44,451 nucleotides of DNA, from NCBI GenBank assembly GCA_022709735.1, contig JAKLIG010000001.1, positions 84,135 through 128,585 on the forward strand. Direction: 5' to 3'. This document shows, piece by piece, positions 1 to 44,451 of the stretch. The notes beneath the pieces were generated by a model, which had not been told where the DNA came from, did no database searches, and was given only the letters and a program-made list of their open reading frames with translations. The translations under genes and the position numbers were made by a program. This stretch comes from Patescibacteria group bacterium. GTDB lineage: Bacteria > Patescibacteriota > Minisyncoccia > Moranbacterales > UBA2206. Position 1 is the stretch's first letter. The number at the start of each line of letters is the position of its first letter.

Positions 1-344
1 TTTCCCAGCCAATTAACATTGCCGTGCTCGGCTAATTTAGCGAGAGCCAAGTTAGCCTTGTTAAGTGATGCTTCGAAACTTTCAATTGCTCCGCGCTTGG
101 TTTTGGAAAAATATTCTTTTTTTATAACGGACACAAGGTAGTTTACGATATAGGAAGAGTCGGCTGATTTGTCGGTTATCTCCAAGATTCCAGCGAGCGT
201 TCCTAAATTTTCTTGAGAGACATTTTCCGGCGCCTCAACAAAAATTTCCATTAAGTTTCTCTCGCTATTTTTTCGGCAAACCAAAACATCCTCAAAAGAG
301 GCTTCCACGGTTGAAATTTTTTTGTCGAATTTTCGTTTAGCCAT
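1..344 (-). CDS. Conserved hypothetical protein, N-terminal part (runs off left edge)
   Basis: An open frame reads leftward from an ATG at 344 to the window edge without a stop, giving about 114 residues that begin MAKRKFDKKISTVEASF and include the segments LVCRKNSERNLMEIFVEAPE and SSYIVNYLVSVIKKEY. The N-terminus is basic and there is no signal peptide or membrane segment in the visible part. I do not recognise a characterised family; the even composition and a plausible promoter at 363-391 support a real gene. It is transcribed divergently from tRNA-Glu and groESL. The C-terminal part lies outside the window, so the function cannot be judged. Confidence 0.7.
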   Translation of the reverse strand, partial: MAKRKFDKKISTVEASFEDVLVCRKNSERNLMEIFVEAPENVSQENLGTLAGILEITDKSADSSYIVNYLVSVIKKEYFSKTKRGAIESFEASLNKANLALAKLAEHGNVNWLG

Positions 345-362
345 ATCGGCTTATCTTATATA

Positions 363-391
363 ATTATAGCAAAAAAATGAAAAATAGTAAA
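363..391 (-). promoter_or_regulatory. Promoter of the partial left-edge gene
   Basis: On the minus strand a TTTACT box (386-391) lies 17 bases from a perfect TATAAT (363-368), about 18 bases upstream of the ATG at 344. The -35 is weak; the -10 is consensus. Confidence 0.45.
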
Positions 392-413
392 AAATAAATT
401 TTTCACCAATGTC

Positions 414-442
414 TTGATAATTTATCCCTTTATTGCTAGATT
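414..442 (+). promoter_or_regulatory. Promoter of tRNA-Glu
   Basis: TTGATA (414-419) and TAGATT (437-442) are separated by 17 bases. The predicted start is about 20 bases before the tRNA. No terminator separates the tRNA from groES, so this promoter may also serve groES-groEL. Confidence 0.55.
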
Positions 443-469
443 ATAAAAGATGCCGATTGTTTATTTTAC

Positions 470-545
470 GCCGCGTTCGTCTAGCCCGGTCTAGGACGCC
501 AGGTTCTCATCCTGGAAATCATGGGTTCGAATCCCATACGCGGTA
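470..545 (+). tRNA. tRNA-Glu (anticodon CTC)
   Basis: A full cloverleaf can be drawn. The 7-bp acceptor stem pairs GCCGCGT with ACGCGGT (first pair G-U). The D arm carries the TTCGTCTAG start typical of tRNA-Glu. The anticodon stem CCAGG/CCTGG encloses loop TTCTCAT, which gives anticodon CTC. The T arm is ATGGG-TTCGAAT-CCCAT. The discriminator base is A at 545 and the 3' CCA is not encoded. It lies 34 bases before groES. Confidence 0.95.
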
Positions 546-579
546 CTATTTTTTAGTTAATTATTAATTTTTCAAAAAT

Positions 580-870
580 ATGAAATTAAAACCGTTAGGC
601 GACAATGTGGTCGTGAAACCTTGGAGCGTTGAAGAAACTACCGCTTCGGGAATTGTTTTGCCGGATACCGCCGACAAAGAAAAGCCGGAAAAAGGCGAAG
701 TGCTGGCAGTTGGCCCGGGAAAAATTATGGAAAATGGACAATTGAAATCAATGAATGTGAAAGTTGGGGACATTGTGATGTTCAAAAAATATTCTCCGGA
801 TGAAATCGAAATAGACAAAGAAAAATATCTTCTGATTAGCGAAGGGGATATTTTAGGAATATTAGAATAA
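580..870 (+). CDS. groES: Co-chaperonin GroES (Cpn10)
   Basis: This 96-residue protein has the usual Cpn10 length and fold signature: it starts MKLKPLGDNVVVKP, has the mobile-loop region around residues 18-35 (ETTASGIVLPDTADKEKPEKG), and ends with the conserved KYLLISEGDILGIL. GroES forms the heptameric lid of the GroEL folding chamber in the cytoplasm. It sits 20 bases before groEL in the standard order and is clearly co-transcribed with it. No Shine-Dalgarno sequence precedes the ATG; the upstream region is AT-rich and short, as for most core genes here. No CIRCE heat-shock operator was seen between the tRNA and the gene. Confidence 0.97.
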   Translation: MKLKPLGDNVVVKPWSVEETTASGIVLPDTADKEKPEKGEVLAVGPGKIMENGQLKSMNVKVGDIVMFKKYSPDEIEIDKEKYLLISEGDILGILE

Positions 871-878
871 CAAATTAA

Positions 879-2534
<1,656 letters not shown>

Positions 2535-2559
2535 AATTAAAGCTTACTAAAAATAGAAT

Positions 2560-2595
2560 CGGGCATTGTCATTTATGACTTTGCCCGGTTTTTTT
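2560..2595 (+). terminator. Intrinsic terminator of groESL
   Basis: The hairpin CGGGCA (2560-2565) / TGCCCG (2582-2587) is followed by seven T residues, 25 bases after the groEL stop. Confidence 0.85.
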
Positions 2596-2615
2596 GTGTG
2601 GAAGGAATAATATTT

Positions 2616-2768
2616 TCATTCTTCTCCCTCTCCACTTTTTTCCCAGATTTCTTTCTGGGGAGGTTTTTTGGGATCCTTAAATGCATCAAATATTATACAT
2701 AAAGGGCCCATTATACAAAATACTATACATCCAACTCCCCAATCTGTAACTAATCTAATTTTTTGCAT
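2616..2768 (-). CDS. Small single-span membrane protein, unknown function
   Basis: A 50-residue reading frame starts at an ATG (2768) eight bases after a near-perfect Shine-Dalgarno sequence AAGGAGGTGA, the strongest in the window, and stops with TGA at 2616. The protein begins MQKIRLVTDWGVGCIVFCIM. It has one hydrophobic helix (about residues 10-29, with Cys 14, 18 and 24), then a charged Pro-Lys-Glu tail (about residues 31-50) ending EGEE. It has its own consensus promoter at 2880-2908 and a leader with a terminator hairpin, so a real, regulated gene is likely. No family is recognised. It points against the flanking genes and fills most of the gap between groEL and the prenyl synthase. Confidence 0.72.
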   Translation of the reverse strand: MQKIRLVTDWGVGCIVFCIMGPLCIIFDAFKDPKKPPQKEIWEKSGEGEE

Positions 2769-2810
2769 AGTTCACCTCCTTGGTCTATGCATTTAAATTA
2801 AAGTGCAAAT

Positions 2811-2840
2811 AAAAAATCCCAAACCTAAATTAGTTCGGGA
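2811..2840 (-). terminator. Terminator-like hairpin inside the leader of the small membrane protein
   Basis: On the minus strand TCCCGAAC (2840-2833), an 8-base loop, GTTTGGGA (2824-2817) and six T residues (2816-2811) form an intrinsic terminator. It lies between the promoter at 2880-2908 and the small ORF starting at 2768, so it looks like an attenuator rather than a gene end. Confidence 0.65.
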
Positions 2841-2872
2841 CCCCTTTCGAAAATATTTATTTTTATTTCCAT
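2825..2872 (-). CDS. Candidate 15-codon leader peptide
   Basis: A short frame, MEIKINIFERGPELI followed by TAG, begins at 2872, one base after the predicted transcript start (2873). Its last codons form the 5' arm of the terminator hairpin and its stop codon lies in the hairpin loop. It would be translated from a leaderless end. There is no independent evidence of translation. Confidence 0.35.
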   Translation of the reverse strand: MEIKINIFERGPELI

Positions 2873-2879
2873 CACCTTT

Positions 2880-2908
2880 ATTATACCAAAATCATGGTTT
2901 TGTTGCAA
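2880..2908 (-). promoter_or_regulatory. Consensus promoter of the small membrane protein
   Basis: TTGCAA (2908-2903), a 17-base spacer and a perfect TATAAT (2885-2880) are on the minus strand. The predicted start is about 2873, which leaves a 105-base leader before the ATG at 2768. Confidence 0.75.
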
Positions 2909-2978
2909 ATAGCGCAAAGTTGCTTAATAGCTATTTTTTTGCTAGGCTTATTCTAGATATTTAAGCAAAAAAATTTCT

Positions 2979-4049
2979 ATGGATGCGATTGAAATGCTCA
3001 AAAATTACAAAAAAAGAGTCGAGCCATATCTTTGCGATTATTTTAACCGAAAGATAAAAGAAGCGAAAAAACTTGATTCGCTGGCTGTGCAGGCGGTTAA
3101 AATGATTGCTGATTTTACCATGGCTGGAGGAAAAAGAATTCGACCGGCCTTGGTGTATTATGGCTATCTGGCGAGTGGCGGAAAAGACGGCAAGGAAATA
3201 ATTGAAGCTTCAATGGGAATCGAGCTAATTCACAGTTTTCTTCTTATTCATGACGATATAATTGATCGGGATAAATTACGCCACGGCGTTATGACAGTTC
3301 ATGAAAAATACAGAAAAATCGGAGAGCGAATATCGCCAAAAAAAGATAACGCGCATTTTGGAAATTCAATGGCGATTGTCGCTGGCGATCTGGCTTATTC
3401 AATGGCTAATGAAATAATTTTCAATGCTAAATTTCCACCGGAAATAATTATTAAAGCGCTGGATAAATTGCAAGATATTGTTTATGCGACTATTCCGGGA
3501 GAAATGCTGGATGTGGTGATGGAAAATCGAGGGCGAACGACAGAAAAAGAAATTCTTCGAATGTTTGAAGGAAAAACTTCTCGCTATACTTTTGAAGGTC
3601 CGCTTCATTTTGGCAGTATTCTTAGCGGGAACAGCGTCGAAATGCTTCCGGCTTTCAGTCGATATTCATTGCCTCTTGGAAAAGCCTTTCAGCTAAGAGA
3701 TGATATTTTGGGAGTTTTTGGCACAGAAAAAAAATTAGGAAAATCAGTTGGCGCGGATGTGACCGAAGGCAAGCAAACACTGCTTCTTATTAAGGCTTTG
3801 GAAAAAAGTAATGCCAGCCAGAAAAAAATAATTCAAAAATGCTTGGGTAAAAAAGATCTCTCAAAAAATGAGTTGGAAGAATTCAGGCAGGTTATTAGAG
3901 AAACCGGATCGCTCGAATATTGCCAGAATTTGTCGGAAAAATTTGTGGCCGAGGCGCTGGAAGCTCTGAAAAAAATTAAATTTAAAAACGAAGAAGCCAA
4001 GAAATTTTTAGAAGGAATTGCGCAGTATATAATCAAAAGGGAGGTTTAA
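2979..4049 (+). CDS. Trans-polyprenyl diphosphate synthase (GGPP/octaprenyl type)
   Basis: This 356-residue cytoplasmic enzyme condenses allylic diphosphates with isopentenyl diphosphate to make trans-polyprenyl chains. Visible motifs are GKRIRP (51-56, substrate Lys/Arg), the first aspartate-rich motif DDIID (92-96) followed by RHG, the GD at 137-138 that fits the usual GDxL motif, and the second aspartate-rich region QLRDDILG near 238-245. The second motif has Gly where many bacterial enzymes have the fifth Asp, a form I associate with archaeal-type GGPP synthases. Product length cannot be read reliably. The next gene is a cis-prenyltransferase, so the two may share the prenyl-lipid pathway, though 182 bases separate them. 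No Shine-Dalgarno is visible. Confidence 0.9.
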   Translation: MDAIEMLKNYKKRVEPYLCDYFNRKIKEAKKLDSLAVQAVKMIADFTMAGGKRIRPALVYYGYLASGGKDGKEIIEASMGIELIHSFLLIHDDIIDRDKLRHGVMTVHEKYRKIGERISPKKDNAHFGNSMAIVAGDLAYSMANEIIFNAKFPPEIIIKALDKLQDIVYATIPGEMLDVVMENRGRTTEKEILRMFEGKTSRYTFEGPLHFGSILSGNSVEMLPAFSRYSLPLGKAFQLRDDILGVFGTEKKLGKSVGADVTEGKQTLLLIKALEKSNASQKKIIQKCLGKKDLSKNELEEFRQVIRETGSLEYCQNLSEKFVAEALEALKKIKFKNEEAKKFLEGIAQYIIKREV

Positions 4050-4054
4050 TTTAA

Positions 4055-4080
4055 TTTGAGACTTGCGTGCTTGTCTCAAA
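4055..4080. repeat. Short hairpin after the prenyl synthase
   Basis: The perfect 8-bp inverted repeat TTTGAGAC (4055-4062) / GTCTCAAA (4073-4080) encloses a 10-base loop. It is not followed by a T-run, so it is more likely a small RNA or DNA palindrome than a terminator. The rest of 4081-4231 is AT-rich, with no recognised element. Confidence 0.45.
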
Positions 4081-4231
4081 ATTACTAAAGCATAATTAGC
4101 AAAAATTAAGTTAATGCTTGCTGGTTTAATTAAGACTAAAGTGTTTAGAAGGAATTGTTATTATTAATTTTTCGGCAAGCGCGCAAGTTTTATCATTGCT
4201 TTTTTTGGTTTTTTAAACTATTATTATTCTT

Positions 4232-4945
4232 ATGGAAAATAATTTTGAAAATATTCCGCTTCATGTAGCGATTATCCCTGACGGCAATCGGCGCTGGGCG
4301 AAAAACAAAGGACTTAATCCCTGGGAGGGGCACGAAGCCGGCGCTAAAAATTTAGAAAAAATTATTCAAACCGCCCTCAAAAAAGGCGTGAAATGTTTGT
4401 CGCTTTGGGGATCTTCCATGGATAATCTTTTGAAACGCCCAATAGCTGAAAAAAAAGCGCTACTTGAGATTTATAAAAAATATTTCAAGAGGCTTCTCGA
4501 GGGAAAAGAAATCCACGAAAACGAAGCTAGAGTCAATGTGATTGGTCGCTGGGAAGAACAATTTCCGGAATCATTGAAAAGCATAATACGAGAAGCAATC
4601 GAAAAAACCAAGCATTATGAAAAAAGAATGCTTAATTTTATGCTGGCGTATAGCGGAACGGACGACATGCTTCAGGCAGTTTATAAAATTAATAATGCTT
4701 TTGGAAAAGATATGGAAATAACGCCGGAAATGTTGAAAGAAAATCTTATGACGGCTGAACTTCCGCCAGTGGATTTTATGATTCGAACCGGCGGAGAACC
4801 GCATAATTCAAACGGATTTCTGATGTGGGACAGCGCTGACGCTCAATTGTATTTTTCTTTGGAAAATTTTCCGGATTTTGGCGAAGAAAAATTTGAAGAA
4901 GCGCTTCTAGAATATGCCCAGAGAAAAAGAAGATTTGGAGAGTAA
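4232..4945 (+). CDS. uppS: Cis-prenyltransferase, undecaprenyl diphosphate synthase family
   Basis: The 237-residue protein has the UppS fold signature: IPDGNRRWA near residues 15-23 (with the Mg-binding Asp 17), a C-terminal IRTGGE segment, and PDFGEEKFEEAL...RRFG at the end. The family makes the C55 lipid carrier used for wall polymers. Several conserved positions differ. The usual STENW segment reads GSSMDN, the Arg of the GExRxSNF motif is His (GEPHNSNGF), and the Glu of the usual AELYF motif, a Mg ligand in the E. coli enzyme, is Gln (AQLYF). It is therefore a divergent member and its chain length or activity may differ. It lies downstream of the trans-prenyl synthase. Confidence 0.85.
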   Translation: MENNFENIPLHVAIIPDGNRRWAKNKGLNPWEGHEAGAKNLEKIIQTALKKGVKCLSLWGSSMDNLLKRPIAEKKALLEIYKKYFKRLLEGKEIHENEARVNVIGRWEEQFPESLKSIIREAIEKTKHYEKRMLNFMLAYSGTDDMLQAVYKINNAFGKDMEITPEMLKENLMTAELPPVDFMIRTGGEPHNSNGFLMWDSADAQLYFSLENFPDFGEEKFEEALLEYAQRKRRFGE

Positions 4946-5068
4946 ATCATTTTAACATGTTAGCATTTTAACATTTTGGCAAAGATTAATTTAATTATTT
5001 TAATTTAAATATATTTGAATGTATTGGCATGTTTAAATGTTAATATGTTTAAATGTTAGTATGATTTT
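4945..5068. repeat. AT-rich intergenic palindrome (AACATTTAAACAT word family)
   Basis: The left arm (about 4945-4980) and the reverse complement of the right arm (about 5018-5068) both read as AATCAT followed by reiterated TTAACAT/TTTAACAT words. The element fills the whole gap between uppS and trxA and touches both genes. Confidence 0.65.
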
Positions 5069-5383
5069 ATGGAAATCATATTTACTGATCAAAATTTCGA
5101 AGCAGAAGTTATAAAAAGCGCCGTGCCGGTGTTGGTTGATTTTTGGGCGCCGTGGTGCGGGCCATGCCAAATGATGGGGCCGATAATCGAAGAACTGGCT
5201 AAGGAAATGGGAGATAAATTCAAAATCGGGAAATTAAATGTTGATGAGAATTCAAAAGTTGCGCAGGATTTTTCTATTATGTCCATTCCAAACATTATGA
5301 TTTTTAAGAATGGAAAAATGGTGAAGCAATTTGTCGGAGTGCAATCGAAGGAAGCGTTGAAGGAAGAGTTGGAAAAAATGTAA
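5069..5383 (+). CDS. trxA: Thioredoxin
   Basis: This 104-residue protein is a complete thioredoxin domain with the redox centre WCGPC (Cys 30 and Cys 33), the preceding DFWAPW segment, and the cis-proline motif SIMSIPNIMIFKNG in the second half. It reduces cytoplasmic protein disulfides and is itself reduced by thioredoxin reductase, encoded next (trxB, 98 bases downstream beyond a repeat element). No signal peptide is present, so it acts in the cytoplasm. Length and motifs are standard. Confidence 0.97.
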   Translation: MEIIFTDQNFEAEVIKSAVPVLVDFWAPWCGPCQMMGPIIEELAKEMGDKFKIGKLNVDENSKVAQDFSIMSIPNIMIFKNGKMVKQFVGVQSKEALKEELEKM

Positions 5384-5399
5384 AAAATTATAAATATTT

Positions 5400-5470
5400 T
5401 GTCATGCTGAATTTATTTCAGCATCTCTCAATGGTATATTTTTAGATCCTGAAACAAGTTCAGGATGACA
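5400..5470. repeat. HPELVSGS-type palindromic repeat, copy 1
   Basis: Two hairpins in tandem: TGCTGAATTTATTTCAGCA and ATCCTGAAACAAGTTCAGGAT, bounded by TGTCA and TGACA ends. The same bipartite element recurs at 10226-10291 and, inverted, at 11503-11578. This widespread repeat is the source of spurious CHPELVSGS peptides in annotations. Confidence 0.85.
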
Positions 5471-5481
5471 GTTTATGTAAT

Positions 5482-6411
5482 ATGGGAAATAATAAACTTT
5501 ATGACCTTATCATTATCGGCGCTGGGCCAGCGGGACTTTCCGCCTCTATTTATGCGTCCCGTTATAAACTGGATCATCTTATTTTTGGCGTGGAGCAGGG
5601 CGGGCAGATGAATGAAATTTATGATATTGAAAACTGGCCGGGAAGCACAAAAATTTCTGGGGCTGACTTAATTCAAAAATTTGTTGAACATGTGGAAAAT
5701 TTTGGAGTAAAAATAAATCGAGAATCAATCGCGGGAATTGCCAAAAAAGAAGATGGAACTTTTGAAATAAAGAGCGCCAAAAATATTTACAAAACGCGCG
5801 CATTGATTTTGGCGATGGGCGCTAAGGCCCGAAAAGCTAATATTCCAGGTGAAAAAGAATTTACCGGACGAGGCGTTTCCTATTGCGCTACATGTGACGC
5901 GATGTTTTTTCGGGAAAAAACAGTTTGCGTTGTTGGCTCGGGAAATAGTGCGGCAGTGGTGGCCTTGGAGCTAACTGATTTTGCTAAAAAAATATATCTT
6001 ATAACAAAAGAAGAAAAAATGTCAGTCGAGCCGGCTTGGCTCGAAAAAATTTCAGTCAATTCCAAAATAGAACTGATCAAAGGAACAGGAGTGATTGAAA
6101 TAAAAGGTGAAAACAAAGTGGAAAAAGTAGTTTTGGATAAAGTTTATAAGGACAAAAATAATTTGGAAGTGGACGGAGTTTTTATTGAAGTTGGAACTGA
6201 ACCGGGAGTGGAACTCGCGCAAAAAATCGGAGTCGCGACAGATGAACAAAATTATATAAGAGTGAAAGAAGATATGAGCACCAATGTTTCTGGAGTTTTT
6301 GCTTCTGGCGACATTACCACCGGATCAAGCAAATTCCGCCAGGTTCTCACCGCTTGCGCCGAAGGATCTATCGCAGCCAACAGCGCGTATAAGATGCTGA
6401 AATTAAAATGA
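5482..6411 (+). CDS. trxB: Thioredoxin reductase
   Basis: The 309-residue flavoprotein transfers electrons from NAD(P)H to thioredoxin. It shows the FAD-binding GAGPAGL (13-19), the redox-active disulfide CATC (135-138), the NAD(P)-binding GSGNSA (152-157), and the second FAD motif near the C-terminus (SGVFASGDITTG). Length and domain order match low-molecular-weight bacterial TrxB. It follows trxA and so supplies its reductant. The gene ends in TGA, which argues against recoding of TGA in this genome. An inverted-repeat element with a nuclease gene begins right after the stop. Confidence 0.97.
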   Translation: MGNNKLYDLIIIGAGPAGLSASIYASRYKLDHLIFGVEQGGQMNEIYDIENWPGSTKISGADLIQKFVEHVENFGVKINRESIAGIAKKEDGTFEIKSAKNIYKTRALILAMGAKARKANIPGEKEFTGRGVSYCATCDAMFFREKTVCVVGSGNSAAVVALELTDFAKKIYLITKEEKMSVEPAWLEKISVNSKIELIKGTGVIEIKGENKVEKVVLDKVYKDKNNLEVDGVFIEVGTEPGVELAQKIGVATDEQNYIRVKEDMSTNVSGVFASGDITTGSSKFRQVLTACAEGSIAANSAYKMLKLK

Positions 6412-6456
6412 GAGCGATTCGAATGTTTCGAATATGCATTCGAATGTATCGAATGT
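6412..6456. repeat. Left inverted-repeat arm of the GxxExxY element
   Basis: The arm starts GAGCGATTCGAATGTTTCGAA and repeats the CGAATG word. Its reverse partner is at 6857-6900 with about three-quarters identity by eye; a closely related arm pair without a gene lies at 18215-18300. Confidence 0.75.
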
Positions 6457-6466
6457 AAAAAATAAA

Positions 6467-6886
6467 ATGGTTTTAGTAAAAAACAAAAATATATATTATC
6501 CAGAATTATCTTATGAAATTACGGGTTTATTATTTAAAACACATAATGAATTAGGGAGGTTTAAAACGGAAAGGCAATATGGTGATTTTTTTGAAGAATT
6601 ACTTAAGAGTAATAGATACAACTATTGCAGAGAAATTAATTTAAAAAATATTTTTAAAGATTGTATTGATGGAAATATACCTGATTTTGTTCTAGAAAAT
6701 AAAATAATAATTGATTTTAAAGCAAAAAAATTTATTACTAAGGAAGATTATTTTCAGATGGTTCGTTATTTAGATGTTGCAGATCTGCCTCTAGGAATAA
6801 TAGTTAATTTTCGACATACTTATTTAAAGCCTAAAAGAATTTTAAATAAAAAATTTCATTCGAATAATTCGAGTGTTCATTCGTAA
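6467..6886 (+). CDS. GxxExxY protein, PD-(D/E)XK nuclease superfamily
   Basis: The start is taken at ATG 6467 (139 residues). An in-frame ATG at 6434 lies inside the repeat arm and would add a repeat-encoded N-terminus. The family signature is visible: YYPELSYEITG at 10-20, THNELGRFKTERQY at 25-38 (the eponymous Glu 35 and Tyr 38), then PDFVL (Asp 73) and IIDFKAK (Asp 83, Lys 85), which fit a PD-(D/E)XK core, and LPLGIIVNF at 107-115. The family's function is not settled; it is often linked to insertion sequences in rRNA and other loci. The last codons (HSNNSSVHS) are read from the right repeat arm. Codon use is more AT-rich than in its neighbours, which fits a mobile gene. Confidence 0.85.
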   Translation: MVLVKNKNIYYPELSYEITGLLFKTHNELGRFKTERQYGDFFEELLKSNRYNYCREINLKNIFKDCIDGNIPDFVLENKIIIDFKAKKFITKEDYFQMVRYLDVADLPLGIIVNFRHTYLKPKRILNKKFHSNNSSVHS

Positions 6887-6900
6887 ATTCGAGTCGCTTT
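6857..6900. repeat. Right inverted-repeat arm of the GxxExxY element
   Basis: The arm reads CATTCGAATAATTCGAGTG and ends GAGTCGCTTTAAT. It is almost identical to the right half of the gene-less element at 18258-18300 (a few mismatches), and it overlaps the nuclease stop codon. Confidence 0.8.
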
Positions 6901-6903
6901 AAT

Positions 6904-8028
6904 ATGAACTCCATAGAATTATCTAAAAAATTTGGCGGGAAAATAGAAATAAGAAGCAAGGTTAAATTAACGAAAAAAACTTTGCCGATTTTGTATACTC
7001 CCGGAGTGGCGGAAGTTTCGCGCGCGATTGCCAAAGACAAAAAACTTTCGAAAATTTATACTATCAGAAAAAATACTATTGCGGTAATCTCTGACGGTAG
7101 TGCGGTTTTAGGTTTGGGCAACATCGGACCGGAAGCAGCTCTGCCTGTGATGGAAGGGAAAGCCTTGCTACTTAAAGAATTGGGCGGAGTGGATGCTATT
7201 CCAATTGTTCTCAATACGCAAGATACAGAGGAAATTATAAAGACAATAAAAAATCTTTCGCCAACTTTTGGCGGAATAAATTTGGAAGATATTTGCGCCC
7301 CAAGATGTTTTGAAATTGAAGAAAGACTAAAAAAAGAATTAGACATTCCGGTTTTTCACGATGACCAGCATGGCACAGCCATTGTAGTTTTGGCGGGGCT
7401 GATCAATGCTTTGAAAGTTGTCGGAAAAAATATTTCAAAAATAAAAATTGTAATCAGTGGATCAGGTGCAGCGGGTATTGCGATTGCTAAACTTCTTATA
7501 AAATACGGCGCAAAAAATATTATCATGATTGATCGAGTTGGCATAATTTACAAAGAAAGAGACGGAGGACTTAATGATTCAAAAAAGGAAATTGCCAAAA
7601 TAACTAATCCAGAAAATGTGCGCGGAAATATCCGCGATGCCTTGACCGAAGCGGATGTCTTTATCGGCGTATCTGCTCCAAATATTTTGACAGAAGAGGA
7701 TATTTCAAAAATGAATAAAAAGGCGATTGTTTTTGCAATGGCCAATCCTGTTCCGGAAATTACGCCAGAAAGAGCCGCCTCCGGTGGAGCGTATATTATT
7801 GCGACTGGTCGCTCCGATTTTCCCAATCAGCTCAATAATGTTCTGGCTTTTCCGGGAATTTTTCGGGGAGCTTTGGATAATAATGTAAAAAAAATAACGG
7901 ACGAACACAAAATAAAAGTAGCTCGCGCAATTGCCAGTTTGATAAAAACTCCGAAAAGTGGTAAAATAATACCAGAAGCGCTGGACAAAAGAGTCGCGAA
8001 AAAAGTAGCCAGTGTTTTTAAAAAATAA
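6904..8028 (+). CDS. Malic enzyme (malate dehydrogenase, decarboxylating)
   Basis: The 374-residue short bacterial form of malic enzyme converts malate to pyruvate and CO2 with reduction of NAD(P). Motifs seen: LYTPGVAEVSRAI, VISDGSAVLGLGNIG, the metal and substrate segment FHDDQHGTAIV, the dinucleotide-binding ISGSGAAGIAIAKLL, and the C-terminal ATGRSDFPNQLNN. No C-terminal phosphotransacetylase domain is present. In a small, probably fermentative genome it could supply pyruvate or NAD(P)H; this is inference. YjbQ follows after 4 bases, then pcm and mltG with tight spacing, suggesting one transcript. Cofactor choice (NAD or NADP) cannot be read with confidence. Confidence 0.93.
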   Translation: MNSIELSKKFGGKIEIRSKVKLTKKTLPILYTPGVAEVSRAIAKDKKLSKIYTIRKNTIAVISDGSAVLGLGNIGPEAALPVMEGKALLLKELGGVDAIPIVLNTQDTEEIIKTIKNLSPTFGGINLEDICAPRCFEIEERLKKELDIPVFHDDQHGTAIVVLAGLINALKVVGKNISKIKIVISGSGAAGIAIAKLLIKYGAKNIIMIDRVGIIYKERDGGLNDSKKEIAKITNPENVRGNIRDALTEADVFIGVSAPNILTEEDISKMNKKAIVFAMANPVPEITPERAASGGAYIIATGRSDFPNQLNNVLAFPGIFRGALDNNVKKITDEHKIKVARAIASLIKTPKSGKIIPEALDKRVAKKVASVFKK

Positions 8029-8032
8029 ATTT

Positions 8033-8473
8033 ATGAAAACATACAAACAAAAAATTAATCTCGAAACTACAACGCAAATTGAATTTATTGATATAACGCA
8101 TCAAGTGGAAGAAATTATTGAGAAATCAGGAATTCGGGAAGGACAAGTTTTGGTTTTTTCCCAGCACACCACTTCTGGCATCGTGATCAATCATAACGAA
8201 TCAATGCTTATTCAAGATTTTATGCGAACGCTTTATCGGTTGGTTCCGGTATCTGATCGCTATTCGCACGATCTTTTTGAACTAAATCGCGCAACTACTT
8301 CTGATGGGCGCTCCAATGGCCATTCACATTGCAAAGCAATTCTTCTCGGCGCGAGTCAAACGGTGCCGATTGAAAAAGGCAAGATGGATCTTTCGGAAAA
8401 ACAAAGCATTTTTTTCGTAGAAATGGACGGCGCCAGAAAAAGAGATTATATTGTCCAGGTGATAGGGGTATAA
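8033..8473 (+). CDS. yjbQ: YjbQ/UPF0047 family protein
   Basis: The start is ATG 8033, just after the malic enzyme stop; an upstream in-frame codon would overlap that gene. The 146-residue product carries the UPF0047 signatures: FSQHTTSGIVINHNES near residues 42-57, NGHSHCKAILLGASQTVPI near 96-114, and a C-terminal FFVEMDGARKRDY. Members form trimers with clustered His residues; a thiamine-phosphate-synthase-like activity has been reported for some, but the cellular role is unsettled. It overlaps no neighbour and is probably co-transcribed with the malic enzyme and pcm. Confidence 0.9.
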   Translation: MKTYKQKINLETTTQIEFIDITHQVEEIIEKSGIREGQVLVFSQHTTSGIVINHNESMLIQDFMRTLYRLVPVSDRYSHDLFELNRATTSDGRSNGHSHCKAILLGASQTVPIEKGKMDLSEKQSIFFVEMDGARKRDYIVQVIGV

Positions 8474-8480
8474 CTTTTGC

Positions 8481-9104
8481 ATGAATAATTTAATCAATAA
8501 TTTAATCAAAGAGGGTTATCTCAAGACCGATTTGGTTATTGATGCGTTTTCCGAAATAAACCGGGTAGAATTTTTGCCGGAAGAATTGGAAGAAGAATTT
8601 TTGGCGGATGTGGCGCTTCCGATTGGACACGGTCAAACAATTTCTCAGCCGAAAACAGTGGCGATAATGTTGGAACTTTTGGACCCATGTCGCGGACAAA
8701 ATATTTTGGATGTTGGGTCGGGTTCCGGTTGGACAACGGCGCTTCTCTGTTATATCGCCGGACATGAAGGAAAAGTGACGGCCATTGAAAGGATTGAAGG
8801 TCTTATGGAGTGGGGGAAAGGCAATGTTTCCAAGTATAAAAATTATGTGAAAAATGGAGAAGAAGGAATTGCGGAATTTTATTTAGCTGATGGCAAAAAA
8901 GGTTTTCCAAAGAATGCACCGTATGACAGAATTTTAGTGAATGCTTCCGCCAAGGTTATTCCGGAAGATTTGAAAAGTCAATTGAAAATTGGAGGAAAAA
9001 TGGTCATTCCAGTGAGAAACAATCTGATTTATCTTGAGAAAAAAAGCGAAAATAATTTTTATAAAGAAGAATACCCCGGATTTAATTTCGTGGCGCTGAT
9101 GTAA
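8481..9104 (+). CDS. pcm: Protein-L-isoaspartate O-methyltransferase
   Basis: The 207-residue SAM-dependent methyltransferase repairs isoaspartyl residues in aged proteins. The family signatures are GHGQTISQPKTVAIMLELL and the SAM-binding motif ILDVGSGSGWTTALL, followed by an acidic AIERIEG segment and the RILVNASAKVIP motif. It starts 7 bases after yjbQ and its stop is one base before the mltG start, so the genes form a compact run. A frameshift or truncation is not apparent. The C-terminal region is shorter than in E. coli Pcm only slightly. Confidence 0.92.
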   Translation: MNNLINNLIKEGYLKTDLVIDAFSEINRVEFLPEELEEEFLADVALPIGHGQTISQPKTVAIMLELLDPCRGQNILDVGSGSGWTTALLCYIAGHEGKVTAIERIEGLMEWGKGNVSKYKNYVKNGEEGIAEFYLADGKKGFPKNAPYDRILVNASAKVIPEDLKSQLKIGGKMVIPVRNNLIYLEKKSENNFYKEEYPGFNFVALM

Positions 9105-9105
9105 T

Positions 9106-10119
9106 ATGAATAAAAAAAATAAAATAATAATAATTTCGATAATTTTTCTGCTAATCCTTGCAGGTCTTTTTTATTTTAGAGCGCAAGTTTATTATTCGCA
9201 GGGAAATTCGAGTGCCAGCCAAAGTTTTGAAATCAAAAAAGGCGAAGGCAACGCGGAAATTGCCGAAAGACTCAAAGCCGAAAATCTAATTTCCGGAAAA
9301 ATTTATTTCTATTATTATCTCCGCTCGCACGGTTTTCAAAATAAAATTATGCCGGGAGTTTATAGCCTTTCCGGCAATATGAAAATTCCAGAGATTGTGA
9401 GTGTGATTATCAATTCAGAAAGCCAATTTATAAAAATTACTTTTCCGGAAGGATTTACGATGAAGCAGATGGCGGAAAAATTAAATTCCAACGGACTTTC
9501 CGGCGATGAATTCCTAAAGATTGCCAATACTCCAGGAGAACTCAAAAAACGCTACAGTTATTTGACTCCGGATTCGGTCAAAACCTTAGAGGGTTATCTT
9601 TTTCCGGATACATATTTTTTCAAAAAAGATATAAGCGCGGAAAATATTGTCGGACGTATGCTGGATACTTTTGACGGAAAGCTAAATGATCAAATGCAAA
9701 AAGATATTTTGAAGCAAAATAAATCTATAAATGATGTGATTATTATGGCGAGCATCGTTGAGCGCGAAGTGCAGACTCTTGAGGATATGAAAATAGCGAG
9801 CGGAATTTTTTGGAAAAGAATTGCTAGTGGTCAGCGTCTTCAAAGTGATGCTCCGCTTTCCTATATTTTAGGCGACACGAATGATCAGCACAGCGGAAAA
9901 GATTTAGAACTTAATTCGCCATATAACACCTATCGCTTTTCTGGTCTTCCGCCTGCTCCAATTTCCAATCCCGGAATCAATGCCATAAATTCTGCAATTT
10001 ATCCAGAAAATTCAAATTACAATTTTTTTCTTACGGCTTCAGTTAATGGCGAAAAGAAAGTTATTTATTCTAAGACTTTCCAGGAGCATGTGGCTAACAA
10101 ACAAAAATACGGATTGTAA
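9106..10119 (+). CDS. mltG: Endolytic murein transglycosylase MltG (YceG-like)
   Basis: This 337-residue membrane-anchored enzyme cleaves nascent glycan strands and sets chain length during wall synthesis. Residues 6-24 form an N-terminal membrane anchor. A LysM-like region follows (FEIKKGEGNAEIAERLKAE), then the YceG catalytic part with ASIVERE, whose Glu 219 is the expected catalytic residue, LQSDAPLSYIL, and SPYNTYRFSGLPPAPISNPG. The start codon lies one base after the pcm stop. A terminator follows at 10151-10174. Presence of MltG with LCP, UppS and DgkA indicates a peptidoglycan wall. Confidence 0.94.
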   Translation: MNKKNKIIIISIIFLLILAGLFYFRAQVYYSQGNSSASQSFEIKKGEGNAEIAERLKAENLISGKIYFYYYLRSHGFQNKIMPGVYSLSGNMKIPEIVSVIINSESQFIKITFPEGFTMKQMAEKLNSNGLSGDEFLKIANTPGELKKRYSYLTPDSVKTLEGYLFPDTYFFKKDISAENIVGRMLDTFDGKLNDQMQKDILKQNKSINDVIIMASIVEREVQTLEDMKIASGIFWKRIASGQRLQSDAPLSYILGDTNDQHSGKDLELNSPYNTYRFSGLPPAPISNPGINAINSAIYPENSNYNFFLTASVNGEKKVIYSKTFQEHVANKQKYGL

Positions 10120-10150
10120 GCATTTACTAAAATACGAATAATTTTTTAAG

Positions 10151-10174
10151 AAGCCTCTTGTAGAAGGCTTTTTT
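10151..10174 (+). terminator. Intrinsic terminator after mltG
   Basis: AAGCCT (10151-10156) pairs with AGGCTT (10165-10170) and is followed by TTTT. It closes the malic enzyme-yjbQ-pcm-mltG run. Confidence 0.75.
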
Positions 10175-10225
10175 ATAGGGTTGATTTAGAGGAAAAGTGG
10201 TGATACAATATCAGTATAAAAGTTT

Positions 10226-10291
10226 TGTCATGCTGAATTTATTTCAGCATCTAAAAAAATACCAAGATCCCGAAACAAGTTCGGGATGACA
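10226..10291. repeat. HPELVSGS-type palindromic repeat, copy 2
   Basis: The same two-hairpin element as at 5400-5470: TGCTGAATTTATTTCAGCA, then ATCCCGAAACAAGTTCGGGAT, with TGTCA and TGACA ends. It ends 7 bases before rarA. Confidence 0.85.
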
Positions 10292-10298
10292 TAAAAAT

Positions 10299-11486
10299 AT
10301 GGATAATAATAAAAATAGTATTCCATTAGCTGATCGGATTCGGCCGGAAAAATTATCTGATTTTTTCGGGCAGGAAAAACTGATCGGCGAAAAATCTTTT
10401 TTGAGCGTTGCCATCAAAAATGACAATGTGCCGTCAATGATTCTTTGGGGTCCGCCCGGTTCAGGAAAAACCACTCTTGCTTTCATTATCGCCAAAAATA
10501 CCGGCGCGGAATTTATCACACTTAGCGCCACTTCCAGTGGAAAAAAAGATTTGATTGAAGTTATCGCTAAAGCTAAAAACAATCAGCTTAAGAATAAAAA
10601 AACTATTCTTTTCATTGACGAAATCCACCGCTGGAACAAATCACAGCAGGACGCACTTTTGCCCAGCGTAGAAAAAGGTATAATTATTTTTATTGGCGCG
10701 ACAACAGAAAACCCCAGTTTTGAAGTGAACGGCGCTTTGCTTTCGAGAACGCGGGTTTTTGTTTTGGAAAAACTAACCGAGAAAGATTTGGAAAAAATAA
10801 TCCAGCGGGCGGTGAAAATTATAAACAGTGGCAACATGAAAGAAGAAGCGATAAAATTTTTATCGCGAATGTCAAATGGCGATGCTCGAACAGCGCTAAA
10901 TGTTTTGGAAATATTATGCGGTCAAAAAAATAAAAATATTTCCATTGAAAAAATAAAAGAAGTTTTTCAAAAAACTCATCTGCTTTATGATAAAAACGGA
11001 GAAGAGCATTTCAATATTATTTCTGCGCTTCATAAATCAATGCGCGGAGGGGATGCCGACGCCGCGCTTTATTGGATAACTCGAATGCTCGAAGGTGGGG
11101 AAGATCCACTCTATATTGCGAGGCGTCTGGTGCGTTTTGCGTCCGAAGATGTTGGTCTCGCTAATAATACCGCCCTAATTCTAGCCAATGCGGTTTTTGA
11201 TGCCTGCCACAAACTTGGTATGCCGGAATGTAGTGTTCATCTGGCGCAGTGCGTTATTTATCTTTCAAAAAGCAAAAAAGATATTACGGCTTATGAAGCG
11301 TATGGAAAAGCAAAATCTGATGTAGAAAATTTTGGCAATTTGCCGGTGCCACTTCACATTCGCAACGCGCCGACAAAACTAATGAAAGATTTGGGATATT
11401 CCAAAAATTATAAATATACGCCAAAAGAGGACAGCTCGAATCAAACTTATCTTCCGGAAGAGTTGGAAGGGAGAAAGTATTTTTGA
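10299..11486 (+). CDS. rarA: Replication-associated recombination protein RarA (MgsA-like AAA+ ATPase)
   Basis: The 395-residue AAA+ protein acts at stalled replication forks. The Walker A motif GPPGSGKTT (51-59), the Walker [11 protein letters not shown] (103-112, with the family-typical DEIHRxNKxQQDxLLP), [12 protein letters not shown] and the arginine finger LLSRTRV all fit RarA rather than clamp loader subunits. The C-terminal half contains the MgsA segment [16 protein letters not shown] and the conserved end [20 protein letters not shown]. It is a stand-alone gene between two copies of the HPELVSGS-type repeat, without a visible Shine-Dalgarno. Confidence 0.95.
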
Positions 11487-11502
11487 AAGTTTATTTATTT
11501 TA

Positions 11503-11578
11503 TGTTATCCCGAACTTGTTTCGGGATCTCTGGTAGGTTTTGATTTAATTGAGATGCTGAAACAAGTTCAGCATGACA
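11503..11578. repeat. HPELVSGS-type palindromic repeat, copy 3 (inverted)
   Basis: Reads ATCCCGAACTTGTTTCGGGAT then ATGCTGAAACAAGTTCAGCAT, which is the opposite orientation to the copies at 5400 and 10226. It lies between rarA and mpg. Confidence 0.85.
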
Positions 11579-11603
11579 AGTTTAATATAAATTATTTTTT
11601 TCT

Positions 11604-12143
11604 ATGCCAATTCTCAAGCAAAATTTCTACAATCAGAATACTTTAAAAGTTGCCAAGAATTTGCTGGGTTGTTTTTTGGTTCGGAAAAAGGAAAAGAAAA
11701 TAATTCGAGTGGTGATAACGGAAACAGAAGCTTATCGCGGGTTTCATGATCTGGCTTCACACGCTTCAAAGGGGAAGACAGAGAGAAACAAAATTATGTT
11801 TGGAAAATCGGGGCATGCTTATATTTATTTAGTCTACGGCATGCACTGGATGCTGAACATTGTGACGGAAGAAAAAAATTTTCCGGCGGCGGTGCTTATT
11901 CGTGGAGTTAATCTTTTGAATGAAAAAGGGGAAACGATAAAAAAACTTGATGGTCCGGCGAAACTGACTAAATTTCTTGGAATAACCGGAAAATTAAATG
12001 GTTTGGATATGGCGCAGAAAAAAATTCTTTGGGTGGAAAAGGGGGAGATAAAAAACAAAAAAATTATCAAATCAAAAAGAGTGGGCGTGGATTATGCCAA
12101 ACACTGCAAAGAGTGGAAGTGGAATTTTAAACTTGATTTGTAA
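11604..12143 (+). CDS. mpg: 3-methyladenine DNA glycosylase (AAG/Mpg family)
   Basis: The 179-residue enzyme removes alkylated and deaminated purines from DNA. Family features are the N-terminal AKNLLGCFLV, the catalytic segment VITETEAYRG (Glu 42 expected to activate water), DLASHASKGKTERN, YIYLVYGMHWMLNIV, and the C-terminal RVGVDYAKH. The protein is slightly shorter than many homologues, with a brief C-terminus after the RVG(V/I)DYA motif, but all active-site parts are present. It is followed closely by a promoter for the next gene (12159-12187), so it probably ends its own unit. No clear terminator was seen. Confidence 0.93.
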   Translation: MPILKQNFYNQNTLKVAKNLLGCFLVRKKEKKIIRVVITETEAYRGFHDLASHASKGKTERNKIMFGKSGHAYIYLVYGMHWMLNIVTEEKNFPAAVLIRGVNLLNEKGETIKKLDGPAKLTKFLGITGKLNGLDMAQKKILWVEKGEIKNKKIIKSKRVGVDYAKHCKEWKWNFKLDL

Positions 12144-12158
12144 TATTTTAATGGCAAC

Positions 12159-12187
12159 TTGACATGAGGTTGCTTTATTATTAGAAT
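12159..12187 (+). promoter_or_regulatory. Strong promoter placing the start on the next ATG
   Basis: TTGACA (12159-12164), a 17-base spacer and TAGAAT (12182-12187). The seventh base after the -10 is the A of the ATG at 12194, so the mRNA is predicted to be leaderless. Confidence 0.75.
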
Positions 12188-12193
12188 AACATT

Positions 12194-12484
12194 ATGAAAA
12201 AAGGAAATAAAAAAACTGAATATACAACCAAGGCGGATATTGAAAAATTAATGGAAACGCAAACTAAAATTCTTTTAAATGCGATAGATGCTGTTATGGA
12301 AAAACGGTTAGAAAAGATTGAATTAAGACTGGGTAATAAAATTGATAATGTTCAAACCCTTATTGATGCCTATGTGAAAAACCAAGAAGATTTTAGGCAA
12401 GAATTTATGATTATGAAGGAAGAGATGAAAAATATCAAGAAAATCATTAAAGAAAAGTTTAATTTGGAAGTGTCAGCTATTTAA
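12194..12484 (+). CDS. Small coiled-coil protein, unknown function
   Basis: The 96-residue product is charged and mostly helical by composition. After a basic N-terminus (MKKGNKKTEYTTKADIEKL), heptad-like runs such as IEKLMETQTKILLNAIDAVM, LEKIELRLGNKIDNVQTLID and FMIMKEEMKNIKKIIKEKF suggest a long coiled coil. There is no signal peptide or membrane segment. It has its own promoter and a terminator (12510-12534), so it is a single-gene unit, and the promoter position predicts a leaderless mRNA. I do not recognise a characterised family. Confidence 0.75.
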   Translation: MKKGNKKTEYTTKADIEKLMETQTKILLNAIDAVMEKRLEKIELRLGNKIDNVQTLIDAYVKNQEDFRQEFMIMKEEMKNIKKIIKEKFNLEVSAI

Positions 12485-12509
12485 TATAAATAAGCTTGGC
12501 TTTTAATTT

Positions 12510-12534
12510 AGTCCTTTATCTAAGGGCTTTTTTT
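12510..12534 (+). terminator. Intrinsic terminator after the coiled-coil gene
   Basis: AGTCCTT (12510-12516) pairs with AAGGGCT (12522-12528) and is followed by a T-run. Confidence 0.8.
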
Positions 12535-12536
12535 AT

Positions 12537-12565
12537 TTGACAAAATGCCTAAAACCTGCTATACT
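12537..12565 (+). promoter_or_regulatory. Promoter of the long-leader membrane-protein gene
   Basis: TTGACA (12537-12542), a 17-base spacer and TATACT (12560-12565). The predicted start near 12572 leaves a leader of about 190 bases before the ATG at 12763. Confidence 0.75.
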
Positions 12566-12617
12566 CATATATCGTACCTAAGATTTGGTTTTCAGAATTT
12601 CGCGTATAAGTTCCAAT

Positions 12618-12643
12618 GCAAAAACACCCTCCTTAGTTTTTGC
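12618..12643 (+). promoter_or_regulatory. Leader hairpin displaying an anti-Shine-Dalgarno loop
   Basis: A perfect 8-bp stem GCAAAAAC (12618-12625) / GTTTTTGC (12636-12643) presents the 10-base loop ACCCTCCTTA. CTCCTTA (12629-12635) in the loop is the exact complement of TAAGGAG (12749-12755), the ribosome-binding site of the downstream gene. Apart from one extra C, the loop equals the bacterial 16S rRNA 3' end ACCTCCTTA. This fits a translational control element. The ligand or trigger is unknown. Confidence 0.55.
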
Positions 12644-12762
12644 TAGTAGGTAAAATGTATTTTTTCGGGATAATTCTTGAAAAGATGCTATCTTGTATGC
12701 GGAATTGTGAAAGGCAATGGATTGTTGTTTAAACCCAAACAATGTTATTAAGGAGAAAAAAG

Positions 12763-13095
12763 ATGGTAGAAAAGATGATGAAAAAGAAGATCTCATCTAA
12801 TCCGGGTAAGGAGTGCGCCGTAATCATGGCTTTGGGTCTCATTTCATCCATACTGGCGGTGATATTTGCAGAGGAGCCAATCCCTGCGCCGGTGTACTTT
12901 TTGATAAATATCATTACCGCTGTGGGAAGCATTGGTTTCGGTTTCATGCTTGGGCAAAAAAACGTGTTGGATTTTTTCCGCGACAAAAAAACGGAGAAAA
13001 AAGGAGAATCAGTGAAGAAGGAAATACAGATATTGATTACCTCCAATCTCGACCCGAATGCTTTCACAAAAGACCCGTGGACAATCATAAAATAA
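12763..13095 (+). CDS. Small two-span membrane protein, unknown function
   Basis: The ATG at 12763 is chosen because TTAAGGAG lies 7 bases upstream; an in-frame ATG at 12742 precedes that site. The 110-residue product has a basic N-terminus, two hydrophobic helices (about 18-36 and 43-63, separated by EEPIPAP), then a basic cytoplasmic-looking tail (RDKKTEKKGESVKKE) and the end DPNAFTKDPWTIIK. It has its own promoter, an unusually long structured leader and a terminator (13126-13163). I do not recognise a family. The regulated leader suggests a conditionally made protein. Confidence 0.75.
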   Translation: MVEKMMKKKISSNPGKECAVIMALGLISSILAVIFAEEPIPAPVYFLINIITAVGSIGFGFMLGQKNVLDFFRDKKTEKKGESVKKEIQILITSNLDPNAFTKDPWTIIK

Positions 13096-13125
13096 GCCAG
13101 ATCTGAGGGAACCTGGCAACAAATT

Positions 13126-13163
13126 AAAAGGGGAGTCACTAGAACATTCAGTGTCTCCCTTTT
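13126..13163 (+). terminator. Intrinsic terminator of the two-span membrane protein
   Basis: AAAAGGGGAGTCACT (13126-13140) pairs, with a bulge, with AGTGTCTCCCTTTT (13150-13163). The stem ends in the T-run TTTTATAATT. Confidence 0.75.
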
Positions 13164-13181
13164 ATAATTCTTGTTTCCGTG

Positions 13182-13346
13182 CTTTTTCTTTCCGCAAGAA
13201 AAAGTAGCAAAAAGAACTCTCAGCCGAGCTTGCGCGCCAATAAATTCTGTGTTCGCTGGCTAAAATTTATGTTCCGCTACGCTCCATAATAAATTTTTTA
13301 ACGCCAACTCGCTTGAATTTATAATGTCGCGCTGCGCAAGGCTGAA
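13182..13346. repeat. Composite intergenic repeat
   Basis: It opens with the hairpin CTTTTTCTT (13182-13190) / AAGAAAAAG (13196-13204). A larger region follows whose ends are inverted (CAGCCGAGCTTGCGCG near 13221 against CGCGCTGCGCAAGGCTG near 13328). It is more GC-rich than the surroundings and fills the convergent gap before the pth stop. No gene is seen in it. Confidence 0.6.
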
Positions 13347-13361
13347 ATAAAGATGAAAATA

Positions 13362-13946
13362 CTAAAAAAGTTTTTCGATTTCCCCCAAAATATTCTCGGA
13401 TATTTTTTTTATTGTCTCAAGTTCTTCGGCGGAAAATTTTTCCAATACAAAATCGCCCGCCTCGACTCGCGGAGACGTTTCGTCGACGCGAGGCGGGTGC
13501 GTGTCTAGGCGACAAACTAAAGCTTCGCCAACTGATTGTCCGATGCCAACCCGAATTCGTTTGAATTTCTGTGTGCCAAGCTGATCAATGATATTCTGGA
13601 CGCCATTGTGTCCAGCCGAAGATGAATCAGTCGCGATTTTATATTTTCCAAGCGCGATGTCAATGTCATCATGAATAACAACAATATCTTCAGGAGTCAG
13701 TTTATAAAAATCTAAAATCGATTTAACAGCTGTTCCGGAAAGGTTCATAAAAGTTTGAGGCTTAACCAGTAAAATTTCTTTGTTATTGATTTCTCCCTTA
13801 GAAATTTCCGCATCAAATTTTTTATTAAATTCAAACTCCGGAAAATTCCATTTTTCTTTGATTTTGTCCAACATTAAAAATCCGGTGTTATGCCGAGTGT
13901 TTTCATATTTTTTTTCCGGATTGCCAAGGCCGATAATAATTTTCAT
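13362..13946 (-). CDS. pth: Peptidyl-tRNA hydrolase
   Basis: The 194-residue enzyme releases peptides from stalled peptidyl-tRNA. Signature residues are Asn 9 and His 19 in GLGNPEKKYENTRHNTGF, the FMNLSG segment near 66-71, Asp 93 in VIHDDID, and SSSAGHNGVQNI. Between GIGQ and DFVLEKFS, residues about 150-164 (within CRLDTHPPRVDETSPRVEAG) are not part of the normal fold. They are encoded by a GC-rich palindrome (13456-13497) that keeps the frame. The gene starts 9 bases after the LCP stop and is probably co-transcribed with it. Confidence 0.94.
   Translation of the reverse strand: MKIIIGLGNPEKKYENTRHNTGFLMLDKIKEKWNFPEFEFNKKFDAEISKGEINNKEILLVKPQTFMNLSGTAVKSILDFYKLTPEDIVVIHDDIDIALGKYKIATDSSSAGHNGVQNIIDQLGTQKFKRIRVGIGQSVGEALVCRLDTHPPRVDETSPRVEAGDFVLEKFSAEELETIKKISENILGEIEKLF
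13456..13497. repeat. GC-rich palindrome inserted in frame in pth
   Basis: The outer arms CCCGCCTCG (13456-13464) / CGAGGCGGG (13489-13497) and an inner hairpin GACG-TTT-CGTC (13474-13484) form a compact element far richer in GC than the gene around it. It adds about 15 residues without breaking the frame. Confidence 0.75.
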
Positions 13947-13955
13947 ATTGTATGA

Positions 13956-15380
13956 TTAATTTTCATCTTCATTATAATCCTTAAAGCTGACTTCCGCCAG
14001 AGAATAGCGGGGGATAAGATCTTTCCCAATAACCAAAACTAAATCAGTCGATACATTACCGATTAATTTTTTATATTTCGCATCTAAATTTTCAGAAGTT
14101 TTGGCTGGCAATTTTTTTATGAGTTCATTTAAGGTAAAAGGCTTATTTTTGCCGGTTAAATCATAAACAAAAGTTTCATTTTCCAAACTTTTTCCAAAAT
14201 CAGAAAGAACAACAACATTTTTGTATCCAAAACTGTCTTTCAACAAGGCAGTTAATCGCTTGAGAACTAATTCATTCCCGCTTTTATTTATGAGAATAAC
14301 GCTGGCATTTTCCTTGGCGATTTCTTCTCTCGTTCTTTTTATTTCATTGGTATCGAAAATATTTTGCGCGATGTCCTGGACTTCGCTCCAATTTCCAATT
14401 CTTGGAATGAGCGCGGAAGTTTGATAAATGCGAGAACCCTTGAGCAGGCTGTCGCTTTTCCAGGCGTCAAGCACGATGTTATTGATATTGTCTGTATCTA
14501 ATTTTCTGGCTAATTTTATAAAATCTTCAAGTTCGGAACTGGAAATGTTCGTTTTCACATTTTCTCCCAAAACATTAAGCAGTTGATTTAGCGCTACGGC
14601 ATTGAGCAGTGTGCCGGTGGAAAAAATTTTATTTTTTACCGCCTGCATAACTTGCTGTTGCCTTTTGGCTCGACCAAAATCACTCTCCGGATCATCATGT
14701 CGCATTCGAGCATATTTCAAAGCGGTTGCTCCATCAAGATGATGAAAACCTTTCTTGAGTTCAAAAATTTCATAACTATAATTCGGCCCGGGATACTTTG
14801 GATCATAAATATCTCGCTCGCTGGTGATATTTATTCCGCCAATGGCATCGATGGCTTTTTGAAAACCGTCAAAATTTAGCACGACCCAATAATCAATATC
14901 GAGTGAAGTGATATTTTTTATCATTGCTTTCATTGGCTCCATAGATTTTTCTGAATTTTCAGGATAACTTCCCAGACCGTATCCATAAATAGTATTTATT
15001 TTATTTTCATAGCCCGTGTTTGGAACTTCTGCATAAAGATCACGCGGAATGGAAAGGAGCGCTACTTTTCCGGTTTTTGTATTGAGGCTGGCAATCATTA
15101 TTGTATCAGCCAAATTGCTTCCGGGTTTGCCTTTGCCGGCAATTCCCAAAAGAAGAATATTTATTCTTTCGCCGTTTGCTTTCTCGAGATTAATTTTATT
15201 CGGGACAACTATATTTTTAAAAGTGCCAAAAAAGGAAGCGCTATTGTCATTTTTCACATTTATCTTGTTTTCCACTTCAGTTATTTTCCAGATAAAAAAC
15301 GCGCCATGAATAAGACCGATGAAAACTATAAAAAAAGCCAGCCCAAAAACAAGTTTTATGAAGATATTTTTTATTTTCAT
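13956..15380 (-). CDS. LytR-CpsA-Psr (LCP) family protein with C-terminal LytR_C domain
   Basis: The start is ATG 15380 (474 residues); a further upstream in-frame ATG at 15416 would prepend a hydrophobic segment. Residues about 7-30 form a membrane anchor. The LCP catalytic domain includes LLLGIAGKGK, ALLSIPRDLYAEV, INTIYGYG, VVLNFDGF, DAIGGI, HHLDGATALKYARMRH, and DFGRAKRQQQV. LCP enzymes transfer lipid-linked polymers to the cell wall outside the membrane. A LytR_C-like domain (ASVILINKSGNELVLKRLT onward) forms the C-terminal third. It is divergent from lepB and heads an operon with pth. Confidence 0.93.
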   Translation of the reverse strand: MKIKNIFIKLVFGLAFFIVFIGLIHGAFFIWKITEVENKINVKNDNSASFFGTFKNIVVPNKINLEKANGERINILLLGIAGKGKPGSNLADTIMIASLNTKTGKVALLSIPRDLYAEVPNTGYENKINTIYGYGLGSYPENSEKSMEPMKAMIKNITSLDIDYWVVLNFDGFQKAIDAIGGINITSERDIYDPKYPGPNYSYEIFELKKGFHHLDGATALKYARMRHDDPESDFGRAKRQQQVMQAVKNKIFSTGTLLNAVALNQLLNVLGENVKTNISSSELEDFIKLARKLDTDNINNIVLDAWKSDSLLKGSRIYQTSALIPRIGNWSEVQDIAQNIFDTNEIKRTREEIAKENASVILINKSGNELVLKRLTALLKDSFGYKNVVVLSDFGKSLENETFVYDLTGKNKPFTLNELIKKLPAKTSENLDAKYKKLIGNVSTDLVLVIGKDLIPRYSLAEVSFKDYNEDEN

Positions 15381-15446
15381 TGTTTTAATAATAAACGGAT
15401 AAAGTACATAAGTCAAACTTTGGCTGATTCAAGCCACATTTTGCTA

Positions 15447-15475
15447 TTGTCAAAGAGCCTTTTATCTGTTATTAT
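15447..15475 (+). promoter_or_regulatory. Promoter of lepB placing the start on the ATG
   Basis: TTGTCA (15447-15452), a 17-base spacer and TATTAT (15470-15475). The seventh base after the -10 is the A of the lepB ATG (15482), predicting a leaderless mRNA. Confidence 0.7.
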
Positions 15476-15481
15476 AAGGCA

Positions 15482-16093
15482 ATGAAAGAGGAAAATTCCA
15501 ATTATTCTTATCAGGGAGTGGGGGAGTTCATACTTGAGATAATAAAAATCATTGCACTGGCCTTCATAATAATCGTTCCGATAAGAGTTTTTTTATTTCA
15601 GCCGTTTTTTGTGCAAGGCGCTTCTATGGAGCCTAATTTTGAAGACGGACAGTATCTTATCATAAACGAATTCGGGTTTAAGGAAACAAATATAAATTTG
15701 GGTTCGCATTCTATTTTAGATGTAAATCCATTCAAAGAAATTGAAAGGCAGCGGCCGGTAGTTTTTCGCTATCCACTGGATCCTAAAAAGTTTTTTATCA
15801 AAAGAGTGATTGGGTTACCGGGAGAAAAAGTTCAAATTAAGAATAATGAAATTTCGATTTTCAATGAAAGTAATCCTAACGGATTTGTGTTGGACGAAAA
15901 AACATATATTCCAATCGGCACGCCGACAAAAGGAGATACAACGATAACACTCAAAGACAATCAATATTTTGTTTTGGGCGACAATCGCGCTTTTAGTTCC
16001 GATTCCAGAATGTGGGGGCCGGTACCAAAAGAAGATATTATGGGAGAGGTGCTTCTGCGTGCTTGGCCACTAGATAAAATAGCAGTATATTAA
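15482..16093 (+). CDS. lepB: Signal peptidase I
   Basis: This 203-residue membrane serine protease cleaves signal peptides on the outer face of the membrane. It has one N-terminal membrane helix (about 18-39), the nucleophile Ser 48 in QGASMEPNF, the general base Lys 107 in FFIKRVIGLPGE, and the conserved GDNRAFSSDSRMWGPV segment near the C-terminus. The likely substrates include the large secreted Cys-rich protein at 22505-25858, which has a classic AQA cleavage site. It is transcribed divergently from the LCP gene. Confidence 0.96.
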   Translation: MKEENSNYSYQGVGEFILEIIKIIALAFIIIVPIRVFLFQPFFVQGASMEPNFEDGQYLIINEFGFKETNINLGSHSILDVNPFKEIERQRPVVFRYPLDPKKFFIKRVIGLPGEKVQIKNNEISIFNESNPNGFVLDEKTYIPIGTPTKGDTTITLKDNQYFVLGDNRAFSSDSRMWGPVPKEDIMGEVLLRAWPLDKIAVY

Positions 16094-16211
16094 TTTTCAA
16101 TTATCAATTTACAATTTACAATGAATTTTCAATTAAATAATTTTCAATGAACAGTGAAACATTGAGAATTGATTGAAAATTAGAAATTGAAAATTTTAAA
16201 TTTAAATTCAT
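16094..16211. repeat. AT-rich intergenic palindrome (TTTTCAATT word family)
   Basis: The left part (16094-16134) reiterates TTTTCAATT/CAATTTACAAT. The right part (about 16160-16196) has the complementary AATTGA, ATTGAAAAT words. The element fills the lepB-hisS gap. A related sequence lies at 28826-28897. Confidence 0.65.
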
Positions 16212-16212
16212 T

Positions 16213-17565
16213 ATGGTTATCAAAAAAATTTCTAAAAAATCTAAAATTGAAAAGCCCAAAGAAGAGCCTCTGGTTTTGCAAACACTTCGCGGAATGAAGG
16301 ATATTTTGCCAGTTGATCAGCCGTATTGGGAACAAGCCCGAAGAATGACGGAAAAATTAGCGCGCGATTATGGATTTTCAAGACTCGACACTCCGATTGT
16401 CGAATTTTCCAATCTTTTCACCAGAAGCATCGGAGAAGGCACGGATATTGTGGAAAAAGAAATGTATAATTTTTTGACTCGCGGAGGAGACAAAGTGGCG
16501 CTTCGCCCAGAACTTACGGCTGGAAATTGCCGAAGCTATATTCAAAATGGGATGCATCTTCAACCAAAGCCGGTAAAGATTTTTTCAACTGGTCCGGTTT
16601 ATCGCTATGACAGACCGCAAGAAGGACGATATCGCGAACACTATCAAGCAAATTTTGACGCCTATGGCGAACAAGATCCGATTCTTGACGCGCAAATGAT
16701 TCAAATCGCTCATCGGTTGGTTCAAGCGCTTGGGATAAAAACAGTCCAGATGCAAGTTAATTCAATTGGTTGCCCGGCTTGTCGAAAAGATTATAAAGAA
16801 CTTTTGGTAAATTATTTGGAATCAAAAAAACTCAAGCTTTGCCAGGATTGCAAAAGAAGAATGCAAGCAAATCCTTTGCGTGTTTTAGATTGCAAAGAGG
16901 ACAAATGTTCGCAGGTAGCAGCGCTCGCGCCTCAATCCGTTGATCACCTTTGCGAAGATTGTCGAAATCACTTCAAAACTCTTTTGGAATATTTAGATGA
17001 ACTCGATTTGCCGTATATAATCAATCCGCACTTGGTTCGCGGTCTGGATTATTACACAAAAACTGTTTTTGAGATTTGGTCCAGCGCGGAAGAAGGCAAA
17101 AAATTGTCACTGGGTGGAGGTGGAAGATATGATCGGCTCATCAAAATGATGGGCGGGGAAGATACGCCGGCAATTGGTTTTGGAATTGGAATGGAGCGAA
17201 TAATATCGGAGATGAAAAGGGTGCAGGCCAAGCCGTATAAACCGCCACGCCCGAAAGTATTTTTGGCGCAACTTGGAAATTTGGCCAAAAAGAAAAGTTT
17301 GAAACTTTTTTCCGAGTTGGAAAAAAATGGAATTCTCACCGCCGAAAGTTTCGGCCGGGGAAGTTTGAAATCGCAACTTAAAGTGGCAAATAAGCTTGGC
17401 GTAGAAATTACCTTGATTTTAGGACAGAAAGAAACGCTGGACGGAACAGTAATTGTGAAAAATATGACAACCGGAGCGCAAGAAACTGTGAGCGCGGATA
17501 AATTGGTAGATTTGATCAAACGAAAATTGAAAGCGGATAATGTGGTAGTTTATCATAATGCATAA
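16213..17565 (+). CDS. hisS: Histidyl-tRNA synthetase
   Basis: The 450-residue class II synthetase has a short basic N-terminal extension before LRGMKDILP (25-33). Motif 2 lies in GPVYRYDRPQEGRYREHYQ (127-145), the HisA motif in LVRGLDYYT (274-282) and motif 3 in GIGMERI (324-330). Between them a Cys-rich insertion holds four pairs (Cys 187/190, 210/213, 227/232, 247/250), as in many bacterial HisRS proteins, probably binding zinc. The C-terminal part is the anticodon-binding domain. The HIT gene begins 6 bases after the stop. Confidence 0.97.
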   Translation: MVIKKISKKSKIEKPKEEPLVLQTLRGMKDILPVDQPYWEQARRMTEKLARDYGFSRLDTPIVEFSNLFTRSIGEGTDIVEKEMYNFLTRGGDKVALRPELTAGNCRSYIQNGMHLQPKPVKIFSTGPVYRYDRPQEGRYREHYQANFDAYGEQDPILDAQMIQIAHRLVQALGIKTVQMQVNSIGCPACRKDYKELLVNYLESKKLKLCQDCKRRMQANPLRVLDCKEDKCSQVAALAPQSVDHLCEDCRNHFKTLLEYLDELDLPYIINPHLVRGLDYYTKTVFEIWSSAEEGKKLSLGGGGRYDRLIKMMGGEDTPAIGFGIGMERIISEMKRVQAKPYKPPRPKVFLAQLGNLAKKKSLKLFSELEKNGILTAESFGRGSLKSQLKVANKLGVEITLILGQKETLDGTVIVKNMTTGAQETVSADKLVDLIKRKLKADNVVVYHNA

Positions 17566-17571
17566 CCATAT

Positions 17572-17919
17572 ATGGATTGTATTTTTTGCAAAATTATTAG
17601 CAAGGAAATTCAATCAGAAATTGTTTTTGAGGATGAAGATGTTTTTGCTTTCAAGGATATTCATCCAATCGCTCCTGTGCATATTCTGATTATTCCAAAA
17701 AAGCATATTGAAAGCATAAATGATCTGAAAGAAGAAGATACGAATCTTGTCGGAAAGATGATAATAGCTTCGAAAAAAATTGCCAAAGACTTTGACATAT
17801 CAGAAAAAGGGTATAAACTATTAATTCGAACGGGGGAGTGGGGAGGACAGGAAGTCCCGCATATTCATTTGCATTTGATTGGCGGAGCAAAACTTTATGA
17901 AGAAATAAGGCCGGAATAA
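17572..17919 (+). CDS. HIT family nucleotide-binding protein (Hint type)
   Basis: The 115-residue protein begins with DCIFCKIISKEI, the usual HINT opening, has the FKDIHPIAPVHILIIPKKHI strand region, and ends in the histidine triad HIHLHLIGG. Hint proteins hydrolyse aminoacyl-adenylates and purine nucleoside phosphoramidates in the cytoplasm. It follows hisS with a 6-base gap, so it is probably co-transcribed with the synthetase, which could fit removal of stray aminoacyl-AMP; this link is inference. Length and motif are normal. Confidence 0.95.
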   Translation: MDCIFCKIISKEIQSEIVFEDEDVFAFKDIHPIAPVHILIIPKKHIESINDLKEEDTNLVGKMIIASKKIAKDFDISEKGYKLLIRTGEWGGQEVPHIHLHLIGGAKLYEEIRPE

Positions 17920-17960
17920 TTTAGAAATTATAATTTTATAATAATAGATTGGAGGTTTCT

Positions 17961-18215
17961 ATGATTGAAGTAAAAAAGAAAGATCGCGAATCGTCAGAAA
18001 GTTTGATTCGAAGATTCAGCCGTCGCGTTCAACAGAGCGGTGTTTTGGTGCAAGCCAGAAGATCTCGCTTTCGCCGTGATGAAAAAAGCAAAAGAGAAAA
18101 AATTGCCGGCGCGATATATAAGGAAAAAGTGAAAAAAGTTGTAAATCGCCTCAAGAAAATGGGAAAATTCGACGAAGAAAATTTCAAGAATGTGAAGAAG
18201 AAGTTAATAAAATAG
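17961..18215 (+). CDS. rpsU: 30S ribosomal protein S21
   Basis: The ATG at 17961 follows the strong Shine-Dalgarno GGAGG by 6 bases; an in-frame TTG at 17949 overlaps that site and is rejected. The 84-residue protein is very basic and matches bS21: MIEVKKKDRESSESLIRRFSR at the N-terminus, then VQARRSRFRRDEKSKREK. S21 lies near the 16S 3' end and aids start selection on Shine-Dalgarno mRNAs. It is notable that this gene has a strong Shine-Dalgarno while most core genes here lack one. The C-terminus is somewhat longer than in E. coli. Confidence 0.93.
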   Translation: MIEVKKKDRESSESLIRRFSRRVQQSGVLVQARRSRFRRDEKSKREKIAGAIYKEKVKKVVNRLKKMGKFDEENFKNVKKKLIK

Positions 18216-18300
18216 GCGACCCGAATGACTCGAATTTTCATTCGAATGACTCGAATTCATTCGAATAATTCGGATGTCCATTCGTAAATTAGAGTCGCTT
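18215..18300. repeat. Gene-less copy of the GxxExxY-type palindromic element
   Basis: The left half (GGCGACCCGAATGACTCGAAT, 18215-about 18257) and right half (CATTCGAATAATTCGGATG to GAGTCGCTT, 18258-18300) are inverted with respect to each other. The right half matches the right arm at 6857-6900 with only a few differences. The element fills the rpsU-yqeY gap and starts at the rpsU stop. Confidence 0.8.
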
Positions 18301-18307
18301 TATAATT

Positions 18308-18757
18308 ATGTTAAAACAAAAAATTTTAGACGATTTGAAATCTGCTATGAAGTCGGGGGACACAGCTAAGCGCGATACTCTTCGAATGCTGGATTCAATG
18401 GTAAAAAACTGCGAAATCGAAAAGAAAAAAAGAGAAGAAGGACTCACAGACGAAGAAGTTCAAGAAGTGATTGCGCGAGCGATAAAACAAAGGAAGGACA
18501 GCGTTTCTCAATATGAAGCTGGTGGAAGGCCAGAATTGGCAGAAAAAGAAAACAAAGAAATAGAAATTCTTTCAGCTTATATGCCTCTCCAAATGAGTGA
18601 AGATGATGTCAGAAATGAAATTAAAAAAGTAATTGCCGAGATTGGAGCTGTCTCTAAGTCGGAGATGGGCAAAGTAATGGGCACAGCGATGAGTCGGCTC
18701 AAAGGAAAAACGGACGGAAATTTAGTCAAAAAAATCGTCGAGGAAGAATTGAAATAG
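18308..18757 (+). CDS. GatB/YqeY domain protein
   Basis: The 149-residue helical protein matches stand-alone YqeY: LKSAMKSGDTAKRDTLRML near the start, ARAIKQRKDSVSQYEAGGRPELAEKE in the middle, EIEILSAYMPLQMSEDDV, and GKVMGTAMSRLKGKTDG near the end. The fold is shared with the tRNA-interacting tail of amidotransferase subunit GatB, but the role of the stand-alone protein is not established. YqeY often neighbours rpsU, as here. A strong terminator follows (18764-18790). Confidence 0.94.
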   Translation: MLKQKILDDLKSAMKSGDTAKRDTLRMLDSMVKNCEIEKKKREEGLTDEEVQEVIARAIKQRKDSVSQYEAGGRPELAEKENKEIEILSAYMPLQMSEDDVRNEIKKVIAEIGAVSKSEMGKVMGTAMSRLKGKTDGNLVKKIVEEELK

Positions 18758-18763
18758 TTTTTG

Positions 18764-18790
18764 AAGCGCCCTTAGGGGCGCTTTATTTTA
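18764..18790 (+). terminator. Intrinsic terminator after yqeY
   Basis: AAGCGCCC (18764-18771) pairs with GGGCGCTT (18776-18783) around a TTAG loop, followed by ATTTTATTT. Confidence 0.8.
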
Positions 18791-18793
18791 TTT

Positions 18794-19237
18794 ATGAAAA
18801 TTGATTTTGATTTTAATGATCGAGAGAAAAGCGGAATTAAGAAAAAATTCCTATTTCAAGTTATTCAAAAAACTTTGTCAAATGAAGAATTTGGATATTT
18901 GAAAAATAAAAATATTTCAATCAGTTTCGCATCAGTGGACGGGAAAGAAATTGCGAGGATTAATAAGATATATCGAAAAAAAAATGTGGAGACGGATGTG
19001 CTTTCATTCTCGGAATATAAAAATCAAAAAGGGATAATTGGGGCTGGGGATAAGAACATATATCTTGGCGAGATAATTGTGTGCTATAATTATATAAAGA
19101 AATATACCAAGAAAGAAAAAAAGAATATGAAGCGCCAATTGGCGGAAATAATTTCTCATGGTTTGCTTCATCTTTTAGGTTTTAAGCATTCCAAGAAAAT
19201 GTTTGCGATTCAAAAGGAAGTTAGTTTTAGTTTTTAA
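18794..19237 (+). CDS. ybeY: Endoribonuclease YbeY
   Basis: The 147-residue metalloprotein has the zinc motif HGLLHLLGFKH (H-x3-H-x5-H), preceded by AEIISHG, and the upstream INKIYRKKNVETDVLSFS segment typical of YbeY (NxxYRxxxxxTDVLSF). YbeY acts in 16S rRNA 3'-end maturation and ribosome quality control. The end KKMFAIQKEVSFSF keeps the usual M...QxE after the His motif. It is followed 10 bases later by dgkA, the classic arrangement of ybeY with dgkA in Gram-positive and related genomes. Confidence 0.93.
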   Translation: MKIDFDFNDREKSGIKKKFLFQVIQKTLSNEEFGYLKNKNISISFASVDGKEIARINKIYRKKNVETDVLSFSEYKNQKGIIGAGDKNIYLGEIIVCYNYIKKYTKKEKKNMKRQLAEIISHGLLHLLGFKHSKKMFAIQKEVSFSF

Positions 19238-19247
19238 ATATAAAAAA

Positions 19248-19604
19248 ATGGCAAGAATAAAAGAATTTTTAAAAAGTTTCGCCAATGCTATGCGGGGCTT
19301 GAAGTATGCGATTAAGAATGAAAAAAATTTCCAGCACGAATTAATCGTAGCAATTTTAGCAGTCGGCGCGATGATTTATTTTCGTGTGACGAGGCTAGAA
19401 ATGATTGTGGTTGTTACGATGATTATGGCGGTCTTGGTTATGGAAATGTTAAATACTATAATAGAAAGAATTATCGATATTTTGAAGCCTAGTGTTCATC
19501 CTTACGCAAGGCTCATAAAAGATCTTATGGCAGCGAGCGTTCTTTTGACATCTATCCTAGCTCTCATTATCGGACTGGTAATATTTATTCCTCATATTTT
19601 TTAG
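19248..19604 (+). CDS. dgkA: Diacylglycerol/undecaprenol kinase, DgkA family
   Basis: The start is ATG 19248 (118 residues); an upstream in-frame alternative start would overlap ybeY. The protein shows the family core: FANAMRGLKYAIKNEKNFQHE at the N-terminus, then three membrane helices, with the catalytic segment EMLNTIIERIIDIL (cf. E(M/L)xNTAIExxxD) and ARLIKDLMAASVLL. Enzymes of this family phosphorylate diacylglycerol or undecaprenol; in walled bacteria outside Proteobacteria, undecaprenol is usual, which would feed the lipid carrier pool made with UppS. Substrate is inferred. Confidence 0.92.
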   Translation: MARIKEFLKSFANAMRGLKYAIKNEKNFQHELIVAILAVGAMIYFRVTRLEMIVVVTMIMAVLVMEMLNTIIERIIDILKPSVHPYARLIKDLMAASVLLTSILALIIGLVIFIPHIF

Positions 19605-19633
19605 AATAGAAAATTATGCTTGGCTGAAAAACT

Positions 19634-19662
19634 TTGCGGCCAATCGTATTTTATTGTATAAT
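19634..19662 (+). promoter_or_regulatory. Promoter of ftsA
   Basis: TTGCGG (19634-19639), 17 bases, then a perfect TATAAT (19657-19662), about 41 bases before the ftsA ATG. Confidence 0.6.
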
Positions 19663-19703
19663 TTAATTTACAGGGGTTTCAATAATCAATTAGTGTTTTT
19701 ATC

Positions 19704-20963
19704 ATGTCGAGAAAGAATATAATTTGTGGAATTGATGTCGGTTCTTCCAGTATTCGAACGGTCATCGCACAAACAATTTCGCCGGAAGAAAAACCAAGAA
19801 TTATCGGAGTAGGCACGGCCCCGTCTTTAGGCGTGCGAAAAGGAGTAATAGTGAACATTGAAGAAACTTTACAAGCAGTGAATGAATCTTTGGAAAAAGC
19901 TGAAAGAACAGCGGGCATAACTATCGACCGGGCAATTGTGAGCATTGGAGGCAATCATATTTCTTCCCAATATTCCAAAGGAGTGATTGCAGTCGGGCGA
20001 GCGGACGGCGAAGTGGTGGAGGACGACATTGAAAGAGTTATTGGCGCGGCGCAAGCAATTTCTGTTCCGGCGAATCGCGAAATAATTCATATCATTCCAA
20101 AAAGTTATTCTTTAGATGATCAGAAAAATATCAAAGATCCGCTAGGAATGAATGGCGTGCGCCTGGAAGTAGACGCGCTGATTATTGAAGGCTCAACGCC
20201 CTATATTAAAAATCTATCAAAATGTTTTGAACAAGCGAAAATTGATGTAGAAAATTTTGTATTGGCGCCTCTGGCATCCGCCAAGGCAACACTTACTAAA
20301 AGACAAAAAGAATTGGGCGTGGTACTCATTGATATCGGTGGCGGAACAACATCTTTGGCGGTTTTTGAAGAAGATGATCTGATTGCAAGTTCCATCATTC
20401 CGGTTGGTGGAAACCATATTACTAATGATATCGCGATCGGTCTTCGCACTTCCATTGATGTGGCGGAAAAAGTAAAAATAGAATTTGGTAGCGCGCTTCC
20501 TCGGGAAATCGGAAAAAAAGAAGACATAAATTTAGCGGAAATTGATTCCAGTGAAGAAGGAATAGTTTCTCGCCATCATGTGGCGGAAATAATCGAAGCC
20601 AGGCTTGAAGAAATTTTCAATTTAGTTAATAAAGAACTTAAAAATATTGGAAGGGACAAGTTGCTTCCAGCTGGTGCATTATTGGTGGGTGGAACAGCCA
20701 AGCTTCCCGGCGCGGTTGATTTGGCCAAGGAAGTTTTGGGACTACCGGCACAAACTGGTTTTCCCACTCCGCTTGGAGGGCTGGTGGATAAGGTTGATGA
20801 CCCATCCTTTGCCACAGTTATTGGGCTTTTAATTTGGGGTATAGAAGAAGGGCAAACAGGTGGCGCAATTAGTTCTTCTGGAAGAGTTTTAGGTAATTTA
20901 GCGAATCGTTTTGGTGGCAAAGCCGGAGAGATAAAAAAATGGATGGAAAAATTTCTGCCGTAA
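19704..20963 (+). CDS. ftsA: Cell division protein FtsA
   Basis: The 419-residue actin-like ATPase tethers FtsZ to the membrane. Visible features are the phosphate-1 motif CGIDVGSSSIRTVIA near the N-terminus, the SHS2 (1C) domain region with ERTAGITIDRAIVSIGG, the phosphate-2 motif VVLIDIGGGTTSLAVF, the adenosine motif GALLVGGTAKLPG, and a C-terminal amphipathic helix (AGEIKKWMEKFLP) that would bind the membrane. It directly precedes ftsZ, the usual order. Each gene has its own promoter here. Confidence 0.96.
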   Translation: MSRKNIICGIDVGSSSIRTVIAQTISPEEKPRIIGVGTAPSLGVRKGVIVNIEETLQAVNESLEKAERTAGITIDRAIVSIGGNHISSQYSKGVIAVGRADGEVVEDDIERVIGAAQAISVPANREIIHIIPKSYSLDDQKNIKDPLGMNGVRLEVDALIIEGSTPYIKNLSKCFEQAKIDVENFVLAPLASAKATLTKRQKELGVVLIDIGGGTTSLAVFEEDDLIASSIIPVGGNHITNDIAIGLRTSIDVAEKVKIEFGSALPREIGKKEDINLAEIDSSEEGIVSRHHVAEIIEARLEEIFNLVNKELKNIGRDKLLPAGALLVGGTAKLPGAVDLAKEVLGLPAQTGFPTPLGGLVDKVDDPSFATVIGLLIWGIEEGQTGGAISSSGRVLGNLANRFGGKAGEIKKWMEKFLP

Positions 20964-20971
20964 ATTTGAAA

Positions 20972-20999
20972 TTGACGCTTTCACAGGGGGTGTTATAAT
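20972..20999 (+). promoter_or_regulatory. Distal promoter of ftsZ
   Basis: TTGACG (20972-20977), a 16-base spacer and TATAAT (20994-20999), just after the ftsA stop. Confidence 0.6.
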
Positions 21000-21044
21000 A
21001 AAAATAGGCTTTAAGTAAACAAAAATACAAAGGGGAATACTTAT

Positions 21045-21074
21045 TTGACACACACTAATTTGATGTGCTATATT
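21045..21074 (+). promoter_or_regulatory. Proximal promoter of ftsZ
   Basis: TTGACA (21045-21050), an 18-base spacer and TATATT (21069-21074), with a predicted start near 21081. An in-frame ATG at 21065 lies within this promoter and so cannot be the start used by this transcript. Confidence 0.65.
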
Positions 21075-21109
21075 TAGCTACTAATAAAATACTAAATTTT
21101 TATAAACAT

Positions 21110-22315
21110 ATGGCAGAAATAAAACCGCCTGTAGAAACTTTTGCAAGAATCAAAGTAGTCGGAGTGGGAGGCTCTGGCGGACACGCAATCAGCCGAATGA
21201 TTGATGCGAAACTTAAGGGCGTAGAATTTGTGGCGATCAATACTGACGCACAAGACTTGCATCATAACAAAGCTTCAGAAAAAGTTCATATTGGAAAAAA
21301 TTTGACCAAAGGATTGGGAGCCGGGATGAATCCGGATATTGGTCGGCAAGCAGCTGAAGAAAATCGCGATGAAATTCAAGAAGTTTTGAAAGGGGCGGAT
21401 ATGATTTTTGTCACTTGCGGACTTGGAGGCGGAACAGGTTCAGGCGCTGCTCCAATTGTAGCGGAAACTGCCAAAGAGTTGGGGATACTAACTGTAGCAG
21501 TTATCACTAAACCGTTTAGCTTTGAAGGTGCACAGCGAAGAGCGATTGCGGAAGAAGCATTGGAAAATTTGCGAGAACGAGTTGATACGCTCATCACAAT
21601 TCCTAATGACAAACTGCTTCAAATTATTGATAAAAAAACTACTCTTATAAATTCCTTTAAGATTGTAGATGATGTGCTTCGTCAAGGCGTGCAAGGAATT
21701 TCTGATTTAATTACAAAACCTGGAATAGTCAATGTTGACTTTGCTGATGTGAAAGCCATTATGTCCAACAGTGGATCAGCGCTTATGGGCATTGGAATTG
21801 GCGTTGGAGAAAATCGCTCCGCTGAAGCAGCCAAGGCTGCCATCAGTAGTCCGCTTCTCGAACTTTCTATTGATGGAGCGAAAGGCGTACTGTTTAATGT
21901 GAGCGGTTCATCTGATCTTACAATGCTTGAAATCAATGAAGCAGCCAATATCATCACTGAATCAATCGACCCGAATGCTAAGGTAATTTTTGGTGCGGTG
22001 GTAGACGAAACAATGAAAAAAGGAGAGATTCAGATTACAGTAGTAGCCACTGGCTTTGACGCGGACAGAGTGAAAGAATCTCCAATGGAAAAAATGTCTC
22101 GAATTACAATTGAAAATTCAAGAAAAAAAGAAGAAACTGAAGAAAAACCGAGAATAACTTTCCCAGAAAAATTCGAATCAAAAATGATAATTGAAGAAAA
22201 AATTCCGCCAAAACCTCAAAGAAATATTTTGCAGACGCAAAAAAACAAAGAACTGGAAGATGAAGATGACGAACTGGAAATCCCAGCTTTCATTCGAAGG
22301 AAGATGGGCAAATAA
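21110..22315 (+). CDS. ftsZ: Cell division protein FtsZ
   Basis: ATG 21110 is chosen because the proximal promoter overlaps the upstream in-frame ATG at 21065 and because MAEIKPPVETFARIKVVGVGG is the expected N-terminus. The 401-residue tubulin homologue forms the Z ring. It has the GTP-binding signature GGGTGSG (106-112), the catalytic T7 region (NVDFADVKAIM), a variable charged linker, and the C-terminal peptide EIPAFIRRKMGK that binds FtsA. It is followed by a strong terminator (22342-22375). Confidence 0.97.
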   Translation: MAEIKPPVETFARIKVVGVGGSGGHAISRMIDAKLKGVEFVAINTDAQDLHHNKASEKVHIGKNLTKGLGAGMNPDIGRQAAEENRDEIQEVLKGADMIFVTCGLGGGTGSGAAPIVAETAKELGILTVAVITKPFSFEGAQRRAIAEEALENLRERVDTLITIPNDKLLQIIDKKTTLINSFKIVDDVLRQGVQGISDLITKPGIVNVDFADVKAIMSNSGSALMGIGIGVGENRSAEAAKAAISSPLLELSIDGAKGVLFNVSGSSDLTMLEINEAANIITESIDPNAKVIFGAVVDETMKKGEIQITVVATGFDADRVKESPMEKMSRITIENSRKKEETEEKPRITFPEKFESKMIIEEKIPPKPQRNILQTQKNKELEDEDDELEIPAFIRRKMGK

Positions 22316-22341
22316 GGCTCAAAAATTATAAAAATATTTCA

Positions 22342-22375
22342 AAATAATCCCCGATTTTCGCGGGATTATTTTTTT
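22342..22375 (+). terminator. Intrinsic terminator of ftsZ
   Basis: AATAATCCC pairs with GGGATTATT and is followed by seven T residues. Confidence 0.85.
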
Positions 22376-22383
22376 ATTCAGAC

Positions 22384-22392
22384 TTATCCACA
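22384..22392 (+). promoter_or_regulatory. Consensus DnaA box
   Basis: TTATCCACA, a perfect match to the DnaA box, sits 17 bases before the -35 of the surface-protein gene. A second perfect box, with the same CAGTT extension, is at 25876-25884. These were the only two I noticed in the window. Confidence 0.5.
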
Positions 22393-22408
22393 GTTGGAAT
22401 TTGAAAAA

Positions 22409-22437
22409 TTTACAAAAGTCTGAAAATTTAGTATAAT
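22409..22437 (+). promoter_or_regulatory. Promoter of the Cys-rich surface-protein gene
   Basis: TTTACA (22409-22414), a 17-base spacer and TATAAT (22432-22437). The leader of about 60 bases includes a small hairpin, TGGA...TCCA near 22474-22488. Confidence 0.55.
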
Positions 22438-22504
22438 AAAAACATAATAAAATCTTTTAAAATTCACCCAGTGGAGCATTGTTCCATTAGGCAGAAATAA
22501 AAAA

Positions 22505-25500
22505 ATGAAAGAAAATAAAATTTTAATTAGCTTAGCAGTAGCTGTTTTTGGTTTGATTATTTTTGCAACTTCAGCTCAAGCCGCGCCAAGCTGCACAGGC
22601 TATGATGTGTCAGTCGCATCAGGAAATTATGTGTCTACTTCAATGATTGCAACGGGTGCAAATAGGGTATCTTGGGAATGCACTGACTTTGCTCCTTCTG
22701 GTTCTCTCACTGGCGATACTTTTAAATATACAAAAGGAAAAAAGGTTAGCCAAACAGGCGTGACGATTGAAACAGGAAAGCCACTCACTAGCAATTATAA
22801 ATATATTAATGAATCTGGAGTTGCGCAAAAGAGAGTTTGTAATTTTACTGTTTGGGCATTTAGTGATCCAAAAGTTACAAGCACTTGTACTGGTACAGTA
22901 ACGGTTAATCCACTTTCAAGTTCTGGCCAAGCGACAACTTTACCAAATTGCAAATTTACATATTATGCGGCAAGTATTCCTTCTGGTTCGAGAGTTTATA
23001 TTGATTGGGATTTCACTGGAGCTGACAAAGTGACTTTTGAATGTACTGATTTTGCTTGCAGTAATAATATTTGCACTTACAATAAAAATGGCCGAAAACA
23101 ACAAGGAGAGAATTGGCTTTCAGTTGCTCCAATAAAAAGTGATTGGAAGGTTGATAAGGTAGCTGCTACTTGGATTGGTGCCGGCACAGAATCTTGCAAA
23201 TTTACTGCTACAAATACAAAAGGATCGTCTACTTGCACTTCAGGCCCCCTAACAGTCAGGGCAACGGATTCTGCAACGGGCATTTGCGGAACAGCTGGTG
23301 GAAAAGTATATGGAAGCTCTGATACTAGTTTTGGTTCAGATACTTTTTGTTATGTCGGAAAATTGTCAAAAGAACCTCAATTTCCTTCGACACTTCCTAC
23401 TGCGGATACGGTATTTTGGTCTTGTGGAGGAGAAACTGGGATACAAAAAGTGAATTGCTCAGCCTCTAGAACTAGCACGACAAAACAAATAAATGGTGCC
23501 TGCGGAGTAGCACAGGGGAGCTATAGCGAAAGCGATTCTATTTTTCGTTCCCCTCAGAGCTTTTGTTCGGAAACACAAAAATTTTGCGCAAAAGGAACAA
23601 TTAAACAAATTGGTGAGACAGGGATAGGACAATCGACCTGGGCGTTAGATCCGAACAACGGCAATTCAATAGCTTTTCCAGAAAAAATGAGTTCTGTGAG
23701 TTGGATTTGCCAAGGATTAAATTGTCCAGCTAATGATACTAGTTGTAGTCCTAAGTGCACCGCGACTCGAGGAAATGTTACAAATACAGCAGATGAGTGC
23801 GGAACAGCTAATGGAAAAATCTATGAAAACAATGCAGGGTTTGGCAGTGATACTCTTTGCAAAAATTCCACGCCGGCAACTCCTAGTTTTGCGCCAAACG
23901 CCCAAGGATTTTTTATTGATGCTACTTGGACTTGCGGAGCTGGCACAGGAAAAGTTTCTTGTTCGGCGCATAAAAAAACCAGTTCATCTTGCGGAGCAGA
24001 AAGTGGAAAAAAATATTCTTCTAATTCATCTGCATTTGATTCAAATAATTTCTGTGCTCAAGGATACGAGTTGGTTGGTTCAATAATTCCTGATCTAAAT
24101 AAGACTGATAGTAGTGGAGGAATAACTTGGCAGTGCCAATCATCCTCGTGGCTTAAAAATATTTTCAATTGGTTGACTTTCGATGCTTTTTCTAAAAATG
24201 ATAAGGCAACTTGTTCTGCTTCTAAGGGCATGTCTTCTTTTCACAATTCAGAAACTTTAGTGAGTTGTGGTGCAGCAGCTAAAAATTACCCATTAGCGAC
24301 TCAAGCCGAAGTTCCAATTGCTAATGGATTATGTAGTATTAATGGAGTATCAAGCACCGGTGAAATATCGCCGAAATTTGGCAGTGATTCTGCAAAACCT
24401 AATGAAGCTACTTGGAATTGTATTAATAAAAATAATATTGAAGATGTAAAATCTTGCACAGCTACTCGGGGCGCGGTTAATACAACATCTGAAGAAAGTA
24501 AGCCCTCGCTTCCAAAACCGATTGTTGGTATATGCGGAAGCGCAGCTAAAACTTATTCAGCAGGTGCACCAGGTTTTGGAAATGACACTTTTTGCAAATT
24601 CGGAGATCCTACTCCGGGCGCTCCTGAATTTCCTAAAAGCACAACCGGCTATATTTCGGTATGGCGCTGCCCGATTGGCCTAAACAGTCCGGTGCGTGTT
24701 TTGTGCACAGCCTGCAGGAATAAGGTTTCAGCTAATGGATCTAATTCTTGCAAAGCAGGGGCAAAAACAATAGCAGAAACAGAAACAGAAAATGGAACTG
24801 GAACTGGAACGACGATAGAAGATGCTGGAACTGGAATTGATGAAACTGAAAATTCTAGCACTGGAAATAGCGAAGATACAAGCACTGGCAGTAGTAATGA
24901 TGACAACACTGAGGAAGCCGGAACTAATGTGAACACAAATACTGGTGGCACTGGAACAAATAATAATATTGTTACTAATCCTGTCATTGGTAGTAATGAT
25001 AACTTCTGTGGGCCGGCGGCTAGAAAATATACCTGGAAAGAAACGGCTTTCGATAAGGGAGGATTTTGCAGTAGTCTTAGTCTTGGAGGAGCAAGAGGTG
25101 TTCCAGGAAAATTTATAGAACGAGGTCAAAGTGAAACTTGGTATTGCGTACATACAAATACAGGAGGTGAAAATGATAGTTATTCAGTTTGTAAAGCTAT
25201 GCGAGAAAATATTTGCACAGTCAGAAGCATTGGAGTTGTGAAGGGGATATGTGGTAGCGCAACAGGCGATTATTATTCAAACGAAACTGCTCTTCGGTCG
25301 GAATTTTGTAAATCTGGAAATCCCGAATTTTACTTTGGAGATAAGTCTGCCAGTATTAGTCAAGACGATATCTGCAATGGTTCTAAATTTCCTTTCCCTA
25401 CAGCTGATAGGCCAACGCAATGGACATGTGTAGGGAGTGAACCTCAATATAATTCAGGCCTTTGCACCGTTAAATACAAGGATTATTTTAAAGGAGAATG

Positions 25501-25858
25501 TGGAAGCGCAGCGGGATATTATAATAAAGAAGAAAGAAAATCAAAAACATTCAGATCAAATGAATTCTGCAAAGTCGGGGATGTTGGAATAAGAGATGAC
25601 ATTAATCATATAAAAAATGCGGATGGTACTTATACATTTATTTTTCCAACAGCTAAATTAATAAATACAAAATGGAAATGCTTTGGAAGTGATGCGAGAT
25701 ATGATGTAGATTGTACCGCTACACTCAGGGGCGAAGGTGGAAGCTGGTATTCAAAAGCTGCAGCTAGTGTTGCTGGCGGAGTCACTTTTGTGGTTACCGG
25801 TGGCAATACCGAGGCTGCTGCCGCTGCTGCCGTTGCAACTAAAAACTTTCTGGATTAA
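22505..25858 (+). CDS. Large secreted Cys-rich repeat protein, putative surface protein
   Basis: The 1117-residue protein begins with a clear signal peptide (residues 1-26, cleavage after TSAQA). Two Cys-containing beta-type domains follow (about 29-136 and 148-252). Then nine divergent repeats of about 60-90 residues begin near 260, 332, 431, 495, 587, 676, 834, 915 and 998. Each follows the pattern CG-A--G--Y----F----FC--G----P------W-C-G------C-A-R, with about four Cys per unit that could form disulfides. A Thr/Gly/Asn/Glu-rich linker (about 755-825) splits repeats 6 and 7. The C-terminus is Ala/Gly-rich (about 1084-1112). Similar CGxAxG repeats occur in bacterial surface proteins; adhesion is a guess. 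It is a single-gene unit. Confidence 0.85.
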   Translation: MKENKILISLAVAVFGLIIFATSAQAAPSCTGYDVSVASGNYVSTSMIATGANRVSWECTDFAPSGSLTGDTFKYTKGKKVSQTGVTIETGKPLTSNYKYINESGVAQKRVCNFTVWAFSDPKVTSTCTGTVTVNPLSSSGQATTLPNCKFTYYAASIPSGSRVYIDWDFTGADKVTFECTDFACSNNICTYNKNGRKQQGENWLSVAPIKSDWKVDKVAATWIGAGTESCKFTATNTKGSSTCTSGPLTVRATDSATGICGTAGGKVYGSSDTSFGSDTFCYVGKLSKEPQFPSTLPTADTVFWSCGGETGIQKVNCSASRTSTTKQINGACGVAQGSYSESDSIFRSPQSFCSETQKFCAKGTIKQIGETGIGQSTWALDPNNGNSIAFPEKMSSVSWICQGLNCPANDTSCSPKCTATRGNVTNTADECGTANGKIYENNAGFGSDTLCKNSTPATPSFAPNAQGFFIDATWTCGAGTGKVSCSAHKKTSSSCGAESGKKYSSNSSAFDSNNFCAQGYELVGSIIPDLNKTDSSGGITWQCQSSSWLKNIFNWLTFDAFSKNDKATCSASKGMSSFHNSETLVSCGAAAKNYPLATQAEVPIANGLCSINGVSSTGEISPKFGSDSAKPNEATWNCINKNNIEDVKSCTATRGAVNTTSEESKPSLPKPIVGICGSAAKTYSAGAPGFGNDTFCKFGDPTPGAPEFPKSTTGYISVWRCPIGLNSPVRVLCTACRNKVSANGSNSCKAGAKTIAETETENGTGTGTTIEDAGTGIDETENSSTGNSEDTSTGSSNDDNTEEAGTNVNTNTGGTGTNNNIVTNPVIGSNDNFCGPAARKYTWKETAFDKGGFCSSLSLGGARGVPGKFIERGQSETWYCVHTNTGGENDSYSVCKAMRENICTVRSIGVVKGICGSATGDYYSNETALRSEFCKSGNPEFYFGDKSASISQDDICNGSKFPFPTADRPTQWTCVGSEPQYNSGLCTVKYKDYFKGECGSAAGYYNKEERKSKTFRSNEFCKVGDVGIRDDINHIKNADGTYTFIFPTAKLINTKWKCFGSDARYDVDCTATLRGEGGSWYSKAAASVAGGVTFVVTGGNTEAAAAAAVATKNFLD

Positions 25859-25875
25859 TTGATATTATTTGAAAG

Positions 25876-25884
25876 TTATCCACA
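25876..25884 (+). promoter_or_regulatory. Consensus DnaA box upstream of nrdR
   Basis: TTATCCACA lies 41 bases before the -35 of the nrdR promoter, between the surface-protein stop and its terminator. Confidence 0.5.
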
Positions 25885-25891
25885 GTTCATA

Positions 25892-25918
25892 AAAAATAGC
25901 CCAAAAAGGGCTATTTTT
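25892..25918 (+). terminator. Intrinsic terminator after the surface-protein gene
   Basis: AAAAATAGCCC (25892-25902) pairs with GGGCTATTTTT (25908-25918) around an A5 loop. The symmetric A and T runs make it usable in both directions. Confidence 0.85.
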
Positions 25919-25924
25919 TATCTC

Positions 25925-25952
25925 TTGGCAGGATTTTCACTTGTGGTATAAT
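25925..25952 (+). promoter_or_regulatory. Promoter of nrdR
   Basis: TTGGCA (25925-25930), a 16-base spacer and TATAAT (25947-25952). Confidence 0.6.
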
Positions 25953-25963
25953 GTCAATACCAT

Positions 25964-25979
25964 ACACAATATGTAGAGT
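25964..25979 (+). promoter_or_regulatory. Candidate NrdR box
   Basis: ACACAATATGTAGAGT resembles the NrdR operator consensus (ACACWATATATWGTGT). It lies just after the predicted transcript start, where it could mediate self-repression. Only one box is clear; NrdR sites usually come in pairs. Confidence 0.4.
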
Positions 25980-26003
25980 AAAATTTAATTTAATAATAAA
26001 ATA

Positions 26004-26453
26004 ATGATTTGTCCATTTTGCAATCACAATGATACGAAGGTTGTTGATTCGCGTGATACTAATGACGGAAAAATAACTCGACGAAGAAGAGAATGTTTGA
26101 AATGCAACGCGCGCTTCAGCACTTATGAAGAAGTGGAACTACTTCGTCTCGTTGTTATAAAAAAAGATGGTTCAAAAGTAGATTATGACAAGAATAAAAT
26201 TGAAACTGGAATTAGAAAAGCTTTGGAAAAAAGGCCGGTGTCGGAAGAAAAAGTAGCGAAACTCATGGGAGACATTGAATATGAAATTGGATCAAACGAA
26301 AAACCGGAAATCACCACGCGAGAGATTGGAAAAATAGTCTTGAAAAAACTAAAAGAACTCGATGAAGTGGCTTATGTCAGATTTGCCAGCGTCTATAAAT
26401 CATTTGGGTCAGTAGAAAGTTTCAAAAAAGAATTAGACGCGTTTGATAAATGA
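26004..26453 (+). CDS. nrdR: Transcriptional repressor NrdR
   Basis: The 149-residue protein has the zinc ribbon (Cys 3, 6, 31, 34: CPFC and CLKC) and the RRRREC segment, then an ATP-cone domain (RLVVIKKDGSKVDYDKNKIETGIRKAL) that senses ATP/dATP. NrdR represses ribonucleotide reductase genes when dATP is high. It lies directly upstream of nrdD and nrdG, the only reductase genes in the window, so it likely regulates them; an NrdR-box-like site is in its own promoter. A palindromic repeat starts right at its stop codon. Confidence 0.96.
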   Translation: MICPFCNHNDTKVVDSRDTNDGKITRRRRECLKCNARFSTYEEVELLRLVVIKKDGSKVDYDKNKIETGIRKALEKRPVSEEKVAKLMGDIEYEIGSNEKPEITTREIGKIVLKKLKELDEVAYVRFASVYKSFGSVESFKKELDAFDK

Positions 26454-26541
26454 TTTACGAACTACTAAAAAAATACGAAATACGAAAGTACGAAAGGAAG
26501 TTTAAGTGTTTCGTAATTCGATCATTTCGTAGTTCGTAAAT
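26454..26541. repeat. Intergenic palindrome (TACGAAA word family)
   Basis: The left part reads ATTTACGAACTAC with reiterated TACGAAA words. The right part (26508-26541) reads TTTCGTAATTCG...CGTAGTTCGTAAAT, its inverse. It begins at the nrdR stop and separates nrdR from nrdD. Confidence 0.7.
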
Positions 26542-26575
26542 AAAAAAGCAATTAATTTTTTTAAATATTTAATCT

Positions 26576-28759
26576 ATGAAAGGTAAAACAAAAATCAAAA
26601 AGGGGACAAAAGGGGGGAAGGTCGAAAAGAAAAAAATCGAAAATAAAATTCGAAAAGTTGTCAAAAGAAGCGGAGAAGTCGTGCCGTTCAATCAGAAAAA
26701 AGTAACCGAAGCGGTCTACAAGGCTTTTTGTGAAACCAGAGAAGCCGGGAAGAAAGAAGCAATCCAAGTTTCTAAAAAGGTTTTGCAAATGCTCAACAAA
26801 AATGCCAAGCCCGGATACATTCCGCAAATCGAAGAAATTCAGGACCTTGTGGAAAAAGTTTTGATGATTTTGGATTTTGAGGAAACGGCCAAGGCCTATA
26901 TCATCTATCGAGACAAAAGAAGCAAACTGCGAGACACTGAAAGTTCGCTTTCCGAAGCGGTTGATCTTATTGACAGCTATATCAAAGAAATTGACTGGCA
27001 GGTGAAGGAAAATGCCAATATGGCGTATTCCCTCCAGGGCCTCAATAATTATGTTTCTTCTATCGTTTCCAGCAAATATTGGATGGATCGAGTTTATCCA
27101 AAATCCATAAAAAGAGCCCATGAAGAAGGGGATTTCCATATTCACGATTTGGATAAAATTGCCGCCTATTGTTGCGGTTGGGATCTTCAAGATCTTCTGA
27201 CTCGCGGGTTCACTGGCGTGTCCGGAAAAATTTCTTGCAAAGCGCCAAAACATTTTCGATCAGCTCTCGGACAAATTGTGAACTTTTTCTATACCACGCA
27301 GGGCGAAACGGCTGGTGCGCAAGCTTTTTCTAATTTCGATACTTTGATGGCACCGTTTATTCGCTACGATAAATTGGATTATGAAGCGGTCAAGCAAGCT
27401 ATGCAGGAATTTATTTTCAATCTCAATGTACCAACGCGTGTAGGATTTCAAACTCCGTTTACCAATCTGACAATGGATATGACTTGTCATCCGACTTACA
27501 AAGATCAAAATGTAATTATTGGCGGAGTTCCGCAAAAAGAAAAATACAGTGAATTTCAAGAAGAAATGAATTTAATCAATCGCGCTTTTGCGGAAGTGAT
27601 GACGGAAGGCGATGCGAGCGGAAGAATTTTCACTTTTCCAATTCCAACTTATAACATTGATAAAAATTTCAATTGGAATGATGAAAAATTCAATCCAATT
27701 TGGGAAATGACTGCTAAATACGGCATTCCATATTTTGCTAACTTCGTGAATTCCGATATGAATCCGGAAGACGCGAGATCGATGTGTTGCCGACTTCGTT
27801 TGGATAATCGCGAACTGCACAAAAGAATGGGCGGACTTTTTGGCGCGGCGCCTCTCACCGGTTCAGTTGGAGTGGTCACAATAAATCTTCCTCGCGTTGG
27901 ATATTTAGCTAAAGACAAAAAAGATTATTTCAAACGGCTTGATGCGCTAATGGATTTGGCCAAGGAAAGCATGGAGATTAAAAGAAAAATAGTCGAAAAT
28001 TTTACAACCAAGGGGCTTTATCCATATTCTAAATTTTATTTGGACAACATTTACAAGCGCCGTGGATCATATTGGGGTAATCATTTTTCGACGATTGGTC
28101 TTGTCGGGATGAATGAATCACTGGTTAATTTTATGGGAGAAAAAACTTCCAGCAAAAAAGGTTTGAAATTTGCCGAAGAAGTTCTCACTCATATGCGTGA
28201 AAAAATGCTCAAGTTTCAGGAAGAAACCGGCAATCTCTATAATTTGGAAGCGACTCCGGCCGAAGGCACATCCTATCGCTTGGCGCTCAAAGACAAAAAG
28301 CGTTTTCCAAAAATGATTTTTGCGAACAATGGCGCAGTAGAAAAAGGCGCCCAGCCGTATTATACTAATTCGTCTCAACTTCCAGTTGGATTTACGGATG
28401 ATATTTTTGAAGCGCTGGATTTGCAAGACAGTTTGCAGACGAAATATACTGGTGGAACGGTGCTTCATGGATTTTTGGGAGAGCGAATTTATGACATTGA
28501 AACTACTAAAAATTTAGTAAAAACAATCGCCAGTAAATATCATTTGCCGTATTTCACTCTTTCTCCGACCTTCAGTGTTTGTCCGAATCATGGTTATTTG
28601 GAAGGGGAACATAAAATTTGTCCGAAATGCGTGATTGAGCAAAAATGCGAAGTATATTCTCGAATCGTTGGCTACATTCGTCCGGTGGAACAATGGAATG
28701 CAGGGAAATCGGAAGAATATAAGGATCGAAAAGAATTTGTGGTGGTTAAAAGAAAATAA
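26576..28759 (+). CDS. nrdD: Anaerobic (class III) ribonucleoside-triphosphate reductase
   Basis: The 727-residue glycyl-radical enzyme reduces NTPs to dNTPs without oxygen. After a Lys-rich N-terminus there is an ATP-cone (about 20-115). The catalytic barrel includes Cys 404-Cys 405 in SMCCRLRLD. The C-terminal zinc site is built from CPNHGYLEGEHKICPKC and nearby Cys residues. The glycyl radical site is Gly 699 in SRIVGYIRPVEQWN. It is followed by its activase nrdG and preceded by nrdR. No class I or II reductase is in the window, so anaerobic dNTP synthesis is indicated, although other genes may exist elsewhere. Confidence 0.97.
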   Translation: MKGKTKIKKGTKGGKVEKKKIENKIRKVVKRSGEVVPFNQKKVTEAVYKAFCETREAGKKEAIQVSKKVLQMLNKNAKPGYIPQIEEIQDLVEKVLMILDFEETAKAYIIYRDKRSKLRDTESSLSEAVDLIDSYIKEIDWQVKENANMAYSLQGLNNYVSSIVSSKYWMDRVYPKSIKRAHEEGDFHIHDLDKIAAYCCGWDLQDLLTRGFTGVSGKISCKAPKHFRSALGQIVNFFYTTQGETAGAQAFSNFDTLMAPFIRYDKLDYEAVKQAMQEFIFNLNVPTRVGFQTPFTNLTMDMTCHPTYKDQNVIIGGVPQKEKYSEFQEEMNLINRAFAEVMTEGDASGRIFTFPIPTYNIDKNFNWNDEKFNPIWEMTAKYGIPYFANFVNSDMNPEDARSMCCRLRLDNRELHKRMGGLFGAAPLTGSVGVVTINLPRVGYLAKDKKDYFKRLDALMDLAKESMEIKRKIVENFTTKGLYPYSKFYLDNIYKRRGSYWGNHFSTIGLVGMNESLVNFMGEKTSSKKGLKFAEEVLTHMREKMLKFQEETGNLYNLEATPAEGTSYRLALKDKKRFPKMIFANNGAVEKGAQPYYTNSSQLPVGFTDDIFEALDLQDSLQTKYTGGTVLHGFLGERIYDIETTKNLVKTIASKYHLPYFTLSPTFSVCPNHGYLEGEHKICPKCVIEQKCEVYSRIVGYIRPVEQWNAGKSEEYKDRKEFVVVKRK

Positions 28760-28782
28760 AAATTTATCAAAAAAAGATAGAG

Positions 28783-28824
28783 GGGCGACTTTGATTTTTA
28801 AATCAGGTCGCCCTGATTTAAAAA
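28783..28824. repeat. Overlapping alternative hairpins between nrdD and nrdG
   Basis: GGGCGAC (28783-28789) can pair with GTCGCCC (28807-28813). Alternatively, a 13-bp stem TTTTTAAATCAGG (28795-28807) / CCTGATTTAAAAA (28812-28824) with loop TCGC can form. The two share bases and exclude each other. Confidence 0.5.
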
Positions 28825-28825
28825 T

Positions 28826-28897
28826 AATTTACAATTTTCAATTTACAATTTTCAATAAATTTTCAATTGTAAATTGATCATTGACCATTGAAAATTG
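28826..28897. repeat. AT-rich palindrome (TTACAATTTTCAAT word family) reaching the nrdG start
   Basis: The left arm of TTACAATTTTCAAT words (28829-28856) faces the inverse words ATTGTAAATTG and ATTGAAAATTG (28866-28897). It resembles the element at 16094-16211. The TTG start of nrdG lies in its last bases. Confidence 0.65.
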
Positions 28898-29614
28898 ATT
28901 TTAGGCGGTTTTCAAAAATTAACTTTGATTGATTATCCAAAAAAATTAGCGACTACGGTTTTCACTGTTGGTTGTTCTTTCCGTTGCCCATTTTGCCATA
29001 ATCCGGAACTTGTAGAGACGCACTATAGTGCGTCTCTACCGAAAGGGCAGACGGAAAAAGAATTTTTTAAATTTCTCAAAAATAGGCAGGGAAAATTGCA
29101 AGGTGTTTGCATAACGGGCGGAGAACCGACAATCCAGCCGGATATTATTAATTTTATAAAAAAAATTAAAAAACTTGGATTTTCAGTGAAGCTTGATACT
29201 AATGGTAGCCGGCCGGATGTAGTCAAAAAAATAATTGATGAAAAATTGGTGGATTATATTGCAATGGATATTAAAAATCAACCCAAGAAATATTTAAAAA
29301 CCGCCGGAATTTCTGTAGGGAATGCAAATTTGCGTTCTATGTTAGATCGTGTAAAATTGTCCGTTGATTTGATTATGAATAGTCAAATCCCTTATGAATT
29401 TCGAACGACCGTTGTGCCAGGAATCCACAATGAAAAAGATTTTTTGGAAATTGCCAAATGGATTTCCGGTGTGCCAAAATATTGGCTCCAAAAATATGAA
29501 GAAACGAAAATTTTGGACCCAAAGCTTAAAAATAAAACTAAAGGCAAAAAACTGGATTTGGAAAAAATAAAAAAAAATATTGAAAGATATTTTGGGAAAG
29601 TTGGGATAAGATGA
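28895..29614 (+). CDS. nrdG: Anaerobic ribonucleotide reductase activating protein (radical SAM)
   Basis: The 239-residue radical SAM enzyme installs the glycyl radical on NrdD. The [4Fe-4S] motif is Cys 27, 31 and 34 in CSFRCPFCHN, followed by GVCITGGEPT and the KLDTNGSRPD segment. The best start is TTG 28895, giving MILGGFQKLTLIDYP; no ATG fits, and the TTG lies in the end of a repeat element. Residues 40-49 (VETHYSASLP) are encoded by a perfect 28-base palindrome (29012-29039) inserted in frame. NrdD and NrdG are adjacent as expected. Confidence 0.94.
   Translation: MILGGFQKLTLIDYPKKLATTVFTVGCSFRCPFCHNPELVETHYSASLPKGQTEKEFFKFLKNRQGKLQGVCITGGEPTIQPDIINFIKKIKKLGFSVKLDTNGSRPDVVKKIIDEKLVDYIAMDIKNQPKKYLKTAGISVGNANLRSMLDRVKLSVDLIMNSQIPYEFRTTVVPGIHNEKDFLEIAKWISGVPKYWLQKYEETKILDPKLKNKTKGKKLDLEKIKKNIERYFGKVGIR
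29012..29039. repeat. Perfect palindrome inserted in frame in nrdG
   Basis: The arm GTAGAGACGCAC (29012-29023), centre TATA, and arm GTGCGTCTCTAC (29028-29039) form a 28-base perfect palindrome within the coding frame, just after the FeS motif. Confidence 0.85.
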
Positions 29615-29708
29615 GAAACTACGAAAATACAAAAATTTACAAAAGTACAAAAAATTATGATAAATTTATTCCATTTTGTATTTTTGTAATCTTTTGTAAT
29701 TTTGTAGT
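29612..29708. repeat. Intergenic palindrome (TACAAAA word family)
   Basis: The left words AACTACGAAAATACAAAAA and TTTACAAAAGTACAAAA face the inverse TTTTGTATTTTTGTAATC and TTTTGTAATTTTGTAGT. The element fills the nrdG-DUF167 gap completely. Confidence 0.75.
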
Positions 29709-29936
29709 ATGAGAATTTACGTCAAAGTCATTCCTCGTTCATCAAAAAATCTTGTTGAAAAGATTTCGGAAGGGGAATATAAAGTAAAGCTTACCGCTCC
29801 GCCAGTTCAAGGCGAAGCGAACAAAATGCTAGTTGAAATTTTAGCGGATTATTTTGATGTCTCAAAAAGCCAAGTAGAAATTATTGGAGGCAAAAGCGCT
29901 AGAATAAAGATTGTTAACATGAAATTTTTTAATTAA
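29709..29936 (+). CDS. DUF167 (YggU) family protein
   Basis: The 75-residue protein starts MRIYVKVIPRSSKNLVEKI and contains the family hallmarks YKVKLTAPPVQGEANKMLVEILADYF and VEIIGGKSARIKIV. DUF167 proteins are small, widespread and of unknown function; the fold is an alpha/beta sandwich. It is slightly shorter than usual at the C-terminus. It lies between a palindromic repeat and a strong hairpin (29940-29965) and converges with the small gene on the minus strand. Confidence 0.9.
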   Translation: MRIYVKVIPRSSKNLVEKISEGEYKVKLTAPPVQGEANKMLVEILADYFDVSKSQVEIIGGKSARIKIVNMKFFN

Positions 29937-29939
29937 ATA

Positions 29940-29965
29940 GGCCTTCTCGAAACATCGAGAAGGCC
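29940..29965. terminator. Strong hairpin between convergent genes
   Basis: A perfect 11-bp stem GGCCTTCTCGA (29940-29950) / TCGAGAAGGCC (29955-29965) with loop AACA. The T-run is weak on both strands (TATTTAATT on minus). Placed between the ends of two convergent genes, it is probably a shared terminator. Confidence 0.6.
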
Positions 29966-29989
29966 AGAAGTTGAAACGGCGGGTCTGTT

Positions 29990-30184
29990 TTACAACGCAA
30001 CTTGGATTACCTCTGCATCAACTGACTCGGGCAACTCTAATCCGCTAATGATTGTTTTGCACCATAATAAATGCTCGCCTCGTCTGTCTATTATCTTTTG
30101 TACTTGGCAAATTTCCTCGCTTTTTTGGGGAACTTTAATAAAAAAATCTCCCAAATCCAATTCTCCTAATTTTAAATATTTCAT
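29990..30184 (-). CDS. Small hypothetical protein with its own promoter and Shine-Dalgarno
   Basis: The 64-residue product begins MKYLKLGELDLGDFFIKVPQ, has Cys residues at CQV and WCKT, and ends AEVIQVAL. It is acidic and soluble in appearance, with no membrane segment. The ATG at 30184 follows AAGGAGG by 10 bases, and a consensus promoter (30239-30267) lies upstream. The leader contains a hairpin (GTTCATTAGC / GCTAACGAAC) followed by eight A residues. I do not recognise the family. The full expression signals make it likely real although it is short. Confidence 0.75.
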   Translation of the reverse strand: MKYLKLGELDLGDFFIKVPQKSEEICQVQKIIDRRGEHLLWCKTIISGLELPESVDAEVIQVAL

Positions 30185-30238
30185 TATACAATGTCCTCCT
30201 TTTTTTTGTTCGTTAGCTTAATTGCTAATGAACTAAGC

Positions 30239-30267
30239 ATAATATCATAAAAAATATTAAAAGTCAA
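30239..30267 (-). promoter_or_regulatory. Promoter of the small gene 29990-30184
   Basis: On the minus strand TTGACT (30267-30262), a 17-base spacer and TATTAT (30244-30239). The leader of about 50 bases carries a stable hairpin just before the Shine-Dalgarno. Confidence 0.75.
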
Positions 30268-30273
30268 GTCGGC

Positions 30274-31755
30274 ATGACCAAATCAAAAATCTTTTTCATT
30301 CTTTCCTTATTCTTTATCGGAGGCGTGGCAGTGGCTTCTTTTTATTATCCAAAAATATTAAGTTCGAATTCAATTTATTTATTGGTTGTTTTGGCGCTTA
30401 TAACTCTAGTGGTTTTTTGGAGCAACAAAAAGAGCGTTATTTTTAGTCTTGCTTTTTTATTTTTTCTTCTTGGAATGTTTTTAGTTTCCGGAAAACTCGA
30501 GAAAATTAAAAATCTTAGCGAAGAAGAAAAGAATTTTTCGAGCGAAGTTATGATTGCCAAAGAACCAGTGATCAAAGATAAAATCCAAACACTAGTTCTT
30601 GAACCTCTAACCCAGACATCGAATGTCCATAATGGACATTCGATGTCCACGCTGTTTTTGCTGAACGCGAATGTTTATGAAGAATATAAATATGGCGAAG
30701 TTTTGAAAATAAATTGCGAGCTTCAAAGAATAAAAAATTTTGATAATAGTTTTGATTATCGGATGTATCTCGGTAAAGACGGAATTTTTTATGAATGTAA
30801 AAAGCCAGAGATTGAAAGATTAAATAAAAACGAAGGAAATGGAATATATTTAACACTGCTTAAAATAAAAAATAAATTCGAAGAAAATATCAACAAACTT
30901 ATTCCGGCACCGGAATCAGGACTCTTGATCGGACTGATTTTAGGCGGGAGTGATCAGTTATCAAAAAATATTAAGGATAATTTTTCGCGCACCGGCATGA
31001 CTCACATTGTGGCAGTTTCCGGCTACAATGTGACAATAATCGCCGAATATTTGATGATTCTTGGCATATTTTTAGGACTTTGGAGGCGTCAGGCTTTTTG
31101 GTTTGCGGTCACAGGCATAATTCTTTTTGTGATTATTACCGGTCTTAGCGCTTCAGCTGTTAGAGCGGGAATAATGGGAATACTTTTAATTTGGGCGATG
31201 AAAAACGGGCGATTGGCCAATTCGGAAAACGCTATTTTGTTTTCCGCTGGTGCAATGCTTCTATCTAATCCATTACTTCTAAGATGGGATATTGGATTTC
31301 AACTCTCATTTTTAGCGACAATCGGAATAGTTTATTTTTATCCAATCGCAGAAAATTATCTAATCAAGAATCATAAAGCTTTTGGAATAACGGAAATTCT
31401 TTTTCTTTCAATTTCAGCGCAAATTTTTGTTCTTCCAATCATTATGTTTAATTTTGGAACATTATCTTTGATTTCGCTTCTGGCGAATATATTAATTCTG
31501 CCAATTATCCCATTCACAATGCTTCTGGGTTTTGTGTCGGCACTTTTTGGCTTTATTTTTGAACCAGTCGCAATTATTTTTTCTTGGTTAGCGTATCTTC
31601 CGTTAAAATATGAAACTCTCATAATAAATTATTTAGGTTCTCTCAAATATGCTTCGGTTGAAATGAAAATTACATGGATTGGAGTGGCAGTTTGGTATAT
31701 AATTTTGGTAGGAATTATAATAATAGTGAAGAATAAAAATAAGGAAGAACTTTAA
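30274..31755 (+). CDS. comEC: ComEC/Rec2 competence protein, membrane part
   Basis: The 493-residue membrane protein carries the DUF4131/OB-like N-terminal region after two helices, then the Competence domain: GLILGGSDQLSKNIKDNFSR, TGMTHIVAVSGYNVTII, and about eight further membrane helices. ComEC forms the channel for single-stranded DNA during uptake. The metallo-beta-lactamase domain that usually forms its C-terminus is absent; it is encoded by the next gene but one ORF later (31886-32752). Residues about 114-125 (TSNVHNGHSMST region) derive from an in-frame palindrome (30615-30647). Confidence 0.92.
   Translation: MTKSKIFFILSLFFIGGVAVASFYYPKILSSNSIYLLVVLALITLVVFWSNKKSVIFSLAFLFFLLGMFLVSGKLEKIKNLSEEEKNFSSEVMIAKEPVIKDKIQTLVLEPLTQTSNVHNGHSMSTLFLLNANVYEEYKYGEVLKINCELQRIKNFDNSFDYRMYLGKDGIFYECKKPEIERLNKNEGNGIYLTLLKIKNKFEENINKLIPAPESGLLIGLILGGSDQLSKNIKDNFSRTGMTHIVAVSGYNVTIIAEYLMILGIFLGLWRRQAFWFAVTGIILFVIITGLSASAVRAGIMGILLIWAMKNGRLANSENAILFSAGAMLLSNPLLLRWDIGFQLSFLATIGIVYFYPIAENYLIKNHKAFGITEILFLSISAQIFVLPIIMFNFGTLSLISLLANILILPIIPFTMLLGFVSALFGFIFEPVAIIFSWLAYLPLKYETLIINYLGSLKYASVEMKITWIGVAVWYIILVGIIIIVKNKNKEEL
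30615..30647. repeat. Palindrome inserted in frame in comEC
   Basis: GACATCGAATGTCCA (30615-30629), spacer TAA, and TGGACATTCGATGTC (30633-30647) are perfect inverted repeats. The codons stay in frame. Confidence 0.85.
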
Positions 31756-31885
31756 AGCGTTAATTTTTAATTTTGTAAATAAATTCTAATTTTTAATTTC
31801 TAAATTTACTCAGTTTTATTTGGTTTAAAAATTTTGATTTTGGATTTATTTCAAAAATTATAAAATTAAAAATTATAAAATTTTC
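31756..31885. repeat. AT-rich region with inverted words between the two ComEC parts
   Basis: Words such as TTAATTTTTAATTTT and CTAATTTTTAATTTC (31760-31805) face AAAATTATAAAATTAAAAATT (31853-31880). It resembles the other palindromic gaps but is too AT-rich for firm arm limits. No gene is seen. Confidence 0.4.
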
Positions 31886-32752
31886 ATGTTTTCTAAAAAG
31901 TATTTATATTTTTTATTAACTTTTCTTTTAATCATCAGCCTAATTCTAGCTGGAATAATTTTCTATTCCCAAAATCAAAAACTAAAAGTTGTTTTTTTTG
32001 ATGTTGGCCAGGGTGATGCAATTTTGATTTCGAAAGGCGATAATCAAATTTTGATTGACGGCGGGCCAAGCGGAAAAATTGAAATGGAAAAATTGGGAAA
32101 ATATATTCCTTTTTGGGACAGAAAAATTGAGCTGATTATCGCCACGCATCCCGATCAAGATCATATTGGCGGGCTTATCAGTGCAATGGAAAATTATAAA
32201 ATTGGAAAAGTGATTGATAATGGCGTCGAAAATGATTCGCAGGTTTATAAAAAATATCTGGAAATAATAGCTAATAAAAATATCGAAAGATTGAAAGGAA
32301 AAAGAGGAATGAATATAAAAATGAAAGATGCCGATCTAAAAATTCTTTATCCGAATTATGTTTTAGAAAATCCGCCGACTGGTGGATCGAAAGATACGAA
32401 CACTGATAGTCTTGTGGCAAAATTAAATTATGGCGAAAATTCATTTCTTTTTACTGGAGATTTTCCAACTGAAAAAGATCAAGATATTTTCAATTCTGGC
32501 GCAGATTTATCAGCCAATGTCCTGAGAGTTGCCCATCATGGCTCAAAATATGCGACTAGCGAAGAATTTTTGAGCGAAGTTAGTCCAACAGAAGCAATAA
32601 TTTCTGTGGGTAAAAATAACAGTTATGGCCATCCAGCGCCGGAAATTTTAGATCGACTTAAGGCGAAAAACATTAATATTTTAAGGACGGATGAAGTTGG
32701 AGATATCGAATATGATTGCGAAAACCAATTTTCTTGCCAAATAGCTAATTAA
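31886..32752 (+). CDS. ComEC-type metallo-beta-lactamase protein (separate C-terminal part)
   Basis: The 288-residue protein has one N-terminal membrane anchor (about 7-27) and then a secreted MBL-fold domain: VVFFDVGQGDAILIS, the metal motif THPDQDHIGG (His 88, Asp 90, Asp 92, His 93), LFTGD, and VAHHGSKYATSEE. These are the signatures of the ComEC C-terminal domain, proposed to degrade the non-transported DNA strand. Here it is a distinct anchored protein encoded 130 bases after the membrane part, so the usual ComEC polypeptide is split in two complete genes. Confidence 0.9.
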   Translation: MFSKKYLYFLLTFLLIISLILAGIIFYSQNQKLKVVFFDVGQGDAILISKGDNQILIDGGPSGKIEMEKLGKYIPFWDRKIELIIATHPDQDHIGGLISAMENYKIGKVIDNGVENDSQVYKKYLEIIANKNIERLKGKRGMNIKMKDADLKILYPNYVLENPPTGGSKDTNTDSLVAKLNYGENSFLFTGDFPTEKDQDIFNSGADLSANVLRVAHHGSKYATSEEFLSEVSPTEAIISVGKNNSYGHPAPEILDRLKAKNINILRTDEVGDIEYDCENQFSCQIAN

Positions 32753-32801
32753 ATGATAAGTTATATATGTCAAAGAGTAATTATTTATTAAATTTAAATT
32801 T

Positions 32802-33002
32802 ATGCCAGTAGCAAGACAACGCCACACTAAAGCGAGAAGAGACCGAGCCAGAGTCCATTATAAGCTAAAAGTGAAAGAACTGATTGCTTGCCCAAATTGC
32901 AAGGCCAAAATATCAGCCCATATTGTTTGTCCAAAATGCGGGTATTACAAGGGCAAGGAAGTGGTGAACACATTGAAGAAAGTTAATAAAAAGAAAAAAT
33001 AA
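32802..33002 (+). CDS. rpmF: 50S ribosomal protein L32
   Basis: The 66-residue protein begins MPVARQRHTKARRDRAR and has a zinc ribbon: CPNCKAKISAHIVCPKCGYY. This matches the Cys-containing (zinc) form of bL32. A basic Lys-rich tail follows. nusB begins 2 bases after its stop, so the two genes are co-transcribed. No Shine-Dalgarno is seen. Confidence 0.95.
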   Translation: MPVARQRHTKARRDRARVHYKLKVKELIACPNCKAKISAHIVCPKCGYYKGKEVVNTLKKVNKKKK

Positions 33003-33004
33003 AA

Positions 33005-33487
33005 ATGGCTAATCGTCATCTTTCGAGATCAATTGCGATGCAATGCCTCTATGAATGGGATTTCAACAAAAAAGATAATTCCAAGTTAGGGGAGATAGTT
33101 TCAAAAAATACCAAAGAATTCGGACCAGGAATGGACGATACTACTTTTGTGCAATCTTTAGTGGAAAATATAGTCAAGAATGTTGACAAGATTGATCCGC
33201 TGATTGAAAAATGTGCGCCGGAGTGGCCACTTGATCAAGTGACGATTGTGGATCGAAATATTTTGCGCCTGGGAATTTATGAACTTCTTTTTGGAAATTA
33301 TGAAGAAGTTCCGCCCAAGGTTGCAATTAATGAATCAATAGAACTGGCCAAATCTTTCGGCGGAGAATCATCCGGCAGGTTTATAAACGGAGTACTGGGC
33401 ACAATTTATCGGGAGCTTGGAGAACCGCTGAAAGATGATATATCGAAAAAGAAGAAAGAAGGAGGAAGCAAGAAGGATGAAAAATAA
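33005..33487 (+). CDS. nusB: Transcription antitermination factor NusB
   Basis: The 160-residue helical protein matches NusB: SRSIAMQCLYEWDFN at the start, VENIVKNVDKIDPLIEKCAPEWPLDQVTIVDRNILRLGIYEL in the middle (shown here in parts: CAPEWPLDQVT, DRNILRLGIYEL), and PPKVAINESIELAKSFGGESSGRFINGVLG near the end (core INESIELAKSFG). NusB with S10 supports rRNA antitermination. It has a charged C-terminal extension (SKKKKEGGSKKDEK). It follows rpmF by 2 bases and is separated from rnc by a palindromic repeat. Confidence 0.95.
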   Translation: MANRHLSRSIAMQCLYEWDFNKKDNSKLGEIVSKNTKEFGPGMDDTTFVQSLVENIVKNVDKIDPLIEKCAPEWPLDQVTIVDRNILRLGIYELLFGNYEEVPPKVAINESIELAKSFGGESSGRFINGVLGTIYRELGEPLKDDISKKKKEGGSKKDEK

Positions 33488-33489
33488 TT

Positions 33490-33592
33490 ATTTTAATAAC
33501 CAATAGCCAAGAAACAAGATACAAACAATCCCCAGTTGATTATTGGAGCTTGAAATTTATTTGGTGATTGTATCTTGCATCTTGATTATTTC
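33490..33592. repeat. Intergenic palindrome (CCAAGAAACAAGATAC word family)
   Basis: The left arm AATAACCAATAGCCAAGAAA / CAAGATACAAACAATC (33495-33531) faces GGTGATTGTATCTTG and CATCTTGATTATT (33562-33591). It fills the nusB-rnc gap. Confidence 0.75.
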
Positions 33593-33598
33593 AAACAC

Positions 33599-34288
33599 AT
33601 GATTGAAGAGTTAGCGAAAAAAGTCGGAGTAAAATTTAATAATATAGACTTGCTTAAGCAAGCTCTGACTCATCGTTCTTATCTCAATGAACATCGAAGT
33701 CACAAACTTGACCATAATGAACGCTTGGAGTTTTTAGGCGATGCCGTTTTGGAGCTGGTTGTTACGGAATATCTTTATGAAAATTATCCTAATCCCGAAG
33801 GCGAACTCACAAACTGGCGGGCGGCTTTGGTCAATGGCGAGATGCTTTCAAAAATTGCCAAAAAATTAGGCGTGGAAGAATATTTGATGATGAGTCGGGG
33901 GGAAACTAAAGATACCGGCCGAGCGCGCCAATATCTTTTGGCTAATGCTTTCGAAGCCATTACTGGCGCAATTTATTTAGACCAAAAGGAAAAAGGCTAC
34001 AAAGAAGCAGAAAAATTTATCATGAAAAATGTAGTCTGTGAACTTCCGAATATTATCGAAAATAAATTATATATGGATCCGAAATCGCGTTTTCAGGAAG
34101 AAGCGCAGGACAAAGCCGGTGTTACTCCGTCATATCGAGTTGTTTCAGAATCCGGTCCGGATCATGATAAAAAATTCATAGTTGGCGTATATCTAAACGA
34201 TGAAATGATTGCCAAAGGTGAAGGGCAATCCAAGCAAGAAGCCCAAAGAAACGCGGCCGAAAAAGGACTGGAAATAAAAGGCTGGTAA
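33599..34288 (+). CDS. rnc: Ribonuclease III
   Basis: ATG 33599 is preferred; an in-frame upstream ATG at 33575 lies in the repeat. The 229-residue enzyme cleaves double-stranded RNA, including rRNA precursors. The catalytic signature is ERLEFLGDAVLE (41-52, with Glu 44 and Asp 48). The second acidic helix is LLANAFEAITGAIYLD. A complete double-stranded RNA-binding domain (about 159-229) follows: DPKSRFQEEAQ, with GEGQSKQEAQRNAAEKGL at the end. The many hairpin-rich intergenic transcripts here would be natural substrates, which is inference. Confidence 0.96.
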   Translation: MIEELAKKVGVKFNNIDLLKQALTHRSYLNEHRSHKLDHNERLEFLGDAVLELVVTEYLYENYPNPEGELTNWRAALVNGEMLSKIAKKLGVEEYLMMSRGETKDTGRARQYLLANAFEAITGAIYLDQKEKGYKEAEKFIMKNVVCELPNIIENKLYMDPKSRFQEEAQDKAGVTPSYRVVSESGPDHDKKFIVGVYLNDEMIAKGEGQSKQEAQRNAAEKGLEIKGW

Positions 34289-34295
34289 AAAATTC

Positions 34296-34351
34296 ACCCT
34301 GTTAAATACCGCTTCGCGGTAATTTCACGGAGTGAAATTATTTAACAGGGT
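34296..34351. repeat. Three-way-junction palindrome between rnc and smc
   Basis: The outer stem ACCCTGTTAAAT (34296-34307) / ATTTAACAGGGT (34340-34351) encloses two perfect inner hairpins, ACCGC-TTC-GCGGT (34308-34320) and AATTTCAC-GGA-GTGAAATT (34321-34339). It is followed by seven A residues and then the GTG start of smc. Confidence 0.85.
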
Positions 34352-34365
34352 AAAAAAACAAAACA

Positions 34366-36729
34366 GTGTATCTCAAGAAATTAGAAATTTCAGGCTTTAA
34401 ATCTTTTGCGTCGAAAACTACCCTCGACTTTTTAATTGACTCTAAAAACGGAAAAAATAATGGAATCACTTCGATTGTCGGACCAAACGGCAGTGGAAAA
34501 TCCAATGTTGCGGATGCTCTGCGTTGGGTAATGGGGGAGCAATCAATGAAAAATCTTCGTGGAAAAAAATCAGAAGATATTATCTTTGCCGGAAGTGGAA
34601 AAAAAGCTCGCCTCGGAAGTGCTTATGTGACGCTATATCTTGACAACAGTGACAAAAAAATTCCTTTGGAATTTGAAGAAGTTTCCATTACAAGAAAAAT
34701 TTTTCGTTCCGGTGAAAGCGAATATCTAATCAATAATTCAAGAGTCCGCCTTCAAGATGTCGTGGATATTCTGGCCAAAGCTGGGGTGGGCAAAGAAAGT
34801 TATGCGGTGGTCAATCAGGGGATGGCGGATGCGGTGCTCAACGCCACTCCGCTTGAGCGAAGATCGGTAATTGAAGACGCGGCGGGCGTGAAACAATATC
34901 AAATTAAAAAAGAAAGATCAATTCGAAAACTGGAATCAACCAGGGAAAATTTAGAAAGAGTCAAGGAACTTACAGAAGAAATCAAACCGCACCTTCGAAT
35001 GTTGAAAAGGCAGGCGGACAAAGCAGCTGAAAGCGAAGAGGTAGCGCGCGGACTTTCAGAAAAACAAACCAGACTTTTTTCCTATTTGTGGCATAATTTT
35101 CAGCGCGAAAGGAGTAAGTTGAACGAAGAAAAAGAAGAAGCCGGAAGAATTTTGATGAATATGCAACGCGAAGCGGATAAATTAACAGATGAGATAAACA
35201 AAGAATCCAAGGAAGGAAAAATTGAAACGAAGCAGATTGAATTAGAGAATAAGCAGAGAGAACAAAGGAATAAATTGAATCAATCGGAAAGGGAACTCAT
35301 TATAACTGAAGGTCGAATTGAAATTGAAAAAGAAAAGCAAAAAAATATTCAGATGATAAAAGAAGCGGAAGTGGCTTTACCTGAAAATGAAGCGGTAGAC
35401 TCGGCTTATATAAAGGAAAAATTGGAAGAAATAAAAAAAGAACAAGAAAAATTAATTGAAAAAATTGAAAAAGCGGAAAAATTGGAAGATTTGCAAGATA
35501 TCAAAGAATTTGCGCGAGTTGTTCAGCAAAGGATTTTTGATTTGAAGAATGAAATAGACAAAGGTCGCAAAATACAAGTTAATGCAGTTTCAGTGGAAAC
35601 TAATAAAGAGGTAAAACAAAAAGAAGCGGGGGATTCAAAAATACTGATTGAACTCCAAGAAAAAATTATAAAAATTAGGGAAGAAATAAAAATAGCGGAG
35701 GAAGAATTGCGTCGAATCGATGAAGAAATTCGAAAAGAAATTTCGCTTGACCGAGAAAAGCGACAGAAGTTTTTTGAGATCGAAAGAAAGCTTCGCACAA
35801 AACAAGATGAGATTGATAAACTCAAAGATAAATTCAATGATTCCAAAATTTCTTTGGCAAAAGTCGAAGTGAGGGAAGATGATCTCAAAAATCAAATAAA
35901 AGCGGAACTTCGAAAAGAAGCGGAAGAGCTTGCGCCAGTGGAAGGAGAAATTAATCGGGAAGTTTTGGAAAACGAGATCATGAAGCTCAAGATAAAAATG
36001 GAGCAGATCGGCGGAATTGATCCAATGGTAGTGGATGAATATAATGAAACGCAAAAACGCTTTGAATTTTTGACTAATGAATCGGGGGATTTGGAAAATG
36101 CCACTTTGTCGCTTCGAGAAGTTATCAAAGAAATGGATCAAAAAATTGAGGAAAAATTTTCAACCACTTATGAAGAAATCAACAAAGAATTTACCAAATA
36201 TTTCCGTATAATTTTCGGCGGAGGAAGCGCGAATCTGATCAAGAGGAAAGAAATAAGAAGAAAGAGAAAGGAAGAAATAATTGAAGAGGGAGAAAATAAA
36301 AGTGAAGGTGAAGCAGAAAATATCGAAGAATTGGAAGAAAAAAATAAAGAAGAAGAAAGAGAGGAAATTGGCATTGATATCACCGCTTGTCCGCCCGGAA
36401 AGAAAATTGCTAATCTTTCTATGCTTTCTGGAGGGGAAAGGTCACTCACATCTCTTGCGCTTTTGTTTGCAATTATTTCCCACAACCCTCCGCCATTTGC
36501 AATTTTGGACGAAGTGGAAGCGGCACTGGATGAAGCTAATTCTCGCCGTTTTGGTCGAATTCTCACGGAACTTTCCAATAACACTCAATTCGTAACCATC
36601 ACTCACAACCGCGAAACTATGCGCCAAGCTTCGCTTCTCTACGGCGTTACCATGGGCGAAGATGGAATTTCCAAACTTTTGTCAGTAAGACTAGATCAAG
36701 TTGGGCAGGGAGGGAAGATAATAAAATAG
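34366..36729 (+). CDS. smc: Chromosome segregation protein SMC, compact form
   Basis: Start is GTG 34366, giving MYLKKLEISGFKSFASKT, the standard SMC beginning. Walker A is GPNGSGKSN (39-47). The signature LSGGERSLTSLAL starts at 687 and Walker B is FAILDE (711-716), followed by a D-loop (EAALDEAN) and ITHNRETM. Between them lie only about 500 residues, mostly Lys/Glu coiled coil. I cannot find the roughly 120-residue hinge domain with its paired glycines, or a Cys-x-x-Cys zinc hook. The total of 787 residues is well below the usual 1100-1200. It follows rnc, the common bacterial order. Confidence 0.92.
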   Translation: MYLKKLEISGFKSFASKTTLDFLIDSKNGKNNGITSIVGPNGSGKSNVADALRWVMGEQSMKNLRGKKSEDIIFAGSGKKARLGSAYVTLYLDNSDKKIPLEFEEVSITRKIFRSGESEYLINNSRVRLQDVVDILAKAGVGKESYAVVNQGMADAVLNATPLERRSVIEDAAGVKQYQIKKERSIRKLESTRENLERVKELTEEIKPHLRMLKRQADKAAESEEVARGLSEKQTRLFSYLWHNFQRERSKLNEEKEEAGRILMNMQREADKLTDEINKESKEGKIETKQIELENKQREQRNKLNQSERELIITEGRIEIEKEKQKNIQMIKEAEVALPENEAVDSAYIKEKLEEIKKEQEKLIEKIEKAEKLEDLQDIKEFARVVQQRIFDLKNEIDKGRKIQVNAVSVETNKEVKQKEAGDSKILIELQEKIIKIREEIKIAEEELRRIDEEIRKEISLDREKRQKFFEIERKLRTKQDEIDKLKDKFNDSKISLAKVEVREDDLKNQIKAELRKEAEELAPVEGEINREVLENEIMKLKIKMEQIGGIDPMVVDEYNETQKRFEFLTNESGDLENATLSLREVIKEMDQKIEEKFSTTYEEINKEFTKYFRIIFGGGSANLIKRKEIRRKRKEEIIEEGENKSEGEAENIEELEEKNKEEEREEIGIDITACPPGKKIANLSMLSGGERSLTSLALLFAIISHNPPPFAILDEVEAALDEANSRRFGRILTELSNNTQFVTITHNRETMRQASLLYGVTMGEDGISKLLSVRLDQVGQGGKIIK

Positions 36730-36752
36730 TTATTGTAATAGTAAAATTTTTT

Positions 36753-37535
36753 ATGAAATTTGCGATATTAAGCGATATTCATTTGGGACCTGAAGAATAC
36801 TATAAAAATGTTCTTCGTAAAATAAATAAGAATGTTAAAATTTTTCTGGATAATTTTGTTGAAGAAATAAATAGTGATATAAAACCAAATTTTTTAGTTG
36901 TTTTAGGTGATTTAATTCAAGATGAAAATTCAACAAAGGATAGAAATAATCTTATTTATATCATTAAGCTTTTAAAAAAAATAAATTATCCAGTTTATTA
37001 TGTAGCGGGAAATCATGATTTAAAAAATATTTCCGAAGTTAAACTAGCCAGATTATTTCATCAAGAAAAATTATACTATTCTTTCGACTCCGGTAATTTT
37101 CATTTTGTAGTGCTATTTTCAAAAAGATCTAAAGACAATACCCATTTTTATATTTCAGACGAGCAAAAAGATTGGTTGCGAAATGATTTAGACAAAACAG
37201 ATAAAAAATGCATAGTATTTGTTCACTATGGTTTAGCCGATCAAGATTTAAAAGGAAATCCTTGGTTTGAGGGAAGGCCCGACAGATGTCTTATCTTAAA
37301 TAGAAAAGAAATCAGAGACATCTTATTTAAATCGGGGAAAGTCATTTCTGTTTTTAATAGTCATTTACATTGGGATAAAAAAGATATCCATGACAATATC
37401 CCATATTTTACAATTCAATCATTAGTTGAAAATGAAAATAATAAAGGATTAGCAAGTGAGGCATACGCGATTGTTAATATTAAAAATAATAAAGTTGGTG
37501 TTGAAATTAAAGGAAACTATGCTAAAAAACTTTAG
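36753..37535 (+). CDS. Calcineurin-like metallophosphoesterase
   Basis: The 260-residue protein has the metallophosphoesterase motifs in order: SDIHLG (Asp 8, His 10), VVLGDLIQD, YVAGNHDL, VFVHYGL, and NSHLHWD in place of the usual GHxH. Its substrate is unknown; relatives include cyclic-nucleotide and nucleotide phosphohydrolases. It lies between smc and rpsP, where ftsY or ffh is often found. Its codons are visibly more AT-rich than those of its neighbours, which suggests acquisition by transfer. No signal peptide is present. Confidence 0.88.
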   Translation: MKFAILSDIHLGPEEYYKNVLRKINKNVKIFLDNFVEEINSDIKPNFLVVLGDLIQDENSTKDRNNLIYIIKLLKKINYPVYYVAGNHDLKNISEVKLARLFHQEKLYYSFDSGNFHFVVLFSKRSKDNTHFYISDEQKDWLRNDLDKTDKKCIVFVHYGLADQDLKGNPWFEGRPDRCLILNRKEIRDILFKSGKVISVFNSHLHWDKKDIHDNIPYFTIQSLVENENNKGLASEAYAIVNIKNNKVGVEIKGNYAKKL

Positions 37536-37598
37536 TAATTTATACATATTGACAATCTCGCAATTTTCCTTTAACCTATATAAGTAATCGATTTTTAC

Positions 37599-37626
37599 TA
37601 AGTATAATCTAAATTATACTTATTTT
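37599..37626 (+). terminator. AT-rich hairpin before rpsP
   Basis: The 10-bp perfect stem TAAGTATAAT (37599-37608) / ATTATACTTA (37613-37622) has loop CTAA and a TTTT run after it. It may be a weak terminator for the phosphoesterase or an rpsP leader element. Confidence 0.4.
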
Positions 37627-37645
37627 ATTGCTATAAATTACTATT

Positions 37646-38071
37646 ATGCTAACTATACGATTTGCAAGAGTGGGAAAAGTGAATAAGGCTCAATATAAGG
37701 TAGTCCTTCAAGAAAAAACGGTCGCTCCGGGCGGACGGCATGTTGAAATTTTAGGCTCTTATGATCCGCATTCTAAGCAGGCTGTTCTTAAGGACGAAAG
37801 AATTAAATATTGGATAGAAAAAGGCGCTCAACTTTCTGATACGGTGCATAATTTATTTGCATCCAAGGGACTTATAGCTGAAAAGAAAAGACCGGTAAAA
37901 ATGCCAAAGAAAGTCGAAGAAGCAAAGCCAGAAGAAGCAAAAACAGAGGCGCCAGTAGCTGAAAATAAGCCAGTAGAAGAAGTTAAATTAGAAACAAAAG
38001 TAGAAGCGCCAGTAGCTGAAGTTAAACCAGAAGAACCAGAGGCAGAAGAGGTAAAAAAAAGAAGAAGTTAA
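37646..38071 (+). CDS. rpsP: 30S ribosomal protein S16 with acidic C-terminal tail
   Basis: The N-terminal 85 residues are S16: MLTIRFARVGKVNKAQYKVV, EILGSYDPHS, and RIKYWIEKGAQLSDTVHNLF. A repetitive Ala/Glu/Lys/Pro tail follows, with units such as EEAKPEEAKTEAPVAE and VEAPVAEVKPEEPEAEE. The annotated frame ends KKRRS just after a run of eight A residues (38053-38060). If one A is skipped, the frame continues KKEEVKPDEAPKE to a TGA at 38094-38096, matching the tail's pattern. A homopolymer error, natural frameshift or slippage is therefore likely at the very end. Confidence 0.93.
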   Translation: MLTIRFARVGKVNKAQYKVVLQEKTVAPGGRHVEILGSYDPHSKQAVLKDERIKYWIEKGAQLSDTVHNLFASKGLIAEKKRPVKMPKKVEEAKPEEAKTEAPVAENKPVEEVKLETKVEAPVAEVKPEEPEAEEVKKRRS

Positions 38072-38092
38072 GCCGGATGAAGCGCCAAAGGA

Positions 38093-38123
38093 ATGAATTC
38101 CGCCAAAGGCGGATCAGCCTGTG
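38093..38123. repeat. CCGCC-type hairpin repeats before the L10 leader
   Basis: TCCGCCAAAGGCGGA forms a 6-bp hairpin and is followed by CAGCCTGTGGCTG, a second hairpin. The same TCCGCC/GGCGGA palindrome, inverted, recurs at 38302-38316 before the rplJ start. Confidence 0.7.
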
Positions 38124-38130
38124 GCTGAAA

Positions 38131-38157
38131 TTGACAAGATTTTAATAATAATATAGA
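38131..38157 (+). promoter_or_regulatory. Candidate promoter of rplJ-rplL
   Basis: TTGACA (38131-38136) is followed by TATAGA (38152-38157, 15-base spacer) or TAGATT (38154-38159, 17-base spacer), just upstream of the L10 leader. Confidence 0.5.
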
Positions 38158-38170
38158 TTAAATAAGTATT

Positions 38171-38262
38171 CCGCAGACCACAGGCAAACAAACAAGCCCT
38201 GTGTAGGAAATAAAAACGTTTTTAGTTTTTATTTTGGTCGGCTGCGGAAACGCAGTTTTTTT
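38171..38262 (+). promoter_or_regulatory. Ribosomal protein L10 leader with terminator
   Basis: The segment CCGCAGACCACAGGC...GCCCTGTGTAGGAAATAAAA...GGTCGGCTGCGG matches the form of the L10 mRNA leader that binds the L10-(L12)4 complex. The outer stem CCGCAG (38171-38176) / CTGCGG (38242-38247) competes with a terminator CTGCG-GAAA-CGCAG-T7 (38242-38262), since both use 38242-38246. This is an attenuation switch controlling rplJ-rplL. Which state L10 binding favours cannot be read from the sequence. Confidence 0.75.
38242..38262 (+). terminator. Attenuator terminator of the L10 leader
   Basis: CTGCG (38242-38246), loop GAAA, CGCAG (38251-38255), then seven T residues (38256-38262), 77 bases before the rplJ start. 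Confidence 0.75.
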
Positions 38263-38338
38263 GTTTTTTGTCCAAATCTTTGATTTGGGTATAAAAAACA
38301 ATCCGCCTTTGGCGGATAATATCCATAAATTAAATACC

Positions 38339-38857
38339 ATGCAGACAAAAATTCAAAAAGAAGAATTAGTAAAAACACTCGCCCAAAAAATCAAGGATTC
38401 TAAAACCGTGGTTTTTTCCGATTTCAAAGGGCTTAGCGTGAAGGACATGACCTCTCTTAGGCGCGAACTTCGCACAAAAGGAATTGATTTCCAAGTTCTA
38501 AAAAAGACCTTGCTGTCAATTGCACTTAAGGATGCTGGAATTGAAATGGATGCGCGAAAAATGGAAGGCCAAATTGCGGTGGCAGTTTCAGCCGGCGATG
38601 AAGTGGAAGCTTCCAAAATTATCGCTAAGATGGCGAAAGCTAATGAAAATTTGAAAATCGCCGGAGGAATTTTAGGCAAAAAAATTCTTTCCAAAGAAGA
38701 AGTAGTGGCACTTTCCAAATTGCCAGGAAAGGATGAACTCTTGGCGAAATTAGTCGGAACACTTAATGCCCCAGTTTCTGGATTTGTAAATGTTCTTGCG
38801 GGAAATATGCGGGGATTAGTGCAAGTTTTGAAAGCAATAAGTGAAGCTAAAAATTAA
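38339..38857 (+). CDS. rplJ: 50S ribosomal protein L10
   Basis: ATG 38339 (172 residues, MQTKIQKEELVKTLAQKIKD) is chosen. A longer in-frame ORF starting at 38234 would run through the L10 leader terminator and the CCGCC repeat, so it is rejected. Family features include SKTVVFSDFKGLSVKDMTSL, LRTKGIDFQVLKKTL, and the C-terminal helix that binds L7/L12 (GTLNAPVSGFVNVLAGNMRG, LVQVLKAI). L10 anchors L7/L12 on the 50S stalk and regulates its own operon through the leader. Confidence 0.96.
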   Translation: MQTKIQKEELVKTLAQKIKDSKTVVFSDFKGLSVKDMTSLRRELRTKGIDFQVLKKTLLSIALKDAGIEMDARKMEGQIAVAVSAGDEVEASKIIAKMAKANENLKIAGGILGKKILSKEEVVALSKLPGKDELLAKLVGTLNAPVSGFVNVLAGNMRGLVQVLKAISEAKN

Positions 38858-38887
38858 TTTAATATAACTAACTAATAAACTAAAAAT

Positions 38888-39310
38888 ATGACAGACGAAA
38901 AAAAGGATTCGCCGGCTGGCGAAGTAGTTCCAGAAAAATTTGAAAAACTCGTAGCTGAAATTGAAAAAATGAGTGTTTTGGATCTTTCTGAACTCGTAAA
39001 AGTTCTCGAAGAAAAATTCGGCGTATCAGCCGCTGCTCCAATGATGATGGGAGCAATGCCAGCCGCTGGAGCTGAAGCTGGTGCAGAAGTGGAAGAAAAA
39101 AGCGAATTTGATGTAGAAGTAACCGAAGCTGGTGCTTCAAAGATCAATGTCATCAAGGCTGTTCGTGAAGCAACGGGGCTAGGGCTTAAGGATGCCAAGG
39201 ATTTGGTAGATGCTGCTCCAAAAGTTATCAAAGAAAAAGTGGCTAAGGCAGAAGCAGAAGAAATGAAAAAGAAACTGGAAGCCGCTGGTGCAAAAGTGAC
39301 TTTGAAATAA
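38888..39310 (+). CDS. rplL: 50S ribosomal protein L7/L12
   Basis: The 140-residue stalk protein has the N-terminal dimerisation helices ([17 protein letters not shown]), an Ala/Gly-rich hinge ([20 protein letters not shown]), and the C-terminal factor-binding domain ([40 protein letters not shown], ending AAGAKVTLK). The N-terminus is longer than usual by about 15 residues ([20 protein letters not shown]). It is 30 bases after rplJ, and a strong terminator follows. Confidence 0.96.
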
Positions 39311-39335
39311 GGTTTCAATTTTACTGATAAACTTT

Positions 39336-39361
39336 AAAACCCCGCTTAAAAGCGGGGTTTT
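39336..39361 (+). terminator. Intrinsic terminator of rplJ-rplL
   Basis: AAAACCCCGC (39336-39345) / GCGGGGTTTT (39352-39361) with a 6-base loop. It is symmetric, so usable in both directions. Confidence 0.9.
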
Positions 39362-39388
39362 AAAATAGTAATATAAATTAAAAAGTTT

Positions 39389-39422
39389 AAGGCTAGTCAT
39401 TAATATATTATTGGCTAGCCTT
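39389..39422 (-). terminator. Hairpin at the end of the 39422-39850 gene
   Basis: AAGGCTAG (39389-39396) / CTAGCCTT (39415-39422) forms an 8-bp stem that overlaps the stop codon of the minus-strand gene, followed on that strand by AAACTTTTTAA. The T-run is modest. Confidence 0.5.
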
Positions 39423-39850
39423 TAATGTTGCATAATAAATCTTTCTGCCAGCCATCGAAGGCTGACATTTTTGGGTAACATGCCGAATGTAACTCGAGAA
39501 GGGTCTTCTTCAGGAATTACTCCTTGATAAGGAATAATTCTCTGAATTTCCAGCGCTTCTTCTTTGGAGTGGGTAAAAAATTGGAAACCGCGGAAAGTTT
39601 CATTGGAATCCTTTTTTTCCCAGACATATTCCCGAAAAGCGAGGGAAAACCCTTCTGAAATAGCTGCGCTGGCATGCTCAAATGAATCTACCAGTACAAC
39701 TAATTTTCTGAACCCGTGCATTCTTAGCATTCTTGCGTCAGAGAGAGGCGCGAATAATATTTCATTTACCTTGTTTTTCGTGTGAGTTTTTTTTATGAGA
39801 TCCAAAGTTTCCGGCAAAACTTCTTTGATTAAAACAGGATCATGTTTCAT
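39422..39850 (-). CDS. Hypothetical protein, unknown function
   Basis: ATG 39850 is chosen because TTAGGAGA lies about 7 bases upstream; a longer frame from 39898 has no such site. The 142-residue product begins MKHDPVLIKEVLPETLDLIK. It contains the segments NEILFAPLSDARMLRMHGF, KLVVLVDSFEHASAAISEGF, FFTHSKEEALEIQRIIPYQG and VSLRWLAERFIMQH. It looks like a soluble alpha/beta protein. I do not recognise a family. It lies downstream of the DnaA-like gene on the same strand but behind that gene's terminator, so it is probably separately transcribed; I saw no convincing promoter. Confidence 0.75.
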   Translation of the reverse strand: MKHDPVLIKEVLPETLDLIKKTHTKNKVNEILFAPLSDARMLRMHGFRKLVVLVDSFEHASAAISEGFSLAFREYVWEKKDSNETFRGFQFFTHSKEEALEIQRIIPYQGVIPEEDPSRVTFGMLPKNVSLRWLAERFIMQH

Positions 39851-39945
39851 GGCATGTCTCCTAATTTTTAAAGGTGCATTTTTGCAAAAATTCCACAAAA
39901 TAAGTGGCTTTTAATATTATTACAAAATATAAAACATTTTATTCC

Positions 39946-39984
39946 AAAAAAAGAACACCCCAAGCGCACAGCGTGCACTTGGGG
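39946..39984 (-). terminator. Intrinsic terminator of the DnaA-like gene
   Basis: On the minus strand CCCCAAG-T-GCAC pairs with GTGC-G-CTTGGGG (39984-39958). It is followed by the T-run at 39952-39946. Confidence 0.85.
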
Positions 39985-39988
39985 CGGT

Positions 39989-41278
39989 TTATAGGTTTTT
40001 AGTGAGTTGTTTTTTTATCAATTCAATTTCTTTTAAGAAAGTCGAATCCTGTGTTCTCTTTAAAGCATGGATAATTGAAGAGTGATTGCGACCTAATTCT
40101 TTCTCGATTTCTTTTAACGTCATGCCAAGTTCTTCTTTCATTAGATGAAAACAAAATCTACGCGCATTTACTGCTTTCTGTTCTCTGCTACTAGATAGAA
40201 AGACTTTCTCTGGTATCCCAGAAGCCTCAGCTACCGTTTTCATAATTAATTCAACGGTAATTTTTTTCCGGAAGACAATGACTTCTTTTGCAAGTTCAAG
40301 ATCGGCATTTTTTCTACACAAGGAAGCTCTGGTAATGAGATTTAAAAAACTTGCTTCAAGAATTCGGATATCTCCCGTTAATTTTTCTGCCAAAAATTCT
40401 ATAGCTTCATTATCAACATTAACGGCCATTTTTTTCATGGCGAACATTTTTTTCCGAAGAATCATAATGCGATCATCAAATTCTGGAGGAGTTATTTTAA
40501 AAAGCATTGAACCAGAAAATCTTGATCTAAGTTGAGCGTCGATTTTTTCAATCTCATCTGGTTGTAAAATACTTGAAAATACAATTCTCTTGCCATTATT
40601 GAGCAACTTTTCCGTAATTTGGCTAAGATCCATTTGTGTTCTATTTTTTCCTCCCAAATTATGTGCGTCATCAACCAGTAAAATATCTATTTCCGAGTAT
40701 CTTTTCTGCAAATCACTCGTTCCTCCATTTTTGCATGCAATAACAACGTCATTGCAAAAGTCAGAGGCCGTTACATAGGTGACTTTAATAGAACTGCCAA
40801 TACAATGAACAGCTATCGCCTGCATAAGATGTGTTTTACCTAACCCGGGGTCAGAAAGAAGAAAAATTGGAAGGGAGGGCGCTCCTTTTGTAAGGTTCAA
40901 TATTGCATTGTAAGGCAACTGATTAAAATTTCCAATATAGAAGTTTTTAAGGGTAAATTCAGGTCTAAATTTGAAAAAAGATGACGCGTTCATTTTAGGA
41001 ATAGACAATTGTTTTTGCGATAGTTCATTAATAGGTGTTTTGCTACTGGCTTTCTCTTCTACGGAAAAAACAATTTTTAAATCATTGCCAACTGCATTGG
41101 CTATTACTGTTGCATAGTGATCCTCATTCCATTTTTTTGAAAATCCATTCGGGCAAAAAATTGTTAATGTTTGATCAGCCAATGTTGTTTTTGTTAATGG
41201 CGCTATCCACATCTGAAAGATATGGGACGCCATGGTTTCCTTGAGCCGTTTTTTTGCTTCTTCCCAAATTTGGGTCAT
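39989..41278 (-). CDS. Divergent DnaA family protein
   Basis: The 429-residue protein has all DnaA parts: an N-terminal domain (IWEEAKKRLKETMASHIFQM), a short linker, an AAA+ domain with Walker A SDPGLGKTH (142-150) and Walker B ILLVDDAHNL (199-208), RSRFSGSMLFKITPPEFDDR, and a C-terminal DNA-binding domain with LKEIEKELGRNHSSIIHALKR. It departs from the norm at conserved sites: GGxGLGKT is SDPGLGKT, DDIQ is DDAH, and the DNA-contact signature GGRDHTT is GRNHSS. A Shine-Dalgarno (AAAAGGAGA) precedes the ATG. dnaN is not adjacent, so this may be a second DnaA; it could also be the only one. Confidence 0.85.
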   Translation of the reverse strand: MTQIWEEAKKRLKETMASHIFQMWIAPLTKTTLADQTLTIFCPNGFSKKWNEDHYATVIANAVGNDLKIVFSVEEKASSKTPINELSQKQLSIPKMNASSFFKFRPEFTLKNFYIGNFNQLPYNAILNLTKGAPSLPIFLLSDPGLGKTHLMQAIAVHCIGSSIKVTYVTASDFCNDVVIACKNGGTSDLQKRYSEIDILLVDDAHNLGGKNRTQMDLSQITEKLLNNGKRIVFSSILQPDEIEKIDAQLRSRFSGSMLFKITPPEFDDRIMILRKKMFAMKKMAVNVDNEAIEFLAEKLTGDIRILEASFLNLITRASLCRKNADLELAKEVIVFRKKITVELIMKTVAEASGIPEKVFLSSSREQKAVNARRFCFHLMKEELGMTLKEIEKELGRNHSSIIHALKRTQDSTFLKEIELIKKQLTKNL

Positions 41279-41326
41279 GGTCGTCTCCTTTTCATATGTT
41301 GTGATTTGTTTAATTTTTGGTCAAAA

Positions 41327-41350
41327 CAAAAAAAGCGTATATGCTTTTTT
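41327..41350 (-). terminator. Symmetric hairpin upstream of the DnaA-like gene
   Basis: AAAAAAAGC (41327-41335) / GCTTTTTTT (41342-41350) with loop GTATAT. It is probably the terminator of the membrane-protein gene 41494-41718 on the minus strand. The rest of 41351-41493 holds an inverted pair TTGCCTAG/CTAGGCAA near 41392-41422 and no gene. Confidence 0.6.
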
Positions 41351-41493
41351 TAAGGTTCAATTGTATTTTTTAGCAATTTTCAGTTTAAAATTGCCTAGAT
41401 ATAGAGTAATGGAGCTAGGCAAAAAAAGCAAGTTTTATCAAGGTATTGCAAAAAGTATGTTTTTATGGTGTTATTTTTTATGAATCTGGACAG

Positions 41494-41718
41494 CTAGAAA
41501 TTCAAGAAAATAGAAAGGCCGAAAATAGCGTGAATGACAGCTATGACAATTGTCAGGACGGCCAATTTGAAGTGGCATTTTAAGGGAATGATGGTGATGC
41601 CCTTCATATTCAGGGCGCCGACCGTAGCAGTGAATATTAAAAGGAGAAAAGTCAGGATTCCGCCTAGGGCGACTGCCGGCATTCCTAAAAATGTTGTGAG
41701 CGCAAGAGCGTGGATCAT
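41494..41718 (-). CDS. Small two-span membrane protein with conserved-looking His residues
   Basis: The 74-residue protein starts MIHALALTTFLGMPAVALGG. It has two hydrophobic helices (about 14-36 and 50-72) joined by a loop MKGITIIPLKCHFK. His 3, His 49 and His 63 lie at or within the helices, which would suit haem or metal ligation in a dimer, but this is a guess. A perfect TATAAT at 41761-41756 lies upstream on the same strand. I do not recognise the family with confidence. The absence of a Shine-Dalgarno is like the core genes. Confidence 0.7.
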   Translation of the reverse strand: MIHALALTTFLGMPAVALGGILTFLLLIFTATVGALNMKGITIIPLKCHFKLAVLTIVIAVIHAIFGLSIFLNF

Positions 41719-41755
41719 AAATTTGTTTTTATTTAATTAATACAATTGTGAATTC

Positions 41756-41761
41756 ATTATA
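41756..41761 (-). promoter_or_regulatory. Possible -10 box of the small membrane protein
   Basis: A perfect TATAAT on the minus strand, 37 bases before the ATG at 41718. No good -35 is visible at the right distance. Confidence 0.35.
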
Positions 41762-41790
41762 CATCGTTATTTTTTAAATAGCTAACAAAT

Positions 41791-41812
41791 AAAAAAAGGC
41801 CAAAAGAGCCTT
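41791..41812 (-). terminator. Intrinsic terminator downstream of the GIY-YIG gene
   Basis: On the minus strand AAGGC (41812-41808) pairs with GCCTT (41800-41796), followed by T7 (41797-41791). Confidence 0.7.
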
Positions 41813-41822
41813 AATTTATTAG

Positions 41823-41882
41823 TGTTGGGAAGGAAGGTATCCTTCGCCTTTCAGGCTACGGACTACCTGGGTATCCTTCCCA
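41823..41882. repeat. tRNA-Gln 3'-end-like repeat with inverted arms
   Basis: TGTTGGGAAGGAAGG (41823-41837) is identical to 42209-42223, the 3' end of tRNA-Gln with its flank. Within the segment TGGGAAGGA (41826-41834) pairs with TCCTTCCCA (41874-41882). The end of the GIY-YIG frame (MGRIPR) is read from this repeat. Confidence 0.75.
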
Positions 41883-42147
41883 TAGAAAAATCCTTCTCTA
41901 AAGCTACGGAAACAAATCGTTTATATGCAAATGATTTTCCTGAGCCGGTTTTTAAATATTGTTCAAATCCTCTTGCTTGTTTTTCAGTTTCAAAAGCGCA
42001 ATACCAAACCAATCTCCATGGTAAATGCGGTTTAGTTGATTTTACTTTTCCCGTATTGTGCAATTTTAATCTTTCTTTTAAATCATTTGCTGATCCGAAA
42101 TAAAAAATGTGAGATTGAGGACTTAATAAAATATAACAATAAAACAT
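41863..42147 (-). CDS. GIY-YIG nuclease-domain protein (UPF0213-like)
   Basis: The 94-residue protein is a single GIY-YIG domain: MFYCYILLSPQ (Tyr 5), IFYFGSANDLKERLKLHN (the Y-x-G strand as YFG, catalytic Arg 26), VKSTKPHLPWRLVWYCAFET, and EQYLKTGSGK with Glu 62 as the likely metal ligand. UPF0213-like proteins are stand-alone and of uncertain role. The gene lies between tRNA-Gln and a copy of the tRNA 3' end, and its last codons come from that repeat, so a mobile or homing origin is plausible. No Shine-Dalgarno is present. Confidence 0.88.
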   Translation of the reverse strand: MFYCYILLSPQSHIFYFGSANDLKERLKLHNTGKVKSTKPHLPWRLVWYCAFETEKQARGFEQYLKTGSGKSFAYKRFVSVALEKDFSMGRIPR

Positions 42148-42210
42148 GTATTTGCGCCATAGCCAGGAATAATTAATTGTTTACAATTCCGTAGCTTTAG
42201 CGAAGGATTG

Positions 42211-42282
42211 TTGGGAAGGAAGGATTCGAACCTTCGCATGGGGGCTTCAAAGGCCCCTGCCTTACCGCTTGGCTACTTCCCA
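42211..42282 (-). tRNA. tRNA-Gln (anticodon TTG)
   Basis: The 7-bp acceptor stem pairs TGGGAAG with CTTCCCA. The D arm reads GCCAAGCGGTAAGGC, as in bacterial tRNA-Gln. The anticodon stem GGGGC/GCCCC encloses loop CTTTGAA, giving TTG. The T arm is GAAGG-TTCGAAT-CCTTC. The discriminator is A (42211) and the flanking bases are CA, so the full CCA is not encoded. It starts 4 bases after the dnaX stop on the same strand. Confidence 0.95.
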
Positions 42283-42286
42283 TCCG

Positions 42287-43894
42287 CTACTCCTCCACCA
42301 CTTTTCCGCCCATAATTTTTAACGCGTCGGTTAAAAGAGAATTTTGTTCGGATTTTTTGGGCGGTTCTTCTTCTTTTTTTAAAACCAAATTCTTGTCTAT
42401 TTCAATCCTAATCTTAATTTGGGATTTTAGTATCTTACTAAACACTTCTTCAACTGTCAATCTATTATTTTTGTCATTCAACCGCTCGCAATAAAAACTA
42501 TAAGGCGTGCCTAAGGTGATTATATTTCCTTCAGTTTTCGTCGGCTGGCAATTAGAAAGAAGGGCGGAGAGGGAATGATTGAAAGGCCGGATGTCGATTA
42601 ATAATTTAAGCCAATTTGAGCGAACGGTCGACATATCAATATTTTCTACTGTTTCATTTTTTTCTTCGGTTTTAATATTGTTAAATTGTTCAATTGCTAA
42701 ATTGTTATCTTTTTCTTCTAAGTTTTGATTTTTAAGCTGTGGCTTTGAAATTTGAGTTTTAATTTTTGAGATTTCTTCATCATTCTCACTTCTTATTTCT
42801 TCTGGGAATGTATTTGTGGCTTTGATAATTGCAATTTCTAGCGGTAATTGGGGGAGAATAAAACTTGAAATTTTGCTTTGCGCTTCCAAAAACAAATTTA
42901 TCGCAGAAATAATTTGCGAAAGTTCGGCTTTTTTGGAAAGTTCCGCCATTTTTTCCAGTCGTTCGCTGGTCATCTCCGAAGAAAAATATTTCTTGAGAGC
43001 TGGGTCTATTTTTATGATCATTAATTGCCGGAGATAATTGATCAGAGATTTATTGAAAACCTCAAGATCGTAACCATTTTCCAAAAGCTCGTTAACTTTG
43101 GCAATCGCGCCGGAAGAATTTTTTTCCAAAATCATTTCGGCCGTAGTTTCGGCGGTTTTTTTGTCGGCCGTGCCCAGAATTTCTTCCACTTCCGAAACAG
43201 TAATATTTTTGTCCTCCAAAGAAATAATTTGTCCAAGCATTGATTCGGCGTCGCGCATTCCGCCTTCCGCGCTGATCGCAATCATTTCGAGCGCTTCTTT
43301 TTCGATTTTCACTTTTTCCGACTTGGTGATCAAAGTTAATTTTTCAATAATATTTTGAATCGGCAGGCGGACAAAATCAAATCTCTGACAGCGAGAAAGA
43401 ATAGTCTGGGGAACTTTGTGAATTTCAGTTGTTGCTAAAATAAAAACTACATGCGCCGGCGGTTCTTCCAAAGTTTTTAGAAGGGCATTGAATGCGCCAG
43501 TGGAAAGCATATGGACTTCGTCGATAATATAAACCTTATATTTTAGCGACGCGTTGGAAAGCGCGACAGTTTCGCGAAGCTCGCGGATATTATCCACGCC
43601 GGTGTTTGAGGCAGCGTCAATTTCAATGATGTCTAATGATTTTCCGGAAGTGATGATTTTGCAAGACTCGCATTTTTCGCAGGAGATTGCATCTTTTAAA
43701 TTAGTGCAGTTAATAGTTTTCGCTAAAATTCTCGCGATGGAAGTTTTTCCAGTTCCGCGCGGGCCGGTAAAAAGATAAGCGTGGCCAACTCGCTCGTTTT
43801 TTATCGAATTAGAAAGCGTGCGGACAATATGAGCTTGTCCGATTATTTCCGCAAAATTTTTCGGTCGATATTTTCGATAAAGAGTTTCTGACAT
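42287..43894 (-). CDS. dnaX: DNA polymerase III subunit gamma/tau
   Basis: The 535-residue clamp-loader ATPase starts MSETLYRKYRPKNFAEIIGQ, with Walker A GPRGTGKTS (44-52), the zinc module Cys 63, 72, 75 and 78, Walker B VYIIDEVHML (121-130), and LSRCQRFDF with the arginine finger. Domain III continues to about residue 360 and a shorter, divergent C-terminal part with a Ser/Lys/Glu-rich linker follows (about 385-420). It loads the sliding clamp at the replication fork. The gene has a consensus promoter (43943-43971) and is followed at once by tRNA-Gln. Confidence 0.96.
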   Translation of the reverse strand: MSETLYRKYRPKNFAEIIGQAHIVRTLSNSIKNERVGHAYLFTGPRGTGKTSIARILAKTINCTNLKDAISCEKCESCKIITSGKSLDIIEIDAASNTGVDNIRELRETVALSNASLKYKVYIIDEVHMLSTGAFNALLKTLEEPPAHVVFILATTEIHKVPQTILSRCQRFDFVRLPIQNIIEKLTLITKSEKVKIEKEALEMIAISAEGGMRDAESMLGQIISLEDKNITVSEVEEILGTADKKTAETTAEMILEKNSSGAIAKVNELLENGYDLEVFNKSLINYLRQLMIIKIDPALKKYFSSEMTSERLEKMAELSKKAELSQIISAINLFLEAQSKISSFILPQLPLEIAIIKATNTFPEEIRSENDEEISKIKTQISKPQLKNQNLEEKDNNLAIEQFNNIKTEEKNETVENIDMSTVRSNWLKLLIDIRPFNHSLSALLSNCQPTKTEGNIITLGTPYSFYCERLNDKNNRLTVEEVFSKILKSQIKIRIEIDKNLVLKKEEEPPKKSEQNSLLTDALKIMGGKVVEE

Positions 43895-43942
43895 AATCTA
43901 TTTAATAAATTCAGAGTACCCAATTAGGCACCCCTATGAAAC

Positions 43943-43971
43943 ATTATAGCACTGGAAAATGTTGATGGCAA
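43943..43971 (-). promoter_or_regulatory. Promoter of dnaX
   Basis: On the minus strand TTGCCA (43971-43966), a 17-base spacer and TATAAT (43948-43943), giving a leader of about 40 bases. Confidence 0.7.
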
Positions 43972-43976
43972 TCAAA

Positions 43977-44003
43977 TAAAAAAACCGGCCATTGGCCGGT
44001 TTT
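43977..44003 (-). terminator. Intrinsic terminator of the TrmB-like gene
   Basis: AACCGGCC (43983-43990) / GGCCGGTT (43994-44001) with loop ATT and flanking A and T runs on both sides. It ends the gene at 44005-44451 on the minus strand. Confidence 0.85.
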
Positions 44004-44004
44004 T

Positions 44005-44451
44005 CTATTTTTTTATTGGTTTGCTTTTCTCCCATATAATATCAAATTGTTTTTTCATCATATCTGCCATTTCCTCGCTTTCTATCAAAAAACCGTAATT
44101 TTCTTTTTTTGAAGAAATAAATCTAACTGTATTTTTATAAATTGTGTAGCTGAGAGAAAAATTTATATTTTTCGGGGCAATACGCGCATCTCGTTTTAAT
44201 TCATAGGAAGGTTTTAAAAAGGCATATTTTTTTAGGATATCGAGATGTTCAGCCGGCCATATTACTTTTAGATAAATATTTTGTTTAATTCTTTGTTTTT
44301 GGAAATCTTTAAAGAAATCTTCTCCGAGTAATTTCACAATATTTTTTACAGACCAAAACGAATATATGGTTATGTTTTCATAAAGAAGTAAATCTTTCAT
44401 CATTTGTTGCAATTCTTTATTGCCTTCATAAATTTGGAGTCGGGGCTTAAT
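44005..44451 (-). CDS. TrmB-like transcriptional regulator, C-terminal part (runs off right edge)
   Basis: The frame is open from the right edge; a TTG at 44412 is internal, because the reading continues upstream as IKPRLQIYEGNKEL. The visible 148 residues resemble the effector domain of TrmB-type regulators: KPRLQIYEGNKELQQMMKDL, the hydrophobic ENITIYSFWS, a basic helix FKDFQKQRIKQNIYLKVIWP, the strands FSLSYTIYKNTVRFISS, and the end ENYGFLIESEEMADMMKKQFDIIWE. The N-terminal winged helix would lie outside the window. Target and effector are unknown. Confidence 0.7.
   Translation of the reverse strand: MKPRLQIYEGNKELQQMMKDLLLYENITIYSFWSVKNIVKLLGEDFFKDFQKQRIKQNIYLKVIWPAEHLDILKKYAFLKPSYELKRDARIAPKNINFSLSYTIYKNTVRFISSKKENYGFLIESEEMADMMKKQFDIIWEKSKPIKK

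Follow-up and report, generated by a model that had tools for sequence, protein, structure and literature searches.

A GxxExxY nuclease gene and the palindrome that encloses it very probably constitute one mobile unit, which lies between the trxB and malic-enzyme genes in a window of 44,451 nucleotides (the whole stretch of DNA analyzed here) from a Patescibacteria group bacterium. The unit is fairly probably a small transposase-free element, in which a palindrome of tandem 5-6-nt words carries a PD-(D/E)XK (GxxExxY) gene at its dyad and is driven by that nuclease. Its parts are as follows.

6414..6897, + strand: whole mobile unit, 484 bp, from GCGA to TCGC, with its ends set by the 83-bp gene-less copies
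6412..6456, + strand: left arm, with CGAA words at 6420, 6429, 6441, and 6450 (spacing 9/12/9)
6467..6886, + strand: GxxExxY PD-(D/E)XK nuclease gene, 139 aa, recognized by PF13366, TIGR04256, conserved columns, and an AlphaFold model
6857..6900, - strand: right arm, inverted, with words spaced 8/12/9 and the nuclease gene stop codon within it

Profile searches with the gene product returned PF13366 with an E value of 4.5e-19 (69.4 bits; curated cut-off, 22) and TIGR04256 GxxExxY with an E value of 1.9e-18 (66.9 bits; cut-off, 35). The nuclease core (E, D, D/E-x-K, Q) is conserved in the GxxExxY alignments, and the residues D73, D83, K85, and Q97 are present in the window protein, which belongs to the GxxExxY/PDDEXK_3 family. 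The AlphaFold model was confident (pLDDT, 88.7). A PDB sequence search gave a sole, weak match, to phage T7 endonuclease I, a junction-resolving enzyme (E value, 0.014), and a fold search of the model against the PDB gave nothing below 0.001, with weak neighbors among PD-(D/E)XK exonucleases and resolvases; Cas4, lambda exonuclease, and a Holliday junction resolvase ranked among the best. Since the sequence match was weak and no fold match fell below 0.001, we do not claim that the window nuclease is a junction resolvase. When a viral library was searched with the nuclease, the best named match was the Halogranum tailed virus 1 nuclease. Relatives of the query were found in 8 of 72,556 plasmids and in one virus, and with so few of them neither plasmids nor phages look like a main carrier of the gene.

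The gene likely starts at ATG 6467 rather than at ATG 6434, because its closest relative (L081) begins MTLVKNKNIYYP, like MVLVKNKNIYYP. The alternative ATG 6434 falls within the left arm, and the stop codon (6884-6886) falls within the right arm; therefore, only the C terminus clearly runs into an arm. An earlier note on this DNA had both ends of the reading frame running into the arms, which clearly held for the C terminus alone, given the likely start at 6467.

Each arm of the window element carries four CGAA words, at spacings of 9/12/9 or 8/12/9. Alignment of the left arm (6412-6456) with the reverse complement of the right arm (6857-6903) yielded 37 identical columns out of 47 (79%) and a score of 38, compared with a maximum of 27 in 100 shuffles. 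The trxB stop codon (6411) and the malic-enzyme ATG (6904) bracket the unit, whose palindrome ends are exact (GCGA at 6414 and TCGC at 6897), so that the arms form terminal inverted repeats in the sense used for insertion sequences and MITEs. The GC content was 21.7% in the insert, 40.5% in trxB, and 38.7% in the malic-enzyme gene. Among the open reading frames between the arms there was no transposase and no second gene, the PDDEXK_3 gene being the sole gene in the unit. Together with the profile matches, these results confirmed what the earlier note had read from the letters, namely, a GxxExxY gene between inverted arms about three-quarters identical, in an insert more AT-rich than its neighbors and free of a transposase.

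In three relatives of the same family (G009, G010, and G012; loci L101, L102, and L103), trxB directly abuts the malic-enzyme gene, which bore out the idea that orthologous loci could lack the whole segment. Congener G006 has a RAYT gene between GGACATC palindromes in this gap. RAYT-like genes at L092 730-1404 (G006) and L099 1459-2103 (G008) adjoin the malic-enzyme gene and have GGACATC or TTAGACAT palindromes inside and beside them. A palindrome with RAYT/REP-type words like those of L092, GACATCGAATGTCC..GGACATTCGATGTCC, also occurs at 30620-30655 of the window, in frame within a membrane-protein gene (ORF 30232-31752, ComEC-like by eye).

The palindrome also occurs without the gene. In genome G000, to which the window belongs, ATTCGAATG occurs 24 times, compared with 2 occurrences of the reversed control word, and its sites read out as an 83-bp palindrome, GCGACTCTAATTTACGAATGAACACTCGAAT..ATTCGAGTCGC. 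The model search located some 16 complete copies without the gene, and several half copies, in this ~1-Mb genome of a Moranbacteria relative, the genome-wide counts being those returned by searches. One of these copies lies in the window.

18216..18298, - strand: gene-less copy, 83 bp, between two genes (R1 model match G000:C1:102350-102432, 90.6 bits)

The two halves of the 83-bp palindrome are unequal, with CGAA-type words spaced 8/12/9 in one half and 9/12/9 in its counterpart. The window element has the 8/12/9 register in its right arm and the 9/12/9 register in its left arm; thus, apart from the nuclease gene at its dyad, it is an ordinary copy. Hardly any shuffled sequences fold as well as the gene-less copies, and these copies have a common centre, size, and unequal halves; given this common centre, they appear to multiply as gene-less units rather than to arise as independent deletions. 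The flanking bases, which the earlier note had suggested comparing, gave no consistent target-site duplication: the mean flank match of 33 gene-less copies was 3.09 nt, versus 2.93 nt when shuffled (p 0.18), and the resemblance of ATTAAAATGA to TTTAATATGA beside the window copy may be coincidental. At L016 1459-1570 (G000:C8:31100-31211), a third type of palindrome, CCTGCCTGCCGGCAGGCAGG, lies within a gene-less copy and interrupts it, as a case of nested insertions.

Inverted arms proved to be a common setting of GxxExxY genes. Flanking arms beat all shuffles at 53 of the 65 GxxExxY loci in the order and at 54 of 80 drawn from all genomes. In a common window, 111 of 139 GxxExxY loci had arms, versus 11 of 274 control blocks shifted by 800 bases (median scores, 38 versus 19; p 2e-48), so that the arrangement seen in our window recurs elsewhere, as the earlier note had proposed to check. 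Loci with arms are spread over many bacterial phyla, and many of those without arms are genes within longer reading frames.

The arm words vary by GxxExxY subfamily (CTGATT, CACGGATT, TACTAAT, CCGAATTA, CTACAAAA, and others). At loci with unrelated flanks, arm similarity increased with protein identity (rho 0.34; equalled in 0 of 300 permutations), and proteins 75-88% identical were found with unrelated flanks. In gene-less copies, CGAA is preceded by T or C in G000 (78 of 97), by G or A in G004 and G005, and mostly by A in G023, and the resident genes (L001, L073/L074, and L089) have arms with the same preference as these copies. Word-array matches to CTACAAAA numbered 15 and 20 in the gene-bearing congeners (G003 and G006) versus 1 to 4 where the gene is missing; for TACTAAT, the figures were 12 to 22 with the gene and 4 to 9 without it. 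G004 has ~11 RCGAAT gene-less copies and no cognate gene in its assembly; therefore, copies can outlive the gene or do without it.

A second gene family shares this architecture. PF05635 (23S rRNA IVP) genes (L241-L270 and L317-L320) lie in word arms (AACATG, TAGCTT, and AATTTTCAATT) of the same design as those of GxxExxY genes, 23 of 30 scoring above shuffles. The CATTTTAACATGTTAG word type found in the arms around the PF05635 four-helix-bundle gene of relative G005 (L255) is present in the window as well.

4944..5067, no strand assigned: gene-less AT-rich palindrome of CATTTTAACATGTTAG words, related but different, between uppS and trx

Since PF05635 genes do not encode nucleases, the palindrome may move by something common to both families, possibly a host process acting on every such palindrome, and this is the chief doubt about the nuclease-driven model. 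An alternative that we judge unlikely is that the palindromes owe their mobility to the host or to other machinery (replication slippage, HUH/RAYT enzymes, or RNase III-linked processes), with the nuclease gene as cargo in a safe intergenic niche. The four-helix-bundle genes in same-design arms would agree with it, as would the RAYT gene in the trxB-malic gap of G006 and the orphan gene-less copies in G004. However, each gene subfamily has words of its own, which accompany the gene at unrelated sites, the copy number of two word families is highest where the gene is present, and the RAYT words (GGACATC) are unlike those of GxxExxY elements, all of which speaks against this alternative.

Exchange of the element between species was detected at two sites. 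At pheS-pheT (L066/L067), 1.7% of the sites in the element differ, compared with 16.6% in the 600-bp flanks (p 2e-20), and upstream of frr (L070/L071), the element is 3.3% and the flanks are 22.0% divergent (p 2e-25). In both pairs, divergence steps up at the outer arm ends with no co-conversion of the flanks, and the non-coding arms are conserved as much as the gene. Divergence at fourfold sites in these exchanged pairs was 0.05-0.15 in the gene versus 0.29-0.51 in neighboring DNA. These homogenized pairs represent few sites in one genus only, and the same-site invasion that they display, as expected of a homing element, is seen in relatives rather than for the window copy. Copies in the L050/L071 pair diverge like their flanks, and by this sequence comparison the pair looks vertically inherited. 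The claim that gene and repeat travel as one is upheld both by the co-variation of the arms with the protein and by exchange edges that coincide with the arm ends. The gene-less copies, the word specificity of the subfamilies, the in-frame insertions, and the spread over phyla go beyond what the earlier note could read from the letters.

The same gaps are empty in other congeners (pheS-pheT in G000 and G002; frr in G004) or are occupied by palindromes that lack a gene and belong to other families (G003 at pheS-pheT; G000, G001, and G003 at frr). Thus, a single gap across congeners may be empty, contain a gene-bearing element, or contain a gene-less copy from either of two families. Another recurrent insertion site is seen at L063 and L068 versus L077-L080 and L082, where flanks homologous on both sides enclose two GxxExxY subfamilies (~28% identical) with different words in different genomes.

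Elements that occupy the same site in different species and have diverged little are what would be expected of a pure homing endonuclease that cuts fixed, element-free sites and is copied in by repair, with dispersal to new sites rare and gene-less copies representing decayed elements. We consider this very improbable, since similar elements occur at unrelated sites, different families occupy the same site, the flanks are not co-converted, and the single centre and size of the gene-less copies indicate multiplication as such rather than independent decay.

Insertions were also found within genes. In G001, G003, and G006, the nuclease gene with CGCGGA-word arms lies in frame within lepA, in a loop before LNLIDTPGHVDF that is empty or carries short repeat inserts in other genomes, and G022 has a copy of the element in frame within recG. 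In-frame insertion, as in Rickettsia palindromic elements, is thus seen in lepA and recG of relatives, and the window copy is intergenic. Insert-like stretches of similar words also occur in frame elsewhere in LepA and in PheS.

That the arms serve a resident, non-mobile gene as terminators or RNA processing hairpins, with selection keeping them alike, has next to no likelihood: the palindromes do fold well, and similar palindromic rRNA intervening sequences are processed by RNase III (PMC4990558), but this reading is already contradicted by the empty sites and sharp exchange boundaries, and against it also stand the same element at unrelated loci, the finding that fourfold sites and non-coding arms have diverged little between species with flanks 13-22% different, and the in-frame insertions in lepA and recG.

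For the nuclease-driven element that we favor, the nuclease itself is plausibly responsible for the spread, and we infer that it drives movement by acting on the words or on a cruciform. It would bind the cognate words of the palindrome and act on the latter, perhaps as a hairpin or cruciform during replication. The resulting break or nick would allow the element, with or without the gene, to be copied wherever an insertion is tolerated, for instance after the stop codon of one gene and before the start of the next, or in frame within a protein loop. On this view, copies without the gene would be non-autonomous passengers that depend on the nuclease in trans, and they might also be acceptors, in that an acceptor cut at its dyad and repaired from a gene-bearing copy through the arms would gain the gene with sharp edges. 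A broader proposal, which we put forward tentatively and at a little under even chances, is that GxxExxY elements are a distinct, bacteria-wide, transposase-free class, whose nuclease reads a lineage-specific word code, spreads itself and gene-less copies in trans, and enters essential genes in frame, with PF05635 and RAYT genes using parallel palindromes in the same gaps.

Among known systems, REPtrons consist of REP/REPIN palindromes with a RAYT/TnpA-REP HUH endonuclease (PMC8266576, PMC3116915). As in REPtrons, few enzyme genes are bounded by palindromes and many gene-less palindromes occupy intergenic gaps, enzyme and repeat co-vary, and no ordinary transposase is involved. Unlike in REPtrons, the GxxExxY enzyme has a PD-(D/E)XK rather than an HUH fold and does not have the defining HUH Y1 (TnpA-REP) character, and its palindrome is a long tandem-word array (4+4) of ~83 bp that enters lepA and recG in frame. 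As the RAYT element in the trxB-malic gap of G006 is a real one, the REPtron type and the GxxExxY type coexist. Terminal inverted repeats are shared with insertion sequences and MITEs, whereas a transposase and a target duplication are absent from the GxxExxY element. Rickettsia palindromic elements are palindromes that insert in frame in protein-coding genes; GxxExxY elements, in contrast, can carry a nuclease gene and are mostly intergenic. The 23S rRNA intervening sequences hold a small S23/four-helix-bundle ORF (PF05635) in an inverted-repeat stem and have been described as selfish (PMC4990558). GxxExxY elements resemble them in having a small ORF in an inverted-repeat stem, and the PF05635 genes of relatives lie in word arms of the same design, but the GxxExxY protein fold is unrelated. 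An rRNA intron or intervening-sequence reading was set aside, with no Rfam match at nine GxxExxY loci, including the window locus. In Beggiatoaceae, TAACTGA heptamers form intergenic tandem arrays of short words, for which a repeat-binding protein was suggested as possibly being the mobile element (PMC4679880); unlike in the GxxExxY element, these repeats are direct rather than palindromic and have no linked nuclease.

In the open-access literature, papers naming the GxxExxY family (TIGR04256/PF13366) describe no flanking word palindromes, gene-less copies, or mobility; no published description of the palindrome element was found there, nor any of the function of GxxExxY genes, common as these are. 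The GxxExxY gene and its palindrome thus look like a mobile element that has gone unnoticed so far. If GxxExxY genes drive word palindromes, a large set of unexplained short intergenic repeats in bacteria would be accounted for, and a REPtron-like system would be seen to operate on an unrelated nuclease fold. This would also open a direct route to testing the origin of in-frame palindromic inserts, and the switch between YCGAAT and RCGAAT words in sister species would provide a ready-made test of specificity.
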